Assembly (NCBI RefSeq): GCF_022012475.1
Contig: NZ_JAKLWS010000004.1
Span: 1 to 64,000 of the forward strand
Reading direction: 5' to 3'
Length of the DNA stretch: 64,000 nt
DNA from: Rhodohalobacter sulfatireducens
GTDB lineage: Bacteria; Bacteroidota; Rhodothermia; Balneolales; Balneolaceae
The translations under genes and the position numbers were made by a program. Below, one piece after another: positions 1-64,000 of the stretch. Under the pieces are notes generated by a model, which saw nothing but the letters and a program-made list of their open reading frames with translations, did not search any database and was not told the DNA's origin. Within the stretch, counting starts at the first letter, position 1. Every line of letters starts with the position of its first letter.

Positions 1-2
1 AC

Positions 3-371
3 GGGTCAATTACTTCAGCAACAAGCTCCACGTTTATGATCAATGGCCTGACATTTACCGTAAACGATGATACCGACATTGAAGGTGACGATGGTTTGAA
101 TACTCTCGATGATGTGGTGGATGCCCTGAATGATGGCGATGAAGTTGACGCCGAAGGTGAATACTACGAGGACGGCGACCAAAACATTGTCATTGAAGTA
201 GAATTCGATGTCGAACGCCGAGAGGATGACGACGAAGATGACGGTGACGGAGATGGAGACGACGAAGGTGAAGATAATGACGGTGACTCGGATGACGACG
301 GTGACGATGACTCCAACGATGAGGATGAAGAAGACGATGATGATGAGGAAGATGAAGAAGACGAGGATTAA
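3..371 (+). CDS. DUF5666-type secreted protein, C-terminal part (cut by window start)
   Basis: The reading frame is open to the left edge, so only the C-terminus is present. The segment runs through 'INGLTFTVNDDTDIEG' and then a 'GDEVDAEGEYYEDGDQNIVIEVE' type pattern split over residues 45-70, which fits the DUF5666 beta-rich repeat (a G-x-I...F.VNG..v..d..T.i...G..VeveG pattern). The last 45 or so residues are almost only Asp, Glu, Gly, Asn and Ser, an extremely acidic tail that could bind Ca2+ or reflect halophilic adaptation (inference). An internal ATG at 36 exists, but upstream codons continue in frame and fit the domain, so 36 is unlikely to be the real start. It lies just upstream of fecR. 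Its function is unknown. Confidence 0.6.
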   Translation, partial: GSITSATSSTFMINGLTFTVNDDTDIEGDDGLNTLDDVVDALNDGDEVDAEGEYYEDGDQNIVIEVEFDVERREDDDEDDGDGDGDDEGEDNDGDSDDDGDDDSNDEDEEDDDDEEDEEDED

Positions 372-398
372 ATAAGAAAATAAGTCACCTAAACATAT

Positions 399-432
399 AG
401 CGGGTACTGCTTTGAAATAAGCGGTACCTGCT
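399..432 (+). other. Intergenic RNA hairpin between DUF5666 gene and fecR
   Basis: Arms 399-412 and 419-432 pair over 14 positions in RNA (12 Watson-Crick, 2 G-U) around a six-base loop. No T-run follows (the sequence continues attataaatc), so it is not a classic intrinsic terminator. It ends 12 bases before the fecR start and may act as an attenuator or mRNA-processing/stability element. Confidence 0.45.
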
Positions 433-444
433 ATTATAAATCTT

Positions 445-1434
445 ATGGCTGATAATAATCACATACCTGAAACCGAACGAAAACTTGCCAAACAGGTTCA
501 ATCTGTATTGGAAGAAAAAGGGACTCTCCTTTCGATTGATGATCCCTTGATGGATGAAATTGTCAATCATAAAAAGAGCCTATACTTCAGATATGAACAT
601 GAGTTATCTGAGAGCAAAGTACATAGCTGGAATAAAATTTCGTCATCCATTCAAAATGATATTTCTGGAAACCCTCAGAACACTAAGGCTTCTTCTCCTT
701 TCAAATATCTCAATAGTCAAAAATCTTTATACCTTAAAGTTGCGGCTGCTCTTCTTTTAGCTGCACTGCTTTCAATCATTTACCTGCAACTGGATTTCAG
801 TAAAGAGCAACTACTGGTTGAGGCAGAATCGAACCAGGTTACATATACTTTGGGAGATGAAAGCAGAATTCAATTACGGCCTAAATCCAGGTTATTTATT
901 ACAGGTCAGTCAGCAGAAGAGGTTCGATATAAATTGGAAGGTGAGGCTTTTTTCAATGTAACAAAGAATGGTCAACGAAGATTTTTAGTCGATACCCGAA
1001 CCGGCATCGTTGAGGTTCTTGGAACATCCTTTAATATTCGTGAGTGGAATAACAAAACGGTTGTATACCTGCAGGACGGTTCTCTATCTTTATCCACTTC
1101 AAATCAAACAGAAAAGGTGACTCTGAATCCCGGAGAAGCCGCCTCAGTTACAGCCGATTCAGTTGTCGCTCAACCATTTCAAACCGATGGAGAACAATAC
1201 ACCTCATGGCAGCAAAACGAGATAATTCTCAACAATCGCACGGTGCAATCCATCGTCGAAGAACTTGAATACCATTACTCTATTGAAATATTGGTGCCTC
1301 AAAATATTCAAGATGAAGTTCTGGGTGGAAGGCTAACACTTGAAAATCGGAATTTAAGTCTCGAAAATTTAGGGATTGTATTAGGCGGAAATTTTTCTTC
1401 AATTGAAGGCAATACGTATCAATTTGTTGAATAG
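445..1434 (+). CDS. FecR-family anti-sigma factor / transmembrane signal transducer
   Basis: 329 residues. A cytoplasmic N-terminal part (about 1-95) is followed by one membrane segment at about 97-116 (hydrophobic run AAALLLAALLSIIYL) and a periplasmic FecR domain with the typical 'LRPKSRLFITG', 'LEGEAFFNVTK', 'FLVDTRTGIVEVLGTSFNI' pattern and a C-terminal STN-like tail. Family knowledge: such proteins hold an ECF sigma factor inactive until a TonB receptor signals substrate binding. Only 8 bases separate it from the downstream TonB receptor, so the two are co-transcribed. The usual ECF sigma gene is not directly upstream; a DUF5666 gene occupies that place, and the sigma gene may lie beyond the window edge. 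Confidence 0.85.
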   Translation: MADNNHIPETERKLAKQVQSVLEEKGTLLSIDDPLMDEIVNHKKSLYFRYEHELSESKVHSWNKISSSIQNDISGNPQNTKASSPFKYLNSQKSLYLKVAAALLLAALLSIIYLQLDFSKEQLLVEAESNQVTYTLGDESRIQLRPKSRLFITGQSAEEVRYKLEGEAFFNVTKNGQRRFLVDTRTGIVEVLGTSFNIREWNNKTVVYLQDGSLSLSTSNQTEKVTLNPGEAASVTADSVVAQPFQTDGEQYTSWQQNEIILNNRTVQSIVEELEYHYSIEILVPQNIQDEVLGGRLTLENRNLSLENLGIVLGGNFSSIEGNTYQFVE

Positions 1435-1442
1435 AGCCGGGT

Positions 1443-4091
1443 ATGACCAAATTTTCGAAGTTTCTTCTGATTTTTGTACTCCCGTGTATTGGTGTATTTA
1501 TAGAAACCTCATCACTTTCTGCTCAGGAAATCCAGTTCGATAATAAACCAGCGATAGAGGTATTCAATCAACTCCAGGATGAAACAAATTTCCGTTTCCT
1601 CTATCGGGAATCGTTAGTCTCAGACCTTCGTCTATCACTGCAAACTGATCATGAGACTTTTATAGATGACATTAAAACCAGCCTTCAACGCCACCAATTA
1701 ACCACTAGGGTTGATAGTGTAGGAAAGCATATCATAGTACTTCCGGATCAATCAGAGCCGGATAAAAGCTCTGAATCAGTCCGAATTTCAGGCCGGGTCG
1801 TTGATGCACAAACCGGAGAACGTCTCCCCTACAGTACCCTGTACTGGCAAGAGAATGGAACAACCAATGGAGTTGTCGCCTCAACATCCGGTCGTTTCCA
1901 GGCCACAGTCAACCCAAAACAAGAACAAATAAACCTAAAAGCCTCATTTGTTGGTTATCAGGAATCCAATGTTACGATTCCGATCTTTTCGGGAGAGCAA
2001 ATTGATGATATCACGATACGCCTCAAACCAAAAAGTGTAACCGGGGCAGAAATTATTGTGATTGGAAACCGGTATTACTCACCACAAGACACTTCATTGG
2101 CAGGTCTGATAAGTACCGACCGTTTTAGTCCGTTGGGCGAAAGTAATGCTATACGGGCTCTGCAGGTTCTTCCGTCAGTGGGTACAACAACTGCAATGAA
2201 CGATGGCTTGAACATAAGAGGGAGTACGCCTGATGGATTTCAGCTTGAGCTCGACGGCATCACAATTTTCAATCAAAGCCATCTGTTTGGATTGCTGGAC
2301 AGTTTTAACGAAAGTGCTGTTTTAAACAGCGGCTTTTTTTATGATGTGAGTCCGGCTCATATAAATTCCCCAATTGGCGGAAAGCTCTCTCTCACAACGC
2401 GAAGTGGTTCTCTACAGAATACAGAGATTGAAGCGGGAATCAGCAATACAAGTATCAAATCTACCATAGGCGGACCAATTCAAAAAGGAAAAAGCAGTTG
2501 GTTGATATCCGCTCGATCTTCTTATATGAACCAGGTCGACTGGTTTCAAAACAATGAACTGGTTCGCTGGGGACTTGATATCAATCGGCCCGGATCTGAC
2601 ATTGGCTCTGCTGAAAATATCGAAACAAACCTTGTTACTCCACGAAATTCAGATGTTTACTATTTAGACATCCACGGCAAGCTGTATTTTGAGCAAAAAA
2701 GCGGAAGCAGAACTATGGCGAGCCTTTATTTTGGAGGCGACCGTACAAACCATATTGCCGACCGCCTGGTACGAAGCAGTGCATCTCAGCGAAACTTTCA
2801 AACCCAAAATGTAGAAACCGAAAACAGATGGAATAATTTTGCTTCCTCCGTTCAGCACCAACGTTCTCTATCAGCCTCCGTGTACAGTAACACTATGTTA
2901 GGTTTGAGCACTTATGAAACACTTTTTAGAAAGGGCGATTTTCTCTATACAAACGTCACCCAAAGCGGCGAATCGCTCCAAACAACGGTATTTACATATC
3001 CGCTTTTGAACCGGAGCACCATGAACAGAGTCAAACTGGATCAAACCTTTGATATCCAACAAGATGAATTCTCGTTTAAAACAGGATTCACCGGGTATTA
3101 TCACAGGGGTGAATACAGGGAAGAATCGTTCGATCGCCAATCATTTTATGCAAGAACGTCAAGTATCCAGGCAGATCTTTTTTTACAATCGGAGCTGAAT
3201 CCCTTTGATTTTTTCTCTCTTCAGTCGGGAATCCGAACCCATTACTACTCTTCAGGTAAATATTTTCGAATATCTCCAAGAATAAAAGCCAATCTCTTTT
3301 CAGATAAAATTTTCTCAGTAAGTGCCGGGTATAGTAGAAATCACCAGTTCATTAACAGGGTGGGGTTCAGTAATGCTGTCACCGCAGATGTATGGGTTCT
3401 TGCCAATGAAACACAAGCCCCGTCCTCCGTTGATCAATTCACGGCGGGGATCTATATCAATCCAGTTTCCCGATTCTATTTACAGGCCGAAGGCTATTTA
3501 AAACGATATAAAAATCTCAGGTCTCATGAACTGAATGCCCAATCCCTTACAAACACTTTTACGGATTCTCCCTGGTTCTATGACAACGAAGGAGAAGGTA
3601 AAGGAGTAGAATTTTTAGCCCGCTATCGCGCCGGTTTTGTTACATTTTCCCAATCGTATACACTCTCTTCAATGAAGCTCCGCAATGATTCAATAAATGA
3701 GGGTGAGGAGTTTTACGCTCCGTGGGATCGAACACATGTTGGAACCACTAATCTCACTTTTAATCTCTCCTCGAATATTCAGCTGTTTGCTGCCTTTATC
3801 CTAGGCAGTGGTTCAGTAACCGGGACTTATGATTTTGCAAGAAATCAAAGTAGTCGACTGGGTACATACAGACGATTAGACATGTCTGCATTGTTCACCA
3901 AATCGATCGATGGAAAAACCATTCATGCAAAGTTTTCTGTGTTCAATCTATTGGATGAGCAAAATCCCTGGTATCGTGAATATCAGCCTGTGATTGTGAC
4001 CAGAAATACTGTGCCAGCGATTCGATCAGAAATTGTGAGTGTGTATGATCTTGGAATCCAGCCCTCGTTCGAGATCAAAATAGATTTTTAA
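1443..4091 (+). CDS. FecA-like TonB-dependent outer-membrane receptor with STN signalling domain
   Basis: 882 residues: signal peptide (1-28, ending SLSAQ), STN secretin/TonB short domain (about 29-100), a carboxypeptidase-regulatory-like beta-sandwich (about 113-195, starting VRISGRVVDAQTGERLPYS), then the plug (about 215-320, with NIRGSTPDGFQLELDGITIF and GGKLSLTTRSG) and a 22-strand-type barrel to the C-terminal Phe (FEIKIDF). Together with the fecR gene 8 bases upstream, the STN domain marks it as a transducing receptor: substrate binding would be signalled through FecR to an ECF sigma factor. The substrate is not readable from sequence; iron complexes or glycans are the usual cargo of this architecture. 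Its 3' end overlaps the convergent glycosylase gene by 17 bases. Confidence 0.88.
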   Translation: MTKFSKFLLIFVLPCIGVFIETSSLSAQEIQFDNKPAIEVFNQLQDETNFRFLYRESLVSDLRLSLQTDHETFIDDIKTSLQRHQLTTRVDSVGKHIIVLPDQSEPDKSSESVRISGRVVDAQTGERLPYSTLYWQENGTTNGVVASTSGRFQATVNPKQEQINLKASFVGYQESNVTIPIFSGEQIDDITIRLKPKSVTGAEIIVIGNRYYSPQDTSLAGLISTDRFSPLGESNAIRALQVLPSVGTTTAMNDGLNIRGSTPDGFQLELDGITIFNQSHLFGLLDSFNESAVLNSGFFYDVSPAHINSPIGGKLSLTTRSGSLQNTEIEAGISNTSIKSTIGGPIQKGKSSWLISARSSYMNQVDWFQNNELVRWGLDINRPGSDIGSAENIETNLVTPRNSDVYYLDIHGKLYFEQKSGSRTMASLYFGGDRTNHIADRLVRSSASQRNFQTQNVETENRWNNFASSVQHQRSLSASVYSNTMLGLSTYETLFRKGDFLYTNVTQSGESLQTTVFTYPLLNRSTMNRVKLDQTFDIQQDEFSFKTGFTGYYHRGEYREESFDRQSFYARTSSIQADLFLQSELNPFDFFSLQSGIRTHYYSSGKYFRISPRIKANLFSDKIFSVSAGYSRNHQFINRVGFSNAVTADVWVLANETQAPSSVDQFTAGIYINPVSRFYLQAEGYLKRYKNLRSHELNAQSLTNTFTDSPWFYDNEGEGKGVEFLARYRAGFVTFSQSYTLSSMKLRNDSINEGEEFYAPWDRTHVGTTNLTFNLSSNIQLFAAFILGSGSVTGTYDFARNQSSRLGTYRRLDMSALFTKSIDGKTIHAKFSVFNLLDEQNPWYREYQPVIVTRNTVPAIRSEIVSVYDLGIQPSFEIKIDF

Positions 4092-4749
4092 CTTGTCTCC
4101 TGAATTTGGGGGCTCCACCGTTCGCGGGATGCCTCACCTGAATGTGATCAACACCAAGCTGTGATAAGCTGAGTTCGCATTTTCGCCCAACTGCAACCAT
4201 CTCTACATCCTCAAACAATTTCATAAAACTTTTGAGATGATCGAGACCGGCATCCAGTTCATCTGCTGTAGGAGTTCGGTTACTGAGTAATCCCTGATCC
4301 GGTTTATATGGATGCCACGGTAGGGCATTCCAAAGAACCACTTCGTAGGGATTGATTCCCAGGTCGATCAACGCTCCCCACATGATGGTAGCAGTCGGTT
4401 CACTCATTCCTTTTTCGATAACCGTTGGAGAACTGGTTCGCTGCGGTTCAATTGTTTGAAATACATGATCCGGGCGAACGCCATATTTTGGTTCCTGGTG
4501 TCCAAGCAAAATTCGCTCGGAGGTCATCGCAATTCCTGTAAAATGTCCGCCTTGATAGCCGAGTGCTTCTGCAATAAACAGATACTTTGCAGTTTCAACC
4601 CGTTCACTCAGGTACGTTTTGAGCTGTTGCCGCCGAATTTCAGGGGCGTCTTTGGTTTCATCATGTTTATCATCCCGATGATACCAGGGATTAAAAAGCC
4701 CTTTCGGGCTATTTTGCAACGAGGAGATAAATTCATCAATCATATTCAT
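4075..4749 (-). CDS. Uracil-DNA glycosylase superfamily protein
   Basis: About 224 residues from ATG 4749 (or ATG 4743). Recognisable UDG-superfamily elements are 'FIAEALGYQGGHFTGIAMTSER' (split, residues 58-79) in the position of motif 1, 'VVLWNALPWHPYKP' (137-150) as the central strand, and 'QVRHPANGG' (204-212) as the HP-containing motif 2. Family knowledge: these enzymes excise uracil or related bases, starting base-excision repair, but this subgroup is not functionally assigned and may have another nucleic-acid role. The reading frame runs further upstream to 4965, but that extension crosses one of the intergenic repeat copies and has no similarity to the domain, so it is rejected as coding. 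Confidence 0.75.
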   Translation of the reverse strand: MNMIDEFISSLQNSPKGLFNPWYHRDDKHDETKDAPEIRRQQLKTYLSERVETAKYLFIAEALGYQGGHFTGIAMTSERILLGHQEPKYGVRPDHVFQTIEPQRTSSPTVIEKGMSEPTATIMWGALIDLGINPYEVVLWNALPWHPYKPDQGLLSNRTPTADELDAGLDHLKSFMKLFEDVEMVAVGRKCELSLSQLGVDHIQVRHPANGGAPKFRRQVKNLF

Positions 4750-4828
4750 TGTTGAGTGTCTCAATAAGTTCGAGACAAAAATAGAGGATTGGTTGACCGA
4801 AATCAGATGAAAATTTAATCTCATTCTG

Positions 4829-5816
4829 AACGCGTTGAATTTCGCGGTGGCATTGTGGTTTAAAGCCGTATGCAAAGGTACTGACTTACAGTTCAACTGT
4901 AACTTCTTCTTACCACAATGGCTCAAAGAAGACACAGCGGACACAGTGATTAACCAATACTTCATTCACATCCAATGCATAGTTACTCATACGCTGTGTC
5001 TTTTGTGAGTTCGCCGTGAATTTGTGGTTTTATACAATCATTTACGATCTAATCCGCATTGTAAACTTGTTTTTTTAACCACAACGACTCAAAGGAGGCA
5101 CAAAGTCCACAACGATTTCTTACCTAAAGCAATAATTAGAAACCAAAACAAAAAATTCAGAATTTAACGACAGTACACTTTGTGCACTCCGTGAATTCGC
5201 TGTGCCGTAATGGTTTTCTTTTTTATTCTACTGACATTCGAAGTCTTAATCACTTTTAACCATAATGAAATGAAGGCCTTTCAAAGAAAAAATGGACTTT
5301 GAATCAAAGAATTACTCGCCTGATTCCCTTTTTCATCAAGGCCACGTTGAAATTTAGTAAGAGCCCGAGTCTTACATCAGTCAACTTCAGGTAGGTCAGA
5401 ACTTGTGCTAAATGAACATCATTTAATGCTTCAACAGCCTTTAATTCTACGATCAGATGGTCATCCACCAAAAAATCCAAACGGTAAGCAGTAGAAATGG
5501 ATCGTCCTTTATATTCGAGTGGTACTTCAGCTTAAGAAATGTAAGGAATGGAATTTTCGAATAATTCTGCCTCCATTGCCATTTGATACGCAGATTCTAA
5601 CAATCCCGGTCCAAGGTTCTTATGGACCGTAAATGCACAATCCAATACCCTTGAGGCCAATTTATTTTCTCTCTCCATAACAAATTAGTTAGTTATTATA
5701 TAAATCATTTACCCATTTATCGTACATACTTTTCACCACTAAGACACAGAGAAAATCCTTATGCTATAAAAAGACACGTTGTGTCCTAAGTGCCTTCTTT
5801 GTGCCGTCGTGGTTTA
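4829..5816. repeat. Array of seven imperfect inverted 'ACCACA...ACACAG' repeats
   Basis: Seven diverged copies of a 30-50 base unit alternate in orientation: 4829-4863 (-), 4910-4952 (+), 4991-5032 (-), 5075-5122 (+), 5171-5220 (-), 5730-5760 (+), 5773-5816 (-). Plus-oriented units read TTAACCACAA.gacTCAAAG...cACA; minus units read ...GTGAATTcGCtGTG...TGGTTT. From 4910 on, + and - copies form three pairs that could fold back. The pseudogene at 5304-5678 lies between pairs two and three. Similar low-complexity 'accacagagacacagag' units are scattered in many Bacteroidota and related genomes (my recollection, not checked). The region between the glycosylase start and recQ contains nothing else coding that I can see. 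Confidence 0.75.
5304..5678 (-). pseudogene. GxxExxY protein (PD-(D/E)XK nuclease-like), interrupted by one in-frame TAA
   Basis: Reading from ATG 5678 to TGA 5304 gives 124 codons, the usual family length of about 125, broken once at codon 49 (TAA at 5532-5534). Before the stop it has 'FTVHKNLGPGLLESAYQMA', containing the family-defining G-x-x-E-x-x-Y (GLLESAY). After it come 'PLEYKGRSISTAYRLDFLV', 'DDHLIVELKAVE' and 'AQVLTYLKLTDVRLGLLLNF'. The Asp of YRLDF and the ELK are the expected PD-(D/E)XK catalytic positions. Everything except the stop is intact, so this is a very recent nonsense event (CAA to TAA is the simplest path) or a sequencing error. It sits inside the inverted-repeat array. 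The family has no established function. Confidence 0.88.
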
Positions 5817-5838
5817 CCCAAACAGTTATCGCCTGTAA

Positions 5839-8016
5839 CTAATCCCCATTCCTCACAAAATACGCCAACTGTAAAATGCGGAGCTCATTGTAATCTACAG
5901 TTTTATCAAGTTTATCATAGATTGGCCTTAGGAGTTTCGGACCTACTTTTTCCATTGCCTCATACACTTCGTCCTTCTTTCTTTCAGAGAGTGATGAAGC
6001 TGCTAAAACTTCTGTCGGATCGATCTGGTGCCCGTCATCCACAAACTTTTTGAGATTACTCAAAATAGTTGACTCTTTCACCCCAAACTGCTCCGCCAGG
6101 TGTTCAACAGATTTGCCTTTATTGTACTCCTCGCCCACTCGTTCATATTTTTTCTTGGACTGCGTTTTCTTCACTTTCTTGCGAAGCAATTTCGAACGTT
6201 CTTCCACGTCATTTTCTTCACAATATTCTTTGATGATCTCCATGAAATCATTCCCATATTTTTTGAGCTTAATCGAACCGACTCCATAAATACTCATCAA
6301 ACTCTCTTCATCCTGCGGGAAATAATAGGACATCTCCATCAGCGTGGTATCCGGAAAAATCACGTATGGTGGAATATCCTGATCGTCGGCCATCTCCTTT
6401 CGCCGTTTTCGAAGATCCTCAAACAGATGTTCATCATACTTGTTCTCCACCTCATTTTCGGTTCGTGGCATCGCTTGTTCTGGCGAGGTGGTTTGCGTTC
6501 TGTCCAGAATTCCGCGAACCTGTGATTCGCCTTTGAGTACCGCTTTGGCTTCATCGGTCAGAACCAGACTTCCATGCTTGGGATCTTTTTTCAGATGCCC
6601 TTTGCGAATCAGCATCCGTGAAAGCTGAATCCACTGATTTTTACTCCACTCCATTCCAATTCCATATGTGGAAAGCTCGTTGTGCTTGTTCTCTAACACT
6701 TTCTTCGCTTCAGATCCTCGCAAAATGTCAGCAATGTGATAAGCACCGTAGGTTTCATTTGTTCGGACCACACAACTCAAAAACTTCTGAGCCTGTTCAG
6801 TGAAATCCTGCTTATCACCCATCTGTTGCAAGCAGTAATCACACATTCCACAGTTATCTTTTTTATATTCCTCCCCAAAATATTCCATCAGTGGAATTCT
6901 TCGGCAGCCATCGTATTCCATGAAATCGAGCAGAGAATCAAGATGTTTTTTGGCAATTTCCTTCTCCTGCCCCTCTTTTTGATTGATGAAATACTGGATC
7001 TTCTGTTTGTCGGAATAGCTGTACAGTAAAAGACAATCTGCCTGGATTCCATCACGCCCGGCACGGCCAATTTGCTGGTAATAGGATTCAATATTCTGCG
7101 GCATATCGTGATGAATCACAAAGCGAACATCCGGCTTATTGATGCCCATTCCAAATGCAATTGTCGCCACTATAATGTCAACATCATCCTTGATAAACGC
7201 TTCCTGGTTTCGGGTCCGGGCCGCTTCTGAGAGTCCGGCATGATATGGACGAACAGAATGATCATTTGCCCTCAGATCGGCATTCAGCTCATCTACTTGT
7301 CTTCGCGAAAAGCAATAGATAATTCCGGATTGATTGGGCCGAGTGTACAAGAAATCAAGAATTTGATCTAATGGATTCTCTTTATCCACTACCTTCAAAA
7401 GAAGGTTTTTCCGATCGAAACTGGCCACAAATCGTCCCGAATCTTTCATCTCCAAAATCTGCTGAATGTCATCGCGAACTCGTGGCGTAGCCGTAGCCGT
7501 TAATGCGAGGCAAACAGCATCAGGAAAATCTTTTCGAACGGTGGCAAGCTTACGATAATCAGGCCGAAAATCGTGACCCCATTCAGAAATACAGTGAGCT
7601 TCATCGATCGTAAAACAATCGATCTCAAATTCGGTGAGAAGTTCACGCGTGGAATCCATCATCAGGGTTTCCGGAGCAAGGTAAAGCAGTTTAGCTTCGC
7701 CCCTTCGAAGTATTGCAATATTTTCCCGGTACTGTTCGGGCGTTAGTGAACTATTTAGATAAATCGCCGGAACTCCGAACTCTTCGAGTTGTTCCACCTG
7801 GTCTTTCATCAATGAGATAAGTGGCGAAATAACTACGGTTAAGCCGTCAAAAATCATTGAGGGTATTTGGTAGCAGATCGACTTTCCGCCACCGGTTGGC
7901 ATAATGACCAGTGAATCTTTTTTCTGTAAAACGTTCTGAATAATATCTGCTTGTAGGGGTCTGAACTCTTCATACCCAAATGTTTCCTGCAGAATTTCTC
8001 TTGCCTTTTCTATCAT
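5839..8016 (-). CDS. recQ: ATP-dependent DNA helicase RecQ
   Basis: 725 residues. Walker A is PTGGGKS (40-46), the Walker B box is DEAH (138-141) followed by the RecQ aromatic-rich loop HCISEWGHDFRPDYRKL, and motif VI is QQIGRAGRDG. A zinc-binding Cys cluster (GCRRIPL...CGMCDYC, about 375-405) leads into the RQC winged helix. An HRDC domain (about 525-605, IPPYVIFPDTTLMEM) and a C-terminal helix-turn-helix module (about 625-675, EHLAEQFGVKESTILSNL) follow. It unwinds branched DNA 3'-5' in recombination and fork repair. The start at ATG 8016 gives the canonical N-terminus (REILQETFGYEEFRPLQ). It is divergent from the DUF1801 gene with a 117-base shared upstream region. Confidence 0.96.
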   Translation of the reverse strand: MIEKAREILQETFGYEEFRPLQADIIQNVLQKKDSLVIMPTGGGKSICYQIPSMIFDGLTVVISPLISLMKDQVEQLEEFGVPAIYLNSSLTPEQYRENIAILRRGEAKLLYLAPETLMMDSTRELLTEFEIDCFTIDEAHCISEWGHDFRPDYRKLATVRKDFPDAVCLALTATATPRVRDDIQQILEMKDSGRFVASFDRKNLLLKVVDKENPLDQILDFLYTRPNQSGIIYCFSRRQVDELNADLRANDHSVRPYHAGLSEAARTRNQEAFIKDDVDIIVATIAFGMGINKPDVRFVIHHDMPQNIESYYQQIGRAGRDGIQADCLLLYSYSDKQKIQYFINQKEGQEKEIAKKHLDSLLDFMEYDGCRRIPLMEYFGEEYKKDNCGMCDYCLQQMGDKQDFTEQAQKFLSCVVRTNETYGAYHIADILRGSEAKKVLENKHNELSTYGIGMEWSKNQWIQLSRMLIRKGHLKKDPKHGSLVLTDEAKAVLKGESQVRGILDRTQTTSPEQAMPRTENEVENKYDEHLFEDLRKRRKEMADDQDIPPYVIFPDTTLMEMSYYFPQDEESLMSIYGVGSIKLKKYGNDFMEIIKEYCEENDVEERSKLLRKKVKKTQSKKKYERVGEEYNKGKSVEHLAEQFGVKESTILSNLKKFVDDGHQIDPTEVLAASSLSERKKDEVYEAMEKVGPKLLRPIYDKLDKTVDYNELRILQLAYFVRNGD

Positions 8017-8133
8017 TTAAAAAATTTGTTCTGATTAATTTCGAGGTTTCATGTATATAGTATGAGACAGAATCTCGGAATTCCTTACAGAATTCGCCCC
8101 CAAAGTTAAAAAAATCTAAAGTGAACCTCAGTT

Positions 8134-8550
8134 ATGGCTGAAAATAAAACAAAACCAACCGATCAATCCGTAAAAGCATTTATCAATGCTCTTGATGATG
8201 AACAAAAGATAGCTGACTCCAATGCACTGATCGATCTCATGAAAGAAGTGACCGGCTGCGAGCCTAAAATGTGGGGATCGAGTATCATCGGTTTTGATCA
8301 ATTTCATTATAAATACGAGAGCGGTCGGGAGGGTGATTTTCTTAAAGTTGGATTTTCTCCCCGAAAACGAGAATTCTCTATCTACCTGATGTGCAGTTTC
8401 GACAAAAATGAGAGGCTCATGGAAAAGCTTGGAAAACATCGAACGGGCAAATCGTGCCTGTATGTGAAGAGACTCAAAGATATTGATATAAACGTGTTGA
8501 AAGAACTTGTAAAAGAATCCATAAGATTTGTGGATGAGAAATATGGATAG
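8134..8550 (+). CDS. DUF1801 (YdhG-like) protein
   Basis: 138 residues with the DUF1801 pattern: N-terminal helix 'VKAFINALDDEQKIADSNAL', then 'MWGSSIIGFDQFHYKYESG', 'FLKVGFSPRKREFSIYLM', 'LGKHRTGKSCLYVKRL' and a C-terminal helix 'LKELVKESIRFV'. Some family members have a frataxin-like fold and have been tied to iron handling, but most are uncharacterised. No signal peptide is present, so it should be cytosolic. It stands alone, divergent from recQ. Confidence 0.85.
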   Translation: MAENKTKPTDQSVKAFINALDDEQKIADSNALIDLMKEVTGCEPKMWGSSIIGFDQFHYKYESGREGDFLKVGFSPRKREFSIYLMCSFDKNERLMEKLGKHRTGKSCLYVKRLKDIDINVLKELVKESIRFVDEKYG

Positions 8551-8569
8551 AATGCCAGTTGGATATATA

Positions 8570-8580
8570 CATCGGATGAA
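8570..8580. repeat. Half copy of the CATCGGATGA palindrome family
   Basis: The sequence CATCGGATGAA just after the DUF1801 gene matches the left arm of the two full palindromes at 9395-9452 and 62623-62678. No matching right arm lies within 100 bases. It may be a decayed copy, or chance at this length. Confidence 0.3.
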
Positions 8581-8735
8581 TATTCAACTATAACATTTTC
8601 TTCCGGGCAAATATCCTCGGCCGATGAATCCTTAAAGAAAACCAATTCCACAAAATTTGTTTCAGTGAGCCTTTTCAACTACTTTAAAATAAGCAAAAAC
8701 AACGCCTCATCTCTAAACCACTTAACTCCACAGTT

Positions 8736-9386
8736 ATGAAGATCAAGACCTTTCCCATCATATTCATAATATTATTCACCCTGATTTTGAACAATGATTT
8801 CATTCAAGCACAATCCGATTCATCGATGAGTTTTTTCATTACGAGCGTAGGTACGGGAAATGGCGCTGATCTGGGCGGCCTTGACGGAGCCGATCAACAT
8901 TGCCAGATGTTAGCCGAAGAAGCCGGCGCAAATGACAAAACCTGGCGTGCTTACCTGAGCACAACCTCTCCTGTTGTGAATGCACGAGATCGTACCGGTG
9001 ATGGTCCGTGGTACAACGCAAATGGAGTGATGGTAGCTGAAAATGTTGAACACCTGCATAGTAACGATAACAATCTCAATAAAGAAAATTCTATTGATGA
9101 GAATGGTGAGATTGTCAACGGCCGAGGAGACGATCCCAACATGCATGACATTCTTACCGGGTCAACTCTTGATGGAATGGCTTTTGATAGTGATGAAGAT
9201 ACCACCTGCAGCGACTGGACAAGCAGCACGGAAGATGGGAGTGCACAAGTTGGGCACCATGACAGAACCGGCGGTGGTGAAAATCCTGAATCCTGGAACT
9301 CCGCTCATGGTTCAAGAGGTTGCAGCCAGGCAAACCTCCAGGGAACCGGTGGAAATGGTTTATTCTATTGTTTTGCGATTGATTAG
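8736..9386 (+). CDS. Secreted lectin-like / DUF1554-like domain protein
   Basis: 216 residues with a signal peptide (1-26, ending FIQAQ). The mature part follows a pattern I know from secreted bacterial proteins often labelled 'lectin' and related to the endostatin/DUF1554 fold: 'ADLGGLDGADQHCQMLAEEAG', 'TWRAYLSTTSPVVNARDR', 'GPWYNANGV', 'MHDILTGSTLDGM', 'CSDWTSST', 'GHHDRTGGG', 'SWNSAHGSRGCSQANL', 'GLFYCFAID' (some of these are parts of longer runs). Four Cys could form two disulfides. It is periplasmic or extracellular; the ligand is unknown. The gene is followed by a palindrome at 9395-9452. Confidence 0.7.
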   Translation: MKIKTFPIIFIILFTLILNNDFIQAQSDSSMSFFITSVGTGNGADLGGLDGADQHCQMLAEEAGANDKTWRAYLSTTSPVVNARDRTGDGPWYNANGVMVAENVEHLHSNDNNLNKENSIDENGEIVNGRGDDPNMHDILTGSTLDGMAFDSDEDTTCSDWTSSTEDGSAQVGHHDRTGGGENPESWNSAHGSRGCSQANLQGTGGNGLFYCFAID

Positions 9387-9394
9387 TAGTCATA

Positions 9395-9452
9395 CATCGG
9401 ATGAGTGTACATATGTAGAATTTACATTAAAGACAGACATACTCATCCGTTG
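9395..9452. repeat. CATCGGATGAG palindrome (copy 1)
   Basis: Left arm CATCGGATGAG (9395-9405) pairs with CTCATCCGTTG (9442-9452) with one mismatch, over a 36-base spacer. The same arms recur at 62623-62678, 53 kb away, so this is a dispersed repeat rather than a private terminator. No T-run follows the right arm. Confidence 0.6.
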
Positions 9453-9590
9453 AATGGGCATAGGTGATTTACCGAACAAAAGCCTCTCCTCTTATTAGAA
9501 CAGCTTAACATTATCATGCTATTGGTGCGCCAACGGATCCTCGATATCTATAGGTAGTACTATTAAACCGTACCTAAGCAAGAGGTTGTT

Positions 9591-10760
9591 ATGATGAAAA
9601 GGCTATCCGTTACCCTAATGATACTTGCGTTTTTTAGCGCACCCCTGTCTGCACAATCTACATATGTAGAGTTCAGTTACCAATCTTTCAGGCCCTTTAT
9701 CCATTTTCAGTTAAACCTGAGCAACTCGTACAGTTATTACGAGGATCCTTACCACTCGGCCTACCTGAAAGGCTATATGGATGGTGTGAATGATGCCTAT
9801 TACAATGAATACCGGTTTTATGATTTAGTTCGAGACATTGATATTTACGAAGCCGGATATCGCGACGGATACAGAGATCGCGATCTGATGATTCGACTTC
9901 GAGGCATTGACTGGTATTACCTGAACAGGTTTGTATATGATGATTATCACTCCCCCTACTATTCCGTGCAAATTTGGCTCGGCGGATTGAGCCTGGCCTT
10001 TTTACAGGTCCCCGAACGGCGACTTCCACGCTACTGGAAACGACATGCTCATCCGGTATTTGTGAAGTATAGAAATTGGCACAAGTACCGGCACCGTTAC
10101 AATGACAGGGAATACAGGCATTATGTGCATATCGAAAGAGATTATAAAAAACGGTTGACCCGATGGAGAAAAGAGGCCCACAGAGAACGAAACAGGTATA
10201 AAAATCAGCGAGGCCGCGATGGATACCGAACTGGGAGAATAGAACGGTATTCAAAAGTTGACAAAAGGCAGGCACGACAACGAATCCGAGAGCAGCCAAA
10301 AACACAACGTCAACGCTCCAAAACCGTGCAAACTTCACGGCGAAATCGAACCATCGGTAATACTAAATTGAATAAACCTTCAGAGAGGCATATTAATATT
10401 CAATCCAGATCTGATTCCCGAGTAGATAGAAATCGTGATATAAGAAGCAACAGAAATCCAAAAGTTAAAGAATCACAAAAGAAACAGATCAATATTCGAT
10501 CTCGGTCCAGGCCCAATTCTCTTTTGGATAGAAACCGTGATGTGAGAGAGAACCAAAACAAACAGATTAATAGAACTTCGAATCGCCGGCCCGAGACAGT
10601 CCGATCAAATAACCGGGATGGAAGAAGTTCCAAACGAACTATCCGAAATGAGAGCAATCGAAAGAAGAGCCGTGGAACCGTTCAAAAAGACAGAGGTGGT
10701 ACAAAAAGTAAAGGGCGCAGCACTCGAAAAGGCAGAGGCAATAATAAACGAGATAACTAA
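9591..10760 (+). CDS. Secreted two-part protein with strongly basic, repetitive C-terminal half
   Basis: 389 residues; start ATG 9591 or the adjacent ATG 9594. A signal peptide (1-22, ending PLSAQ) is followed by a Tyr/Asp-rich globular part (about 23-150) with 'KGYMDGVNDAYYNEYRFYD' and 'YEAGYRDGYRDRDLMIRLRG', a repeated G-Y-x-D-G pattern. From about 155 the protein is mostly Arg, Lys, Asn, Ser and Gln, low complexity, with an imperfect tandem unit of about 32 residues (INIQSRSDSRVDRNRDIR / INIRSRSRPNSLLDRNRDVR). I do not recognise a family. The basic tail could bind polyanions such as exopolysaccharide, eDNA or LPS (inference). No operon partner. Confidence 0.65.
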   Translation: MMKRLSVTLMILAFFSAPLSAQSTYVEFSYQSFRPFIHFQLNLSNSYSYYEDPYHSAYLKGYMDGVNDAYYNEYRFYDLVRDIDIYEAGYRDGYRDRDLMIRLRGIDWYYLNRFVYDDYHSPYYSVQIWLGGLSLAFLQVPERRLPRYWKRHAHPVFVKYRNWHKYRHRYNDREYRHYVHIERDYKKRLTRWRKEAHRERNRYKNQRGRDGYRTGRIERYSKVDKRQARQRIREQPKTQRQRSKTVQTSRRNRTIGNTKLNKPSERHINIQSRSDSRVDRNRDIRSNRNPKVKESQKKQINIRSRSRPNSLLDRNRDVRENQNKQINRTSNRRPETVRSNNRDGRSSKRTIRNESNRKKSRGTVQKDRGGTKSKGRSTRKGRGNNKRDN

Positions 10761-10920
10761 ATTGGTAGATCGGCTGCCAAGTCCAGCTTGGTTGCCGAAT
10801 CTTTTGTTATTGCCATCTATTCAGCAGATGCGATGAAAAGAAAATCCGCGAATTTTCTCAAATTTGTATATTTCAATCTCGAATATTAACAGCCCATCTA
10901 AAAAAAACTTCGCGGATTTA

Positions 10921-12267
10921 TCAATTCTGTCTCGGAATCAAATACAGCGATTTCATTCGGCCGTCAATGTAGCGGATGCTGTCCCCGTCAAAAAAGGCAT
11001 CTTCTTCCAACATGATACGAACCGTACGGTCCCACTCCGGTACATGAACTTCTGCGTTCAACTCAATCGAATGAGCCGTGTTTGGATAGAGCGGATAATC
11101 ACCTTTTCCGGGAACACCCTCTTGCTGATCCCACAGCCCAATAGTCGGACCCGCCGCATGGCCATGATACCCGATTGGATGCGTATAGATCGTCGCGTTG
11201 ATTCCTTCTGATTCGGCCTTTTCGAGGGATGATGCTAAAATCTCATTCCCGGTTCGGCTGGTTTCAAATTCTGCCGTAAAAATATCCTGGAGCCGGTTTC
11301 CGGTCGCCAGTGCTTCTTTCAGACCTTCCGGAGCTTCCGTTTCGCCGGGGCGAAGAACATAGGCATTTCTCTGCGTATCTGTTGAGAGTCCCAGATATTC
11401 AATCCCAAAATCGATATGAATCAGGTCACCCGGCATGATCACATCCGAATCATCTGCAAAGTAATCTGAAAAATCTCCCGTATGCTTATCATTTTCACTT
11501 CGCTGAACAGAAACTGAGGGATGAAACCATGTGGCCAATTTCAAATCACGAATCTTTTCACGATACCACCATTGAACATCCTGAGTGGTTGTAACACCCG
11601 GTGTAATTACTCTTTCTGATAATCCCTCTGCTACAATGTAATGGGCAATCCGATTGATCTGAGGATAGATTGTCATCTCCTGCTCTGTTCGAGTTTCCAG
11701 CCATCCAATTGCCAGGTTTTCGGCTGAGACGATTCGATCCTGCAAATCAGCATTCAGGCTGTTATTCAGATACGTATAATCTGTATGGCTGATTCCGTCT
11801 GCAAGTGCAAAATCCTCAGAAATATTCACTGCAATTTTTTCCGGATTTCGTTCTGCTACAACCTCTCCGAACCTTTTCCATTGATCCGGTTCGGCTTCGG
11901 GATCCCACTGCGTTTCAAAAAATCCGATATTGTATCGGGCAACGGCGAGTCGCTCAACAGTTTCACCATCATCAAAAAACACCAAAATGGTTGTCCTGCG
12001 AGACGATTGCCAAGTGGCTGGAAGCATGGTCAGAAGCACCGGATCTTCATTATACTCGCGCGCAACAAGGACCCACATGTCTATTCCTTCACGCCTCATC
12101 AGCTCGGGAATAAGGTTGTCCAGCCTATATTCCGTCCATTGATCCATCACCTCAGCACGCTCTCTCATCGGGAGAATATCTGGTTGAATATCGTTCCTTG
12201 TTTGGCTTAAAGCGGGATTTTGTATTATAAATGAAATTACAAAAAACAAGAGGACAATTTTTTTCAT
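10921..12267 (-). CDS. M24-family metallopeptidase (Xaa-Pro aminopeptidase-like), secreted
   Basis: About 448 residues from ATG 12267, which places a clean signal peptide at the N-terminus (MKKIVLLFFVISFIIQNPALSQ); an in-frame ATG at 12291 would add eight residues before it. A creatinase-like N-domain (about 30-190) precedes the pita-bread catalytic domain: 'DLIHIDFGIEYLGLSTDTQR' carries the two metal Asp, then 'HPIGYHGHAAGPTIG' the His, and 'SIELNAEVHV' and 'RIMLEEDAFF' the Glu ligands. Metal-dependent removal of N-terminal residues preceding proline is the family activity, here in the periplasm or outside. It stands alone; 71 bases lie between it and the divergent ilvE, reading from ATG 12291. 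Confidence 0.85.
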   Translation of the reverse strand: MKKIVLLFFVISFIIQNPALSQTRNDIQPDILPMRERAEVMDQWTEYRLDNLIPELMRREGIDMWVLVAREYNEDPVLLTMLPATWQSSRRTTILVFFDDGETVERLAVARYNIGFFETQWDPEAEPDQWKRFGEVVAERNPEKIAVNISEDFALADGISHTDYTYLNNSLNADLQDRIVSAENLAIGWLETRTEQEMTIYPQINRIAHYIVAEGLSERVITPGVTTTQDVQWWYREKIRDLKLATWFHPSVSVQRSENDKHTGDFSDYFADDSDVIMPGDLIHIDFGIEYLGLSTDTQRNAYVLRPGETEAPEGLKEALATGNRLQDIFTAEFETSRTGNEILASSLEKAESEGINATIYTHPIGYHGHAAGPTIGLWDQQEGVPGKGDYPLYPNTAHSIELNAEVHVPEWDRTVRIMLEEDAFFDGDSIRYIDGRMKSLYLIPRQN

Positions 12268-12362
12268 TTCTTTACAGAATTTTTTTAACAATAGTATTCT
12301 TTGCTAAGCAGTTTTAAAAAAACACATTATCTTATAAGTGTTGAAATTTAAATACGGCAGTC

Positions 12363-13448
12363 ATGAATATAAAAATAACCCAAACAGATCAAAGCAGAAT
12401 CTCTGAAATCGATTTTAACAATCTCCAGTTCGGTCGCGTGTTTTCCGACCATATGTTTGAGATGGTCTATCGTGATGGAAAGTGGGTAGATGCTGAAATT
12501 AAACCGTACGGCCCTATCACATTCGATCCGTCCATGATGGCCCTTCATTATGGGCAAGCCATTTTTGAAGGAATGAAGGCGTACTATGCTGATGATGAGA
12601 CAATCAACCTGTTTCGTCCAATGGATCACCACAAACGCCTGAACAATTCTGCAAAACGATTGTGTATGCCCGAGATCGATGAATCCGTATTTATCGATGC
12701 TCTCGAAAAACTCCTTCAACTCGATTATAAATGGGTTCCCAAAACTCACGGACATGCTCTATACATTCGTCCGTTAATGTTTGCATCCGAAGAATATATT
12801 GCCGCAACCGTTTCAAAAGAATATCATTTCTACATTATTACAAGTCCTGTAGCTGCTTACTACAAAGAGGGCTTTAATCCAGTTTCTTTAACCACTACTA
12901 ACGAATACGTTCGGGCAGCCAAAGGTGGAACCGGCGAAGCTAAAGCAGCCGGCAATTACGGTGGAAGTCTCCTGCCAGCTATAAAAGCTCAAGAAGAGGG
13001 CTACACCCAGGTATTATGGCTCGATGCCAAAGAGCACAAGTATGTAGAAGAGGTAGGCACCATGAATATCTTCTTTTTGATGGGTGATACTGTTGTAACC
13101 CCAGAACTTGGCGGTACGGTTTTACCGGGAATTACCCGGCGATCTGTACTTGCCCTGGCTAAAGAATGGAATTTAAATGTTGAGGAACGAAAGATTACTA
13201 TAGAGGAGGTATTCGAATCCCACGAAAATGGAGAATTGAATGAGGTTTTTGGGGCAGGAACGGCAGCCGTTATTTCTCCGGTAGGTTTGATCCATCACAA
13301 CGGAAAAACCATAACTTTAGATCAGGAAAAAATCGGTCCTTTCGCCAAAAAAATGTTTGATGCAATCACCGGCATTCAATACGGAAATCAAACCGATCCT
13401 CACAGTTGGACTCATCCTGTTAAGGTTAGCTCTGCAGTTCTTTCGTAA
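12363..13448 (+). CDS. ilvE: Branched-chain amino acid aminotransferase
   Basis: 361 residues, the length of type II BCATs. PLP-binding Lys194 sits in 'GEAKAAGNYGGSLLPA', preceded by 'ALHYGQAIFEGMKAYY' (60-75) and followed by the class-IV signature 'KYVEEVGTMNIFF' and 'GTVLPGITRRSVLALAKEW', 'EVFGAGTAAVISPVG'. It transfers amino groups between glutamate and Leu, Ile, Val keto acids in the cytosol. Monocistronic by layout. Confidence 0.95.
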   Translation: MNIKITQTDQSRISEIDFNNLQFGRVFSDHMFEMVYRDGKWVDAEIKPYGPITFDPSMMALHYGQAIFEGMKAYYADDETINLFRPMDHHKRLNNSAKRLCMPEIDESVFIDALEKLLQLDYKWVPKTHGHALYIRPLMFASEEYIAATVSKEYHFYIITSPVAAYYKEGFNPVSLTTTNEYVRAAKGGTGEAKAAGNYGGSLLPAIKAQEEGYTQVLWLDAKEHKYVEEVGTMNIFFLMGDTVVTPELGGTVLPGITRRSVLALAKEWNLNVEERKITIEEVFESHENGELNEVFGAGTAAVISPVGLIHHNGKTITLDQEKIGPFAKKMFDAITGIQYGNQTDPHSWTHPVKVSSAVLS

Positions 13449-13650
13449 AAATTTTATAAATAATTGCAAGATTGATCTTAGTTAATTAGTATAAATTGTT
13501 AGGAAATTAAGAAGCGTTGATTTTCCAGTCAAAATTTCTGCGTTGAGCTTTTCTATTAGTTTTTTTGTGGAAATTATTTCTCTCCTAATTACATGCAATT
13601 AGATATACAAAGAAGTAGTTTTAAACCGTTTCTTATTAAACAAGTTTAAA

Positions 13651-13660
13651 AAGGAGGAGT
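13651..13660 (+). promoter_or_regulatory. Unusually strong Shine-Dalgarno sequence
   Basis: AAGGAGGAGT ends one base before the ATG at 13662. Most genes here show weak or no SD, so this perfect match stands out and fixes the start of the first plug lipoprotein. Confidence 0.7.
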
Positions 13661-13661
13661 T

Positions 13662-14078
13662 ATGAGAACAGCAATCATTCTTTTAATCTTTGCATTTGCG
13701 GCTTTTACGGTCGCTTGCTCCTCTGTGAGCTCTACAGTTGCTGGTGATAACAAAAACAGGCCGGAAGGAAGCGTTTATGATGACAATGATTATTTCACCA
13801 GTCTTGCCGATTATCTGCATAAAGTACCCGGAGTAAATATTTCAGGTTCGGGAATGGTGACAATTCGTGGTATGAACTCATTCGATACCACATATTCTCC
13901 GATTACTCCATTATTCGTAATAGACGGAATTGCAGTGGGTTACTCATACAATGAAGCTAATAGAATGGTGCATCCGCTTTACATAGATTACGTAAAAGTT
14001 TTGAAAGGTCCTGATGCGACCATTTATGGGTCAAGAGGTGGTAATGGAGTTATTGAGATCGTAACGAGAAAAATGTGA
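13662..14078 (+). CDS. Stand-alone TonB-receptor plug-domain lipoprotein (paralog 1)
   Basis: 138 residues: lipoprotein signal with Cys19 (FTVACSS), a short Ser/Gly linker, 'YFTSLADYLHKVPGVNISG', then the plug core 'VTIRGMNSF', 'PLFVIDGIAVGYSYNEANR', 'IDYVKVLKGPDATIYGSRGG', 'NGVIEIVTRKM'. The protein stops where the barrel of a SusC/RagA-type receptor would start. It is therefore a membrane-anchored plug without a barrel. Family knowledge gives the plug a role in closing the receptor pore and contacting TonB/substrate; what a free, lipid-anchored plug does is not known to me. First of three tandem paralogs, least similar to the others. Confidence 0.85.
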   Translation: MRTAIILLIFAFAAFTVACSSVSSTVAGDNKNRPEGSVYDDNDYFTSLADYLHKVPGVNISGSGMVTIRGMNSFDTTYSPITPLFVIDGIAVGYSYNEANRMVHPLYIDYVKVLKGPDATIYGSRGGNGVIEIVTRKM

Positions 14079-14438
14079 TGTTCAGTTTTTTAAAAAACTA
14101 CTCCACATGACTATTATAAAGATATTGTATCAGTTTAAAATTGTTTACAGTAAACCATGTCGGAAAATTCAATTGTATATACCAAAAATATTTAGAAATT
14201 TTTTAACACATTAGATCCGACTTAACAATAACTGAGCTTAAGTTAATGCAATTAATTCAGTACCGTACTTAAATTCTTTGTATATCAAATATAAAATCTT
14301 TTTATATAGTTGATGGAAATGCAGTTGGTTACCTCTGATGTTGTGTCTAAATACCATACTGAGTCCGCAAGAAAAGAATTTAATTTTCGTTTTTAATAAA
14401 AGTGGTACAATATCAATAAAGAATAAATCGGAGATGCT
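14079..14438 (+). other. 360-base intergenic stretch, AT-rich, with plug relic
   Basis: No intact gene. It holds the short plug-like relic at 14300-14338 and otherwise AT-rich sequence that may carry the promoter of paralog 2; no convincing promoter box was identified. Confidence 0.5.
14300..14338 (+). pseudogene. Relic of a fourth plug-lipoprotein paralog
   Basis: The frame reads F-Y-I-V-D-G-N-A-V-G-Y-L then TGA (14336-14338), matching 'LYVVDGQAVGNS' and 'LFVIDGIAVGYS' of the neighbours. No start, lipobox or C-terminal 'LKGPDA' part can be found nearby, so only about 11 codons survive. Position between two paralogs supports a degraded duplicate; the match is short and could be chance. Confidence 0.5.
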
Positions 14439-14849
14439 ATGAAATTTAAATTTTTTTTACCAATTATCGCGTTGTCACTAATGTTTGCAGCTTGCACTTC
14501 AACGGGTAGTACTACATCAAATAACACAGATACGGATGGAAGAATATCGAATGAAAATGATTACTACAGAAGTTTAGCGGACTACTTAACCAAAGTACCG
14601 GGTGTAAATGTGAGAGGTTCTGGCGAAAATGCTTATGTGACAATTCGGGGCATAAGTTCTTTTCAATCCGGCAATACACCTCTGTATGTAGTGGATGGTC
14701 AAGCTGTCGGTAATAGTTATTCACGCGCAAATAACATTGTGAATCCCCAGGATATAGATTATGTTCGTGTACTTAAAGGACCTGATGCTGCAATTTACGG
14801 GGTTCGGGGTGCAAATGGCGTTATTGAAATAATAACGAAAAAGACCTAA
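14439..14849 (+). CDS. Stand-alone TonB-receptor plug-domain lipoprotein (paralog 2)
   Basis: 136 residues. Lipobox LMFAACTS with the acylated Cys at about 19, then a Ser/Thr/Asn linker and the plug: 'YYRSLADYLTKVPGVNVRG', 'AYVTIRGISSF', 'PLYVVDGQAVGNSYSRANN', 'DIDYVRVLKGPDAAIYGVRG', 'ANGVIEIITKKT'. It is very close to paralog 3 (the stretch DIDYVRVLKGPDAAIYGVRG is identical), pointing to recent tandem duplication. 54 bases separate it from paralog 3, so both may share one transcript. As for paralog 1, the barrel is absent by design, not by frameshift: the stop follows the natural plug end. Confidence 0.85.
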   Translation: MKFKFFLPIIALSLMFAACTSTGSTTSNNTDTDGRISNENDYYRSLADYLTKVPGVNVRGSGENAYVTIRGISSFQSGNTPLYVVDGQAVGNSYSRANNIVNPQDIDYVRVLKGPDAAIYGVRGANGVIEIITKKT

Positions 14850-14903
14850 TAAAAGATTGTTACTACACGTTTAGATAACAAATACATAACCAATCACAAT
14901 TCT

Positions 14904-15317
14904 ATGAAACATATTTTAGCTTCTTCGATCATTGCATTTGCACTGATTTTCTCTGGATGTTCGTCTGTAGGTTCTTCAGTCTCTCATAACTCAGGCAGAC
15001 CTGACGGCAGTATATCTGATGATATGAATTACTTCAGAAGCCTCGCCGACTTTCTGGAAAACGTTCCCGGTGTTAGCGTACAAGGCCAGGGTAATAATGC
15101 ATATATAACAATTCGTGGTATTAGCTCTTTTAACACAACAAACGAGCCACTTTATGTGATTGATGGACACGCAGTTGGAAATTCTTATATCGAAGCCAAT
15201 AGAATTGTTACACCAAATGACATCGATTATGTTCGTGTTTTGAAAGGGCCTGATGCAGCCATCTATGGAGTCCGGGGTGCCAACGGTGTTATTGAGATTG
15301 TAACAAGGAAAGTTTGA
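14904..15317 (+). CDS. Stand-alone TonB-receptor plug-domain lipoprotein (paralog 3)
   Basis: 137 residues. Lipobox ALIFSGCSS, linker, then 'YFRSLADFLENVPGVSVQG', 'AYITIRGISSF', 'PLYVIDGHAVGNSYIEANR', 'DIDYVRVLKGPDAAIYGVRG', 'ANGVIEIVTRKV'. Its sorting is likely to a lipid anchor in the outer or inner membrane; the residues after Cys (S-S-V-G) contain no obvious retention Asp. Possible roles are a decoy or regulator of TonB, a trans-acting plug for barrel-only receptors, or a surface ligand-binding lipoprotein; none is shown by the sequence. Confidence 0.85.
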   Translation: MKHILASSIIAFALIFSGCSSVGSSVSHNSGRPDGSISDDMNYFRSLADFLENVPGVSVQGQGNNAYITIRGISSFNTTNEPLYVIDGHAVGNSYIEANRIVTPNDIDYVRVLKGPDAAIYGVRGANGVIEIVTRKV

Positions 15318-15358
15318 TCTGTGATTGTTTGTTATTTAGGTGTAGCAAAGAAATTGCT

Positions 15359-16288
15359 TTAACTGTTTCCACCAATAGTGTAGTATTGGCTTGTTACCAA
15401 CGGGCGAGGAGATTTTTTATTTAAATGTAGATCTATGCGACCCAAACGTATACCGCTATGTCCCATCTGCGTTATAAGTGTTTCTGAACCGTCTGGATTT
15501 TCAACCGCTACATGATTATCCAAAAAAGTGTGAGTATGCCCTCCAATAATAAGATCTATACCGGATACTTCTTGCGCCAGTGAAACATCATCTATTTGAT
15601 TTCCATCATATTCATACCCTAGATGGCTCAGGCAAATGATATAATCACATGCATGAAAATTACGGAAGTTTTCTACAGATCTTTTCGCACTCAGAACCGG
15701 ATCACGATAGTGAACCCTTCCGTGTAGTTTTGGATCTACAATCCCTTCGAGCTGAATGCCCAATCCGAAAATGCCAACTTTATATCCATCTATCTCTTTA
15801 ATAAGTTCATGCTCTACAAATGGGTGCATCGGGGTATTCCACGTTGAGTAGTTCGCACACAGAAAAGAAAATTCTGCACTCTTTGCTGCATCAGCAAAAC
15901 CCTCCAAACCTAAATCGAACTCATGGTTTCCGATAGCCATCGCATCGTATCCCATCTCGCTCATCATCTCAAAATCTACTTTACCTCCATACTGATCAAA
16001 CCATGGTGTCCCCTGGAATACGTCTCCGGCATCCAATAAAAGAACATTTTTTTCTTCAAACCGTATTTTTTTTACAAGTGAGGATCGTTTTGCAATTCCG
16101 CCAAGTCCGGCAAACTCTCTTGCGTTCTTTGGATAAGGATCAATTCGTGAATGCGTGTCGTTTGTATAAAGAATGGTAATCGAAGGATTCTCAATAAGGT
16201 CAGTGAATTTGTCAGCAATCCCTGGAACTACGGCAGATCCCGCAAGTGCATAAACCGACTGTTTTAGAAATGTTTTTCGTGAAATCAT
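15359..16288 (-). CDS. 5'-nucleotidase catalytic (metallophosphoesterase) domain protein, Tat-type signal
   Basis: 309 residues. The N-terminus MISRKTFLKQSVYALAGSA resembles a Tat signal with a single Arg-Lys. The metallophosphatase fold of UshA/5'-nucleotidases follows: 'ILYTNDTHSRID' (Asp44, His46), 'LLLDAGDVFQGTPW', 'AIGNHEFDLG', 'CLSHLGYE', 'LIIGGHTHTF'. The C-terminal substrate-binding domain normally fused to it is missing and instead encoded by the gene immediately upstream, overlapping by 4 bases (16285-16288). Together they should hydrolyse periplasmic nucleotides or related phosphoesters. The clear metal-ligand motifs make the catalytic assignment firm; the substrate is inferred. 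Confidence 0.88.
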   Translation of the reverse strand: MISRKTFLKQSVYALAGSAVVPGIADKFTDLIENPSITILYTNDTHSRIDPYPKNAREFAGLGGIAKRSSLVKKIRFEEKNVLLLDAGDVFQGTPWFDQYGGKVDFEMMSEMGYDAMAIGNHEFDLGLEGFADAAKSAEFSFLCANYSTWNTPMHPFVEHELIKEIDGYKVGIFGLGIQLEGIVDPKLHGRVHYRDPVLSAKRSVENFRNFHACDYIICLSHLGYEYDGNQIDDVSLAQEVSGIDLIIGGHTHTFLDNHVAVENPDGSETLITQMGHSGIRLGRIDLHLNKKSPRPLVTSQYYTIGGNS

Positions 16289-17004
16289 CGACGGATCCGG
16301 CCATCGGTTGAAGCCGTCAGCTCCACCTGATTTTTAAAGTAGTTTATATACACTTCCCGGATGGATAGTTCGAGGTCTGATCGATCAGATACATTCCAAA
16401 GCGCCGGAAATTTGTCGCCACCATTTGCCGCCCAACTGCTTGTTGCCACTAAATATGTCTCATCCGGATCTAAAACCTGGGCATTCACCAACACACTGTT
16501 TGGATTTCCATCTTCATCAATTCGAAAACGCACACCGCTTATGGGGGCTCCTCCCATATCGGCCACTTGCTCAATCAGCGTCATCAGTTTTTCACCACTC
16601 ATTGAAAGCACGACAAGATGATTATTATAGGGCATAAATTCGTAAACATCTCTTACGGTTAATTTGCCGGGTACGAAATATAGTTTAAACGATTCTTCCC
16701 CCGTGATCCCCACATGTACGAATTGCCTTAGAGTGCTCGCAGCCTGGAATCTCAGGGCATCGGCTACAATATTATTCAGTGATGATTCCGGTTTTCCAAA
16801 CTTAAGAGTGTCCTGAACAGTGGCTACCTTCTGCCCCATTACCGAATTCATAGAGTCTCTGTATGCATCCAGTTGTCGGGCCATTTGTGGATCAGGCTCA
16901 GGATAGGCAGATGTTGGTTGTTCAATTTCAGTCGTTGTAGAAAAGTAAGCGCAGCCGGTAAGAAGGAAACAAAATCCGATTACCCGGATAATTCTATAAC
17001 TCAT
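16285..17004 (-). CDS. 5'-nucleotidase C-terminal domain lipoprotein
   Basis: 239 residues with a lipobox (FCFLLTGCAYF). The body matches the substrate-binding 5_nucleotid_C domain: 'SSLNNIVADALRFQA', 'VHVGITGEESFKLYFVPGKL', 'TVRDVYEFMPYNNHLVVLSM', 'GAPISGVRFRIDEDG', 'YLVATSSWAANGGDKFPAL'. It lacks the catalytic metallophosphatase half, which is the next gene (4-base overlap), so the enzyme is split into an anchored binding subunit and a separate catalytic subunit. Translational coupling through the overlap would keep them at equal dose. Confidence 0.88.
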   Translation of the reverse strand: MSYRIIRVIGFCFLLTGCAYFSTTTEIEQPTSAYPEPDPQMARQLDAYRDSMNSVMGQKVATVQDTLKFGKPESSLNNIVADALRFQAASTLRQFVHVGITGEESFKLYFVPGKLTVRDVYEFMPYNNHLVVLSMSGEKLMTLIEQVADMGGAPISGVRFRIDEDGNPNSVLVNAQVLDPDETYLVATSSWAANGGDKFPALWNVSDRSDLELSIREVYINYFKNQVELTASTDGRIRR

Positions 17005-17010
17005 GGGACA

Positions 17011-17766
17011 TTAATTCTGCCTGAACATGTTCATCATTAATTCTGTAAGACCGATCAGTTTCAATGCGGGTGAAAGGGTGGTTTTTGTCCTGTCGAATGT
17101 ATCTTCATCAATGGAAACTGATTCTGCTTTAAATACCACCTGCTCATTTACAAAAGATTCAACCAAAAGAGGAAAACTCTGATTGTTCATCACAACTTCA
17201 ATGGGCACTTCCCGGTCGAGCTGTTTAGAGCCAATAGCATACCAGGCATCTGAAAGTAAACCCCAGTCGACATTAATTTCATTGGTCAGCCAAACAGATA
17301 CGTATTCATTCTCAGTCTCACCCTTTACAATGAACTGTTGGGTATTATACCCGTGAATTCGCTGTTCTTCCCCGGTTTCAACCAACCGCTCTTCCCACGG
17401 GAACGGCTCCATCGCTGCATTCTGCTGCTGCCCCCGCATCTGGTTGATCAAGTTAACCAGGCTTTCCAGGTCACTTTTTGCAACCTGTAGTCCCTCATCC
17501 TCATTTGTAATCACTACAAAATCCTGTTCATCATGTCTCACAAGCACACCTTGTGCCCGCAATCCCGCCATCACATTCATGGATACATTTGAATCAACAA
17601 AGATTCTATTCTCTGTGAATGTCATATCCATCAACACCGGTTGGCCCGACTGCTGGTTCGGGTTTGTTACCTCAAAAGAGATCTCTCCCTCAAATTGAGC
17701 AACTGCGGTACCCGTGAACAGCACAAAAAGGAAAATCAAACAAAATACTAGACGTGAATTCATCAT
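17011..17766 (-). CDS. DUF4412-type secreted protein
   Basis: About 251 residues from ATG 17766 (or 17763); the frame continues upstream to 17805, but only the internal Met gives a signal peptide directly at the N-terminus (SRLVFCLIFLFVLFTGTAVAQ). The mature part begins 'FEGEISFEVTN' and contains 'VLMDMTFTENRIFVDSN', 'RIHGYNTQQFIVKGE', 'EYVSVWLTNEINVDWG', the pattern of DUF4412 beta-rich periplasmic proteins. Function unknown. It ends 6 bases before the 5'-nucleotidase pair and starts just after mnmA, so the four genes may be one transcript. Confidence 0.75.
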   Translation of the reverse strand: MMNSRLVFCLIFLFVLFTGTAVAQFEGEISFEVTNPNQQSGQPVLMDMTFTENRIFVDSNVSMNVMAGLRAQGVLVRHDEQDFVVITNEDEGLQVAKSDLESLVNLINQMRGQQQNAAMEPFPWEERLVETGEEQRIHGYNTQQFIVKGETENEYVSVWLTNEINVDWGLLSDAWYAIGSKQLDREVPIEVVMNNQSFPLLVESFVNEQVVFKAESVSIDEDTFDRTKTTLSPALKLIGLTELMMNMFRQN

Positions 17767-17805
17767 TATCTGATAAGAAAAGGTTCGTTTAGGAGAATCT
17801 GTCAA

Positions 17806-18942
17806 TTAAGCTTCCAGCTCAAGCTGTTCTTCTATCTCCACATTTACTTTGTGGATCCAACCACCGGCTACAACATCGTCGCCCTCGTAACAAACTACAG
17901 CTTGACCGGGTGTTATCGCTTCCCTCCCAGCCGGAAATGTAACTTCAATTTCCTCGTCAGAGAGTTGCTTTAAAGTTCCGATTGCTCCGTTATCATTATA
18001 CCTGATTTTTCCGGTCATTTCCATCTTTCCGCCGGGAATTTTATCATATTTTACCAAGTTGATCTCTTTCGCACGGCATGTAGTACTGATCAGATCTTTC
18101 TTTTCTCCAATCGTTATGACGTTTTTTTCCGCATCAATGTCAGTGACATACACAGGTTTACCCATTGCTAGATTCAAGCCGCGTCTCTGTCCAATGGTAT
18201 AAAATGGAAATCCTTTATGTTTGCCTACAATATTTCCTTGCTGATCTACAAAAACACCACCACTCACTTTCTCTTCGAGATCGTCAACTTTATCTTTCAG
18301 AAACCGATGGTAATTGTTATCAGGGATGAAGCAAATTTCGTAGGAATCAGGTTTATTGGCTACATTCAACAGGCCATACTCTTCAGCAATGTCGCGAATT
18401 TCAGTTTTACGATACTTACCGAGTGGAAAAATTGTTCGTTCTAGGTGTTCTTGCCGAACTCCCCAAAGTGCATACGATTGATCTTTGTTATGATCTTTCC
18501 CTTTTGAGATAACATAGCGGCCATTTTCTTCGCGAACATTTGCATAATGTCCTGTTGCGATATAATCACAACCGAGATTATCGGCTCGTCTGAGAAGTGC
18601 CGCCCATTTGATATGAGTATTACACAGAACACATGGATTGGGTGTTCGTCCGCTGGTATAATCTTCAATAAACCGGTCGATCACCCAGTTACCGAACTCG
18701 TCTCTAATATCTACAATAAAATGTTTGAAGCCGTGACGTACTGCAATTTGGCGGGCATCATTCATGGACTCTACGGTGCAGCAGCCCGTTTCTTTCCCGT
18801 TATTGCCACCACTTCGGTGGTAATCCCAGGTTTTCATAGTGATGCCAATCACCTCGTATCCTTGTTTGTGAAGCATTACAGCCGCAACGGAAGAGTCAAC
18901 TCCACCACTCATTGCAACCAGAACACGTCCTTTTTTACTCAT
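17806..18942 (-). CDS. mnmA: tRNA-specific 2-thiouridylase MnmA
   Basis: 378 residues. PP-loop SGGVDSS (12-18), 'GCCTVESMNDARQIA' (53-67), nucleophile Cys104 in NPCVLCN, persulfide Cys204 in SYEICFIPD, plus 'ATGHYAN', 'KDQSYALWG' and 'TIGQRRGLNLAMGKPVYV' and a C-terminal beta-barrel. It thiolates U34 of Lys, Glu and Gln tRNAs using sulfur relayed from a cysteine desulfurase. The start ATG 18942 gives the canonical short N-terminus before the PP-loop. Confidence 0.97.
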   Translation of the reverse strand: MSKKGRVLVAMSGGVDSSVAAVMLHKQGYEVIGITMKTWDYHRSGGNNGKETGCCTVESMNDARQIAVRHGFKHFIVDIRDEFGNWVIDRFIEDYTSGRTPNPCVLCNTHIKWAALLRRADNLGCDYIATGHYANVREENGRYVISKGKDHNKDQSYALWGVRQEHLERTIFPLGKYRKTEIRDIAEEYGLLNVANKPDSYEICFIPDNNYHRFLKDKVDDLEEKVSGGVFVDQQGNIVGKHKGFPFYTIGQRRGLNLAMGKPVYVTDIDAEKNVITIGEKKDLISTTCRAKEINLVKYDKIPGGKMEMTGKIRYNDNGAIGTLKQLSDEEIEVTFPAGREAITPGQAVVCYEGDDVVAGGWIHKVNVEIEEQLELEA

Positions 18943-19137
18943 AATTAACTGTTTCTTGAATTAGCTCCAAAAGATAAGGCTTTTAAATATCGATTTCACG
19001 TTAGCAAGAACGGGTAAGAGCTCTCTTTCATATATGTACATTTCTTTTCAATGAAATTCTTCAAAGAAGAATTCATTGTCCTGAAAATAATAGACACTAA
19101 ATATCCAGAGAATAATTTGAGCTTACCAAAAGCAGGT

Positions 19138-21204
19138 CTATATATCAACCCGCACGGATTCTTCCGAGCTTGTTTCACTTTCTGTATTCTCTCCAATTAC
19201 GGATACTGAGTACCAGTACAACTGCCCCTCTGATACATTTTCGTCCCTGAATATCGTTTCGTCCAAATCATTCATTCCAATTGATGTAGATTCTGTTTCT
19301 CCGGGCGTACGCTTATAGATCCTGTATCCTGTAGCACCATCCTGTAAAGTTTTATTCCATCGCAACTCCACACCTGTTGATACCGACCGTACACTTACTC
19401 TTGAAGGTGGCCTCAAAGCAGGAGCAGATGGAGCGAATGACGCTGTGTTCGACATCAGGCTCTCCACATCGAAAATATCTACTGAGGACAGCGAATAGTA
19501 ATATGTTTTGCCTGATTCAATGTCAATATCATCACACGAGGTTGTTGTAATCAATGAATCATTGACCTGTTCAAAACCGGCCTGTTCTGCCTGGATGGAA
19601 GCAGCGGCACTATCCGGGGTGATCTCCATAGGTGAATCACTTCTATAAAGATTATATCCTTGTACAGCCTGGTCTCTTTCGGTTTGGTCACTCCAAAAAA
19701 GCCGCACTCTTGATTGTTCAGCATATCCCTCAATTCCAACCGGTGCCGGTGGGCGAACAATTCTGTCCGGACGTATGGTGACTGTGTTTGACAAATCGCT
19801 TTCCAGTTCGTTATTACTGACCGCTTTAACTGCATAAACATAATTAGTACGTCCATTCAATTGTTCAGCATTATCAAAAAATGTGGTCGTATCTTGAATA
19901 GAGGGTGAGACAACCGCAAGCGAATCGTACCGGCTGGTTCCCCTGTAAACGTAGTAGGCATAGAGGTTCGGCTCTTCTACGGAATCCCAATTTAAGCGAA
20001 TCCCTTGCTCTTCCTGTTCTGCCGTTAAACCTGACGGTGGTGATGGGGGGAGCGTACTTTCATGGGAAGCGCTGGCAACCCCGGACGGTAACTCATTTCG
20101 TTCTCTCATCGTTACCACCCGAAACTCATAATAATAGGAACGGTTGGGCACCAGTTGTGTATCAAGATATTCTGTGGCAGCGATGGATAATGTATCCAGA
20201 ACTATAAAATTTTGACGTGCATCCCTCGAACGCTGAATCTCAATTCCCGTAAGGTAGGGCTTTTGGGGAATCTGTTCCCAGAAAAGATGAATGCCGGAAG
20301 TTGTATCTTTTGCGGTTATCTCTCCGAAAAGGGGCAGATTTTCAAAATCGACTGAAATTACGGTTAGTGTATCCGAATGAGGGCCTGGATTTCCAACGAC
20401 ATCAACCGGCTCAATAAAAAATGTATATGCGTTTTCCGGTTCAGCTGCCTTTTCATATTGATAGACAATTAAGCTGTCGGCATTTCTTCTGCCCATGATC
20501 CGTTCTTCCAGCATGGTAAATTCACCCTCGTCCGTTTGTTGGTAGACCCTTGCAAAGTAGGCGTCTTCTGAACCCTCAATCGGAGATTCCCAGGAAGCGG
20601 ATACTAAACTATCCCGTTCCATCCTGTCTATACTCTGCGGAGCTAAAATATCAGGTGAACTTCCAACAGTATCTGATCCTTCAAATGCTTCCTCAGACTT
20701 AGTTCCGTCCTCCATCAGATATCTTACTTGATACCAAACTTGTTGCCCCTGTTCAAAATTTTGCGTCTCTTCATCAACGTAAACTGTGCCAAGAACCCGC
20801 CAGAGTTGAGGATCAAGACCTATAAAACCATATAATTCAAGAGCTGAATTCGATCGAATAAAATTTAAGAGCTCTTCCTCAGATGATGTATCAGTCTCCT
20901 CCATCAAACGATCAATAAAGACCTGGCCGGCACGTTCATTTAGCTCTTCAACCGTTTCGGGAGCCTGTAATTGAGCAATCTCCTCATATTCCTCATCCTC
21001 ATTCAGTTTTCTGTAAATCACTGCTGCTACCCGTCCCGATTGGGGATACCCTTCACTCAAACCTGCATCACTTGCAAACACGATCATCCCATCCGGCGAC
21101 CAATTAACAAGGTTCTCCGGATTCTGATTGATCTGGGCTTCTGCATCCACTTGCAGTAATAGCATCAACAATACCCATGCAGAGGTAAATTGTAAAAATT
21201 TCAT
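19138..21204 (-). CDS. Secreted fibronectin type III repeat protein
   Basis: About 688 residues from ATG 21204 (an in-frame ATG at 21225 would add seven residues before the signal MKFLQFTSAWVLLMLLLQV). After a unique N-terminal domain (about 25-180) come about five FN3-like units, visible as repeated 'W..P....a..Y.vyR' / 'Y.Y.v.a....ne.S..S' patterns (SASWESPIEGS, HLFWEQIPQ, RLNWDSVEEP, RLFWSDQTE, ELRWNKTLQD). No transmembrane or sorting domain is visible at the C-terminus. It is the last gene of a three-gene operon (21 bases after the giant gene, counting from 21225), and probably decorates or cross-links the same surface structure. Confidence 0.75.
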   Translation of the reverse strand: MKFLQFTSAWVLLMLLLQVDAEAQINQNPENLVNWSPDGMIVFASDAGLSEGYPQSGRVAAVIYRKLNEDEEYEEIAQLQAPETVEELNERAGQVFIDRLMEETDTSSEEELLNFIRSNSALELYGFIGLDPQLWRVLGTVYVDEETQNFEQGQQVWYQVRYLMEDGTKSEEAFEGSDTVGSSPDILAPQSIDRMERDSLVSASWESPIEGSEDAYFARVYQQTDEGEFTMLEERIMGRRNADSLIVYQYEKAAEPENAYTFFIEPVDVVGNPGPHSDTLTVISVDFENLPLFGEITAKDTTSGIHLFWEQIPQKPYLTGIEIQRSRDARQNFIVLDTLSIAATEYLDTQLVPNRSYYYEFRVVTMRERNELPSGVASASHESTLPPSPPSGLTAEQEEQGIRLNWDSVEEPNLYAYYVYRGTSRYDSLAVVSPSIQDTTTFFDNAEQLNGRTNYVYAVKAVSNNELESDLSNTVTIRPDRIVRPPAPVGIEGYAEQSRVRLFWSDQTERDQAVQGYNLYRSDSPMEITPDSAAASIQAEQAGFEQVNDSLITTTSCDDIDIESGKTYYYSLSSVDIFDVESLMSNTASFAPSAPALRPPSRVSVRSVSTGVELRWNKTLQDGATGYRIYKRTPGETESTSIGMNDLDETIFRDENVSEGQLYWYSVSVIGENTESETSSEESVRVDI

Positions 21205-21246
21205 TCCTATATTCTCTATCAACATAATAAACAGTGATTTAAGAAA

Positions 21247-24200
21247 TTAGTTTAAGTCAACTGAGACTTGCATTCCGCGATTTGATCTATAATCCACATC
21301 AATAGATCCGCTTGCACAAAGACTTGCTCCCTTGGGGACAGGGCATTTAAAAGAACCACAGCTTGGCTGGCAAATCTTTGTTTGACAACCTACATTACAG
21401 TCACCAACATATGCTGAAACACTTGCATCTACACCGCCACTTGCCGACCAAACTTCATCATAATAACTTCCCGAAATTTCACCTGTGGCTTCAATGTCTG
21501 CACCGGCAACATCCCCACCCAATAGTGTAACACTGCCTCCACCCTGCCAGTTACTACCCAGATAAAACCCATAATTCTGACTGCCAAAATCAGCATTTAA
21601 CTTACAGCGTGTGCTATTGTAAAAATAAGCACATGCCTTACCAACTGCGAAATCTGCACACACCTCATTACTCTTGGGTATACCAAATTCAGATGCAACA
21701 TCGAGGTGAATTCCATTGATCTCACCTCCTGTCAGAAAATCAGAGGACACAAAGCTGGTGTATTCATTATATTCGGGATGCGAACTCACATTCAGGTTCC
21801 ATGCTGCAATAATATTCGCATTGGCATTAAAGAGTTCCAGCAGTTCTGCGTTATACCTGGCTCCTACAAACCAATATTCATCTCCCTGTTCACCACTCAG
21901 CACCAATCTCGTGGATCCATCTACGGTTATATTTACATCGTCCAGTTTTTCAAAGCCTACATTTGCTTCCAGGTCAAAAAATGGCTTTCCAAAATCTATG
22001 GTTAGTTGAGCGTCTGCAATTTGTTGGGTCATAAGAGTGACGTCTGCACTTCCTTCAACAACCGGAACTCCATTTCCGGCTTTAACGATAACTTCCAAAG
22101 GATCTAATGCAAGGGCATGTTCAGCTCCCGGTGCGAAGGAGAGAGTAGCACGAAGTCCTACTTGAATCCTGCTCTCACTTGTTGTGTATTCAAATCCTCC
22201 TCCAATATTTGAAAGAGTCACTGTACCTATTTGGATAGGCGGTAAGCCGGTTTGTACATCAACCCCAAACATCAAGCTGCCGGTATTCACTTTCTCATAG
22301 AAAAAATCAATCGACAGATCCAACGGGCTGTCACTGATTCCTATATTTCCCGCACCACTAAAACCTGTTTTTTGAACTGTATCCACAAAACCAATACCGG
22401 CGCCAACGCTGGCTACTCCAACTACATCAAAATCAAGATCAATTTCTTCAAACGAAACATTACCGTCCGGTTCGTAAGTTAATCCACCGGACTGTGCATT
22501 TATGAATGGGATGGCCCGCAAGCCAAATTTACCATCTACATAAATATTAGGATCACCCCCAAAGTTGTTAAAATCAACCTCATTCACAGTCAAATCTGCA
22601 AGCCCAAAGAAATCACTTTCGAAATTACTGGTAATGTTTGCCCTGAATTGGCCATCCGTTCGGATCAGGAACTCTTTAAATTTCAACGGTTCATCTACAT
22701 ACTTTGGTAATGCAATTTCACCTGCACCACTCACAAAATATGTATTCTCATCTTGGACTTTCCCGAATGTAATGTCAACTCCGGGTTTTGATTGCAGGGA
22801 TGTAATCCCAAAGATATCCAGGCCACCTGTTGGGATAGTGAACTGTCCGCCAAATATTTGGTCGGGAGAAATTGTAAGATCTGAAAAGTTAATTTCAGAT
22901 ACATCCGATCCTGGTATAGCAAGTGCAAATGCACCACCCAAAGAAAATCCATTTTCACTAAGAACACCGGATGCTACTTCAAGTGCCCAATTAGCAATTC
23001 CAATACTTGGTTTGGGGTCTAAATCTAAATCCGCTTTTTTTACAGCTCCATTGATCCCAATCACCAACTCACTCAGTCTTATACCTACATTATCCAAGAG
23101 CGGAATATTATTAAGAGCAACTTCACCCCCAAGGTGAAAACCGTCACTCCTGACTCTGCTTTCATCGAGTTCCATATTCACATCAAACCCATAAAGTTCA
23201 AACGACTCTTGTACAGAACTGATTCGTAGTTCGAAATCCGATTCTCCAACATCAGGGATTGGAAATGACCCGTCACTTGTCAGAGTCACCAATTCTTCTT
23301 CGCCTACACCATCCGGTATGTCATCTAAATTTGGAAGTACAAGCTGCTGTTTTGGAGCACCGGGCCATTCCCAACCGGTTTCTGACGTAAACGTGGATTC
23401 GTAGTCGATCTGAACTTTACCGGCCAGATATCCAACTTGCGTTGGGAGTTCTCGTTCTCGGACAACAATTCCACTTGAATTACTAACCGTAACTTGCAAA
23501 AAGCCAAATATTTCCGCGTTAAACTCACTCATATCAGTCTGTACCGATCCGCCAACGGGCAGCAATTCGCCATTTTGCTCAAATACATTGATGTTTGTGA
23601 AAGGAATGCGGAAATCAGGCTCAACGCTTAATAATGGATTATTGGGTACCGACACAATTGAACCGGTTATAGTTGTATCGGATGGACTTACAGACAACTC
23701 CTCAACTTCAATATCAAACCCGAGAAGCGAGGCGATGTTAAACTCGGAATCCTGAAGGCTGAAATCGACCGTTTGCTCTGCATCTTCAGAGAATGTTGCC
23801 ACCTGAGAATCTCCTACAAATCCAGATTTTCCTGCCTTCAGTGTCCACTCTCCGGTAGGGATTCCTGGAAGTGTATATGAACCATTGCTGTCTGTGGTTG
23901 TTTGAATGTCTTCTCTTCCTTCAAGACGAATCGTAGCTCCCTCAACCGGGTTTCCGGCTGCTGTAACAGTTCCTGTGGCACGGCCGCCCAGCTCCATCGA
24001 GATCGTAACATCGGTCACTTCACCATTATCCGTAATGGTGGTTTCGGTTAAGATTGGGATAAAGTTCGTTGTATTAGGGGCTTGAACCTGTATGGGTACG
24101 GTGCCAGCTGGTGTTTCATCAAAATAGATTGAACCCTGGTTGTCCGTCTGGCCGCTCGGTCCGTTTTTTGCGACCTCAACAGTTGCATTTTCGATCGGTG

Positions 24201-27144
24201 ATCCGTCCGATGCAGATTCTACGGTTACATCCAGCTTTCCAACCGCTCGACTGATGGTCAAAGTGCCAATATCCTGTGTTTCTCCGGGTGAACCTCCCTC
24301 TCCCATCATATCCATAAAGTAGGAAGCCGCAGAACTATACTCTGCGAATGACATATCAGAATCTTGATCAACAAAATTTTGATCGCTATTGAAAGAGTTC
24401 GATGCATTTCCGCTGTATCCTAAAGAGGCAAAAGAAAAATCTTCGCCTTCCTCCCCGGTTTGGAATGATTCCGTGTTCATTACGGAATTTGCCCATTCAT
24501 TCGTTGTGTTTGAAAAATTTGAAACGTCATCTGCCGACCAATTTTGACTGGTTTGATTTAAATCCAGCTCGAAATCCGGGTCTTCAGTAATTTCAACAGT
24601 TATTGATGTGTCCAGGTCTGTATGTCCAATTTTGCGAATTTGTAAAAGATGCGAACCCCGGGTATTTGCTGTTACAAATCGTCCCTGTTGATCGGTTTGG
24701 ACGGGCGAACCCCCATTCTGCCATTTAACCGTTGCATTGGCAATATTTTCCGATTGATCGTTTTGAATCCGTCCTACAACTGTAATCAGCGTCGGATCAA
24801 GCATAATTGGATCTCTTTGCACAATCATACCGCGCTCATCCAATATAATCTCCTCTTCATAAGTTTCAGTCTTTGCACTCTGAATAATCAGATTATAAGG
24901 TTCTGGATACGCCTGTATGCCGGTTAATGTAAACCTTCCATCGCTGTCTGTAACTGCTACCCTGGGATATAACGTTATTCCGGGATTTTGCTGATGCGGA
25001 GGCGGCTGAAGAGTAACTATCGCATTTTTGATCGGTGCCTGGTTATCGCGACGGACTACACGCCCCTCAACCATCGGCGGAGCTTTTTGGAGCTCATATA
25101 CTTTCTCAACTGTGGCTGATTCAAATTCTCCAAGATCCGGAGAGGCTGACAAATGAGTTGTAATTGAATTGTAACCGCGCGCATTTACACGAACCATGTA
25201 TCGATCAGTAGATCCTTTCTTTCTCGGAAACAGGCGTGTAATCTGCCCGGATGCACTGGCCTCGGCAACTTTTACATAGGTCTTGCCATTAAAATTCCTG
25301 GTTTCCTCCTGCTGATTGGTCATCGGCCATCCTTCCTGTTGAAGGGCGGGCACCACATCATACCATTCTTCCTGCCTGTAAATTTCTACCGTGGCTTCAG
25401 AGATCGGTTCATCGTCCTGCCGTTCTTGAACAACAGGATTCAACCGATAAGTGAGAGCTGTACCCGTGATTGCACCTGCATTATAAGTTCTTGCATTATT
25501 TGTACTGACGATCACTGTTTTCTCTTCACTAAATGTGAAATATGGGGAGTCAACCACGATTTCGACTGATGCTACTGCCAATTCCATATCCTGAAGCTGT
25601 GATGCAGGTGTATCTGTATTCTGTAGATTTATAGTTTGGTCCTGATCCTGTTGGTTACCCAACAAAGATGTACCGCTATCTGAATCAGATTCATTGGAAT
25701 CACCCAGGAGACGATCGAGTTCTGATGGAGCAAATGAGAGTGTATAGGCGCCCTCCTCGTTAGCAGTAGTACTGGCAATAACCTTATCGGTGCCATCTAC
25801 ATCTACCATTGCTTTTACATTTGCTCCCGCAATGGGGTGAGTGAGCATATTATCAGAAATTTCTGCTAGCTGATCCTGAATATTTCCGGATGCTTGTCCA
25901 AAATCTTGAATTTGAACATTTCCGGTATCCCCACCGCCGTAAACGGGAACTTCTGCATCAATGGAAATTTGTTCCTGGTTAGAATCTTGATTTTGGTTCC
26001 CAAGGCCATCGTAAAGATTTCCGCTGTAATTTGCATCCTCCATGCTGTAGTTGGGATCGTCGAGGGCGGTTTGTACCCCCGTATTATTTGTACCGGAGAG
26101 ATTAAAACTGGAGTTCGAATTGACCGGCCCGTTGCTTTGAAATCCTTCTGATGGTCTGAACTGGAATTCAACTGTACCGGAAATAGTAGTGGTTGGAATC
26201 TGTACCGGAATCGGCTCTAATGTCATTTCCGGTTCAACCAATGTCAGCTGGTCATCTTCATCCTCTTCTTCAGATCCATAGGTAAAAACCCGAACTTCGC
26301 TCCGCCCTTCGTTATTGATGGGAATATCGCCATTTACATCTTGGGCAGTTACTTGCCATGCATATGTTTTGCCCTCCTCCAAAGGAAGATAAGAAGCTGT
26401 ATATGGCAACATTGTCGTACCAACGCTAACAGCAGATGCGTGTTCACGGTTACTTACAATTGCTTCGGATGGATTTTGCCCGTCGAACAGTTCAACAAGA
26501 AGAAATTCATACTCAACCATCATACCGGGTGGACCCATTACAGGTGACCACGAGAAAACAGGTGTAGTAACGGTTGGTGAAATGGACTCACCGTTGGAGG
26601 GTGAAACCAGGGTGGGTGGTTGAGGAAACCGCACCATAAAGTTTGCAATACCTTCAATACCGGGCACAGATGATCCAACGATCTCCGGTTCAATAGTTAT
26701 CCGGTAGTTCCCCTCGGGAAAAGTTCCCGCCTGAAAAGCCTGCCGAAATCGATTTCCGGGTAAATTCTCAAGTATTTCCGGGGTGGTCAACTCAAACTGA
26801 ACAAAATTCGGAAACGGACTTAAAATGTGCATCCCCGAATCAAAAGTTGTGGGCAACGAAGTTTCGTTGACCAATACTTCACTATCCAGGGTTACCCGAA
26901 CATTGAAGCGGACGTCAACAGGCCCGGGTCCTGTTATGTTCAACTGAACCTGGTAGTTGCCTGCAAAAACATTTTGTTCAAAGTCACTTATGTAGGGACT
27001 TGGCAAGATCTGTGGAATGCCGATTATAGTAGCCCTGGCCTGTGTTTGGGCCTCTGCCTCTTCCTGGTTCCAAGCTACCAGGAGGATGGATATCAGCATC
27101 AGTTTTAAAACGTTTGAAAGTGTTTTTGTAATATCTACTTGCAT
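21247..27144 (-). CDS. Giant secreted multidomain protein (1965 aa)
   Basis: Signal peptide at about 1-33. N-terminal beta-rich domain (35-170, IGIPQILPSPYISDF ... FPEGNYRITIE) that loosely recalls TANFOR-type domains; an FN3-like domain (175-290); an acidic and Asn/Gln-rich linker (290-430); then five carboxypeptidase-regulatory/Cna-B-like sandwiches at about 438-550, 692-770, 788-850, 967-1050 and 1054-1130, each with a 'G.Y.L..i..G.y.l' core; a Ser/Asn linker at 870-960; and about 830 residues of repetitive beta-structure (e.g. GVRLSE-like LS/LVIGI strands) ending in a Cys-rich tail (about 12 Cys in the last 130 residues: CNVGCQTKICQPSCGSFKC). I do not recognise the C-terminal half. Operon position between a barrel and an FN3 protein suggests an outer-surface fibre or assembly scaffold. 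Confidence 0.7.
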   Translation of the reverse strand: MQVDITKTLSNVLKLMLISILLVAWNQEEAEAQTQARATIIGIPQILPSPYISDFEQNVFAGNYQVQLNITGPGPVDVRFNVRVTLDSEVLVNETSLPTTFDSGMHILSPFPNFVQFELTTPEILENLPGNRFRQAFQAGTFPEGNYRITIEPEIVGSSVPGIEGIANFMVRFPQPPTLVSPSNGESISPTVTTPVFSWSPVMGPPGMMVEYEFLLVELFDGQNPSEAIVSNREHASAVSVGTTMLPYTASYLPLEEGKTYAWQVTAQDVNGDIPINNEGRSEVRVFTYGSEEEDEDDQLTLVEPEMTLEPIPVQIPTTTISGTVEFQFRPSEGFQSNGPVNSNSSFNLSGTNNTGVQTALDDPNYSMEDANYSGNLYDGLGNQNQDSNQEQISIDAEVPVYGGGDTGNVQIQDFGQASGNIQDQLAEISDNMLTHPIAGANVKAMVDVDGTDKVIASTTANEEGAYTLSFAPSELDRLLGDSNESDSDSGTSLLGNQQDQDQTINLQNTDTPASQLQDMELAVASVEIVVDSPYFTFSEEKTVIVSTNNARTYNAGAITGTALTYRLNPVVQERQDDEPISEATVEIYRQEEWYDVVPALQQEGWPMTNQQEETRNFNGKTYVKVAEASASGQITRLFPRKKGSTDRYMVRVNARGYNSITTHLSASPDLGEFESATVEKVYELQKAPPMVEGRVVRRDNQAPIKNAIVTLQPPPHQQNPGITLYPRVAVTDSDGRFTLTGIQAYPEPYNLIIQSAKTETYEEEIILDERGMIVQRDPIMLDPTLITVVGRIQNDQSENIANATVKWQNGGSPVQTDQQGRFVTANTRGSHLLQIRKIGHTDLDTSITVEITEDPDFELDLNQTSQNWSADDVSNFSNTTNEWANSVMNTESFQTGEEGEDFSFASLGYSGNASNSFNSDQNFVDQDSDMSFAEYSSAASYFMDMMGEGGSPGETQDIGTLTISRAVGKLDVTVESASDGSPIENATVEVAKNGPSGQTDNQGSIYFDETPAGTVPIQVQAPNTTNFIPILTETTITDNGEVTDVTISMELGGRATGTVTAAGNPVEGATIRLEGREDIQTTTDSNGSYTLPGIPTGEWTLKAGKSGFVGDSQVATFSEDAEQTVDFSLQDSEFNIASLLGFDIEVEELSVSPSDTTITGSIVSVPNNPLLSVEPDFRIPFTNINVFEQNGELLPVGGSVQTDMSEFNAEIFGFLQVTVSNSSGIVVRERELPTQVGYLAGKVQIDYESTFTSETGWEWPGAPKQQLVLPNLDDIPDGVGEEELVTLTSDGSFPIPDVGESDFELRISSVQESFELYGFDVNMELDESRVRSDGFHLGGEVALNNIPLLDNVGIRLSELVIGINGAVKKADLDLDPKPSIGIANWALEVASGVLSENGFSLGGAFALAIPGSDVSEINFSDLTISPDQIFGGQFTIPTGGLDIFGITSLQSKPGVDITFGKVQDENTYFVSGAGEIALPKYVDEPLKFKEFLIRTDGQFRANITSNFESDFFGLADLTVNEVDFNNFGGDPNIYVDGKFGLRAIPFINAQSGGLTYEPDGNVSFEEIDLDFDVVGVASVGAGIGFVDTVQKTGFSGAGNIGISDSPLDLSIDFFYEKVNTGSLMFGVDVQTGLPPIQIGTVTLSNIGGGFEYTTSESRIQVGLRATLSFAPGAEHALALDPLEVIVKAGNGVPVVEGSADVTLMTQQIADAQLTIDFGKPFFDLEANVGFEKLDDVNITVDGSTRLVLSGEQGDEYWFVGARYNAELLELFNANANIIAAWNLNVSSHPEYNEYTSFVSSDFLTGGEINGIHLDVASEFGIPKSNEVCADFAVGKACAYFYNSTRCKLNADFGSQNYGFYLGSNWQGGGSVTLLGGDVAGADIEATGEISGSYYDEVWSASGGVDASVSAYVGDCNVGCQTKICQPSCGSFKCPVPKGASLCASGSIDVDYRSNRGMQVSVDLN

Positions 27145-27159
27145 ATATATACTAGATTT

Positions 27160-28899
27160 TTAAAACCGCTGTTGAAATCGAAATCGTGCTTCCATTTCAG
27201 AAAATGCTTTACCATCGCCCTCCATTACTGTATTATTTTGAGTGCGAATGTTTAACTGTAGATTCGTTGAAGACGTGACAGAATAGCTGGCCACAAAATT
27301 GCCATTTATCGATAAACTCTTGTTTACTCTATTTTGATCGGTCACTATTTGCTCAAACCTGTTTTGTGATACATTCACCGTCAGGTTTAAATTCAATTTC
27401 CTTTGTAAGAGTGCATAACCAGATCCCAGCGAACCCGTTAGTGTTGTAAAGGTGTTGCCCGGGGCATCTCCTAAAACAACATTTACTGAACTGTTAACAG
27501 ACAGGCCTGAGGGTAATGCCAGGGAGTAACTGGCCGCTCCCGTTTTTGTATTCGATTCATTTGTTTCCAAATCACCATCCTGAACCGGGAACTCCACAAG
27601 CATATCCTGGTAAATTGCGGTAATAGAAAAATTATGAGTCGCACTTCCGCTGATAATTGAAAAACTTGGGAAAAACTGAAATACCTGCGAGAGCTGACTG
27701 TGTTGACCCTGGTTTCCGGAATCGTTTGAGCTAGTTGAAGATTCAAACCGTGTATAACCGCCACCCAGATTTACACTTTCAGAAACCTGCACATTTGTAT
27801 TCAGGTTTATATTCTGCCTGGTTTGCTTCGAAATCCTGTTGCCAAGTAAATTATCTTCGCTCAGTGAAAATTCTCCATCCAGGGTCCACTGCTGATCAAA
27901 AAACTGGAAAGACGGGGTAAGTGTAATGGTGTGCTGGTCATCCCTCATATCTCTCATCCCCAAACTTTTATAGCCCGGTAAAATTCGTTCGTATTGCGCT
28001 CTCATCTGGAAAGCATCAAAGGAAAATTCGGTGTGCGCCATACCTGCGTACGAAAGTCTCGTGCTGCTTCGGGGTGTAAAAAGATCCGTCAAAAAGGAGG
28101 GGATATCAGATTCATCGGCAGCCAGGTCGGGACTTCTCTGATCTCTTGTAAAAGCCGAGACCGTAGTTTCCGCCCCCACCTTAAAAGTCTCCTCTAAAAC
28201 AGAAAACTGGAATTTTGGTGTAACCGCAAGGTTTTCAGCAGGGGGAGAAAGCAATCCCGGCCGATAATTTGTTATGTTTGAAGTGTCCGGAATGGACCCC
28301 CTGTTATCTTTTGAATAAAATGCTGAAAGGCTGAAGTTGCTTCGTTCGGAACTACCCACACCGGCCTGAAATGCATACAGCCAGCGTTCAAATGTTGGAC
28401 GACGTGCACGATCTGCACTAAAATCGAACACAGCCCTGTTTACACGGCCGGCAGCCAGATCAATAAAAACAATTCCGGGAGATAAATTGAGCTCGCCGCC
28501 CCGAATTGTGGTACCTCTTAGTGCGTAATTTCCATAACCCGGGTTTACATCACCAGCTGAAAGTGTTACCCATTTCCAGCTTCCATAAAAATTAAACCGG
28601 TTGAGAGATTGTCGTAATTTGTTATCATCGGTGCTGTATCGAATATTTGCCCCGGATTCAAAGCCAAGAATTGAAAAATCAATATTAGCCGTTAAAAGAG
28701 CTCCCAACGGCTGTCTTCTGTTTACATCTTGTGTGGTAGTATATGCATGAGATTGTAAGCCAACAGAACCACTGTAACTGTAGGTTTCAATATCTGTTTC
28801 ACCGATTGTGTCCTGAGCATATAGGGAGGGTAAAGAGGCTAAAAATATACTTATTACAAAAATTACTATTTCAACTACCAGCAATTTTTTTGGGTGCAT
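27160..28899 (-). CDS. Outer-membrane beta-barrel protein
   Basis: 579 residues, signal peptide (about 1-29, ending LPSLYAQ), then alternating amphipathic strands throughout with many Ser/Asn/Gly turns, ending in a C-terminal aromatic (RFRFQQRF), the usual barrel-insertion signal. The segment 'AGDVNPGYGNYALRGTTIRG' near residue 115-135 looks like a conserved lip or plug-like loop. No known barrel family is clear. It is the first gene of the operon, with the 1965-residue protein starting 15 bases downstream; a barrel that exports or anchors that protein is the simplest reading (inference). Confidence 0.75.
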   Translation of the reverse strand: MHPKKLLVVEIVIFVISIFLASLPSLYAQDTIGETDIETYSYSGSVGLQSHAYTTTQDVNRRQPLGALLTANIDFSILGFESGANIRYSTDDNKLRQSLNRFNFYGSWKWVTLSAGDVNPGYGNYALRGTTIRGGELNLSPGIVFIDLAAGRVNRAVFDFSADRARRPTFERWLYAFQAGVGSSERSNFSLSAFYSKDNRGSIPDTSNITNYRPGLLSPPAENLAVTPKFQFSVLEETFKVGAETTVSAFTRDQRSPDLAADESDIPSFLTDLFTPRSSTRLSYAGMAHTEFSFDAFQMRAQYERILPGYKSLGMRDMRDDQHTITLTPSFQFFDQQWTLDGEFSLSEDNLLGNRISKQTRQNINLNTNVQVSESVNLGGGYTRFESSTSSNDSGNQGQHSQLSQVFQFFPSFSIISGSATHNFSITAIYQDMLVEFPVQDGDLETNESNTKTGAASYSLALPSGLSVNSSVNVVLGDAPGNTFTTLTGSLGSGYALLQRKLNLNLTVNVSQNRFEQIVTDQNRVNKSLSINGNFVASYSVTSSTNLQLNIRTQNNTVMEGDGKAFSEMEARFRFQQRF

Positions 28900-29148
28900 C
28901 CTTACAATTTCTTCGTCTATTGCAATTCTTGGACTTTATTCCTGTGTAATAGTCGCCTCAGACTTGTTATTCAGATACTTTGTAGGCATTTTAAATTGTT
29001 TTGACAATATTTATCCCGAACCTGAATCTTTAGACCATCAGACTGGGTTAGTTTTGCAAATGTTAATGAATACCCTAAATAGGCTGCCTTTATATGTAAA
29101 TGCGAATTCCGCTACAGAAAGGGGTCAAAATAATCTTTAATTATTTAG

Positions 29149-29718
29149 ATGAGTGATAAGAGCGACATAACCCAGCTTTTACTTACCGTTAACAAAGGAG
29201 ATCAGGATGCATACAAAAAGCTTTTTGAACTTGTCTATGATGAGCTTCGCCGAATTGCCAATACACAACTGAATTATGAATATTCCGATCATACATTCAG
29301 CAAGACCGAATTGGTTCACGAAGCATATCTCAAACTGATTGATCAATCGAAGGTAGATTTCAACGACCGTACACATTTTTACGCTATCGCTGCACGCTCT
29401 ATGCGTCAACTTCTGGTTGATTATGCACGCAAGAAAAAGGCCGACAAACGAGGAGGCGGACAGAAACCGCTGCCGTTGGATGAAAATATTTTTCACTTGA
29501 GAAAACATGCCGAAGATATTATAGAACTCGACGAACATCTTGAACAGCTTTCCCAGCTTGATGAGCGACTGGGACAAATCGTAGAACTTCGTTTTTTTGC
29601 CGGTATGAGTATTGATGAAACTGCAAAAATGCTGGATCTATCAGCAAGCACTGTTAATCGTGACTGGGCGAAAGCAAGAGGATGGCTCTACCAGCGGTTA
29701 AAATCAGAACATGGATGA
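29149..29718 (+). CDS. ECF-family RNA polymerase sigma factor (Sig-70_X6 type)
   Basis: 189 residues. Region 2 is 'DAYKKLFELVYDELRRIAN' through 'KTELVHEAYLKLIDQSKV' and 'FYAIAARSMRQLLVDYARKK', with the linker 'ADKRGGGQKPLPLDE', and region 4 has 'RLGQIVELRFFAGMSIDETAKMLDLSAST' (split across 140-175) with the helix-turn-helix. This subtype typically sits beside a Ser/Thr kinase with TPR repeats rather than a classical anti-sigma factor, exactly as here (kinase starts 86 bases downstream). It is divergent from the three-gene surface operon, which makes that operon a plausible target. Confidence 0.92.
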   Translation: MSDKSDITQLLLTVNKGDQDAYKKLFELVYDELRRIANTQLNYEYSDHTFSKTELVHEAYLKLIDQSKVDFNDRTHFYAIAARSMRQLLVDYARKKKADKRGGGQKPLPLDENIFHLRKHAEDIIELDEHLEQLSQLDERLGQIVELRFFAGMSIDETAKMLDLSASTVNRDWAKARGWLYQRLKSEHG

Positions 29719-29804
29719 AGTTTACCTGATTTTACACAGGACTTGAAGATTAAATGAGACCGAAAGCAGATCTTTTACGCATAATTATTGTGTGAATAAG
29801 CTAT

Positions 29805-32438
29805 ATGAATATGAATAAGGAACGCTGGAATCAGATAACCGATATTGTTGATGAAGTCCTGGAAGCAGAGGGTCCATCTGCAAAAAGAAAAATCCTGGAG
29901 GCTCGGTGTAGGAATGACGAGGATCTAAAAAAGGAAGTTCGGAAGTTCCTCGATTCTATTGAGGACTCTTCTGAGTATTGGGATTCTCTTTTTCAATCCA
30001 ACCGGTTATTTATCGGAGAGATTACCGATGATTATGAGAATACCCTCCATGAAGGTTTATTGGAGAAAGCTGCAACTCTTCCTGAAATCGGAGATAACAT
30101 TCCCGATCAGATTGATTTATATCGCATAAAAAAGCGAGTCGGGATTGGCGGTATGGGAGAAGTGTACCTGGTAAGCAGGATTGACGAAAAATTTAATCAA
30201 AATGTAGCGCTTAAATTGATGCGCCATGGAGTGACCTCGCAAGACCAGGCCCGAAGATTTGAACAGGAACGTACTATCTTATCATCTCTCAATCATCCAA
30301 ATATTGCTCGCCTGCTGGATGGGGGAATCGCCGAAGACGGTCGTTCTTATTATGTGATGGAATATGTGGACGGAATTCCTATAACTGAATATTGTGATAA
30401 ACACGGTTGTAACCTGGAGGAACGCTTAAATCTATTTAAGCAGGTTTGTAAAGCCGTTCAATATGCTCACTCGAATTTCATTGTCCATCGTGACCTTAAA
30501 CCCGATAATCTCCTTGTTAACTCTGAGGGAGTCGTTAAAATTTTGGATTTCGGAATTGCCAAGATGATTGACGATAGCCTTGATGAGAAGAGTCTCCTTC
30601 AAACCAGTTCCGGTTACAGGATGCTAAGCCTTAAATACTCGGCGCCCGAACAGATCACTCTCGACCCGATTACAACGGCTACCGATGTATATTCCCTGGG
30701 CACACTGCTTTTTGAGCTTTTAACAGGCTCACATCCGTTTCATTTGAAAGGCAAAACACTGCATGAAACGGAATACATTATTCGAAATCGGCAACCCAGC
30801 TACCCGAGCAGCGTATCCCCCCGGTGGAAAGCAAAACTAAAAGGAGATATTGATGCTATAATTTTGAAGGCGCTTCGAAAAGAATCTGCAGAGAGATATG
30901 ATTCTGCACAAAGCATGCTGGATGATATTGAACGGTTTGAGAATTCACTCCCGGTAACTGCCCGCCGCGATTCCATGCTGTATCGATCTAAAAAATTTAT
31001 CAAAAGACACTCGCTGTCGCTGATGTTTTCAGGATTTATACTCTTTCTGGTGGTAGCTTTTACTCTTTTTTATACACAGAGAATTGCAGATGAAAAACGA
31101 ATTGCTGAACTACAAGCTCAAAAAGCCGAACAAGTAACGCTCTTTCTGATGGATATGTTTGAGGCGAACAGTCCTTCACAATCGGCCGGTGAAATTATTA
31201 CCGCGAGAGACATGCTGGAACGCGGGGAAGCCGAAGCGGCAAAATTGGAGGGGTATCCCGAACTGAAAGCACAGATGTATGAAGTGATTGGCGAAATTTA
31301 TCGAAGGCTCGGCCAGTATAATAAATCAGAATCACTTCTGAGACAATCGTTAACCATCAGGCAGGAAATTTACGGGAATTATCACACCGAAACGGTAGGT
31401 ACATTCGATAAATTGGGACTTCTTCTTATTAATAAAGGAGAATTTTTTGCTGCCGATTCACTCCTGAGTCTTGCACTGAATATCCGGGAAAGTCAACTAA
31501 ATTCAACAGGGCCCGATATGGCCGAGACGCTCAGTAACCTTGCCTTTGCCCGCCGCAGGATAGGAGACTCTGCAAATGCCGAGCCGTTATACAGACGAAG
31601 TCTTGAGATTCGTGAAGAATACCTGGGACGAGATCATCCCTCAACTATAGAAAACATGAGCAGCCTTGGTGTTGTTCTTCATTATAAGGCGAAATATCGG
31701 GAGACAGAGGCCTTATTCAGGGAAATTCTTGAACGTAGAGAAAGTCTGCTTGCACCCATCCATCCCGACGTGGCTATCAGCCAAAACAGTTTGGGAGCAT
31801 TGTTAATGAATCTCGGGGATTACCAGGAAGCTGACAGCCTGCTCAATCGTGCCTTAACTGTTCGGCGTAAATTGTATGGAAATGATCATCCCTTTGTAGC
31901 ACTTACACTCAACAATCTTGCAATATCACACATAGAGCAAGGTAAATTATCTGAAGCGCAAGAGTACGTGAATGAAGCTTACCGGATCAGGGTACCACAA
32001 CTTGGTCATGATCACACAAATACGGCTATCACAAAATTTACTATTGCAAAGTTAATGCTCGAGACCAATCAACCTGACTCTGCAATAACCCTTTACAAAC
32101 AGGCGTACCAGACATTCCACGATAACCTCTCTCCCAAGCACTCCCTAACCGCCCGAACAATGGTTGGCATCGGGAGTGCATATCTTGCAAAAAATGACCT
32201 CGAATCGGCCGCCCCCTATTTTGAGGAGGGATACAAAAAAGTGGAGGCTGTTCATACAGAAGAGTCGTTGGAACATGCACTTGCCAGTATTCAATATGCT
32301 GCATATCTGATGCAATCGGGGAACAAAGAACAAGCAGATTCTATGCTAAAAACTGCCCGCAGAACCCTTCAATCTTTCGAAAAAAAGGAGAGTTTGAGGC
32401 AGGAAAACATTGTGACACTTCTCAATCAGATGAACTAA
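29805..32438 (+). CDS. Transmembrane Ser/Thr protein kinase with TPR repeats
   Basis: 877 residues; ATG 29805 or ATG 29811. An N-terminal helical region (1-100) is followed by a Hanks-type kinase domain (about 105-395): glycine loop VGIGGMGEVYLV, Lys137 in VALKLM, catalytic HRDLKPDN (Asp230) and DFG (248-250), 'YSAPEQITLDP'. All key residues are present, so it should be active. One membrane segment follows (about 400-425, SGFILFLVVAFTLFY), then a tail of tetratricopeptide repeats with spacing near 42 residues (e.g. 'TLSNLAFARRRIGDSANAEPL', split; 'ALTLNNLAISHIEQGKLSEA'). It is expected to sense or scaffold partners outside the membrane and regulate the adjacent sigma factor. Confidence 0.93.
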   Translation: MNMNKERWNQITDIVDEVLEAEGPSAKRKILEARCRNDEDLKKEVRKFLDSIEDSSEYWDSLFQSNRLFIGEITDDYENTLHEGLLEKAATLPEIGDNIPDQIDLYRIKKRVGIGGMGEVYLVSRIDEKFNQNVALKLMRHGVTSQDQARRFEQERTILSSLNHPNIARLLDGGIAEDGRSYYVMEYVDGIPITEYCDKHGCNLEERLNLFKQVCKAVQYAHSNFIVHRDLKPDNLLVNSEGVVKILDFGIAKMIDDSLDEKSLLQTSSGYRMLSLKYSAPEQITLDPITTATDVYSLGTLLFELLTGSHPFHLKGKTLHETEYIIRNRQPSYPSSVSPRWKAKLKGDIDAIILKALRKESAERYDSAQSMLDDIERFENSLPVTARRDSMLYRSKKFIKRHSLSLMFSGFILFLVVAFTLFYTQRIADEKRIAELQAQKAEQVTLFLMDMFEANSPSQSAGEIITARDMLERGEAEAAKLEGYPELKAQMYEVIGEIYRRLGQYNKSESLLRQSLTIRQEIYGNYHTETVGTFDKLGLLLINKGEFFAADSLLSLALNIRESQLNSTGPDMAETLSNLAFARRRIGDSANAEPLYRRSLEIREEYLGRDHPSTIENMSSLGVVLHYKAKYRETEALFREILERRESLLAPIHPDVAISQNSLGALLMNLGDYQEADSLLNRALTVRRKLYGNDHPFVALTLNNLAISHIEQGKLSEAQEYVNEAYRIRVPQLGHDHTNTAITKFTIAKLMLETNQPDSAITLYKQAYQTFHDNLSPKHSLTARTMVGIGSAYLAKNDLESAAPYFEEGYKKVEAVHTEESLEHALASIQYAAYLMQSGNKEQADSMLKTARRTLQSFEKKESLRQENIVTLLNQMN

Positions 32439-32472
32439 AGGAATTTATTGCCACTCGACCCTGCTTAAGTAC

Positions 32473-32970
32473 TTACATATAGAGATAAGGCTTCCAGTGC
32501 TCCTGTACACCACCCAGTAAATTCTGGAAGAACGTAATATGTACAGGCCGGTAGGGTTCTATGTCCAGGGGCATTCTTGCTTCATCAGGCGTACGATTTC
32601 CCTTCTTCACATTGCACTTATTACATGCCGTTACCAAATTTTCCCAGCTATCTTCGCCTCCCCGGCTGCGGGGAAGTACATGATCGAGGGTTAAATCGGA
32701 TTTTGTACCACAATACTGGCAAGTGTGCTGGTCTCTTTTCATGATGTTTCTGCGAGACAGTACAATTTTTGCATAGGGCAGATTGATATATCTCCGAAGA
32801 CGAATAACAGACGGATAGGAGTATTCGTCATTTACCGTTCGAATAACCTTCTCAGGGTCATCATGCAGTAATTCGGCCTTCTCAAGAAATAATAATTTTA
32901 CAGACCTCTGGACTGAACAAATACTGAGTGGCTGGTAGTCCTGATTTAGTACAAGTACGTCGGAATCCAT
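32473..32970 (-). CDS. HNH endonuclease
   Basis: 165 residues. The N-terminal part 'VLVLNQDYQPLSICSVQRSV' and 'LRRYINLPYAKIVLSRRNI' is the conserved lead-in seen in this widespread chromosomal HNH group. The nuclease module is 'CQYCGTKSDLTLDHVLPRSRGG' (residues about 94-115) and 'NLVTACNKCNVKKGNRTPDEA', with two CxxC zinc pairs and the DHVLPRS catalytic His. Its substrate is unknown. No mobile-element or restriction context surrounds it, so it is likely a housekeeping repair-type nuclease. Confidence 0.88.
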   Translation of the reverse strand: MDSDVLVLNQDYQPLSICSVQRSVKLLFLEKAELLHDDPEKVIRTVNDEYSYPSVIRLRRYINLPYAKIVLSRRNIMKRDQHTCQYCGTKSDLTLDHVLPRSRGGEDSWENLVTACNKCNVKKGNRTPDEARMPLDIEPYRPVHITFFQNLLGGVQEHWKPYLYM

Positions 32971-33333
32971 GGGTTAAAAATTAGCTGTTCAAGTAGAGAT
33001 AATGTCTATAAATGAATCTAAAGCCTAAATAGTATGACTCATTTTGCTTTAAATTTCAACTAAAAAAAATCTGTAATCATTCTGTTTTGCTCAATCAACG
33101 TAATTAATGAAAGGATAATTATTTGATAACCTCATATTGAAGTCAATCAACTGATTTCAGGAGTAAAAAATCAATTTTGTCTACAATTTGTATACAAAGG
33201 GTACACTTTTAATAAGTGAATAAAAATTGACAAAAAAAGAGTTTTTCCGTTGCTGAAAAAGCCTGTATTTTACAACTGAAACACGACTATTATCGCCCTT
33301 AAAAAACTAAACAAGCGCTTCCATATCAAATTT
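32971..33333. other. 363-base intergenic region, no gene seen
   Basis: AT-rich sequence between the HNH gene and the divergent glutamate dehydrogenase gene. It probably carries both promoters. A TTGACA-like box near 33227 and a TATTTTAC box near 33266 are present but not correctly spaced, so no promoter is claimed. Confidence 0.5.
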
Positions 33334-34641
33334 ATGGCACCTCAAAAAAATCACTACAACGCTTCTATTTATAAAGAGCCAGGCCCAAAATTAAGTACAG
33401 AGACACCTTTTGAATCCATGATGGAGAGATTCCGTTTTGCTGCGGATGTTCTCGAGTTAGATGAAGGTATGTTCCAGTATCTTTCGAGTCCCGTAAAACA
33501 GATCATCGTTTCAATCCCAATTATAATGGATGATGGCAGAATTGAAGTTTTTGAAGGTTACCGGGTTATTCATGATAATGTACTCGGCCCCTCGAAAGGC
33601 GGCATACGCTACGCTCCCGATGTAAACCTCGATGAAGTAAAAGCACTCGCCTCATGGATGACATGGAAATGTGCCGTTGTGAATGTTCCATTTGGAGGTG
33701 CAAAAGGTGGTGTTCGGTGTGATCCCAATAAGCTTTCCAAGACGGAGCTTGAACGTATTACCCGGCGATACACCGCCAACATGCTGGATATTTTTGGGCC
33801 TGATAAAGATATCCCCGCCCCCGATATGAATACAAACGAACAGATCATGGCCTGGGTGATGGATACTTACAGCATGAATGCACAAAGAACGGAAACAGCC
33901 GTTGTAACCGGCAAGCCTATCATATTGGGAGGTTCACAGGGACGAAAAGAAGCGACCGGCCGCGGAGTGGTTACAGTAACTCTGGCCGGATTGAACAAAC
34001 TTGGGATGATGCCTAATAACGTTACTGTTGCCGTGCAGGGATTTGGAAATGTGGGTTCGGTATCGGCAAATTTAATGTATGAACAAGGCGCAAAAATTAT
34101 AGCCATTAGCGATGTAACCGGTGGATATTACAACGAAAATGGAATCGACATACCTGAGGCTATCCGGTACTCTAAAGAAAATAACAATCTTCTAAAGGAT
34201 TTCCCGGGAGCTGAACTGATTTCGAACAACGAACTCCTTGAACTTGAATGCGATGTTTTGATTCCTGCCGCTAAAGAGGATCAGATTAATCGTAGCAATG
34301 CCGGAAACATTCAGGCAAAAATTATCTCTGAAGGGGCAAATGGCCCTGTAACCGCAAATGCAGATGCTGTACTTGAAGAGAAAGGAATCATGGTAATACC
34401 GGACATTTTGGCAAATGCAGGTGGTGTAACCGTTTCTTATTTTGAATGGGTCCAAGACCGGCAAGGTTATTTTTGGACCGAAGAACGAGTTAACAGGCGA
34501 CTAAATCGAATGATGCGCAACGCTTTTGATAATGTTTATGGCGTAAGTGAAGAATTTAGAATAACTTTACGCCAAGCAGCTTATGTCTACGCTATAGACA
34601 AAGTGGCAACTACATTAGAAATGCGTGGCATCTACGCTTAA
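33334..34641 (+). CDS. Glutamate dehydrogenase (Glu/Leu/Phe/Val dehydrogenase family)
   Basis: 435 residues. Substrate-binding part: 'SKGGIRYAPDV' with the neighbouring 'VPFGGAKGGVRCDP' (catalytic-Lys and glycine-rich motif), 'PAPDMNTNEQIMAWVMDTY'. Rossmann part: 'VAVQGFGNVGSVSANLMYE', 'EGANGPVTANADAVLE', 'VIPDILANAGGVTVSYFEW'. The length and motifs fit hexameric small GDHs that interconvert glutamate and 2-oxoglutarate plus ammonia. Cofactor preference is not clear from sequence. It is followed after 20 bases by an RsbW-like kinase gene, likely on the same transcript. Confidence 0.93.
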   Translation: MAPQKNHYNASIYKEPGPKLSTETPFESMMERFRFAADVLELDEGMFQYLSSPVKQIIVSIPIIMDDGRIEVFEGYRVIHDNVLGPSKGGIRYAPDVNLDEVKALASWMTWKCAVVNVPFGGAKGGVRCDPNKLSKTELERITRRYTANMLDIFGPDKDIPAPDMNTNEQIMAWVMDTYSMNAQRTETAVVTGKPIILGGSQGRKEATGRGVVTVTLAGLNKLGMMPNNVTVAVQGFGNVGSVSANLMYEQGAKIIAISDVTGGYYNENGIDIPEAIRYSKENNNLLKDFPGAELISNNELLELECDVLIPAAKEDQINRSNAGNIQAKIISEGANGPVTANADAVLEEKGIMVIPDILANAGGVTVSYFEWVQDRQGYFWTEERVNRRLNRMMRNAFDNVYGVSEEFRITLRQAAYVYAIDKVATTLEMRGIYA

Positions 34642-34661
34642 TAAAATTGAATAACGGCAAT

Positions 34662-35066
34662 ATGTCGAAACAGATTTTTCGGCTCTCATTGAACTCGACT
34701 TATAAAGAGTCGGAAAAGGTTCCGGATTTTGTTACGGAGATTCAAGAAAAGAGCCAATTGGAAGAAGATACTACCGGTGACCTTATGCTCCTGCTTAGTG
34801 AAGCTGTGACGAATGCTATTGTTCACGGCAATAAACTGGATGAGAAAAAAAAGGTTGAGGTTGAGGTAAAAATAAATTCTAAACAGATCATTTCTACTGT
34901 AAAGGACCAGGGCAAAGGATTTAATCCGGAAGCTGCCAACGATCCATTAAAAGAAGAAAACCTCTTAAAGGACAGTGGAAGGGGTATTTTTCTGATTGAA
35001 GAGATCTCTGATTCGGTAGATTACCTTGACAACGGTACTACGATTCAATTTTCACTAAACCGTTAG
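34662..35066 (+). CDS. RsbW-like ATP-binding protein (anti-sigma factor / Ser kinase)
   Basis: About 134 residues from ATG 34662 (a TTG at 34647 is an alternative). GHKL ATPase boxes: N-box 'LLLSEAVTNAIVHGNKLD', G1 'VKDQGKGFNP', G2 'DSGRGIFLIEEISDSVDYL'. This is the HATPase_c_2 layout of RsbW/SpoIIAB-type kinases that phosphorylate an anti-sigma-factor antagonist and bind a sigma factor. No STAS-domain partner or sigma gene is next to it; it trails glutamate dehydrogenase, which is an unusual place. Confidence 0.85.
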   Translation: MSKQIFRLSLNSTYKESEKVPDFVTEIQEKSQLEEDTTGDLMLLLSEAVTNAIVHGNKLDEKKKVEVEVKINSKQIISTVKDQGKGFNPEAANDPLKEENLLKDSGRGIFLIEEISDSVDYLDNGTTIQFSLNR

Positions 35067-35079
35067 TTTCAACTGCTTC

Positions 35080-36411
35080 TTACTGAACAACTAACGCATC
35101 AATATTTCCACTTAACTGAAGCAGTTCCGTTTCAGCTATTTTAGCTTCATACTTGGCATTGATCAGCCTGTTTTCTGCTTGCAGAAATGTGGTTTGAGCT
35201 TCCCTGAATTCAAGTGAACTGATACTACCCAAGCGAAATCTTTCCAGTGCAATATCGAGTGTTTCTTCTGCATTCTGATAGTTTTCCTCTTCCAAATCTA
35301 CAAGTTCAATTGCGTTTACATAGGCCCGAAATGCACTCTCAAAATTAGATTCTATCCGTAATCTCTCCTGCTGCCGGCTGATTTCAGCATTCTTTTGATC
35401 AATTTTAGCGTTTTGTATTCTTCTGTTGATATTGAATCCGTTGAAGATCGGTACGCGGGCTGTTAATCCATATGAAAAACCGGTTGTTTCATTAAAACTA
35501 AAGAATCCTCCCCCGCTTTCATTCCTGTTAAAGCTATATCCCGATGAAAAAGAGATCTCCGGATATCTTTCACCCTGAACTTCGCGCAGTTCTAATTCAG
35601 TGATATCTTCCTGTGCCTTAGCAATGGCTAACTCAGTATTTTGTTCAATTAAATTCTCATAGAGTTGCTTTTTTACCAGGGAGCGATTTACAGAAATCTC
35701 ACTTACTACGTCAAACTCCTCGCTTGGCTGCCGTCCCAAAAGTTCATTTAGATTAATTTTGGCTTCTGTAAGTGAATTTGTTTCCCGGATATAAGCAGCA
35801 CGATCTTCACTCAAGTCTGAACGAGCCTGCAATAAATCATACTCGGACCCGGATCCTAAATCTACTTTTGTTTCTTCAATCTCAATTCGTTCTTCGGTTA
35901 CTTCAATGTTATTCTGAAGGATGTTCAACTGCTCGCTAATTCGAATAATATTGAAATATGTAAATGAAATATTGGCCACCAAAAACTCCTGGTTCAGGTC
36001 AAGCTGCAATTCACTCAGGTCTCGAATTTCTCCAAGGCGGTTGTATGAGGAAAACATCCGCAGGCCATCAAAAAGTGTCCAATCTAAATTGATTGCTGCG
36101 TTTGTATTATTGCTCTCTGCACCTTCGGTTATACGTGATTCTCCACCGGCCTGAAATTCACTGTCTTCTATGCGTTCCGTCCTGGAGGCCGTTGCATCAA
36201 CTATGGGTAAAAATCCTGCATTTCCCAACGACAGATTATTTTCTGCCTGCTCAACTGAATTCCTTGATATCATAATTCCGTAATTATTCTCAAGCCCAAT
36301 AGCTACGGCTTCATCAAGTGTTAATACCTGTTGAGCGATGGCTTGTGAAGGAATCAAAAAAGGTAGTATTAGAAGAACTGTGTAAAATCCAGCAATTATT
36401 CTTTGAATCAT
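35080..36411 (-). CDS. TolC-family outer-membrane efflux protein
   Basis: 443 residues with signal peptide (to SQAIAQ). Two OEP repeats with long helices: 'LTLDEAVAIGLENNYGIMIS' at the start, heptad-rich coiled-coil segments ('LNILQNNIEVTEERIEIEE', 'AEISRQQERLRIESNFESAF') and 'ALERFRLGSISSLEFREAQT' near the end, all typical of TolC. It forms the outer-membrane channel of the pump encoded by the two genes upstream; its start overlaps the RND gene end by 4 bases (36408-36411), so expression is coupled. Confidence 0.9.
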   Translation of the reverse strand: MIQRIIAGFYTVLLILPFLIPSQAIAQQVLTLDEAVAIGLENNYGIMISRNSVEQAENNLSLGNAGFLPIVDATASRTERIEDSEFQAGGESRITEGAESNNTNAAINLDWTLFDGLRMFSSYNRLGEIRDLSELQLDLNQEFLVANISFTYFNIIRISEQLNILQNNIEVTEERIEIEETKVDLGSGSEYDLLQARSDLSEDRAAYIRETNSLTEAKINLNELLGRQPSEEFDVVSEISVNRSLVKKQLYENLIEQNTELAIAKAQEDITELELREVQGERYPEISFSSGYSFNRNESGGGFFSFNETTGFSYGLTARVPIFNGFNINRRIQNAKIDQKNAEISRQQERLRIESNFESAFRAYVNAIELVDLEEENYQNAEETLDIALERFRLGSISSLEFREAQTTFLQAENRLINAKYEAKIAETELLQLSGNIDALVVQ

Positions 36412-39400
36412 ACGGATGCCGGCTCCATTTTTTCAGCTTTTCGAGCTTTTTTAAGAATTTCGCTTTCTGCGTCTTTTTCGGTTGCAAAATAGCTGTATAT
36501 GGCGGGAATTACATAAAGCGTTAAGAAACTTCCGATAAACAGCCCGCCAATAACTGCAATCCCCATTGAGGTTCGGCTTTCCGCTCCGGCACCCAATGCA
36601 AGAGCTATCGGTAGAATCCCAAGAATCGTCGAAATGGTAGTCATTAATATCGGACGGAATCGTACAGCAGCTGCATCTTTAATCGCTTCCATTACATTCA
36701 TTCCCTGTTCCTGGCGTTGATTGGCAAATTCGACTATTAATATCCCATTTTTTGCCACCAACCCGATCAACATAATAGCCCCAATCTGGCTGAAAATGTT
36801 CAGAGTTTGATTGAAATACCAAAGAGATAACAGAGTACCGAATATTGCCAGGGGCACTGTAAAAAGGATGATAAACGGATCACGGAAACTCTCAAACTGA
36901 GCGGCCAGTACCAGGTAAATCAAGATCAATGCCAAACCAAAAATAAAGTTCAGGCTTGCAGCACTTTCAGCAAAATCTCTGGATGGACCACTCAAATCCG
37001 TAATAAAATTCGGAGGCAGAACTTCTGCGCTAATTTCATTCATGGCGTCAATACCGTCACCAATAGTATATCCGGGTGAAAGTGATGCTGATACAGTTGC
37101 CGCACTAAATCGATTAAACCGGAAGAGTTGAGGCGGTGCACTGGTTTCTCTGAGTGAAACGAGATTATCAAGTTGAATTTGTTGGCCCGAAGCACTTCGC
37201 ACGGATATTGTTCGAAGGTCAATCGGTTCATTCCGGTATTGTCGCTCCATCTGGCCAATCACTTCGTACTGTTTTCCGTCAATAATAAAATATCCAAAAC
37301 GGCTGCCTGATAGTGACAATTGAAGGGTCCTGGCAATATCCCGAACAGATACCCCTAATACCCTGGCTCGGTCGCGATCAATGCTCAATTGAACTTCGGG
37401 CTGATTAAATTTCAGGTCTACCTCGGCAAAATTAAATGCGGGGTGATTATTCGCAGCCTGGACAAAATCTGGAATCACCTCTTCCAGTTCCGATAAGTTC
37501 TGAGCCTGCAGCACATATTGTACCGGCAATCCACCACGGCGGTTACCGATGGATTGTGGTTGTGAAACAAATGTTTGTGCTCCTGACAGATCCGTCATTA
37601 GGGATGAAAGTTGGTTAGCGATCTCCTGCTGAGAACGATCACGTTCACTTTTATCCACTAACGTTAAGAATCCGAAAGCAGAATTCGTGGAAGTCGAGGC
37701 TCCAAAACCCGGTGAGGTTACTGTGTTGATCGCTTGAAGTTCAGGAACATTCTCCTCAACCGTTTCAATCATCCGATCAACATAGTTGTCCATGTACTCA
37801 AATGAGGCGCCCTCAGGCCCTGTTGCGAACAGCCTCAGTTGCCCACGGTCTTCGAGCGGAGCAAGTTCCTTGGGAGTCGTGGCATATAACAGTGCAATAA
37901 ATCCGAAAGCAACGGCCAAGATGACAAAAGCGAGCCATCGCATTTTCATAAAAGATTCAAGCGAACTTTTGTATGCGTTGTTCATCGTCAAGAAAAACGG
38001 CTCTGTCATTTTGTAGAACCGATTCTTTTTTGCACCCTGTGATAGAATTTTGGTTGCTAACATCGGTGTAAGTGTCAATGCCACAAACGAAGAGATGATT
38101 ACAGCTCCGGCAATCACCACGCCAAATTCTCTGAAAAGCCGACCGGTGGTTCCTCCCAAAAACAAAATTGGCAGAAAAACGGAAACCAACGCTAACGATG
38201 TAGCAATAACCGCAAAGAAAATCTCTTTTGAGCCGAGAATTCCTGCCTCAACAGTGGGCAAGCCCTGCTCCATTTTAGCATAAATGTTTTCGAGAACAAC
38301 AATGGCATCATCAACCACCAAGCCGATGGCCAATACTATTGCCAGCATGGTTAACACATTGATAGAGAAACCTGCTACGTACATCACAAAGAATGCACCG
38401 ATCAACGCGATGGGTATTACGATGATTGGAATCAGGGTGGTTCGCCAATCCCTCAAAAATAGAAATATAACAGCAATCACGAGCGCTAAAGCGAGGAAAA
38501 TTGTCTGTTCTACTTCATTGACTGATTGCTGAATATACTCACTGGTATCAAACCCGACAGCCAAACTGATATCTTCCGGTAAATCGCGTTCAATACGCTC
38601 AACCCTGTTAAAAAACTCTTCTGCAATATCCAGCTGGTTTGATCCCGGCTGGGGCATTGCAACGACACCTACCATGGGCACTCCGTTTCTCTTCAGTACC
38701 GTACGCTCATTTAATGCACCCAACTCGGCATTACCAATATCCCTGAAGCGTACTTTTCGGCCCTCTTCTTCACGAATGATTAAGTTGTTGAACTCTTCTG
38801 CTGTTTCCAGTCGCCCCATTGTTCGGACAGAAAGTTCAGTTGTCTGGCCTTCAATTCGGCCGGAGGGAAGCTCAACATTTTCGCGCTGCAACGCCGCCTG
38901 AACATCTAATGGAGTTACACCATATGCTGATAATTTCAGCGGATCCATCCAGAGCCGCATCGAATATTCTTTATCTCCCCAGATCTGAATTGAACTCACT
39001 CCGGGAATGGTCTGCAATTGCTCCTTAAAAATATTATCTGCAATGGCAGAGAGATCCAAAAGGCTCCTTCTGTCGCTGTTTACATTTAAAAATACGATCG
39101 GAGTTCTGTCAGCATCTGCTTTGGTAACCGTTGGCGGATCAGCATCCGGTGGTAATTGCCCCTGCGCCCGGGATACTCGATCCCGGACATCGTTGGCTGC
39201 AGTTTCCAGGTCTATCTCCAGGTCAAACTCAACTGTAATTGTACTACGTCCCTCACGGCTTACAGATGTAAGCGTTCGAATTCCGGCAATCCCGTTGATA
39301 GATTCTTCAAGAGGCTCCGTAATTTGTGATTCAATCACCTCAGCGTTTGCCCCCACGTAACTGCTTGATACGGTTACAATCGGAGGATCTACAGATGGAT

Positions 39401-39509
39401 ATTCCCTAACACCGAGGTAGAAAAACGAAATCACCCCAAATAGAATAATTACAATGGACATCACCGAAGCCAAAACCGGCCGGCGAATACTAAGTGAGGA
39501 TAAACTCAT
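36408..39509 (-). CDS. RND efflux permease (HAE1/AcrB family)
   Basis: 1033 residues, full length for the family. The N-terminus 'SIRRPVLASVMSIVIILFG' is the first membrane segment, two large periplasmic loops follow, and TM4 carries the proton-relay Asp pair in 'AIGLVVDDAIVVLENIY'. 'GLVAKNGILIVEFANQRQEQ' marks TM10-11. It pumps hydrophobic compounds out using the proton (or ion) gradient. Middle gene of a membrane-fusion/RND/TolC operon with 4-base overlaps on both sides. Substrate unknown; no local regulator gene is attached. Confidence 0.94.
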   Translation of the reverse strand: MSLSSLSIRRPVLASVMSIVIILFGVISFFYLGVREYPSVDPPIVTVSSSYVGANAEVIESQITEPLEESINGIAGIRTLTSVSREGRSTITVEFDLEIDLETAANDVRDRVSRAQGQLPPDADPPTVTKADADRTPIVFLNVNSDRRSLLDLSAIADNIFKEQLQTIPGVSSIQIWGDKEYSMRLWMDPLKLSAYGVTPLDVQAALQRENVELPSGRIEGQTTELSVRTMGRLETAEEFNNLIIREEEGRKVRFRDIGNAELGALNERTVLKRNGVPMVGVVAMPQPGSNQLDIAEEFFNRVERIERDLPEDISLAVGFDTSEYIQQSVNEVEQTIFLALALVIAVIFLFLRDWRTTLIPIIVIPIALIGAFFVMYVAGFSINVLTMLAIVLAIGLVVDDAIVVLENIYAKMEQGLPTVEAGILGSKEIFFAVIATSLALVSVFLPILFLGGTTGRLFREFGVVIAGAVIISSFVALTLTPMLATKILSQGAKKNRFYKMTEPFFLTMNNAYKSSLESFMKMRWLAFVILAVAFGFIALLYATTPKELAPLEDRGQLRLFATGPEGASFEYMDNYVDRMIETVEENVPELQAINTVTSPGFGASTSTNSAFGFLTLVDKSERDRSQQEIANQLSSLMTDLSGAQTFVSQPQSIGNRRGGLPVQYVLQAQNLSELEEVIPDFVQAANNHPAFNFAEVDLKFNQPEVQLSIDRDRARVLGVSVRDIARTLQLSLSGSRFGYFIIDGKQYEVIGQMERQYRNEPIDLRTISVRSASGQQIQLDNLVSLRETSAPPQLFRFNRFSAATVSASLSPGYTIGDGIDAMNEISAEVLPPNFITDLSGPSRDFAESAASLNFIFGLALILIYLVLAAQFESFRDPFIILFTVPLAIFGTLLSLWYFNQTLNIFSQIGAIMLIGLVAKNGILIVEFANQRQEQGMNVMEAIKDAAAVRFRPILMTTISTILGILPIALALGAGAESRTSMGIAVIGGLFIGSFLTLYVIPAIYSYFATEKDAESEILKKARKAEKMEPASV

Positions 39510-40585
39510 ATTTCTGTGGATTTAGTAATTTCTGTAATGTTGACCTCCATTCCGGGTCGCACTTGCAGCAGGCCTGTGGTTAATACTATATCACCCTGCT
39601 CAATTCCTTCAATCACCTGAACTTTTTGACTGTTCCTGATGCCTGAACGTATAATCCTTTCCTCCACTACACCATCACTAGCTACAAAAACTTTTTGTGA
39701 ATTTAAGCCGGGTATGATGGAAATGGTCGGCACCATCAGTGCATCATTAATTTCATCCAGAATCAGAGTAATATTTGCGAATGCGCCGGGATACAAAAGC
39801 TGATCATCATTCTCACTTATCGCGCGAATTTGAAGCGTTCTTGTTTCTGTATTAATCCTCGGTTCAATAGCATAAACTTCACCGGAAAACGTAGAATCAA
39901 CCCCCTGTACTGAGTAGAGGATTTCGTCTCCAACGTTCACGCGCGAGATATATCGCTCAGGAACCGAAAAGTCGATCTTAATGGGATCAACCTCCTGCAA
40001 TGATGCGATGCGGGTGTTCGGGCCAATGTATGAACCGACACTTACATACTTAAGGCCGATTACCCCCGAAAAGGGTGCCCGAATTTCTGTTTTATCAATC
40101 TGTGCATTGATCAGCTGAATTTCAGAGCGAAGAACGTTTACTTCATTTAGAGTAGCATCGTAATCTTCCTGACTAATGCCTCCCCTTTCAAGTAATCTTC
40201 GCTGCCGTTCCTCGCGTTGTTCTGCAAGAGCCATCCTAAATTCCGCTCGCTGTTTCTGAGCCTGAAGTTCACTGTCATTAATTTTTAAAAGAAGATCACC
40301 TTCCTGAACTTCACGTCCCTCCTCAAAATAGATATCGGTTATAATTCCTGAAGCTTCAGCACTTAGTTCAACAACCTCATTTGCCTGAATGGTGCCGCTG
40401 GAAAAAATTTCGTCGTCTATCGTTTCATAGTCCATCTCTACGGCTTCAACTTCCAACAAGTTGTTGCCTCCGGAATTTGCAGAAACTTGCTCCTCACCGG
40501 ATGAACTAAGCCACGGTTTGACTTTGGGATAGGATAATCCGCCAATCACCACAAGAACAATGATTATTGTAATAATTCTCTTCAA
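39506..40585 (-). CDS. RND efflux membrane-fusion (periplasmic adaptor) protein
   Basis: 359 residues. N-terminal membrane anchor (IITIIIVLVVIGGLSY), then lipoyl halves 'SGIITDIYFEEGREVQEGDL' and 'TEIRAPFSGVIGLKYVSVGS' flanking a helical hairpin (about 110-155), and beta-barrel and membrane-proximal domains with 'IDFSVPERYISRVNVGD' and 'YPGAFANITLIL'. No Cys lipobox, so it is anchored by the uncleaved helix. First gene of the efflux operon; it joins the RND pump to the TolC channel. Confidence 0.92.
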   Translation of the reverse strand: MKRIITIIIVLVVIGGLSYPKVKPWLSSSGEEQVSANSGGNNLLEVEAVEMDYETIDDEIFSSGTIQANEVVELSAEASGIITDIYFEEGREVQEGDLLLKINDSELQAQKQRAEFRMALAEQREERQRRLLERGGISQEDYDATLNEVNVLRSEIQLINAQIDKTEIRAPFSGVIGLKYVSVGSYIGPNTRIASLQEVDPIKIDFSVPERYISRVNVGDEILYSVQGVDSTFSGEVYAIEPRINTETRTLQIRAISENDDQLLYPGAFANITLILDEINDALMVPTISIIPGLNSQKVFVASDGVVEERIIRSGIRNSQKVQVIEGIEQGDIVLTTGLLQVRPGMEVNITEITKSTEI

Positions 40586-40729
40586 AAAAAATACCTTTTA
40601 AATTTGGTTTGTATATGTAATGTCCGAAAACAGAGAAAGTTAAAGTATAGTTCTGAATAAATAATCTTTTCTATGTAAAATAATGTTTCGCATCCGTTTT
40701 CTATAGCTGGAAGATCTTAATGTTTTATA

Positions 40730-40760
40730 TTGTAACAATGGAAATGTAATGGTATTTTTC
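40730..40760 (+). promoter_or_regulatory. Bacteroidota-type promoter candidate for the esterase gene
   Basis: TTG at 40730-40732, a 20-base spacer, then TATTTTTC at 40753-40760, one base off the TAnnTTTG -7 box. It ends 33 bases before the ATG at 40794. Matches the consensus spacing; inference only. Confidence 0.45.
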
Positions 40761-40793
40761 GGTTATTCTTGACTCCAAAAAAGATCATTCAAT

Positions 40794-42026
40794 ATGAAAA
40801 AAATCGCACTCATTACACTTCTGTTCGCAGTTTCTATCTCCCCGGAGGTTATAAGTCAGACCTCTGAATTCACCATATCCGTAGATGAACCCAAAAATGG
40901 TTCGATAACTCTTGATCCGGTATTGCCTGAAGACGGCAAATATGCCGAGGGCACTCTTGTAACTGTAACCGCAACAGCTGAATCCGGTTATGTGATTGAT
41001 GCTGTTTACCACTCAACGCCAGGACAGTGGGGACCAATGTTTTATGATACACCTCGTGTTTCCTCGCTTCAAGTAACTATAGATGGAAATAAGAGTGTTG
41101 GCGCATATTTTGTTGAAGAATCATTGCTGGATGGTTTTACACTTACACCGGACATTATATATGCTAAACCGGGTGTAAAACCATTGAAGTATGATGTCTA
41201 TTCGCCCGAAGATGCCGTAGATCTACCGATTCTCGTAATTATTCATGGTGGCGGCTGGCGCTCAAACGATGAAGATATCATGCGCGGAATGGCCCGACAA
41301 TTTGCACGAGGAGGAAATTACGTTGTAGCCAGTATAGATTACCGGTGGTTGGGTACAGGTGATGGCGATGAAACTCCCAATACTATGGCTGACCTGATTG
41401 AAGATGTATTTGGTGCCATCGCCCACATTCGGGAGCATGCTCAGGAATATGGCGGCGACCCTTCAAGGCTTCTGCTTACCGGTGATAGTGCCGGCGGACA
41501 TCTCTCAGCCTCTGCTGCTACCATGACAGACCGAATTGGAGACGGTGGGTTTGGAGAGACAGAAGGGATCTATGAATACTCCCCGACTTATATTCCTGAA
41601 GGCAAAACCGCTGATGATTTACGCACTGAGTTAACCTCATCCATTAAAGGCGTAGCTCCCACGTACGGAGTATTTGCATTTGAGGGGGCGAATATGCTGC
41701 AGATGCTTGGCATGACTGAAGCGGATGACGCTAAAGTTGCGGCTATCTCTCCTATTCACAACATTCCCGATGCAAGTGAACTATCAATGCCCCACTACTT
41801 AATCAGAGGTACGCAGGATCCGCTAATTTCTGATGAGAATGTAACAGCCTATATGAACGCACTCGTTGAGAAAGGTCAGCGTGTTGAATACGTACAGGTT
41901 GGGGGCGCAAGCCACGCCTTTTTCGACTGGAAACCGAACAACAGCACGGTGGATACCTTTGAGAAATATGGAGTGTATTACATCGAAGAGATGGAGCATT
42001 TCTTCGATTCTGTACTTTTTGAATAA
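40794..42026 (+). CDS. Secreted alpha/beta-hydrolase (esterase) with N-terminal bacterial-repeat domain
   Basis: 410 residues with a signal peptide (1-21). An N-terminal beta-domain (about 24-105: 'ISVDEPKNGSITLDP', 'YAEGTLVTVTATAESGYVID', 'NKSVGAYFVEE') matches the Flg_new/bacterial-repeat fold found on surface proteins. The hydrolase follows: oxyanion 'IIHGGGWRS', nucleophile in 'GDSAGGHLSASAA', Asp in 'GTQDPLISDENV' and His in 'GASHAFFDW', the HSL/BD-FAE carboxylesterase arrangement. It probably deacylates extracellular sugars or esters. Monocistronic. Confidence 0.88.
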   Translation: MKKIALITLLFAVSISPEVISQTSEFTISVDEPKNGSITLDPVLPEDGKYAEGTLVTVTATAESGYVIDAVYHSTPGQWGPMFYDTPRVSSLQVTIDGNKSVGAYFVEESLLDGFTLTPDIIYAKPGVKPLKYDVYSPEDAVDLPILVIIHGGGWRSNDEDIMRGMARQFARGGNYVVASIDYRWLGTGDGDETPNTMADLIEDVFGAIAHIREHAQEYGGDPSRLLLTGDSAGGHLSASAATMTDRIGDGGFGETEGIYEYSPTYIPEGKTADDLRTELTSSIKGVAPTYGVFAFEGANMLQMLGMTEADDAKVAAISPIHNIPDASELSMPHYLIRGTQDPLISDENVTAYMNALVEKGQRVEYVQVGGASHAFFDWKPNNSTVDTFEKYGVYYIEEMEHFFDSVLFE

Positions 42027-42033
42027 CACAAAA

Positions 42034-42062
42034 AAGGCGATGAATTTTTAGTTCATCGCCTT
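42034..42062 (-). terminator. Intrinsic terminator, mainly for trxA
   Basis: A perfect 11-base stem (arms 42034-42044 and 42052-42062, AAGGCGATGAA) with a seven-base loop. Read on the minus strand it is followed by TTTTTTGTG, a good U-tract, so it ends thioredoxin transcripts; it also blocks the convergent esterase transcript, with a weaker tail. Confidence 0.8.
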
Positions 42063-42130
42063 AATACGGTTTCAAATTTTTAAATCATAAGGCCAATTCA
42101 TGAATTGACCTTACATATTTGAAAATAGAA

Positions 42131-42457
42131 TTACGCAATTTGTGCGTCAAGCTGATTTTTGATCTGATTTTTTGGCACTGCACCAATAATCTGATCTACT
42201 ACCTCGCCGTCTTTAAAAATTAGCAGAGCCGGGATACTTCTGATTCCATACTTAACGGAAACTTCCGGGTTATTATCTACATTAACTTTGCCAATTTTTG
42301 CTTTTCCTTCATATTCTCCGGCAAGTTCTTCCACGATCGGCCCAACCATTCGACAAGGTCCGCACCACTCGGCCCAAAAATCTACAAGAACGGGTGAATC
42401 GGAACTTTCTACTTCATCAGCAAAATTGCTGTCTGTTAATTCAAGTGGTTTACTCAT
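42131..42457 (-). CDS. trxA: Thioredoxin
   Basis: 108 residues from ATG 42457, the standard thioredoxin length; the frame extends upstream to 42511 but adds a non-homologous stretch. Active site WCGPC with Cys32 and Cys35 (E. coli numbering), '[14 protein letters not shown]', '[17 protein letters not shown]', cis-Pro in '[12 protein letters not shown]'. A cytosolic disulfide reductant for many enzymes. Confidence 0.96.
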
Positions 42458-42559
42458 AGTGATATATATGTTTTTTTCAATTAGAGTTAAAGATCGTAAA
42501 ATTAATTTCAATAACCATATATCAAATAGTTATCAAACTGATTGCGAAATCTTATTACA

Positions 42560-45500
42560 TCAATGTGTCTGCTGTTTATTATTCATTAAGTGAACAGCCT
42601 CCTGTCCAACAACATTTCTAAGTCCTTTGATCAGTTCATTAGACGGTTCCACAACATATTTTCTTACGTTCATCTGAATCGGTTTACTGGAGTGCTCCGA
42701 TTTAATCTGTAGCTTCACCGGTGTTTCCCCTGAATGACTCCCAAAAAGTGCAGCCATCTCCTGAAGTTCACTCTCAGAAATTTCTGAGGTGTTCAGTTTA
42801 ACATTTAACTGTAACTGATTTTGGAATTTCTCTCGCAGGTTTTCAACCCGCTCAAGGCTATTCGCAATAATCTTGGGTTGACTATCTCTTTGAGAAATGG
42901 TTCCCTCAATCAAAAGAACGGTATCCGGTGCAATGAGCCCCTGGTGCCTGTCGTACACTTCACTGAAAACCAATACTTCTATACTTCCCTGCAGATCCTC
43001 AACCTGGACAAATGCCATTGGCCGTCCTTTTTTATCGGTGATTCTCTTCACTGCCGTAATAATGGCTATTACCTTCACTTTGTCTCGATCATTTAAATCG
43101 GCGAGCTCATCAATAGCCAGGGTATGACTCGCAAACAGTTCTGCATCCTCTTTGTATCGATCCAGCGGATGTCCACTCAGATAAAAACCGATCAACTCCC
43201 GTTCTTTGTTGAGGCGTTCGATATTGGTCCACGGCGGACAATCCCGCAGTTTCGGCTCCTGGACAAATCCACCGCCGGATGAACCGTCGCCAAACAAGCT
43301 AACCTGGTTGAGCCGTTCCTCTTCCTGCTTCCTTGATGCGTAACTCAGCACATCTTCAATACTTGCCAATAGCTGAGCACGGTTTTCATGGAGAGTATCA
43401 AAAGCACCGGCCTGGGCCAGGCTCTCCATCGTTTTCTTATTACATACACGAGTATCGATTCGGGATGAAAATTCAAAAATAGTTCTGAACTCGCCCTTCT
43501 CTTTCCTGTTTTCAACAATCTGCTCTATTGCCCCTGATCCTACACCTTTAATAGCAGAAAGGCCGTACTGTACGCGACCGTCTCTTGCCACGAACTTTCC
43601 TTCAGCGGTGTTGATGTTTGGTGGGTCAACCGGAATCCCGATTCGCTGGCACTCCTCTATAAAGAAACTCACTTTTGAGATATTGCCCATGTTGTGGCTC
43701 AGCACAGCGGCCATATATTCCGCTGTATAATTAGCCTTGAAATACATGGTTTGATAGGCCACTACAGAGTACGCCGCCGAGTGCGATTTGTTAAATCCGT
43801 AACCTGCAAACATCGCCATCTTGTCGAAGACTTTTCTGGCAGTATCTTTCTTATACCCCTTTTCGATGGCCCGGCCTACGAATTTCTCCTCTTCCGGTGG
43901 CAGTAATTCGGGTTGCTTCTTACCCATGATTCTTCGCAGCACATCCGCTTCACCGAGTGTATAACCGCCCATCCGCTGTGCCACCTTCATGATCTGCTCC
44001 TGGTAGATCATAATTCCATAGGTCGGCTCCAGGAGGTCAATTAAATCCTCATGATCGTACTCAACTTTCTCTTCGCCATGCTTCCGTTTGATGTAATCGG
44101 GGATGAATTGCATCGGCCCCGGTCGGTATAACGCGTTCATGGCAATCAAATCATTGATACTGGTCGGTTTGAGCTGTTTGAGGTACTTGCGCATTCCGTC
44201 CGACTCAAACTGGAAAATTCCAACTGTCGCGCCATTCTTGAACATCTCGAATGTCTCTTCATCATCCAGTGGAATATCATCCAGGTTATACTCTACTCCG
44301 TGATTATCTTTTACAAATTTAATTGCCGTTTTCAAGATGGAGAGTGTCTTCAGCCCAAGAAAGTCCATCTTCAGCATTCCGGCGTCTTCAATCACTTTGC
44401 CGTCGAACTGTGTGACGTAGAGATCAACATCTTTGGCCGTGCAGATCGGGATATACTTGGTGAGTTTATCCGGGGCGATGATAATTCCCGCCGCATGAAT
44501 CCCTGTATTTCGAACCGAACCTTCAAGTGTTTCGGCCATCTGAAGTGTCCGTCCTTCAAGCGATTCCGACTCTTTGACCTCCTTTAATTCTTTCACTTCA
44601 CCAAATGCTTCTTCAAGTGAAATCCCGATCGTTTCGGGAACGAGCTTGGCGAGCCTGTCGGCATCAGACAGTGGAAGGTCTAACACTCTTGCTACATCAC
44701 GAACTGATGACCGAGCCGCCATCGTACCAAATGTGATGATGTGAGCAACCTGGCCTTTTCCATATTTGTCGACTACATAATCGATCACTTTCTGCCGGCC
44801 GTCATCATCAAAATCGATATCGATATCAGGCATCGACACACGCTCGGGATTGAGGAATCGCTCAAAAAGAAGATCGTACTCAAGCGGATCTATATTGGTG
44901 ATCCCCGTACAAAAAGCTACAACCGATCCGGCAGCAGATCCGCGACCCGGCCCCACGTAAACTCCCATATCTTTAGCGGCAGCAATAAAATCCTGAACTA
45001 TCAAAAAGTAACCGGCAAAGCCCATCTTGCCAATAATCTCCAGCTCAAGGTTGATGCGATCCATCACCTCGTCATTCAACTCATTGTAGCGTTCTTTCGC
45101 CCCTTCAATGGTCAGGTGACGCAGGTAATCATCTTCCGTTTCAAAAGAATCCGGCAGGGAGAAATGCGGTAGAATCACTTCGCGGTCCAAATCGATCATT
45201 TCGATCTTATCCACTACTTCCATGGTATTTGAGATCGCCTCTGGAGCATCTGCGAACAGCTTCTTCATCTCATCCTGAGTCTTGAAATAAAACTCATCAT
45301 TTGGAAATCCATAACGCTTCTCGCGTCCTTTCCCGATCGGCGTGGAGATCGATTCGTTATTATCAATGCAAAGCAATGCGTCATGGGCTTTCGAATCGTC
45401 CTCTTCCATATAAAAGGTATTATTGGAAGCGATCACTTTGATGTTGTACTTCTCAGCAAATTCCAACAAAATGCCATTTACACGCTCCTCCTCTTCCAGG

Positions 45501-46783
45501 CCGTGACGCATCAATTCGATATACAGATCGTCACCAAAGAGGTCGTGCCACCATTTCAGCGCTTCTTCGGCAACCTTTTCCCCACGATTCAAAATCAGGT
45601 CCGGCACTTCGCCTCCAATTCCACCAGTTGTTGCGATCAGTCCTTTTCTGTATTTCTGAACCAGCTCACGGTCAATTCGCGGAAATTTGTAATAATACCC
45701 TTCAATGAATCCGAGCGAACACATCTCCGCAAGGTTTTCATATCCCTCCCGGTTTTTCGCCAGGAATACCTGCCTGAAACGTTTATCCTTTCGGTCGCGG
45801 GTAAACTTTTTTTCGTGGCGGTCTTCAACAAAATAGGCCTCCAGGCCAATAATCGGTTTGATTTCGGCAGCTTTGGCAGCTTTCACAAAATGGAATACGC
45901 CGTACATATTTCCGAGGTCGGTCAGCGCCACGGCCGGCATTCCATCCTCTTTGGCTTTCTTCACTAAATCCTTCACTCCGGAAGCCGCATGCAACACCGA
46001 ATACTTGGAGTGGTTGTGAAGATGTACAAATGCTGAATCCACCTTCGGACCTGTTTGATCTTGCGGCAAATCAATGATCGATGAAGATTCCTCTTCCTCG
46101 CCTGTTACACCTCTTCTTCGCAAATCTTCTACTTTCGGCATGTAGTGATCCTGCTCGATCAACTTTGCCGGATTCGGTGGAATCGCTCCCGGTTCTGCAG
46201 GAAATGTCGGTTTTATGACCTCGATTCGAACCAGTTCAAGAAATGCTCTTGCAGTCGCGTCAACATCAGCTGCTGCGTTATGTGCTTCTTCAAACCCTAT
46301 ATCAAAAAGTTCGTCGTGCAGTTCGGAAAGTGTCGGCCATTTGTATCGGCCTCGCCCCCCGGGAATGGCACAATATTCAGTAGCATCATCTTTGGTATCA
46401 ATATGGATCTTTTCGGTGAGCGGATTTTCCCGTTCCATCCGCAGATATTCCGATCCCATGATGTTGAGATCGAACTCCAGGTTATGCCCAATAATAAACG
46501 TGCTTTTTTCGACGTCTTTATTAAAAGCGTCCATCACATCGGTAAGCGGGATTCCCTCTTCATGCGCTCTTTCGGTAGAGATACCGTGAATTTTTTCGGA
46601 ATTGAAGGGTATTGTAAACCCATCTGGCTTAACGATATAGTTTCCTTTTGAAATCAGTTTCCCGGTTTCATCATGAACCTGCCAGGCAAGCTGAACACAC
46701 CGCGGCCAGTTGTCGAAATCGGTCAGCGGAGCTGAATAATTATCGGGTAGGCCGGTTGTCTCGGTGTCAAAAATCAGGTACAT
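42560..46783 (-). CDS. dnaE: DNA polymerase III alpha subunit with fused N-terminal proofreading exonuclease
   Basis: 1407 residues. Residues 1-185 are a DEDDh 3'-5' exonuclease: 'FDTETTG' (Asp6, Glu8), 'HNLEFDLN' (Asp105), 'HNAAADVDATARAFLEL' (His168, Asp173). Then a linker, a PHP domain from about 250 ('HLHNHSKYSVLHAASGVKDL'), the C-family polymerase core with 'GPGRGSAAGSVVAFCTG' and catalytic 'MPDIDIDFDDDGR', helix-hairpin-helix, and an OB-fold near the C-terminus ('VKVIAIITAVKRITDKKG'). It is the replicative polymerase; the exonuclease half makes it proofread without a separate DnaQ. All four acidic exonuclease ligands and the polymerase Asp triad are intact. Confidence 0.95.
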   Translation of the reverse strand: MYLIFDTETTGLPDNYSAPLTDFDNWPRCVQLAWQVHDETGKLISKGNYIVKPDGFTIPFNSEKIHGISTERAHEEGIPLTDVMDAFNKDVEKSTFIIGHNLEFDLNIMGSEYLRMERENPLTEKIHIDTKDDATEYCAIPGGRGRYKWPTLSELHDELFDIGFEEAHNAAADVDATARAFLELVRIEVIKPTFPAEPGAIPPNPAKLIEQDHYMPKVEDLRRRGVTGEEEESSSIIDLPQDQTGPKVDSAFVHLHNHSKYSVLHAASGVKDLVKKAKEDGMPAVALTDLGNMYGVFHFVKAAKAAEIKPIIGLEAYFVEDRHEKKFTRDRKDKRFRQVFLAKNREGYENLAEMCSLGFIEGYYYKFPRIDRELVQKYRKGLIATTGGIGGEVPDLILNRGEKVAEEALKWWHDLFGDDLYIELMRHGLEEEERVNGILLEFAEKYNIKVIASNNTFYMEEDDSKAHDALLCIDNNESISTPIGKGREKRYGFPNDEFYFKTQDEMKKLFADAPEAISNTMEVVDKIEMIDLDREVILPHFSLPDSFETEDDYLRHLTIEGAKERYNELNDEVMDRINLELEIIGKMGFAGYFLIVQDFIAAAKDMGVYVGPGRGSAAGSVVAFCTGITNIDPLEYDLLFERFLNPERVSMPDIDIDFDDDGRQKVIDYVVDKYGKGQVAHIITFGTMAARSSVRDVARVLDLPLSDADRLAKLVPETIGISLEEAFGEVKELKEVKESESLEGRTLQMAETLEGSVRNTGIHAAGIIIAPDKLTKYIPICTAKDVDLYVTQFDGKVIEDAGMLKMDFLGLKTLSILKTAIKFVKDNHGVEYNLDDIPLDDEETFEMFKNGATVGIFQFESDGMRKYLKQLKPTSINDLIAMNALYRPGPMQFIPDYIKRKHGEEKVEYDHEDLIDLLEPTYGIMIYQEQIMKVAQRMGGYTLGEADVLRRIMGKKQPELLPPEEEKFVGRAIEKGYKKDTARKVFDKMAMFAGYGFNKSHSAAYSVVAYQTMYFKANYTAEYMAAVLSHNMGNISKVSFFIEECQRIGIPVDPPNINTAEGKFVARDGRVQYGLSAIKGVGSGAIEQIVENRKEKGEFRTIFEFSSRIDTRVCNKKTMESLAQAGAFDTLHENRAQLLASIEDVLSYASRKQEEERLNQVSLFGDGSSGGGFVQEPKLRDCPPWTNIERLNKERELIGFYLSGHPLDRYKEDAELFASHTLAIDELADLNDRDKVKVIAIITAVKRITDKKGRPMAFVQVEDLQGSIEVLVFSEVYDRHQGLIAPDTVLLIEGTISQRDSQPKIIANSLERVENLREKFQNQLQLNVKLNTSEISESELQEMAALFGSHSGETPVKLQIKSEHSSKPIQMNVRKYVVEPSNELIKGLRNVVGQEAVHLMNNKQQTH

Positions 46784-46976
46784 AAAACGGTTCTCTTTAG
46801 GTCTGAAATGGAGTAGCTCTTACTGTTGCAAAATATACTAACCGAATAGCGAAATGCAGAATTAGAATTTAGGTAATTTTGGCACCTTTAGTAAAGTGAT
46901 TCGTTGGATAAGTGTACCCTTTTTGAAATTAGATTATCAGTTCTTTGATTCACCCGATGAATGGAGGGATTCTTAC

Positions 46977-47828
46977 TTATTTCTCCTCAATACTTGATGT
47001 CTTCTCTTCATCAATCATCAGTAAAAACTTTTTCAAATATTGGCTGTAAATATCTACTGAAGCATGAAAATTATCGTTATGGCCACCCCTCAACTCTACA
47101 AAAGTTTTAGGGTCGTTTGCAGCACCAAACAAAGCTTTGCCATGCGAAATATCTACAATGGTATCAGTCGGGCTGTGCATGATCATAACCGGAATATCCG
47201 AAAGTTGTTGAACATGCTGCTCTGTAGGAAATTCATAAGAAGCTAAAAATGAAGGGACAAAAGGATACAGATCACTCACCATCGCCTTCACATTTTTAAA
47301 TGCAGAATCCAACACCAAACCTCCAACATTGAACCGGGTTGCTGCGAATGATGCGACCGCTCCACCCATCGATCGTCCATACATAATCATCTGCTGCTCG
47401 GAATATCCTTTATCCATTTTGAGAAAGTTAACAACCGCTTCAATATCCCTGTATAATCCCTCTTCACTGGGGTTCCCCGAACTTTGTCCATAACCCCGGT
47501 AATCATATATCAGCACCGAAACACCAGCTTCCTGCAAAAATTTTGCAATGTCAATCCGGTTACTGATATTTCCGGCATTTCCATGAGATAGAACCACAAT
47601 ATATTCCGTCGAATCATTTGGAAAAAACCAGCCATGAAGGCGTTCAGCATCTGATGTTTCGATCCAAACATCTTCTGCTTGCAATGCTGCCTCGCTTGGA
47701 GTCACAAGCAGATCGGATGAGGGTAAAAAAATTAACTTGCTTTGAAACAAGTACATAAAGATGAGCAGTAAAAGATACCCTCCGGCAATCGTAGCTAAAA
47801 GTGTAACCATCTTTTTAATCGTGTTCAT
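46977..47828 (-). CDS. Membrane-anchored alpha/beta-hydrolase (BEM46/ABHD13-like)
   Basis: 283 residues. An N-terminal membrane segment (about 8-28) is followed by a hydrolase domain with 'VVLSHGNAGNISNRID', 'VLIYDYRGYGQSSGNPSEEG', nucleophile Ser in 'MYGRSMGGAVAS', Asp in 'MHSPTDTIVDISHG' and His in 'GGHNDNF'. This is the BEM46-like subfamily of serine hydrolases; natural substrates are unknown. The short tail 'IDEEKTSSIEEK' is unstructured. Confidence 0.85.
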   Translation of the reverse strand: MNTIKKMVTLLATIAGGYLLLLIFMYLFQSKLIFLPSSDLLVTPSEAALQAEDVWIETSDAERLHGWFFPNDSTEYIVVLSHGNAGNISNRIDIAKFLQEAGVSVLIYDYRGYGQSSGNPSEEGLYRDIEAVVNFLKMDKGYSEQQMIMYGRSMGGAVASFAATRFNVGGLVLDSAFKNVKAMVSDLYPFVPSFLASYEFPTEQHVQQLSDIPVMIMHSPTDTIVDISHGKALFGAANDPKTFVELRGGHNDNFHASVDIYSQYLKKFLLMIDEEKTSSIEEK

Positions 47829-47893
47829 TTGTAAAGGATTCAGATCAATTAATGAACAATGTACCTGATTTTTTGGTAGAGATGCATCTTAAA

Positions 47894-49222
47894 TTAAATG
47901 CCTAAACCAAGATTTATAGTCAGTTTATATACCCATGAAAAACTATTTGTAACTCCAAGCACCCCGAAAATCAGAGATAATGCAATGACTAATACCAACA
48001 CATACCTCAACCGATAGAGTGTTTCAGCCGCTCTTCTATGAAATTCCTGATCCGACATCAGAAAAGCCGTTATCACAAAAAGGTTAAGTGTTGATATTGA
48101 GATCCACCTGAATAAATCGATACCGATGGGTACTAAGATTAAAGGTGTTAAACAACTTAAAACCAACAATCCTTTGAGAAACGAATTTTTAGGTGTTGAT
48201 ATGTTTTGAGTTTCATGCTTTTTAAAGAGGATTCTCCATGCCTTTCGGAAATCTTCTTGGTAAAGATCACAAAAAATGTAAGCAGTCGGACTCAGAATAA
48301 TAAATGTGAAACCAAGGTGAATCAGTTTTTCAATCAAACGCTGTTCAAACCAGTTCCATGTGAAATTGAGATTTGAAGAAAATCCCCTGAAAAGTACTCT
48401 CATCGATTCAATATCTACATTATTTGTACCAAAACGGTTTTGTAATTCATTTAAAAATGGTTGGTACTGATCGGCGGGAAGTAAACCATATGTCCCGATC
48501 AACCAAGTCTGCAACACCAACCCTGTCAACAAAATCAACCGAAACGTATTGAATACAATAGATCCCGGTAGTTGATAAACCCAGTACATAAAGATCATGG
48601 GGAGGTAGAAAAACAGAAACCCTTCATGTATAAAGAGAGCCGTAAAACAAATTCCGCCTACAATCAAGAAGGAGTAAATCTGTTGCGACTTTGTATCCTT
48701 TCTGAATATCCTTTCTAAAGTAAATAGCGTTCCTAAAACCAGTATCAATTGAAGATGTTCTAAATATCCCGGGAATTGGAAGAAGCGTTGAAGTGTCGTG
48801 GAATGAAGCATGGCCGTCAGACAAAACAGCCCCAATCCAATGTGTATTGGCTTTCCCCTCCAGTTTGAGGCTGAAATTTGTTTTCTTAAACTTAAACTTC
48901 CGAATGTATCACTGCGAAGCGGCTTCGTGAATAGATAAATGAGTGCAACATTCAATATCTATAGCAGAACCATCACAATGGAAAATATCAGCAGATAACT
49001 GATTTCGAACCCCAATAAACCAAGAATCTCTCCATGCAGACCTCGTTTTACAAATGCAATCTCATAGGTGAACATCCATTGAGTAAATACCCATTCATGC
49101 AAGGGCCGAGCCGCTGTAAATATCACCGTGAAATAAACAGCTGCTGCCAAACCAAAAACCTTATGGGTTTCTCCCTCATCCTGGCATTGAACGTGCCTTT
49201 TACCCGATAATAAATAATTCAA
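47894..49222 (-). pseudogene. Polytopic membrane protein interrupted by one in-frame TAG
   Basis: Both halves are in the same frame: codons 1-87 from 49222 (TTG start), a TAG at 48959-48961, then codons to 47894. The stop falls inside a hydrophobic helix ('SYLLIFSIVMVLL' stop 'ILNVALIYLF'), which continues unbroken across it, so the original product was one protein of about 442 residues with roughly nine or ten membrane segments and the motif 'FVKRGLHGEIL' near the N-terminus. No family is recognised. Restart at TTG 48955 is possible but would lose two helices. No ATG is found at the N-terminus, so even the first start is uncertain. Confidence 0.75.
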
Positions 49223-49288
49223 ATCTGTACCTGGCCTTAATCTTTATTACCCGATTTTTAATGAAAAGGCTGGAAACTAATAAATCTT

Positions 49289-49816
49289 TCAGGAATACCT
49301 ATGAAGAGTTTGGTGCTCACTACCCGAAGATTTTAAAAAACTCTGTTTGAGTTGGAAGGAATCTACATTTTCTACAAGTTGGCCGGTATCCTTTTTGAGG
49401 TTCGTTTTAAAAACCCGATTGGCACCCTTTCGTGATTTTTTCCGGGCCAGGGTTATATGAGGGATGTAGGAATTATTGTTTTTTGATTTGATATGATCTT
49501 CAAGCCGATCAGCAATTCTCTTTTGCAGATTCATGATCGAATCATTTTGAGTGACTCCCGCCCATATGATACGGGGTGAAGATTCGTTCGGAAATGCTCC
49601 CAACCCCGAAATTTTTAAGTTGAACGGTGTAAATTCTATTTCTGATAGTTTCCTGTGAATTTTATCTTTCTCGGCTTCTGAACACTCACCGATAAACACC
49701 AGCGTCAGGTGCAGTTGGTTTTTCAAAACTTTCTTCCAACCTTCTTGGTCCGGAATCCAGGACAGAATCTCTTCCCGTGTGCTTTCCGGAAAATCGATAG
49801 AAACGAAAAGTCTCAT
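49289..49816 (-). CDS. thpR: RNA 2',3'-cyclic phosphodiesterase (2H family)
   Basis: 175 residues with both HxTx motifs: HLTL (His36) and HITL (His120), in the contexts 'QLHLTLVFIGECSE' and 'YIPHITLARKKS'. N-terminus 'MRLFVSIDFPESTREEI' is canonical. Family activity is hydrolysis of 2',3'-cyclic RNA ends (formerly called 2'-5' RNA ligase). It overlaps the upstream acyP gene by 4 bases (49813-49816), so the two are coupled. Confidence 0.92.
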   Translation of the reverse strand: MRLFVSIDFPESTREEILSWIPDQEGWKKVLKNQLHLTLVFIGECSEAEKDKIHRKLSEIEFTPFNLKISGLGAFPNESSPRIIWAGVTQNDSIMNLQKRIADRLEDHIKSKNNNSYIPHITLARKKSRKGANRVFKTNLKKDTGQLVENVDSFQLKQSFLKSSGSEHQTLHRYS

Positions 49817-50094
49817 CTCTTGATGGTAAAATCGTTAAAACTCTCTGAGTCGACAGAACCATCAACATTTTCTATGTTATCAACACGTGCTGAAGCCGGG
49901 CCTTCTTTTAATTTTTCGACCATTTCATATACATTTTCTGCATCTCCTGTTAATACAGTTTCTACAGTACCATCCCGCAGATTTTTCACCCAGCCTTTCA
50001 GTCGCAATTCATTGGCATTTCTGTATGTAAAATATCGAAAGCCTACTCCTTGAACCCGGCCTGAGATGATCAAATGTTTGCTTATCGTATTCAT
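49813..50094 (-). CDS. acyP: Acylphosphatase
   Basis: 93 residues, the typical length. Signature 'GRVQGVGFRYFTY' with catalytic Arg20, and 'GWVKNLRDGTVE' with Asn38, followed by 'EKLKEGPASARVDNIE'. It hydrolyses acyl-phosphates such as carbamoyl- or acetyl-phosphate in the cytosol. First of a two-gene unit with thpR. Confidence 0.95.
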   Translation of the reverse strand: MNTISKHLIISGRVQGVGFRYFTYRNANELRLKGWVKNLRDGTVETVLTGDAENVYEMVEKLKEGPASARVDNIENVDGSVDSESFNDFTIKR

Positions 50095-50267
50095 CTATAC
50101 AAAAATTTTACATCGGCCTTAATTGTCCTTACAAATTTTCAGATCTCATCTGTATCAATAAAAAAATAAAGGCGAATATCATTCAAATTCAGAAAATTCA
50201 GCCATCTCAATAAAATTTTGACCTGGCAATATAAAGTTTCAACTTTCCAGATAGGAATTCAACAAAC

Positions 50268-50293
50268 TTGAAACGACAAATCATTTATATTTG
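50268..50293 (+). promoter_or_regulatory. Promoter candidate for the OxyR-like gene
   Basis: TATATTTG at 50286-50293 matches the Bacteroidota -7 box TAnnTTTG exactly. TTG at 50268-50270 is upstream, but the 15-base spacer is shorter than the usual 17-23. Start codon at 50362. Confidence 0.4.
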
Positions 50294-50361
50294 CACTCAA
50301 TTTCGTACTTTTATGGTTTCTAAAGAATAGCTAATTATCGGATTAGAGATATTATTACTCC

Positions 50362-51297
50362 ATGACACTTACACAACTCTCTTATATCGTTGCTGTTGAT
50401 AAATACCGGCATTTTGCTACAGCCGCGGAGAAAAGTTATGTCACCCAGCCGACGCTCAGTATGCAGATTCATAAGCTGGAGGATGAACTCGGCATCACTA
50501 TTTTTGACCGATCCAAATCACCGGTCATTCCCACGGAGATTGGTGAAAAAGTTATTGAGCAGGCAAAAACAATCCTAAAGGAGTCGAAGCAGCTATCTGA
50601 TATTGCCAACTTTAAAGAGAATGAATTAAAAGGCACCTTTAAAGTAGGAATCATTCCAACAGTTGCACCTTATTTGGTTCCGCTTTTTCTTCGATCATTT
50701 CTGAAAAAATATCCGCAAGTATATTTAATTTTTGAGGAGCTGCTAACCCAAGAGGTGATCGAGCAACTTGGCAACGATCAGTTGGATGCCGGTATTATCG
50801 CAACTCCAACCGATCAAAGTTTTATTTATACGGAAGACCTTTTTGTTGAGCCATTTCTTGGATATCTCTCCCACAATCATCCTCTCGTAGAAAAGGAAAA
50901 ACTTTCTGTAGATGATTTGGATCGAACGAATATTTGGTTGCTAAATGAAGGACATTGCTTTAGAGACCAGGCAGTGAAACTTTGCAAAGAAACCACGAAG
51001 AAAAACAACTCCTCTCCAATTGAGTTTAAGAGCGGAAACCTGGAAACACTGAAACGACTCGTAGAACAAAATTTCGGCATGACTCTGCTGCCTTGGACAG
51101 CCGTCCAGGAGTTCGACAGCAACTGTGCGAATGCCATTGTTAAAGAGTTTGAAGACCCCGTTCCCTCCCGAAAATTACGACTCATTTTTGGCCGGAAACA
51201 TCTCAAGCAGACGATTATAGCAGCGTTTAAAGAATCGATCTGTAGTTCTATCCCGAAAGCGTTGAAAACAACTGATAAGCGTGTTTTGATTGAGTAG
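50362..51297 (+). CDS. oxyR: LysR-type regulator, OxyR-like peroxide sensor
   Basis: 311 residues. N-terminal winged HTH ('LSYIVAVDKYRHFATAAEKS', 'YVTQPTLSMQIHKLEDELG') and a LysR effector domain. The redox segment 'EGHCFRDQAVKLCKE' places Cys199 and Cys208 nine residues apart at the very numbers of E. coli OxyR, with the conserved His-Cys-x-Arg-Asp-Gln-Ala. Disulfide formation by H2O2 would switch it to activate peroxide-defence genes (family knowledge). No catalase or peroxidase gene is adjacent, so targets lie elsewhere. Confidence 0.9.
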   Translation: MTLTQLSYIVAVDKYRHFATAAEKSYVTQPTLSMQIHKLEDELGITIFDRSKSPVIPTEIGEKVIEQAKTILKESKQLSDIANFKENELKGTFKVGIIPTVAPYLVPLFLRSFLKKYPQVYLIFEELLTQEVIEQLGNDQLDAGIIATPTDQSFIYTEDLFVEPFLGYLSHNHPLVEKEKLSVDDLDRTNIWLLNEGHCFRDQAVKLCKETTKKNNSSPIEFKSGNLETLKRLVEQNFGMTLLPWTAVQEFDSNCANAIVKEFEDPVPSRKLRLIFGRKHLKQTIIAAFKESICSSIPKALKTTDKRVLIE

Positions 51298-51337
51298 CCT
51301 TCGGTTGGCAATTGGGTCTTGCGCCTGCCGAATCGGT

Positions 51338-51360
51338 CACAAGCGAGACGCTTGCGCCAT
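51338..51360. repeat. CACAAG...CTTGCGCCA palindromic repeat, copy 1
   Basis: CACAAGCGAGACGCTTGCGC followed by CAT; the inner AAGCG-AGA-CGCTT is a hairpin. A second copy with a different core lies at 51998-52019. Confidence 0.55.
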
Positions 51361-51389
51361 CTTAAATTTGCCCCATCTTTACTCTTGGA

Positions 51390-51473
51390 GTGATTGTTGT
51401 TACGCTCACAATTTCAGTGATTTTTTCTATCATGTATCCTAAAGAGGAAGAAGAACTTAATATTTCGGAGTAG
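51390..51473 (+). CDS. Possible 27-residue single-helix membrane peptide
   Basis: GTG start, hydrophobic run 'VVTLTISVIFSIMYP' and acidic tail 'KEEEELNISE', then TAG, 14 bases before the membrane-protein gene at 51488. The composition looks like a genuine small membrane protein or the C-terminal remnant of a larger one; there is no homology argument and no clear ribosome site. Confidence 0.25.
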   Translation: MIVVTLTISVIFSIMYPKEEEELNISE

Positions 51474-51487
51474 CACAAACCTGAATA

Positions 51488-51922
51488 ATGGAATACTTTT
51501 CAACACAGTGGTTTATGGCTTATTATATTGCTCTTGGAGCTCTTTTAACGAGCTTTGGGGTGTATCTGCTAATTAAAACCGGTATTGTGAAGGACTTCCT
51601 GTTGAGCTCAGCCGAGGAAGATCAGCCGCCGGTACTTTGGCGAAAAGTGTTGAAATATTTTCTGCTGTTTACAATTCCATGCCTTGTACTTTCATTTTTC
51701 CCATTTTCATGGGTGGAACTGTTTTTTTCAATCTGGTCGCTTTTAATCGTTTTTATGTTAGGCCAACTGTTGGTGATGTGGCCTCAAACATCTCAGGCAA
51801 TTGTAAAACAGAAAGATGAATTAGATAAGAAAATTCGTTTTGTTGCTGCAAACCTGATATCAATCGGAATTATTCTCTTTCTGCTATGTTATGTCTTGAT
51901 AGAACGAACGAGTTCTACTTAG
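51488..51922 (+). CDS. Small integral membrane protein, function unknown
   Basis: 144 residues with four hydrophobic segments (about 11-29, 55-73, 78-98, 118-140). A cytoplasmic-looking loop 'KDFLLSSAEEDQPPVLWRKV' lies between the first two. No family recognised. It stands between the OxyR-like gene and the DNA-ligase cluster and is followed by palindromic repeats at 51966-52019, so it is probably not co-transcribed with the latter. Confidence 0.7.
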   Translation: MEYFSTQWFMAYYIALGALLTSFGVYLLIKTGIVKDFLLSSAEEDQPPVLWRKVLKYFLLFTIPCLVLSFFPFSWVELFFSIWSLLIVFMLGQLLVMWPQTSQAIVKQKDELDKKIRFVAANLISIGIILFLLCYVLIERTSST

Positions 51923-51965
51923 AAATTTCTCAGTGAACGCTGCGGTTTATCTTTAATCACCAACT

Positions 51966-52019
51966 GGTTCAAGTTTGTAACTTGGACCATTTAACAGCAC
52001 AAGTTGCAAACTTGCGCCA
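51966..52019. repeat. Two adjacent palindromes, the second being copy 2 of the CTTGCGCCA repeat
   Basis: GGTTCAAGTTTGTAACTTGG (51966-51985, continuing ACC) is one palindrome; CACAAGTTGCAAACTTGCGC (51998-52017, continuing CA) is the second and shares both ends with the copy at 51338-51360 while its core differs. An open frame starting at 51982 runs through this repeat into the nuclease gene but is not the real start. Confidence 0.55.
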
Positions 52020-52044
52020 GTTAAGTAAGGTAAAATTTTTTATC

Positions 52045-53028
52045 ATGAAAATTCAAAAAGCGGGCTATCAAGGGCTTTATTTTCCTGATTTGAAGGTGGC
52101 CGTTGATGCCCACCACCCGGATGCGGATTATGTTTTTGTGAGCCACGCTCATGCCGATCATATGCCGCGTAACCGGTCCTCAAAAGCGTACGCCTCCAAA
52201 GCTACGATCGACCTGATGCGGCACCGTGGATTCAAAGGAGAAGGCCACGCACTTGATTTTGGCGAAACAGTTGAATCGGATCGATTCAAAGCAAAAATTT
52301 ATCCGGCGGGACATATTTTAGGATCGGCAATGATCTACCTTGAATCAGATAAAGAATCACTCCTCTATACCGGGGATTTCCGAACGCCGCCCTCCCCTGC
52401 CACCGAAGGATTTGAAGCCCCGGACCAGGTTGATATTCTCATCACGGAAGCCACATTCAGCCTGCCGATCTACCGCTGGAAAACAAATGATGAACTTGCT
52501 GAGGAGGTCCGATCGTTTGCATCCAACACATTGGCCGAACATTACACTCCTGTCTTCCTGGCCTACAATCTTGGAAAGGCACAGGAAATAATGCATCTGG
52601 TCGCACCTTTAGATCAAACGGTTATGATCCATGGAGCCGGATACAAAATGTGCCCCGTTTATGATGAAAATGGAATCAACCTGGGAAAATATGAAGCATA
52701 TGATCGTGAAACATGCGAGGGAAATATTCTGATCTGTCCATCTTCGGCGTTCTCTAATGGTTTCGCATCGAACGTGTCCAAAAAACGGATTGCGTACTGT
52801 TCGGGATGGGCATCCAACGAATCGAGACGAACCCAACTTACGGTAGACAAACTAATTGCCCTTTCTGATCACCTTGATTTTTTTGAGCTTATCGATTTCT
52901 GTAAGCAACTGAGCCCTAAAAAAGTCTATATCACACACACTCCAAATCCTGCAGTGGTTAAACACTATCTTTCAAAAGAAAAGATTGATGCCGGTCATAT
53001 TGATATTGAAATGAATGAGGAGGATTAA
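52045..53028 (+). CDS. DNA-ligase-associated MBL-fold exonuclease
   Basis: 327 residues from ATG 52045, giving the family N-terminus 'KIQKAGYQGLYFPDLKVAVD'. Metallo-beta-lactamase metal motif HAHADH ('VSHAHADHMPRN'), 'IYPAGHILGSAMIYLES', 'LLYTGDFRTPP', and a beta-CASP-like part with 'PVFLAYNLGKAQEI' and 'GWASNESRR', ending 'VYITHTPNPAV'. It fits the putative exonuclease (TIGR04122-type) encoded beside ATP-dependent DNA ligases in bacterial repair modules, and a ligase gene follows 1.1 kb downstream, which supports the call. Confidence 0.87.
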   Translation: MKIQKAGYQGLYFPDLKVAVDAHHPDADYVFVSHAHADHMPRNRSSKAYASKATIDLMRHRGFKGEGHALDFGETVESDRFKAKIYPAGHILGSAMIYLESDKESLLYTGDFRTPPSPATEGFEAPDQVDILITEATFSLPIYRWKTNDELAEEVRSFASNTLAEHYTPVFLAYNLGKAQEIMHLVAPLDQTVMIHGAGYKMCPVYDENGINLGKYEAYDRETCEGNILICPSSAFSNGFASNVSKKRIAYCSGWASNESRRTQLTVDKLIALSDHLDFFELIDFCKQLSPKKVYITHTPNPAVVKHYLSKEKIDAGHIDIEMNEED

Positions 53029-53040
53029 GAATATTCGTCT

Positions 53041-53868
53041 ATGAATCATAAAGCACAGTACATTCAACCCCCTATTCTTGAAATGAGTGAAGCGACCGTT
53101 CGACGTGACGGAATTAACATTCTTGATCGGTTTTCTCTAACCATCCGGATGAATGAAAATACAGCAATCATCGGACCGAACGGTTCCGGGAAATCGACCT
53201 TTATCAAACTGATTACCCAGGATATATATCCTATTGCAAATAAAAATGGTGCACCTCCTGTTCGAATGTTCGGAAAAAACCACTGGATTTTAGAAGAGTT
53301 GAAATCTAAACTGAGTATCGTTTCCAGTGATCTGCAAAACAGTTTTTTACATAACACAAAAGAGGGACATATTTCCGGTCTTGATGTTGTAGTAACCGGT
53401 TTCTTTTCAAGTCTCCGACTTTTTCCGCATCAAACTATTTCTGATGAACAGTATGGGAAAGCAAAAGATGCGCTAATACTGATGAATGCAACCCACCTGG
53501 CTGATAAGTTCCTGGACGAAATGTCTACCGGGGAAGTTCGACGTGTTTTAATTTCGAGAGCATTGGTCACTAATCCTGAAGTTCTGATACTTGACGAACC
53601 AACAACCGCACTCGATTTTGTAGCCCGGCATAAGTTTATGGAGCAGATCCGAAAAGTAGTTCAAAACGACACTACATTAATTCTTGTCACCCACCATATC
53701 GAAGAGGTGATTCCCGAAATCGAACGAATCGTACTTTTAAAAAATGGACGGAAAGCTTTTGACGGATCAAAAAAAGAGATTCTAAACTCAGAAAATCTGA
53801 GTGATATTTATGATCACCCGGTGAAACTAAACGGAAACAACAAGCTTTTTAAAGTTCATGTTGATTGA
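53041..53868 (+). CDS. ABC-type ATPase, ATP-binding subunit
   Basis: 275 residues. Walker A 'GPNGSGKS', Q-loop region, a divergent signature 'MSTGEVRRVLISRAL' in place of LSGGQ, Walker B 'LILDEPTTALD' and the H-loop 'LVTHHIEEV'. It resembles ModF/YlmA-like cytosolic ABC proteins. No permease gene is near. It starts 12 bases after the exonuclease gene and precedes the ligase, so co-transcription with the repair genes is likely; its role there is unknown. Confidence 0.88.
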   Translation: MNHKAQYIQPPILEMSEATVRRDGINILDRFSLTIRMNENTAIIGPNGSGKSTFIKLITQDIYPIANKNGAPPVRMFGKNHWILEELKSKLSIVSSDLQNSFLHNTKEGHISGLDVVVTGFFSSLRLFPHQTISDEQYGKAKDALILMNATHLADKFLDEMSTGEVRRVLISRALVTNPEVLILDEPTTALDFVARHKFMEQIRKVVQNDTTLILVTHHIEEVIPEIERIVLLKNGRKAFDGSKKEILNSENLSDIYDHPVKLNGNNKLFKVHVD

Positions 53869-53897
53869 TTTAACACACGATTATTTAATAGCGAGTC

Positions 53898-53940
53898 TCC
53901 CCTCCTGCCTGCCCTCGATATGTCGGGGTGTAAGGAGGGG
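53898..53940. repeat. CCCCTCCT/AGGAGGGG hairpin, with a related half copy at 54009-54020
   Basis: TCCCCTCCT (53898-53906) pairs with AGGAGGGG (53933-53940). Another CTCCCCTCCTTG lies at 54009-54020. The same 'cccctcc...ggagggg' units recur as intergenic filler in many Bacteroidota-like genomes (my recollection). They occupy the 229-base gap before the ligase gene. Confidence 0.55.
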
Positions 53941-54097
53941 CTGGGACAGGTAGCCTTATAAGTTCATGTTTTGACTGTATTATTTTTCTAATTTCAACCA
54001 CCCCTTTCTCCCCTCCTTGAAAATGAGAGGATTTTTGAAGCCTAGATTTATTTTGATATCACAACATAACTTTGATTGAATATCACAATCTGATTTC

Positions 54098-55831
54098 ATG
54101 AACACCGAAAATTTCAACTTTTATACGCTTTGCAAGGTCATCCAGACGATTCGGCAAACCCGGAGCACGAATTCTAAAATTCGAATTTTTGCTGAGTATC
54201 TTCGCCGGTTGAAATCAGACCACGACCTACACCTTGCTGCTCAGTTTACCGCCGAGGGTGCATTTGAAGAGATCAGCGGCAAACGGGCATCCGTCGGTAG
54301 CCGAACAAGTGGATTGGCTGCTGCAAAATTTTGTGAGATCGATTACGACCTTGTTTTCAAACCCTGCAGAACAGCCACGGGAAGCAGCTCCGAAACAATT
54401 GAACGGTTAATGAATAACATCCCCGAAGCCATTGAAAAACGTGATCCCAAAAATCTTTCACTCGAACAGGTCGACGAAATTTTTGATCGATTATACACCG
54501 TCTCCTCCCGAGCTGATAAAGAAAAAATTCTTTGGGAAACCTGGCAGCGAATGACACCGGTTGAGATCAAATATTTTATTCGAATGTTGGGCCAGGGATC
54601 ATTGCGAATTGGCTTTGAAACACGCAGTGTGGTTTCCTCCATTGCAAAAGCATTTAAACTGGATAGGGAGGACGTTCGGTATGCTCATATGATTACCGGC
54701 AGTATTGGTAAAACAGCTATTTTGGCTAAGCATAATCAATTGGAGGAGGCCCGGTTTAAACTCTTCCATCCTCTCTCCTTTATGCTTGCCTCGCCAATTG
54801 AGAGCAGGGCTGTTAATAACATCGAAGATTACATCGCTGAAGAAAAATTCGACGGCATGAGGGCGCAGGTGCACGTTCATGGAGATGAAATAAAAATTTA
54901 TTCCAGGGATCTGAATGATATTACGCGATCTTTCCCGGATATCATCTCTTTTTTCCGGGAACGTCAACTTCCGCCCACAGTTTTTGATGGCGAAATATGT
55001 GTATACAAAGATGATACGATCCTGCCATTTCAACTGCTTCAAAAACGGATGGGTATCAAAAAGCCCGGCAAAAAAGTCCTCGATAAATATCCTGTCCTTT
55101 TTATCGCCTATGATCTGCTCTTCACCAACAGGAAACCCATTTTTGATTTGAAACTACCTGAACGGCGAACACTTCTCGAAGAACTGGCTGAAGAGTATCA
55201 TCTGCCGACATCCGTTCAGTTTGAGATTTCCAGCGATGACGATATTGACAGGTTATTCAAGCGGGCACTCGAGCATGGAAATGAAGGATTAATGCTGAAG
55301 CATAAGGAGAGTAATTATGAATATGGTCAGCGGCGAAAGTCGTGGCTGAAGGTAAAAAAACCGGGCGGCTCCTTCGATACTGTGATAATGTATGCCCATG
55401 CCGGAAGTGGTAAGCGCGGAGGCACCTACTCCGATTTTACGCTTGGAATCTCCGTGAAAGATGATGAGCGATATGAAGAGGAGTTTATTCCGATCGGAAA
55501 AGCGTATGGCGGATATACTGATGATGAACTCAGGAAAATCAATCAAAAGGTGAAAGAGCTGACGGTGGAGCGATATGGACCCACGCTTGGCTTGATTCCT
55601 GAGTTGGTTGTAGAGATTGAGTTTGATGATATCCAGGTGAATAAACGAACGAAAGCCGGTTACACAATGCGTCTTCCAAGATTTAAGGCGATCCGCTGGG
55701 ATTTGGGACCGTCAGACACAAATACCCTTAGGGATGTTGAAAATTTCTACCAGCAAAAAATTGAAAACGAACCTCTCTCACAAATAGAAAATCCATCTTT
55801 TTCATTTTCAACTTCCTCAGATCAAAGTTAA
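54098..55831 (+). CDS. ATP-dependent DNA ligase
   Basis: 577 residues. N-terminal DNA-binding domain (about 1-220), then nucleotidyltransferase motif I 'EEKFDGMRAQVH' with adenylated Lys250, motif III 'FDGEICVY', motif IV 'GNEGLMLKHKES' and motif V 'SWLKVKKPGG', and an OB-fold domain with 'RLPRFKAIRWD' as motif VI. It seals nicked DNA using ATP, and in bacteria such a ligase complements NAD-dependent LigA in repair. Cluster partners are the MBL exonuclease and ABC ATPase upstream; the helicase and phosphoesterase of the full ligase-associated module are not in this window. Confidence 0.94.
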   Translation: MNTENFNFYTLCKVIQTIRQTRSTNSKIRIFAEYLRRLKSDHDLHLAAQFTAEGAFEEISGKRASVGSRTSGLAAAKFCEIDYDLVFKPCRTATGSSSETIERLMNNIPEAIEKRDPKNLSLEQVDEIFDRLYTVSSRADKEKILWETWQRMTPVEIKYFIRMLGQGSLRIGFETRSVVSSIAKAFKLDREDVRYAHMITGSIGKTAILAKHNQLEEARFKLFHPLSFMLASPIESRAVNNIEDYIAEEKFDGMRAQVHVHGDEIKIYSRDLNDITRSFPDIISFFRERQLPPTVFDGEICVYKDDTILPFQLLQKRMGIKKPGKKVLDKYPVLFIAYDLLFTNRKPIFDLKLPERRTLLEELAEEYHLPTSVQFEISSDDDIDRLFKRALEHGNEGLMLKHKESNYEYGQRRKSWLKVKKPGGSFDTVIMYAHAGSGKRGGTYSDFTLGISVKDDERYEEEFIPIGKAYGGYTDDELRKINQKVKELTVERYGPTLGLIPELVVEIEFDDIQVNKRTKAGYTMRLPRFKAIRWDLGPSDTNTLRDVENFYQQKIENEPLSQIENPSFSFSTSSDQS

Positions 55832-55846
55832 CTTATTATCGTTTAG

Positions 55847-55886
55847 TAATTCTGTAGATAAATCTAAACAGAATTATCTTTTTATC
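55847..55886 (+). terminator. Intrinsic terminator after the DNA ligase gene
   Basis: A nine-base stem (TAATTCTGT 55847-55855 with ACAGAATTA 55868-55876), 12-base loop, then TCTTTTTATC. The low GC content makes it weak, but position 16 bases after the stop codon fits. Confidence 0.6.
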
Positions 55887-55910
55887 ATTCTAACGAAATA
55901 AAAAATCACA

Positions 55911-56954
55911 TTGCAACAGTTAGTAACCGGTATTCAACAGGTAGGCATCGGAGTCACAAATATTGATGAAGCCTGGCCCTGGTATCGAAAATTTTTTGGA
56001 ACAGACATCCCTGTTTTTGATGATGAAGCCGAAGCTACTCTTATGACTCCTTACACAGGCGGAAATGTTCACTCCCGTCGCGCTCTGCTTGCTTTGAACC
56101 TAAGCGGTGGTGGTGGTTTTGAGATCTGGCAATTTAAAAGCCGTCAACCCAAAAAATGCGACTTTGATATTCAGCTTGGTGATTTTGGAATAAACGCTGT
56201 AAAGATAAAATGTAAAGACGTCCAAAAAACCTATCACCAATTCAAAAATTTGGGGAATAAAACACTTTCTGAACTTCATGAATTACCAAATGGAGAGCTT
56301 ACATTCTGGACCAAAGATCCATACCATAACCTCTTCCAGATTGTGAAAGGAAATTCATGGTTTAAAAAAGGATCGCACTTTACCGGCGGTGTCTGTGGAG
56401 CTATGATTGGGGTGAGTGATATTGATGCCGTTCTCCCACTCTATACAATTGCACTTGGTTTCGAGGAAGTGATCTATGACAAGACAGGTACGTTTACTGA
56501 CCTGGACGATAATCAAAAATTTAGGCGTGTGCTTGTTCGAAAAAAGCAAAAAGATATCGGTGCTTTTAGCAGGCTTTTTGGTCATATTGATATCGAGCTG
56601 ATTCAATCTATTGACCGAAAACCGCGAAAAATTTATGATGATCGCTTTTGGGGTGATCCTGGTTTTATCCATCTCTGTTTTGATGTTACCGATATGGGCA
56701 GCCTTCAGGAAAAGTGTGAGGAGCTCGGATACCCATTCACAATTGACAGTGCTTCTTCATTTGACATGGGTGAAGCGGCCGGTCAGTTTTCTTACATCGA
56801 AGATCCCGACGGCACACTCATTGAATTTGTTGAAGCCCATAAACTCCCAATTTTTGAAAAATGGGGATGGTTTATCAATCTCAAAAAGAGAAACCATAAC
56901 AAACCGCTCCCAAATTGGATGCTGAAAACCATGAGTTTTAAACGAGTGAAGTAA
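55911..56954 (+). CDS. Two-domain VOC (glyoxalase/dioxygenase superfamily) protein
   Basis: 347 residues from a TTG start (55911); the next Met is residue 45, inside the first domain, so TTG is preferred. Two VOC halves: 'IQQVGIGVTNIDEAWPWYRKFF' with 'DPYHNLFQIVKG' (1-150), and 'GGVCGAMIGVSDIDAVLPLY' with 'GFIHLCFDVTDM' and 'YIEDPDGTLIEFVEA' (160-320). His/Glu metal ligands in the second half (His in FIHLCF, Glu in LIEFVE) look intact. Activity unknown. It lies 102 bases before a Gfo/Idh oxidoreductase, suggesting a shared catabolic job. Confidence 0.85.
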   Translation: MQQLVTGIQQVGIGVTNIDEAWPWYRKFFGTDIPVFDDEAEATLMTPYTGGNVHSRRALLALNLSGGGGFEIWQFKSRQPKKCDFDIQLGDFGINAVKIKCKDVQKTYHQFKNLGNKTLSELHELPNGELTFWTKDPYHNLFQIVKGNSWFKKGSHFTGGVCGAMIGVSDIDAVLPLYTIALGFEEVIYDKTGTFTDLDDNQKFRRVLVRKKQKDIGAFSRLFGHIDIELIQSIDRKPRKIYDDRFWGDPGFIHLCFDVTDMGSLQEKCEELGYPFTIDSASSFDMGEAAGQFSYIEDPDGTLIEFVEAHKLPIFEKWGWFINLKKRNHNKPLPNWMLKTMSFKRVK

Positions 56955-56963
56955 TTGTTGTAC

Positions 56964-57021
56964 GCCGGACAGCTTGTCCGGCAGTTGTGTGTTTGTTCTG
57001 AGTTAACGGGCAGGCTGCCCG
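56964..57021. repeat. Twin GC-rich hairpins between VOC and Gfo/Idh genes
   Basis: GCCGGAC-AGCTT-GTCCGGC (56964-56982) and CGGGCA-GGC-TGCCCG (57007-57021) stand between two TTGTAC copies (56957-56962 and 57022-57027). They are much richer in G+C than the surroundings and fit a REP-like insertion unit. Confidence 0.65.
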
Positions 57022-57056
57022 TTGTACATGAAAATCTAAAATAAAATCTACTTTCG

Positions 57057-58133
57057 ATGTCTGAAAAAATTAACGTACTTGTTGTTGGCTGTGGTAACAT
57101 GGGAACTTCTCATGCCAGGGCCTATCATAAACTGGATGATTTTAACATTGTAGGGCTTGTCAGCCGTGGCGACAGCAAGCAAAGACTCTCTGATGAACTG
57201 GGAGGACTCCCATTATTTGACAACTTTGAAGATGCCCTCGCCAAAACTTCTCCCGATGCTGTATGCATCAGTACCTATCCAACGACTCACGCCGAGTATA
57301 CCATTAAATCCCTTGAAGCGGGAGCACATGTTTTTGTTGAAAAACCGATATCTGAGACGGTTGAAGACGCCGAAGAAATTGTTGCTACAGCTGAAAAAGC
57401 GGATAAGAAAGTGGTGGTTGGATATATCCTCAGGCATCATCCCGGATGGAAAAAGTTTATCGATTTGGCGCAGGGACTCGGAAAACCTCTCGTGATGCGA
57501 ATGAACCTGAACCAGCAAAGCACAGGCAGCGAATGGAATGTGCATAAAAATATCATGGAAGCAATGTCTCCCATTGTTGATTGTGGCGTTCATTATGTAG
57601 ATGTAATGTGCCAGATGACCAAAGCCAAACCGGTCAGCGTACATGCGATCGGAGCCCGGTTGAGCGACGAAATTGCAGACGACCAATACAACTACGGCCA
57701 GCTGCAGGTTCGGTTTGATGATGGTTCCGTCGGCTGGTACGAATCCGGTTGGGGCCCAATGATGAGCGAGCAGGCCTATTTTGTGAAAGATATCATCGGC
57801 CCAAAGGGAAGTGTGAGCATCAGCAAAAATACATTTGACCTGCCTCGCGGTTCTTCTGCAGATATTTCATCTCATACCTCTGTTCAAAAATTCAGGCTTC
57901 ATCATTCCGAAAAAGACGAAAACGGGAAGCTCACCAAAGACGATGAGATCATTGACGCACCGGATGAGGCGAGCCACGATGAACTCTGCTACTTCGAGCA
58001 GGAGTATTTTCTGAAAGCAATCAAAGAGGATCTGGATTTGTCCGACCATTTGAGAGAAGTGGTTCACACGCTGAAAATTGTGTTGGCGAGCGATGAGTCG
58101 GTCAAGACAGGCAAGGCGGTGGATTTGGGATAA
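57057..58133 (+). CDS. Gfo/Idh/MocA-family NAD(P)-dependent oxidoreductase
   Basis: 358 residues. Rossmann fold 'INVLVVGCGNMGTSHARAYH' (4-23), 'AHVFVEKPISETVEDAEE' with the EKP motif, and the C-terminal catalytic domain with 'DCGVHYVDVMCQ' (Asp-x-x-x-His equivalent). Likely acts on a sugar or inositol derivative. It starts 102 bases after the VOC gene and ends the conserved block before the accessory island. Confidence 0.9.
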   Translation: MSEKINVLVVGCGNMGTSHARAYHKLDDFNIVGLVSRGDSKQRLSDELGGLPLFDNFEDALAKTSPDAVCISTYPTTHAEYTIKSLEAGAHVFVEKPISETVEDAEEIVATAEKADKKVVVGYILRHHPGWKKFIDLAQGLGKPLVMRMNLNQQSTGSEWNVHKNIMEAMSPIVDCGVHYVDVMCQMTKAKPVSVHAIGARLSDEIADDQYNYGQLQVRFDDGSVGWYESGWGPMMSEQAYFVKDIIGPKGSVSISKNTFDLPRGSSADISSHTSVQKFRLHHSEKDENGKLTKDDEIIDAPDEASHDELCYFEQEYFLKAIKEDLDLSDHLREVVHTLKIVLASDESVKTGKAVDLG

Positions 58134-58251
58134 CTAGATATTATTCAAACTATGAAATAAATTATCTGGTATCCACAATAGCACCATTATACTGTAAGTT
58201 GAATCATCATATTATTTTACAATGTCTATACCGCTATAAAAATAAAGTAAA

Positions 58252-58827
58252 ATGTTATTCTTATTAGATTTATCCGCAAGTAATTCAAATTCATTATCAA
58301 CTGAAAATTGGATCTCAATCGGAGTTTTATTAGTAGCATTAATTACACTGATTGTGAATTTTTTTCTAACTCGTTCTCAAATTAAAACTGCTTTAAAATC
58401 AATTAAGCTTCAGATTAAATCTTCTCAGGAAATTGCAAAGGAGGAAATTAACAGAGACGTCAAATCTACCAACAGAATGGTCTGGATAAATGAACTTAGA
58501 GATTCTGTAAGCGAATACGTTGCTAATCATGAATACATTAAATTGGCTTCTCAAAATGATTCAAATACTAAAACTGGAACACCCTCACAAGAATGAAAAG
58601 AGGGATTTAAAAGATGGACAACACTCTCCTATAAAATAGAACTCTTATTGAATCCAGAAGAAGAGAAATCAAAAGAACTTAAAAAGTTAATGGTTCAATT
58701 AAATGAAGCCACTGATTATCATTCAAAAAGGAAAGAAGAGCTATACGAGGAAACTAAAAATTCTATTCTTTCAGTAACCAAAGAGATATTAAAAGAAGAA
58801 TGGGAAAGAGTAAAAAGGTTAGAATAA
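58252..58827 (+). pseudogene. Small membrane-anchored coiled-coil protein interrupted by one in-frame TGA
   Basis: The frame from ATG 58252 hits TGA at 58594-58596 after 114 codons, then continues in the same frame to TAA 58825-58827, for about 191 residues in total. The N-terminal half has a membrane helix (about 20-40, ISIGVLLVALITLIVNFFL) and 'RMVWINELRDSVSEYVANH'; after the stop comes 'GFKRWTTLSYKIELLLNPEE', 'HSKRKEELYEETKNSILS' and 'ILKEEWERVKRLE'. The layout (helix, WINELRD, charged coiled coil) is that of common hypothetical proteins of accessory regions. Only the stop separates the halves. Function unknown. Confidence 0.78.
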
Positions 58828-58927
58828 GAATCATATCCTTGAATGTAAGTTAATTACGTAAAAATATCATTGGAATTCGTTTTTTAGCACAAATGAGTAA
58901 AAAAAATCTTTAATATTAACAAAGAGC

Positions 58928-59044
58928 AAAGTAAAAAAGACAATTGAAAATCTTTCAGACTCGTTTACAATAGATGAACTAATCGATCAACTAATCTTTA
59001 TTGAAAAAGTTGAAGAAGGAATTAGTAGTGTCTATCGAAAATAT
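58928..59044 (+). pseudogene. Truncated antitoxin-like gene fragment
   Basis: 38 codons reading K-V-K-K-T-I-E-N-L then 'SDSFTIDELIDQLIFIEKVE' and 'EGISSVYRK', then TAA. The 'DSFTIDELIDRLIxIEKIExG' pattern is very common in small antitoxin-like proteins of Bacteroidota-type genomes. No intact start is in frame (an ATG at 58893 is in another frame), and the C-terminal 'G...s.eev...l' half is missing. The fragment ends one base before the left palindrome array at 59046, consistent with truncation by it. Confidence 0.65.
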
Positions 59045-59045
59045 A

Positions 59046-59131
59046 ACCAGGCTGAAAGCCTGCAATAATCCAGCCTGGGGCACTCGCCCCAGATAAAAGC
59101 AAGGGAAGAAACCAAGGAAGGCTGACAGCCT
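59046..59131. repeat. Left REP-like array
   Basis: Hairpin A: CAGGCT-gaa-AGCCTG (59046-59060). Hairpin B: CTGGGGC-actc-GCCCCAG (59073-59090). Hairpin A': AGGCT-gac-AGCCT (59119-59131). Confidence 0.85.
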
Positions 59132-59227
59132 GAAAAAGACTCTACTAATCCATTGCACAATATTATGTGTAAGGGATTGCGGATTTTCGGCTCATACTAT
59201 AAACCGTTAAGAAATTCAATTAATGTT

Positions 59228-59683
59228 ATGAGCCAATCCTTATCTATTCTCTATACCCATGCTACATTTGGAACAAAAGGACGTAATCCCTGGATTAACA
59301 AGGAAATCGCCAATGATTTACATGCATACATGGCATCTATCTTCAAAGCGCTTGATAGTCCTGCTGTGATCATAAACTCCATGCCGGATCATATTCATGT
59401 GTTGTTTCGCATGTCAAAAACCGTAACATTAGCTGAGGTTATGGAAGAGATAAAAAAAAGCTCATCCAAATGGATGAAAAATCAGCCAATGGGAACACCA
59501 TTATTTTATTGGCAAAGAGGATACGGAGCATTTTCTGTGAGTGGTTCACACCTAGCTTCTGTAACCAGATATATCACCCGCCAAAAAGAGCATCACAAGA
59601 AGTTAACATACAGAGAAGAGGTTGAACGCTTGATAAAAAAATATAATGTGGAAGAATATAATCCGGAGTATTATTGGGATTAA
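59228..59683 (+). CDS. REP-associated tyrosine transposase-like protein (IS200/IS605 Y1 family)
   Basis: 151 residues from ATG 59228 (the frame is open from 59153, but the first 25 codons are not family-like). HUH motif His55-x-His57 in 'MPDHIHVLFRM', catalytic Tyr115 in 'VTRYITRQKEHHKK', and 'WMKNQPMGTPLFYWQRGYG' between them. Single-strand cleavage by the Tyr is the family mechanism. No tnpB gene is present. Flanked on both sides by palindrome arrays of the same family, which points to a domesticated RAYT rather than a normal insertion sequence. Confidence 0.9.
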   Translation: MSQSLSILYTHATFGTKGRNPWINKEIANDLHAYMASIFKALDSPAVIINSMPDHIHVLFRMSKTVTLAEVMEEIKKSSSKWMKNQPMGTPLFYWQRGYGAFSVSGSHLASVTRYITRQKEHHKKLTYREEVERLIKKYNVEEYNPEYYWD

Positions 59684-59730
59684 CTCCAAGTTAAATCAAT
59701 AGATGGTTTCCTGAATGGATATGGTCTATA

Positions 59731-59814
59731 GCAGGCTTACAGCCTGCCGCTTTAATGGCTATATACACCTGGGGCGAACTGCCCCAGGCTGTGTTCTGTC
59801 AGGCTTTCAGCCTG
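59731..59814. repeat. Right REP-like array
   Basis: Hairpin A: GCAGGCT-tac-AGCCTGC (59731-59747). Hairpin B: CCTGGGGC-gaact-GCCCCAGG (59768-59788). Hairpin A': CAGGCT-ttc-AGCCTG (59800-59814). Same stems as the left array with different loops. Confidence 0.85.
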
Positions 59815-60079
59815 TATTATTGGAATGTTCGGATAGATACAGGTAACCAATTTTTGTAAATAAATATAACCGGGACAGCCAAACTTGGAATCATGGACTG
59901 TTTCTCTAACAACATCCGATGCTCAAGCCCCGGCATTTCACTTTTTTATAGTGTCTATTTTTGACCGGGAAGGCTATGGAATTGAAATAGTAGTATATGT
60001 TTAGCGAATTAAATAGATTAATCGCTTGTAACTGCCAAAATGAAACGCATCTTCAATGCTTAGCATCAATCCGTTTTCA
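59815..60079. other. Intergenic stretch before the esterase gene, with a partial duplicate of the amidase gene end
   Basis: No gene is seen. Bases 59911-59934 (AACATCCGATGCTCAAGCCC continuing CGG) match 61245-61268, the 3' end of the nitrilase-family gene, with about two mismatches, in the same orientation. The esterase gene lies between the two copies. Confidence 0.4.
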
Positions 60080-61105
60080 ATGAAAAAGATCTTTCTCGTT
60101 ATTCCCATTATATTTCTGAGTGTCCAAGTTGTCCAGGCCCAGCAAGGGACCAAGGAGCGCATAAAAGTTTACAGTCATGCCATTGAAGGCAATCTCATTG
60201 GTGATCCTGCCGAGCGCGATGTATCCGTTTACCTGCCTCCTTCTTACCAGGAAGATACCAGCCGCCGTTTTCCAGTACTGTATATGCTCCATGGATTTAC
60301 GGATTCCGACAGTCAATGGTTTGGATGGGAAGATCATTGGATTAATCTTTACGATGTAATGAACCAGTCGCTGGCAGAAGAGCTTTCCAGGGAGATGATT
60401 GTGGTGATGCCGAATGCTTATAACCGTTTCAAGGGAAGCATGTATGCCAGCTCGCCGACCATCGGCGATTGGGAAACCTTTGTCACGAAAGAATTGGTGG
60501 AGTATGTCGATGCCAATTACCGCACATTGCCCGATGTAAAAAGCCGTGGGCTCGCCGGGCATTCAATGGGAGGATACGGGACCATTCGCCTGGGAATGAA
60601 AAACCCGGATGTTTTTTCATCCATCTACATGATGAGTCCATGCTGCATGGAAGGAGGAGTAACCGACAACAAAGAATTTATGGATACAATGGAGTCCTTC
60701 ACTACAATCAATCAGTTGGAGGATGCCTCTTTCTTTGAATTAGCAACGCTGGCAACATCTGCCGCCTTTGCTCCCAATCCCAATAATCCGCCTTATTATC
60801 TCGACCTTCCATTTGATGATGGCGAAATTCGCCAGGACATCGCTTACAAAATTGCCGCAAACCGAACACTTTACACCGTTGAGCAATACATCCCCAATTT
60901 AAGAAAGCTGGAAGCTATTGCCATGGATGCCGGATTACAAGATCAAGGTATTCACGCATCTACAAAAAAGCTGCATGAATTATTGGATATGTATCAGATA
61001 TCGCATGAATATGAGAGCTATGAAGGTGATCATATCAATCGTATTGCCGAACGCATTCGAACGAAGGTACTGCCTTTCTTCTCAGAACATTTGGTTTTTG
61101 AGTAG
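60080..61105 (+). CDS. Secreted serine esterase (esterase D / acetyl-xylan-esterase-like fold)
   Basis: About 341 residues from ATG 60080, which gives a signal peptide directly (KKIFLVIPIIFLSVQVVQAQ); an in-frame ATG at 60056 would add eight residues. 'RDVSVYLPPSYQED', 'FPVLYMLHGFTDSDSQW', nucleophile in 'AGHSMGGYGTIRLGMKNP' and a C-terminal 'SYEGDHINRI' for the His. This putative-esterase family includes feruloyl esterases, mycolyl transferases and S-formylglutathione hydrolases; a secreted one likely acts on carbohydrate esters. Ends at a strong terminator. Confidence 0.88.
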   Translation: MKKIFLVIPIIFLSVQVVQAQQGTKERIKVYSHAIEGNLIGDPAERDVSVYLPPSYQEDTSRRFPVLYMLHGFTDSDSQWFGWEDHWINLYDVMNQSLAEELSREMIVVMPNAYNRFKGSMYASSPTIGDWETFVTKELVEYVDANYRTLPDVKSRGLAGHSMGGYGTIRLGMKNPDVFSSIYMMSPCCMEGGVTDNKEFMDTMESFTTINQLEDASFFELATLATSAAFAPNPNNPPYYLDLPFDDGEIRQDIAYKIAANRTLYTVEQYIPNLRKLEAIAMDAGLQDQGIHASTKKLHELLDMYQISHEYESYEGDHINRIAERIRTKVLPFFSEHLVFE

Positions 61106-61199
61106 GGTTAACGCGTACTCCTTCACTGGGAATTTAGTTTTGGGGTAGCGAAAAAGGTTTTTACCCTCTGAGTAAGTAGCCTTAATAATGGAGAAGAAT

Positions 61200-61243
61200 A
61201 TCCATCAGACCGCTCAAAGCGTTCAGATGGGTACGTTTTTTTA
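61200..61243 (+). terminator. Intrinsic terminator of the esterase gene
   Basis: Arms 61200-61214 and 61218-61232 pair over 15 positions with two mismatches and one G-U, loop CAA, followed by GTACG-less T-run at 61236-61242 (TTTTTTT). It overlaps the end of the convergent amidase gene by three bases. Confidence 0.75.
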
Positions 61244-62041
61244 TAACACCCGATGCTCAAGCGCCGGAAGTTTTCTCCTGACCTCTTTAAGATCATCAAG
61301 CTTCAACTCAGCCATCGCCATTCCGGGTTCTTCTCCGGCATCAGCGAAGATATTACCCCACGGATCGATAATAAGTGCATGTCCATGGGTTTCTCTTTTT
61401 TTACCATGTTTGCCGGTTTGAGCCGGAGCCACAACGAATGCGCTGTTTTCAATAGCTCTTGCTTTTAATAGAGTTTCCCAATGTGCTTTCCCGGTAGGCC
61501 GAGTAAAGGCAGCCGGAACAAACAAAATATCCGCACCCTGTTTCACTAACTCGCGGTAGAGTTCGGGAAAACGAACATCATAACAGATGGATAGTCCGGC
61601 TTTCATTCCAAATTCAAAAAGCTCTGCAACCACGATATCTCTTCCAGCCTTAACCATATCAGACTCCCTGTATGTTTCTTTTTCGGAAAGCTCTACATCG
61701 AACAGGTGGATCTTATCATAAAGCGCAATTGTCTCTCCATTTGGGTTGATCAGTCTCGCACAATTGGACACTTTCCCGTTTTCAACCGGTACCGGATAAC
61801 CTCCGCCAAGCAGATAGATCTCAAATTCTACCGCCCATTCCTTCAGCGCTTTTTCCGTGGCTCTTGAAATCTCTTCAGCCTGTTCCAATCGTTTTTGTTC
61901 ATCTCCCATGAATGCAAAATTTTCGGGTAGAGCAACCATATCGGCTCCCTTACCGGCGGCTTTTTTCACAAAGTTGTAGGCCATCTCCAGGTTTTGACCG
62001 AGATTGGGCTGGCTATTGAGTTGTATGGCTGAAATTTTCAT
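61241..62041 (-). CDS. Carbon-nitrogen hydrolase (nitrilase superfamily, Nit/omega-amidase-like)
   Basis: 266 residues. Catalytic triad Glu40 ('VALPENFAFMG'), Lys110 ('YDKIHLFDVE') and Cys153 ('LSICYDVRFPELYREL'), plus 'FVPAAFTRPTGKAHWETLLK' and 'IIDPWGNIFADAG'. This sequence layout is closest to the Nit1/Nit2 group, which includes deaminated-glutathione amidase and omega-amidase, a metabolite-repair role in the cytosol. Monocistronic. Confidence 0.9.
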   Translation of the reverse strand: MKISAIQLNSQPNLGQNLEMAYNFVKKAAGKGADMVALPENFAFMGDEQKRLEQAEEISRATEKALKEWAVEFEIYLLGGGYPVPVENGKVSNCARLINPNGETIALYDKIHLFDVELSEKETYRESDMVKAGRDIVVAELFEFGMKAGLSICYDVRFPELYRELVKQGADILFVPAAFTRPTGKAHWETLLKARAIENSAFVVAPAQTGKHGKKRETHGHALIIDPWGNIFADAGEEPGMAMAELKLDDLKEVRRKLPALEHRVL

Positions 62042-62065
62042 TCTCTTGGTTCTCTGTTGTTAGTA

Positions 62066-62115
62066 GTTGGTTGTTGGTTGTTGGTAAAATTGAGAAAAAA
62101 CCAATAACGACCAAC
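62066..62115. repeat. Imperfect GTTGGTTGTTGG hairpin
   Basis: GTTGGTTGTTGGTTGTTGGT (62066-62085) is a triplet-like direct repeat and pairs imperfectly with ACCAATAACGACCAAC (62100-62115). It lies between the divergent amidase and epimerase genes. Confidence 0.5.
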
Positions 62116-62218
62116 TCAATTGGCCAATCTATCCGAAGATCAGTAATTCCCTTATTGATACTCAGGTTATGACTGAATAGTTTATTTTAAAACGGATCAA
62201 CCAAAAGAACGGGAAATC

Positions 62219-62620
62219 ATGTATATCGATCATATAGGAATTGCTGTAAAAGATCTTGAGGCAGCTATTGAAACCTACGAAAAACTACTTCAAACTCCTT
62301 GCTACAAAAGAGAGGTTGTGGAAAGCCAAAATGTAGAGACTGCTTTCCTTCAAACCGGTGAATCGAAAGTTGAATTACTGGGCGCAACAGATCCTGAATC
62401 TGTGATCAACAAATTCATAGAGAAAAAGGGCGAAGGAATGCACCATGTAGCGTTTGAGGTGGATGATATTCAAGCCGAAATTAAAAGACTCAAATCAGAA
62501 GGATTTACACTTTTGAGTGATAGTCCCAAGCCGGGAGCCGATCAAAAACAGATTGTATTCCTGCACCCGAAAAGCAGTAATGGAGTTTTAGTTGAGTTGT
62601 GCCAAACTGTTAAGCAGTAA
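62219..62620 (+). CDS. mce: Methylmalonyl-CoA epimerase
   Basis: 133 residues, one VOC module duplicated within the chain: 'YIDHIGIAVKDLEAAIETYE' (His5), 'KVELLGATDPES' (Glu), 'GEGMHHVAFEVDDIQAEI' (His) and 'VLVELCQ' (Glu), the metal ligands of the family. It converts (2S)- and (2R)-methylmalonyl-CoA for propionyl-CoA metabolism. The mutase genes are not in the window. Confidence 0.93.
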   Translation: MYIDHIGIAVKDLEAAIETYEKLLQTPCYKREVVESQNVETAFLQTGESKVELLGATDPESVINKFIEKKGEGMHHVAFEVDDIQAEIKRLKSEGFTLLSDSPKPGADQKQIVFLHPKSSNGVLVELCQTVKQ

Positions 62621-62622
62621 TC

Positions 62623-62678
62623 CATCGGATGAGAAACTTTACAAATCTTCTGAGTAGTTAGTAAAAACTCATCCGATG
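62623..62678. repeat. CATCGGATGAG palindrome (copy 2), also a probable terminator
   Basis: Perfect 11-base arms CATCGGATGAG (62623-62633) and CTCATCCGATG (62668-62678), 34-base spacer, then ATTTTTAG. Same arms as 9395-9452. Placed two bases after the mce stop codon, it can end that transcript. Confidence 0.65.
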
Positions 62679-62689
62679 ATTTTTAGAGG

Positions 62690-63289
62690 CTAATTTTCCT
62701 CTTCCCGGCTTTTCAAATACTTGAGTATATACTTTCCGAACACATCAAATTCGAGGTTCAGGTGGTCTCCCACTGTTCTTGATTTGAAATTAGTGTTCTC
62801 CCAGGTATAAGGAATCACAGCAACGGTACAGACATTATCATGATCCCTGGCTACGGTCATGCTAATACCATCGATTGCTATACTACCCCGACCCACGATG
62901 TAATCTGTATGTTCTTCAGGAAATTCAAAAGTTAAAAGTACATCGGCTCCCTTTTGGTCGATTTTTGTGACTGTTCCCACAGTATCTACATGACCCTGTA
63001 CAATGTGACCTTCAATCGCTTTCTCCAGTGTTAATGACCGCTCAAGATTTACGGGATCTCCCACCACCAGGTCTCCCAGGTTGGTCTTACTGAGTGTTTC
63101 ATTTACGCACTGTACATCGAATGAGTCGTCATCAAAAGATACAACAGTCAGGCAAACGCCGTTTACCGCGATACTTTCATCCACATGCACTTCCGAAACA
63201 AAAGGTGCTTTGATACTAAGCTCTTTTGCCCCGTCCATTTGCGTTACTTTCTTTATAGTACCAACTTCTTCAATAATTCCTGTAAACAT
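62690..63289 (-). CDS. ribE: Riboflavin synthase alpha subunit
   Basis: 199 residues with the duplicated lumazine-binding fold: repeat one 'MFTGIIEEVGTIKKV' and 'AVNGVCLTVVSFDDDSFDV', repeat two 'GHIVQGHVDTVGTVTKID' and 'SIAIDGISMTVARDHDN'. It dismutates 6,7-dimethyl-8-ribityllumazine to riboflavin. Only three bases separate it from ribD upstream, so the two are one transcript. Confidence 0.95.
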   Translation of the reverse strand: MFTGIIEEVGTIKKVTQMDGAKELSIKAPFVSEVHVDESIAVNGVCLTVVSFDDDSFDVQCVNETLSKTNLGDLVVGDPVNLERSLTLEKAIEGHIVQGHVDTVGTVTKIDQKGADVLLTFEFPEEHTDYIVGRGSIAIDGISMTVARDHDNVCTVAVIPYTWENTNFKSRTVGDHLNLEFDVFGKYILKYLKSREEEN

Positions 63290-63292
63290 AAT

Positions 63293-64000
63293 TCAAAGAT
63301 TTGCTGTTAATAAAATATCCTGGCCTGTTTGCTGCCAGTTATGATCCCTGAAGGGTACAATATCCTCCATCCTGTTGATATCAAGATTGACGATAGATTT
63401 GGTACCCCCTCCTAATAATTTTGGCGCTATGAAAAGCTGAAGACGATCTACGAGACCTCTTTTTAAAAGTGCTGAAGAGAGCTGCTGTCCACCCTCTACG
63501 AGAAGTGATGTAATTCCATGATCAGCCAGTTTTCTCATTCCTTCTTTCAATCGTGAATGGCCGTTTACTTTCTCCACGTGAATAATCTCACCCCGAAAAT
63601 AATTGCTTTGTAACATCTTAAGCATTGGGTCAGCCTCGTCTTTAGATTTCTTCCTGTTGTGAGTGATCACAATCGTCTTTTCCTCAAACTGATCGGAAAA
63701 CAGGTTTAAATTTCTCGGCAGTTCAAATGGACCATCAATAACCACACGTTTAGGTTGACGTCCCTCTACCAACCGAACTGTTAATGACGGATTATCGTGC
63801 AGTGCTGTATTTCGACCAACCATGACCGCATCATTCTGACTTCTCCATATGTGAACCTTCTCCCTGGATTCTTTTGAGCTGATCCATTTTGAATCACCGT
63901 TTGGCGCCGCAATGTATCCGTCAGCAGTTTGAGCAATTTTTAGCGTTATAAACGGCCGGTTGAACTCTATATAGTGAAGCCAGCATTCATTCAATTCCTT
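63293..64000 (-). CDS. ribD: RibD, reductase domain (cut by window end)
   Basis: Open to the right edge on the minus strand, so the N-terminal deaminase half lies outside. Visible part: 'FNRPFITLKIAQTADGYIA', 'VMVGRNTALHDNPSLTVR', 'KRVVIDGPFELPRNLNLF', 'ITSLLVEGGQQLSSALLKRG', 'LFIAPKLLGGG', the RibD C-terminal 5-amino-6-(5-phosphoribosylamino)uracil reductase. The first visible codons (K-E-L-N-E-C-W) match the interdomain linker of full-length RibD, so the TTG at 63994 is not a true start. Confidence 0.9.
   Translation of the reverse strand, partial: KELNECWLHYIEFNRPFITLKIAQTADGYIAAPNGDSKWISSKESREKVHIWRSQNDAVMVGRNTALHDNPSLTVRLVEGRQPKRVVIDGPFELPRNLNLFSDQFEEKTIVITHNRKKSKDEADPMLKMLQSNYFRGEIIHVEKVNGHSRLKEGMRKLADHGITSLLVEGGQQLSSALLKRGLVDRLQLFIAPKLLGGGTKSIVNLDINRMEDIVPFRDHNWQQTGQDILLTANL

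Follow-up and report, generated by a model that had tools for sequence, protein, structure and literature searches.

The window analysed here, a stretch of 64,000 nucleotides from Rhodohalobacter sulfatireducens, contains three real genes in tandem, all on the plus strand and each with an ATG start and an intact ORF, whose products consist of a signal peptide with a lipobox, followed by a short linker and then a plug of the SusC type (Table 1). The earlier note on this DNA, made from the sequence alone, had described them as three tandem plug-only lipoproteins, each with a lipobox and with neither a barrel nor a frameshift. Our results agree with this description: the ORF coordinates were exact, the ORFs end at 136-138 residues, the lipobox cysteine is residue 19 in all three, and Plug (PF07715) is the sole Pfam match, nothing else reaching an E-value of 0.001 for genes 1-3. 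The Plug scores (52.0, 65.4 and 65.6 bits for genes 1-3) lie far over the cut-off of 23.9, and the matches are therefore not due to chance. Against NCBIfam, all matches listed for the three genes were below the respective cut-offs, including those to the SusC/RagA family TIGR04056 (50.8, 82.0 and 77.9 bits; curated cut-off 368.25) and to the SusC signature TIGR04057 (37.0, 41.6 and 40.4 bits; cut-off 46.2). A fourth free plug was found on another contig of the same genome (G000:C116:41018-41431).

Table 1. Coordinates of the genes and related features (window positions unless a locus is given)
Feature	Position	Strand	Remarks
Free-plug lipoprotein gene 1	13662..14078	+	138 aa; lipobox Cys19 codon 13716-13718; PF07715 match 13794-14051
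Free-plug lipoprotein gene 2	14439..14849	+	136 aa; lipobox Cys19 codon 14493-14495; PF07715 match 14565-14822
Free-plug lipoprotein gene 3	14904..15317	+	137 aa; lipobox Cys19 codon 14958-14960; PF07715 match 15033-15290
Probable relic of a further plug copy	14285..14332	+	SNIKSFYIVDGNAVGY, then Leu and stop; blastx E 0.002 to the G005 ortholog of gene 1 (database of 11 proteins, composition correction off)
Branched-chain aminotransferase-like gene (ilvE by eye)	12363..13448	+	directly upstream of gene 1; syntenic
Barrel-less CarboxypepD-like plus plug proteins (by eye)	L113 5744-7113 (tandem); L117 9518-10261; L198 7309-8028

Some details of the earlier note required correction. Copies 2 and 3, which it had called nearly identical over the plug core, share 70 of 92 core positions, and the ending NGVIEIVTRK, which it had given for all three proteins, is present in copies 1 and 3, copy 2 having NGVIEIITKK. 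The gap between genes 1 and 2 is unusually long in the window and holds the probable relic of a further copy, the same gap being 57-59 bp in genomes G005 and G012. The identity of the relic is suggestive, because the database was tiny and composition was not corrected for; the relic suggests copy gain and loss within the array. A strong Shine-Dalgarno-like sequence, AAAGGAGGAG, lies immediately 5' of gene 1 (window 13650-13659, plus strand); such strong sequences are unusual in Bacteroidota. A promoter and terminator scan of 13400-15420 was uninformative, with seven promoter-like sites (8.6 in shuffles) and no terminators.

Predicted fold and missing parts

The AF2 model of copy 3, built from 17 sequences, had block pLDDT values of 79-93 over the plug core, with one block at 67, and matched the plug of SusC BT1763 from model residue 35 onward (Z 9.3, rmsd 2.7, 97 residues). 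When this model was used for structure searches, TonB-dependent receptors accounted for all of the 50 best matches in one search and for 49 of 50 in the other, the odd one being a weak match to 6l7q (Z 3.4). By sequence, all 33 PDB matches of the free-plug profile were receptor chains, the homology to a SusC in the PDB had an E-value of 1.1e-15, and no solved relatives other than receptors were found in the PDB. The fold predicted for copy 3 thus matches that of the SusC plug. According to an excerpt of PMC11658791, the isolated plug of FepA behaves as an unfolded protein, so that autonomous folding of a free plug is uncertain.

The PF07715 matches of genes 1-3 begin at profile position 22 of 107. 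The earlier note had spoken of a complete SusC-type plug; the plug is indeed present, possibly with its first strand retained, but the proteins lack the TonB-box region. A TonB-box-like motif was found in 22 of the 27 own receptors examined and in none of the 49 members of the main free-plug clade described below, the three window proteins included, with a pattern which was written after viewing the receptors and which misses two near-matches (L015 and L030). In copy 3, the cysteine is located 16 residues before the glycine at which the structural match begins. Judging from the sequences, the lipid anchor would sit roughly where SusC has its TonB box.

Distribution, phylogeny and constraint of the free plugs

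Of 394 genomes of the phylum, at least 36, with at least nine family codes, had short-frame matches (at most 280 amino acids) to profile A1; the 36 were counted by hand among the listed matches, some of the frames carry other N-terminal parts, and, as about ten candidates were scored per genome, the number is a minimum and a genome without a listed match does not certainly lack the family. Among 50 genomes of the Balneolaceae group, the family of the window genome, the best 46 matches were all short frames and a free plug was found in at least 24 of the 50, with the same reading of presence and absence. Free plugs occur, for example, in records named Fulvivirga lutimaris, Cyclobacteriaceae and Saprospiraceae, in several Bacteroidales MAGs (mostly ruminant) and in two MAGs titled Gemmatimonadetes.

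We reconstructed a phylogenetic tree by a quick search from sequences aligned to the free-plug profile (103 rows, 91 columns); 12 of 39 long-frame receptors were left out, 3 of the 27 own receptor rows were dropped as too gappy, and free plugs masked by longer overlapping ORFs or longer than 260 amino acids (L110, L137, L194, L200 and L201) are not included. The tree united 49 of the 66 free plugs in a single group (SH-aLRT 96). On this tree, the label of free plug or receptor changed four times, compared with a mean of 30.6 when the labels were shuffled. The remaining 17 free plugs fall outside the main group; they include those of Bacteroidales and one from Gemmatimonadetes, and a GYG-like element precedes the plug in 10 of the 17. 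They may represent separate origins, although the starred branches of the tree are still compatible with a single origin of all free plugs.

The main clade has constraints of its own. The loop after 'IDG', measured from DG to the conserved isoleucine, has 18 residues in all 49 clade members, whereas it ranges from 12 to 34 residues in 39 receptors; in FhuA, the equivalent loop forms a plug apex in contact with the ligand. The segment from PGV to IRG has 12 residues in 42 of 49 clade members, compared with 15-17 in 33 of 37 receptors. Within the loop, the clade has the motif G-x-x-[YF], with glycine at column 47 in 45 of 49 members (12 of 35 receptors) and tyrosine or phenylalanine at column 50 in all 49 (12 of 32 receptors), and the arginine of IRG is kept in 47 of 49. 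The fixation of a loop that varies among receptors suggests one common role for these proteins rather than many substrate specificities.

Individual copies could be followed into G005 and G012. The orthologs of gene 1 in these genomes (79% and 74% amino acid identity, respectively) grouped with it at SH-aLRT 97, gene 1 paired with its own G005 ortholog at SH-aLRT 90 and gene 3 with its G005 copy at SH-aLRT 100; therefore, at least copies 1 and 3 split before the divergence of the window species and G005. Gene 2 and its G005 copy, matched by identity only, are 84% identical with a dN/dS of 0.039 (dS 2.4, near saturation), and copies 2 and 3 have no clear one-to-one counterparts in G012. The four ortholog pairs with G005 had dN values of 0.094-0.119, with synonymous sites saturated in two, and the two computable pairs gave dN/dS values of 0.039 and 0.119, which are signs of purifying selection on the free plugs. 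The window plugs are members of a dedicated, old and widespread bacterial family.

Barrel-less plug proteins of another kind, secreted-looking and with a CarboxypepD-like start followed by a plug, were seen by eye in three loci (Table 1).

Membrane side, gene neighbours and the receptors of the genome

A lipobox was found in 59 of 60 free plugs shorter than 215 amino acids, all three window proteins included, with a loosened version of a pattern which was at first too strict (45 of 60). According to a passage in PMC5080379, export of surface lipoproteins in Bacteroidetes needs an acidic signal, for example K-(D/E)2. Two or more D/E residues at positions +2 to +7 were present in 12 of the 15 own SusD proteins and in none of the 59 free plugs with a lipobox; among other lipoprotein-like neighbours, the count was 28 of 91. 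We know of no experiment on the acidic export signal in Balneolaceae. The absence of the motif of SusD suggests that the free plugs are probably periplasm-facing, although the count among the other neighbours weighs against this argument, since it implies that many lipoproteins go without the motif for other reasons. The free plugs are thus predicted, from their N-termini, to be probably periplasm-facing outer-membrane lipoproteins.

The gene neighbourhood was analysed in 37 locus groups, which we delimited by judged synteny; a few of the barrel-less plug proteins in them have no lipobox. Flanking genes were called by a simple longest-ORF procedure. Genes for SusC, SusD or FG-GAP/ASPIC proteins lay within 2.5 kb of a free plug in 8 groups and were absent from that distance in 29, including that of the window, where none was found in the 26 kb examined (window 4001-30000). 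Same-strand runs of SusC, SusD and plug genes occur in L201/L202, L212 and L114 (the last from a MAG titled Gemmatimonadetes), and FG-GAP/ASPIC or FG-GAP proteins in L184, L200, L201, L202 and L212 by Pfam and in L199 by our own profile only. In L110, from a MAG titled Gemmatimonadetes, two tandem plugs (2683-3695) face a SusC-SusD-FG-GAP/ASPIC set on the opposite strand, so that the arrangement may extend beyond Bacteroidota.

By a rough estimate based on about 18 SusCD sets in 5.1 Mb, one or two of the 37 groups would be expected to have such neighbours by chance, and more in SusC-rich genomes. The density of SusCD genes within the loci, from near to far from the plug, was 9, 13, 16, 15 and 10% of bases with no peak at the plug; this control is indecisive, because a SusCD gene set takes up as much DNA as a whole examined stretch. 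Among the 50 genomes, the median SusD count was 9 with free plugs and 2 without (p 4e-6); within genera, the permutation p was 0.057, and 0.13 after adjustment for size. Free plugs are commoner in SusD-rich Balneolaceae, an association confounded by phylogeny and genus, and genomes with free plugs span 1 to 41 SusD places. The link between free plugs and SusCD is suggestive.

No universal partner operon was found, the neighbours varying by clade. The ilvE-like gene upstream of gene 1 was directly adjacent in 11 loci of the own group, the window included (71-89% identity), and the other six members of the ilvE cluster are distant aminotransferases 3-7 genes off, five with 25-35% identity and one without a listed match; we regard it as a syntenic neighbour and claim no functional link. 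On the minus strand of the window (15359-17004), a 5'-nucleotidase-like enzyme, named by eye, seems to be divided between two ORFs that overlap, one for the catalytic part and one for a C-terminal part that is a lipoprotein, and each of them recurs in further genomes of the group (clusters c2 and c3). An mnmA-related gene (17806-18942, cluster c1) lies a few genes from the array, and in Fulvivirga lutimaris (L103 9995-11760) a free plug adjoins an mnmA-like gene (by eye); this proximity possibly reflects old synteny or chance. In L109 and L118, from Bacteroidales/Bacteroidia MAGs, a GY-type free plug lies between two set-conserved genes (clusters c71 and c70), and an ABC transporter ATPase-like gene (by eye) follows the set.

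We also searched the genome for barrel-only TonB receptors, since the earlier note had proposed that the free plugs gate such receptors. The 42 Plug places listed in the genome comprise the three described here and 39 in frames of 637-1150 amino acids. A listed plug shares the frame in 25 of the 27 PF00593 barrel places and in 9 of the 11 PF14905 places, and the 18 SusC proteins that score over the TIGR04056 cut-off all align with almost the full length of the model. Two receptor-like proteins (L220 and L229) have sub-threshold Plug matches, and two others (L219 and L231) have no Plug match by profile and show plug-like motifs by eye. Nearly all listed receptors own a plug, and therefore no plugless TonB receptor was shown, L219 and L231 being possible exceptions. 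One candidate, L230, with CarboxypepD and no plug, was rejected as it is a DUF5686 protein, and C82 is a short frame with just a weak match to the CarboxypepD region.

Possible roles and comparison with known systems

Our preferred reading, which we put forward tentatively and with less than even confidence, is that the free plug is an accessory plug uncoupled from TonB, placed on the periplasmic side and docking on a SusCD/TonB-dependent import partner. The lipid anchor would replace the TonB box, so that TonB could not pull the plug in the usual way, and would tether the protein under the outer membrane; the plug might then dock on one common partner, the likeliest candidate being the mouth of SusC-type barrels on the periplasmic side, and help to close, assemble, chaperone or protect these barrels. 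The lipid tether, the lack of a handle for TonB and the standardised loop fit accessory docking on a common partner. Against this, the window array and most locus groups have no SusCD neighbours, and a second plug could not enter a resting barrel, because the resolved receptors already hold one.

In 29 of 37 locus groups, that of the window too, SusC, SusD and FG-GAP/ASPIC genes are missing from the 2.5 kb around the free plug. Together with the fixed loop length and the clade-specific residues, this would also suit a plug fold exapted for a periplasmic job unrelated to TonB-dependent receptors, in a structural, regulatory or self-assembling lipoprotein. This possibility is real but rather unlikely; that SusC-SusD neighbours recur across several families and also among Gemmatimonadetes MAGs argues against it, as does the greater frequency of free plugs in SusD-rich genomes, confounded as it is by genus. 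It is doubtful that the free plug is a periplasmic ligand catcher, which would bind imported ligand leaving SusC and hold it near the outer membrane. A passage in PMC11658791 reports that the isolated plug of FepA binds ferric enterobactin at 5 uM, that is weakly, even while behaving as unfolded, which makes such a role possible, and the conserved aromatic residue in the loop after IDG and the copies beside SusCD genes are consistent with it. A loop fixed in 49 of 49 members is, however, unlike receptors of varied substrates, and the family occurs across genomes with 1 to 41 SusD places. A further variant, in which lipid-tethered, TonB-independent plugs act in trans as corks, going into SusC-type barrels or covering them from the periplasmic side, and keep the outer membrane sealed, either during assembly or once the built-in plug has been pulled out, seems improbable; if true, it would provide sealing for bacteria with many large importers.

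The roles that the earlier note had proposed were not supported. Surface lipoproteins are common in the phylum, according to an excerpt of PMC5080379, but a surface binder is very improbable for proteins in which the acidic export-like motif is missing in 59 of 59 cases and present in 12 of 15 own SusD proteins. The idea of a plug acting in trans on barrel-only receptors of this genome could draw on the conserved plug fold, on the kept IRG arginine (47 of 49) and on L219 and L231; with a listed plug in 25 of 27 PF00593 places and 18 of 18 SusC, sub-threshold Plug matches in two more proteins and plug-like motifs in L219 and L231, this role is highly improbable. Titration of TonB can scarcely be credited: nothing favours it for the family of the window, in which the TonB-box-like motif (a post hoc pattern) is found in 0 of 49 members compared with 22 of 27 own receptors and the lipid anchor lies near the box position, although 10 of the 17 other free plugs keep a GYG-like element beside the place of the box. 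Finally, apart from one apparently decayed copy within the array, non-functional remnants of truncated receptors are disfavoured to the point of near dismissal by the single group across families, the low dN/dS in two computable ortholog pairs, the lipobox in 59 of 60 and the pairing of copies 1 and 3 with their own G005 orthologs (SH-aLRT 90 and 100).

The earlier note had held that a lipid-anchored free plug has no known function, and had considered that the family might be widespread with a known role; the family is widespread, and no role in print was found. No description of a free or stand-alone plug lipoprotein family was found in the open-licence PMC papers searched, its absence in print being unproven; the plug domain was already known, and what was not found in the literature searched is a conserved lipid-anchored family without barrel and TonB box. 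Plug domains are normally viewed as inseparable, TonB-moved parts of receptors, and this family shows that they can have an independent life. If the accessory plug that we prefer does act on SusC-type importers, it would be a missing component of a main nutrient uptake system of Bacteroidota and a natural test of how open barrels avoid leaking.

Among known systems, the closest is the plug of SusC/RagA receptors (PF07715; BT1763), with the same predicted fold, clear sequence homology and the core motifs PGV, IRG, PL.VIDG and YG.RG.NGVI in common. The free plugs differ from these receptors in lacking the barrel, the TonB box and the CarboxypepD extension and in having a lipid anchor, a fixed 18-residue loop and a shorter PGV-IRG segment. 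Like SusD and other surface lipoproteins of SusCD sets, they are lipid-anchored and sometimes belong to the same gene set, but they differ from SusD in the acidic export-like motif (0 of 59 compared with 12 of 15). Llp is reportedly a superinfection-exclusion lipoprotein of phage T5 which forms a complex with a TonB-dependent receptor. In the entry with Llp in its title (PDB 8a60), the structural match hits the FhuA chain and not Llp, and we claim no relation.

An excerpt of PMC12704123 lists PorF, a predicted plug domain-containing protein, among the outer-membrane proteins needed for type IX secretion; an excerpt of PMC7568257 uses that name for two B. thetaiotaomicron genes, one of which is BtuB, and an excerpt of PMC12578637 contains no word beginning with 'plug'. 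An Oar receptor without its plug still reaches the outer membrane, at a lower level, and does not support secretion, as stated in a passage of PMC6434023. No chain of the T9SS Plug was among the 33 PDB matches of the free-plug profile, which were compared by sequence, and the likeness to that protein, a separate protein closing an outer-membrane barrel, is by analogy only. According to an excerpt of PMC10994853, this Plug seals quiescent SprA, and by that analogy a free plug could seal or chaperone a barrel.
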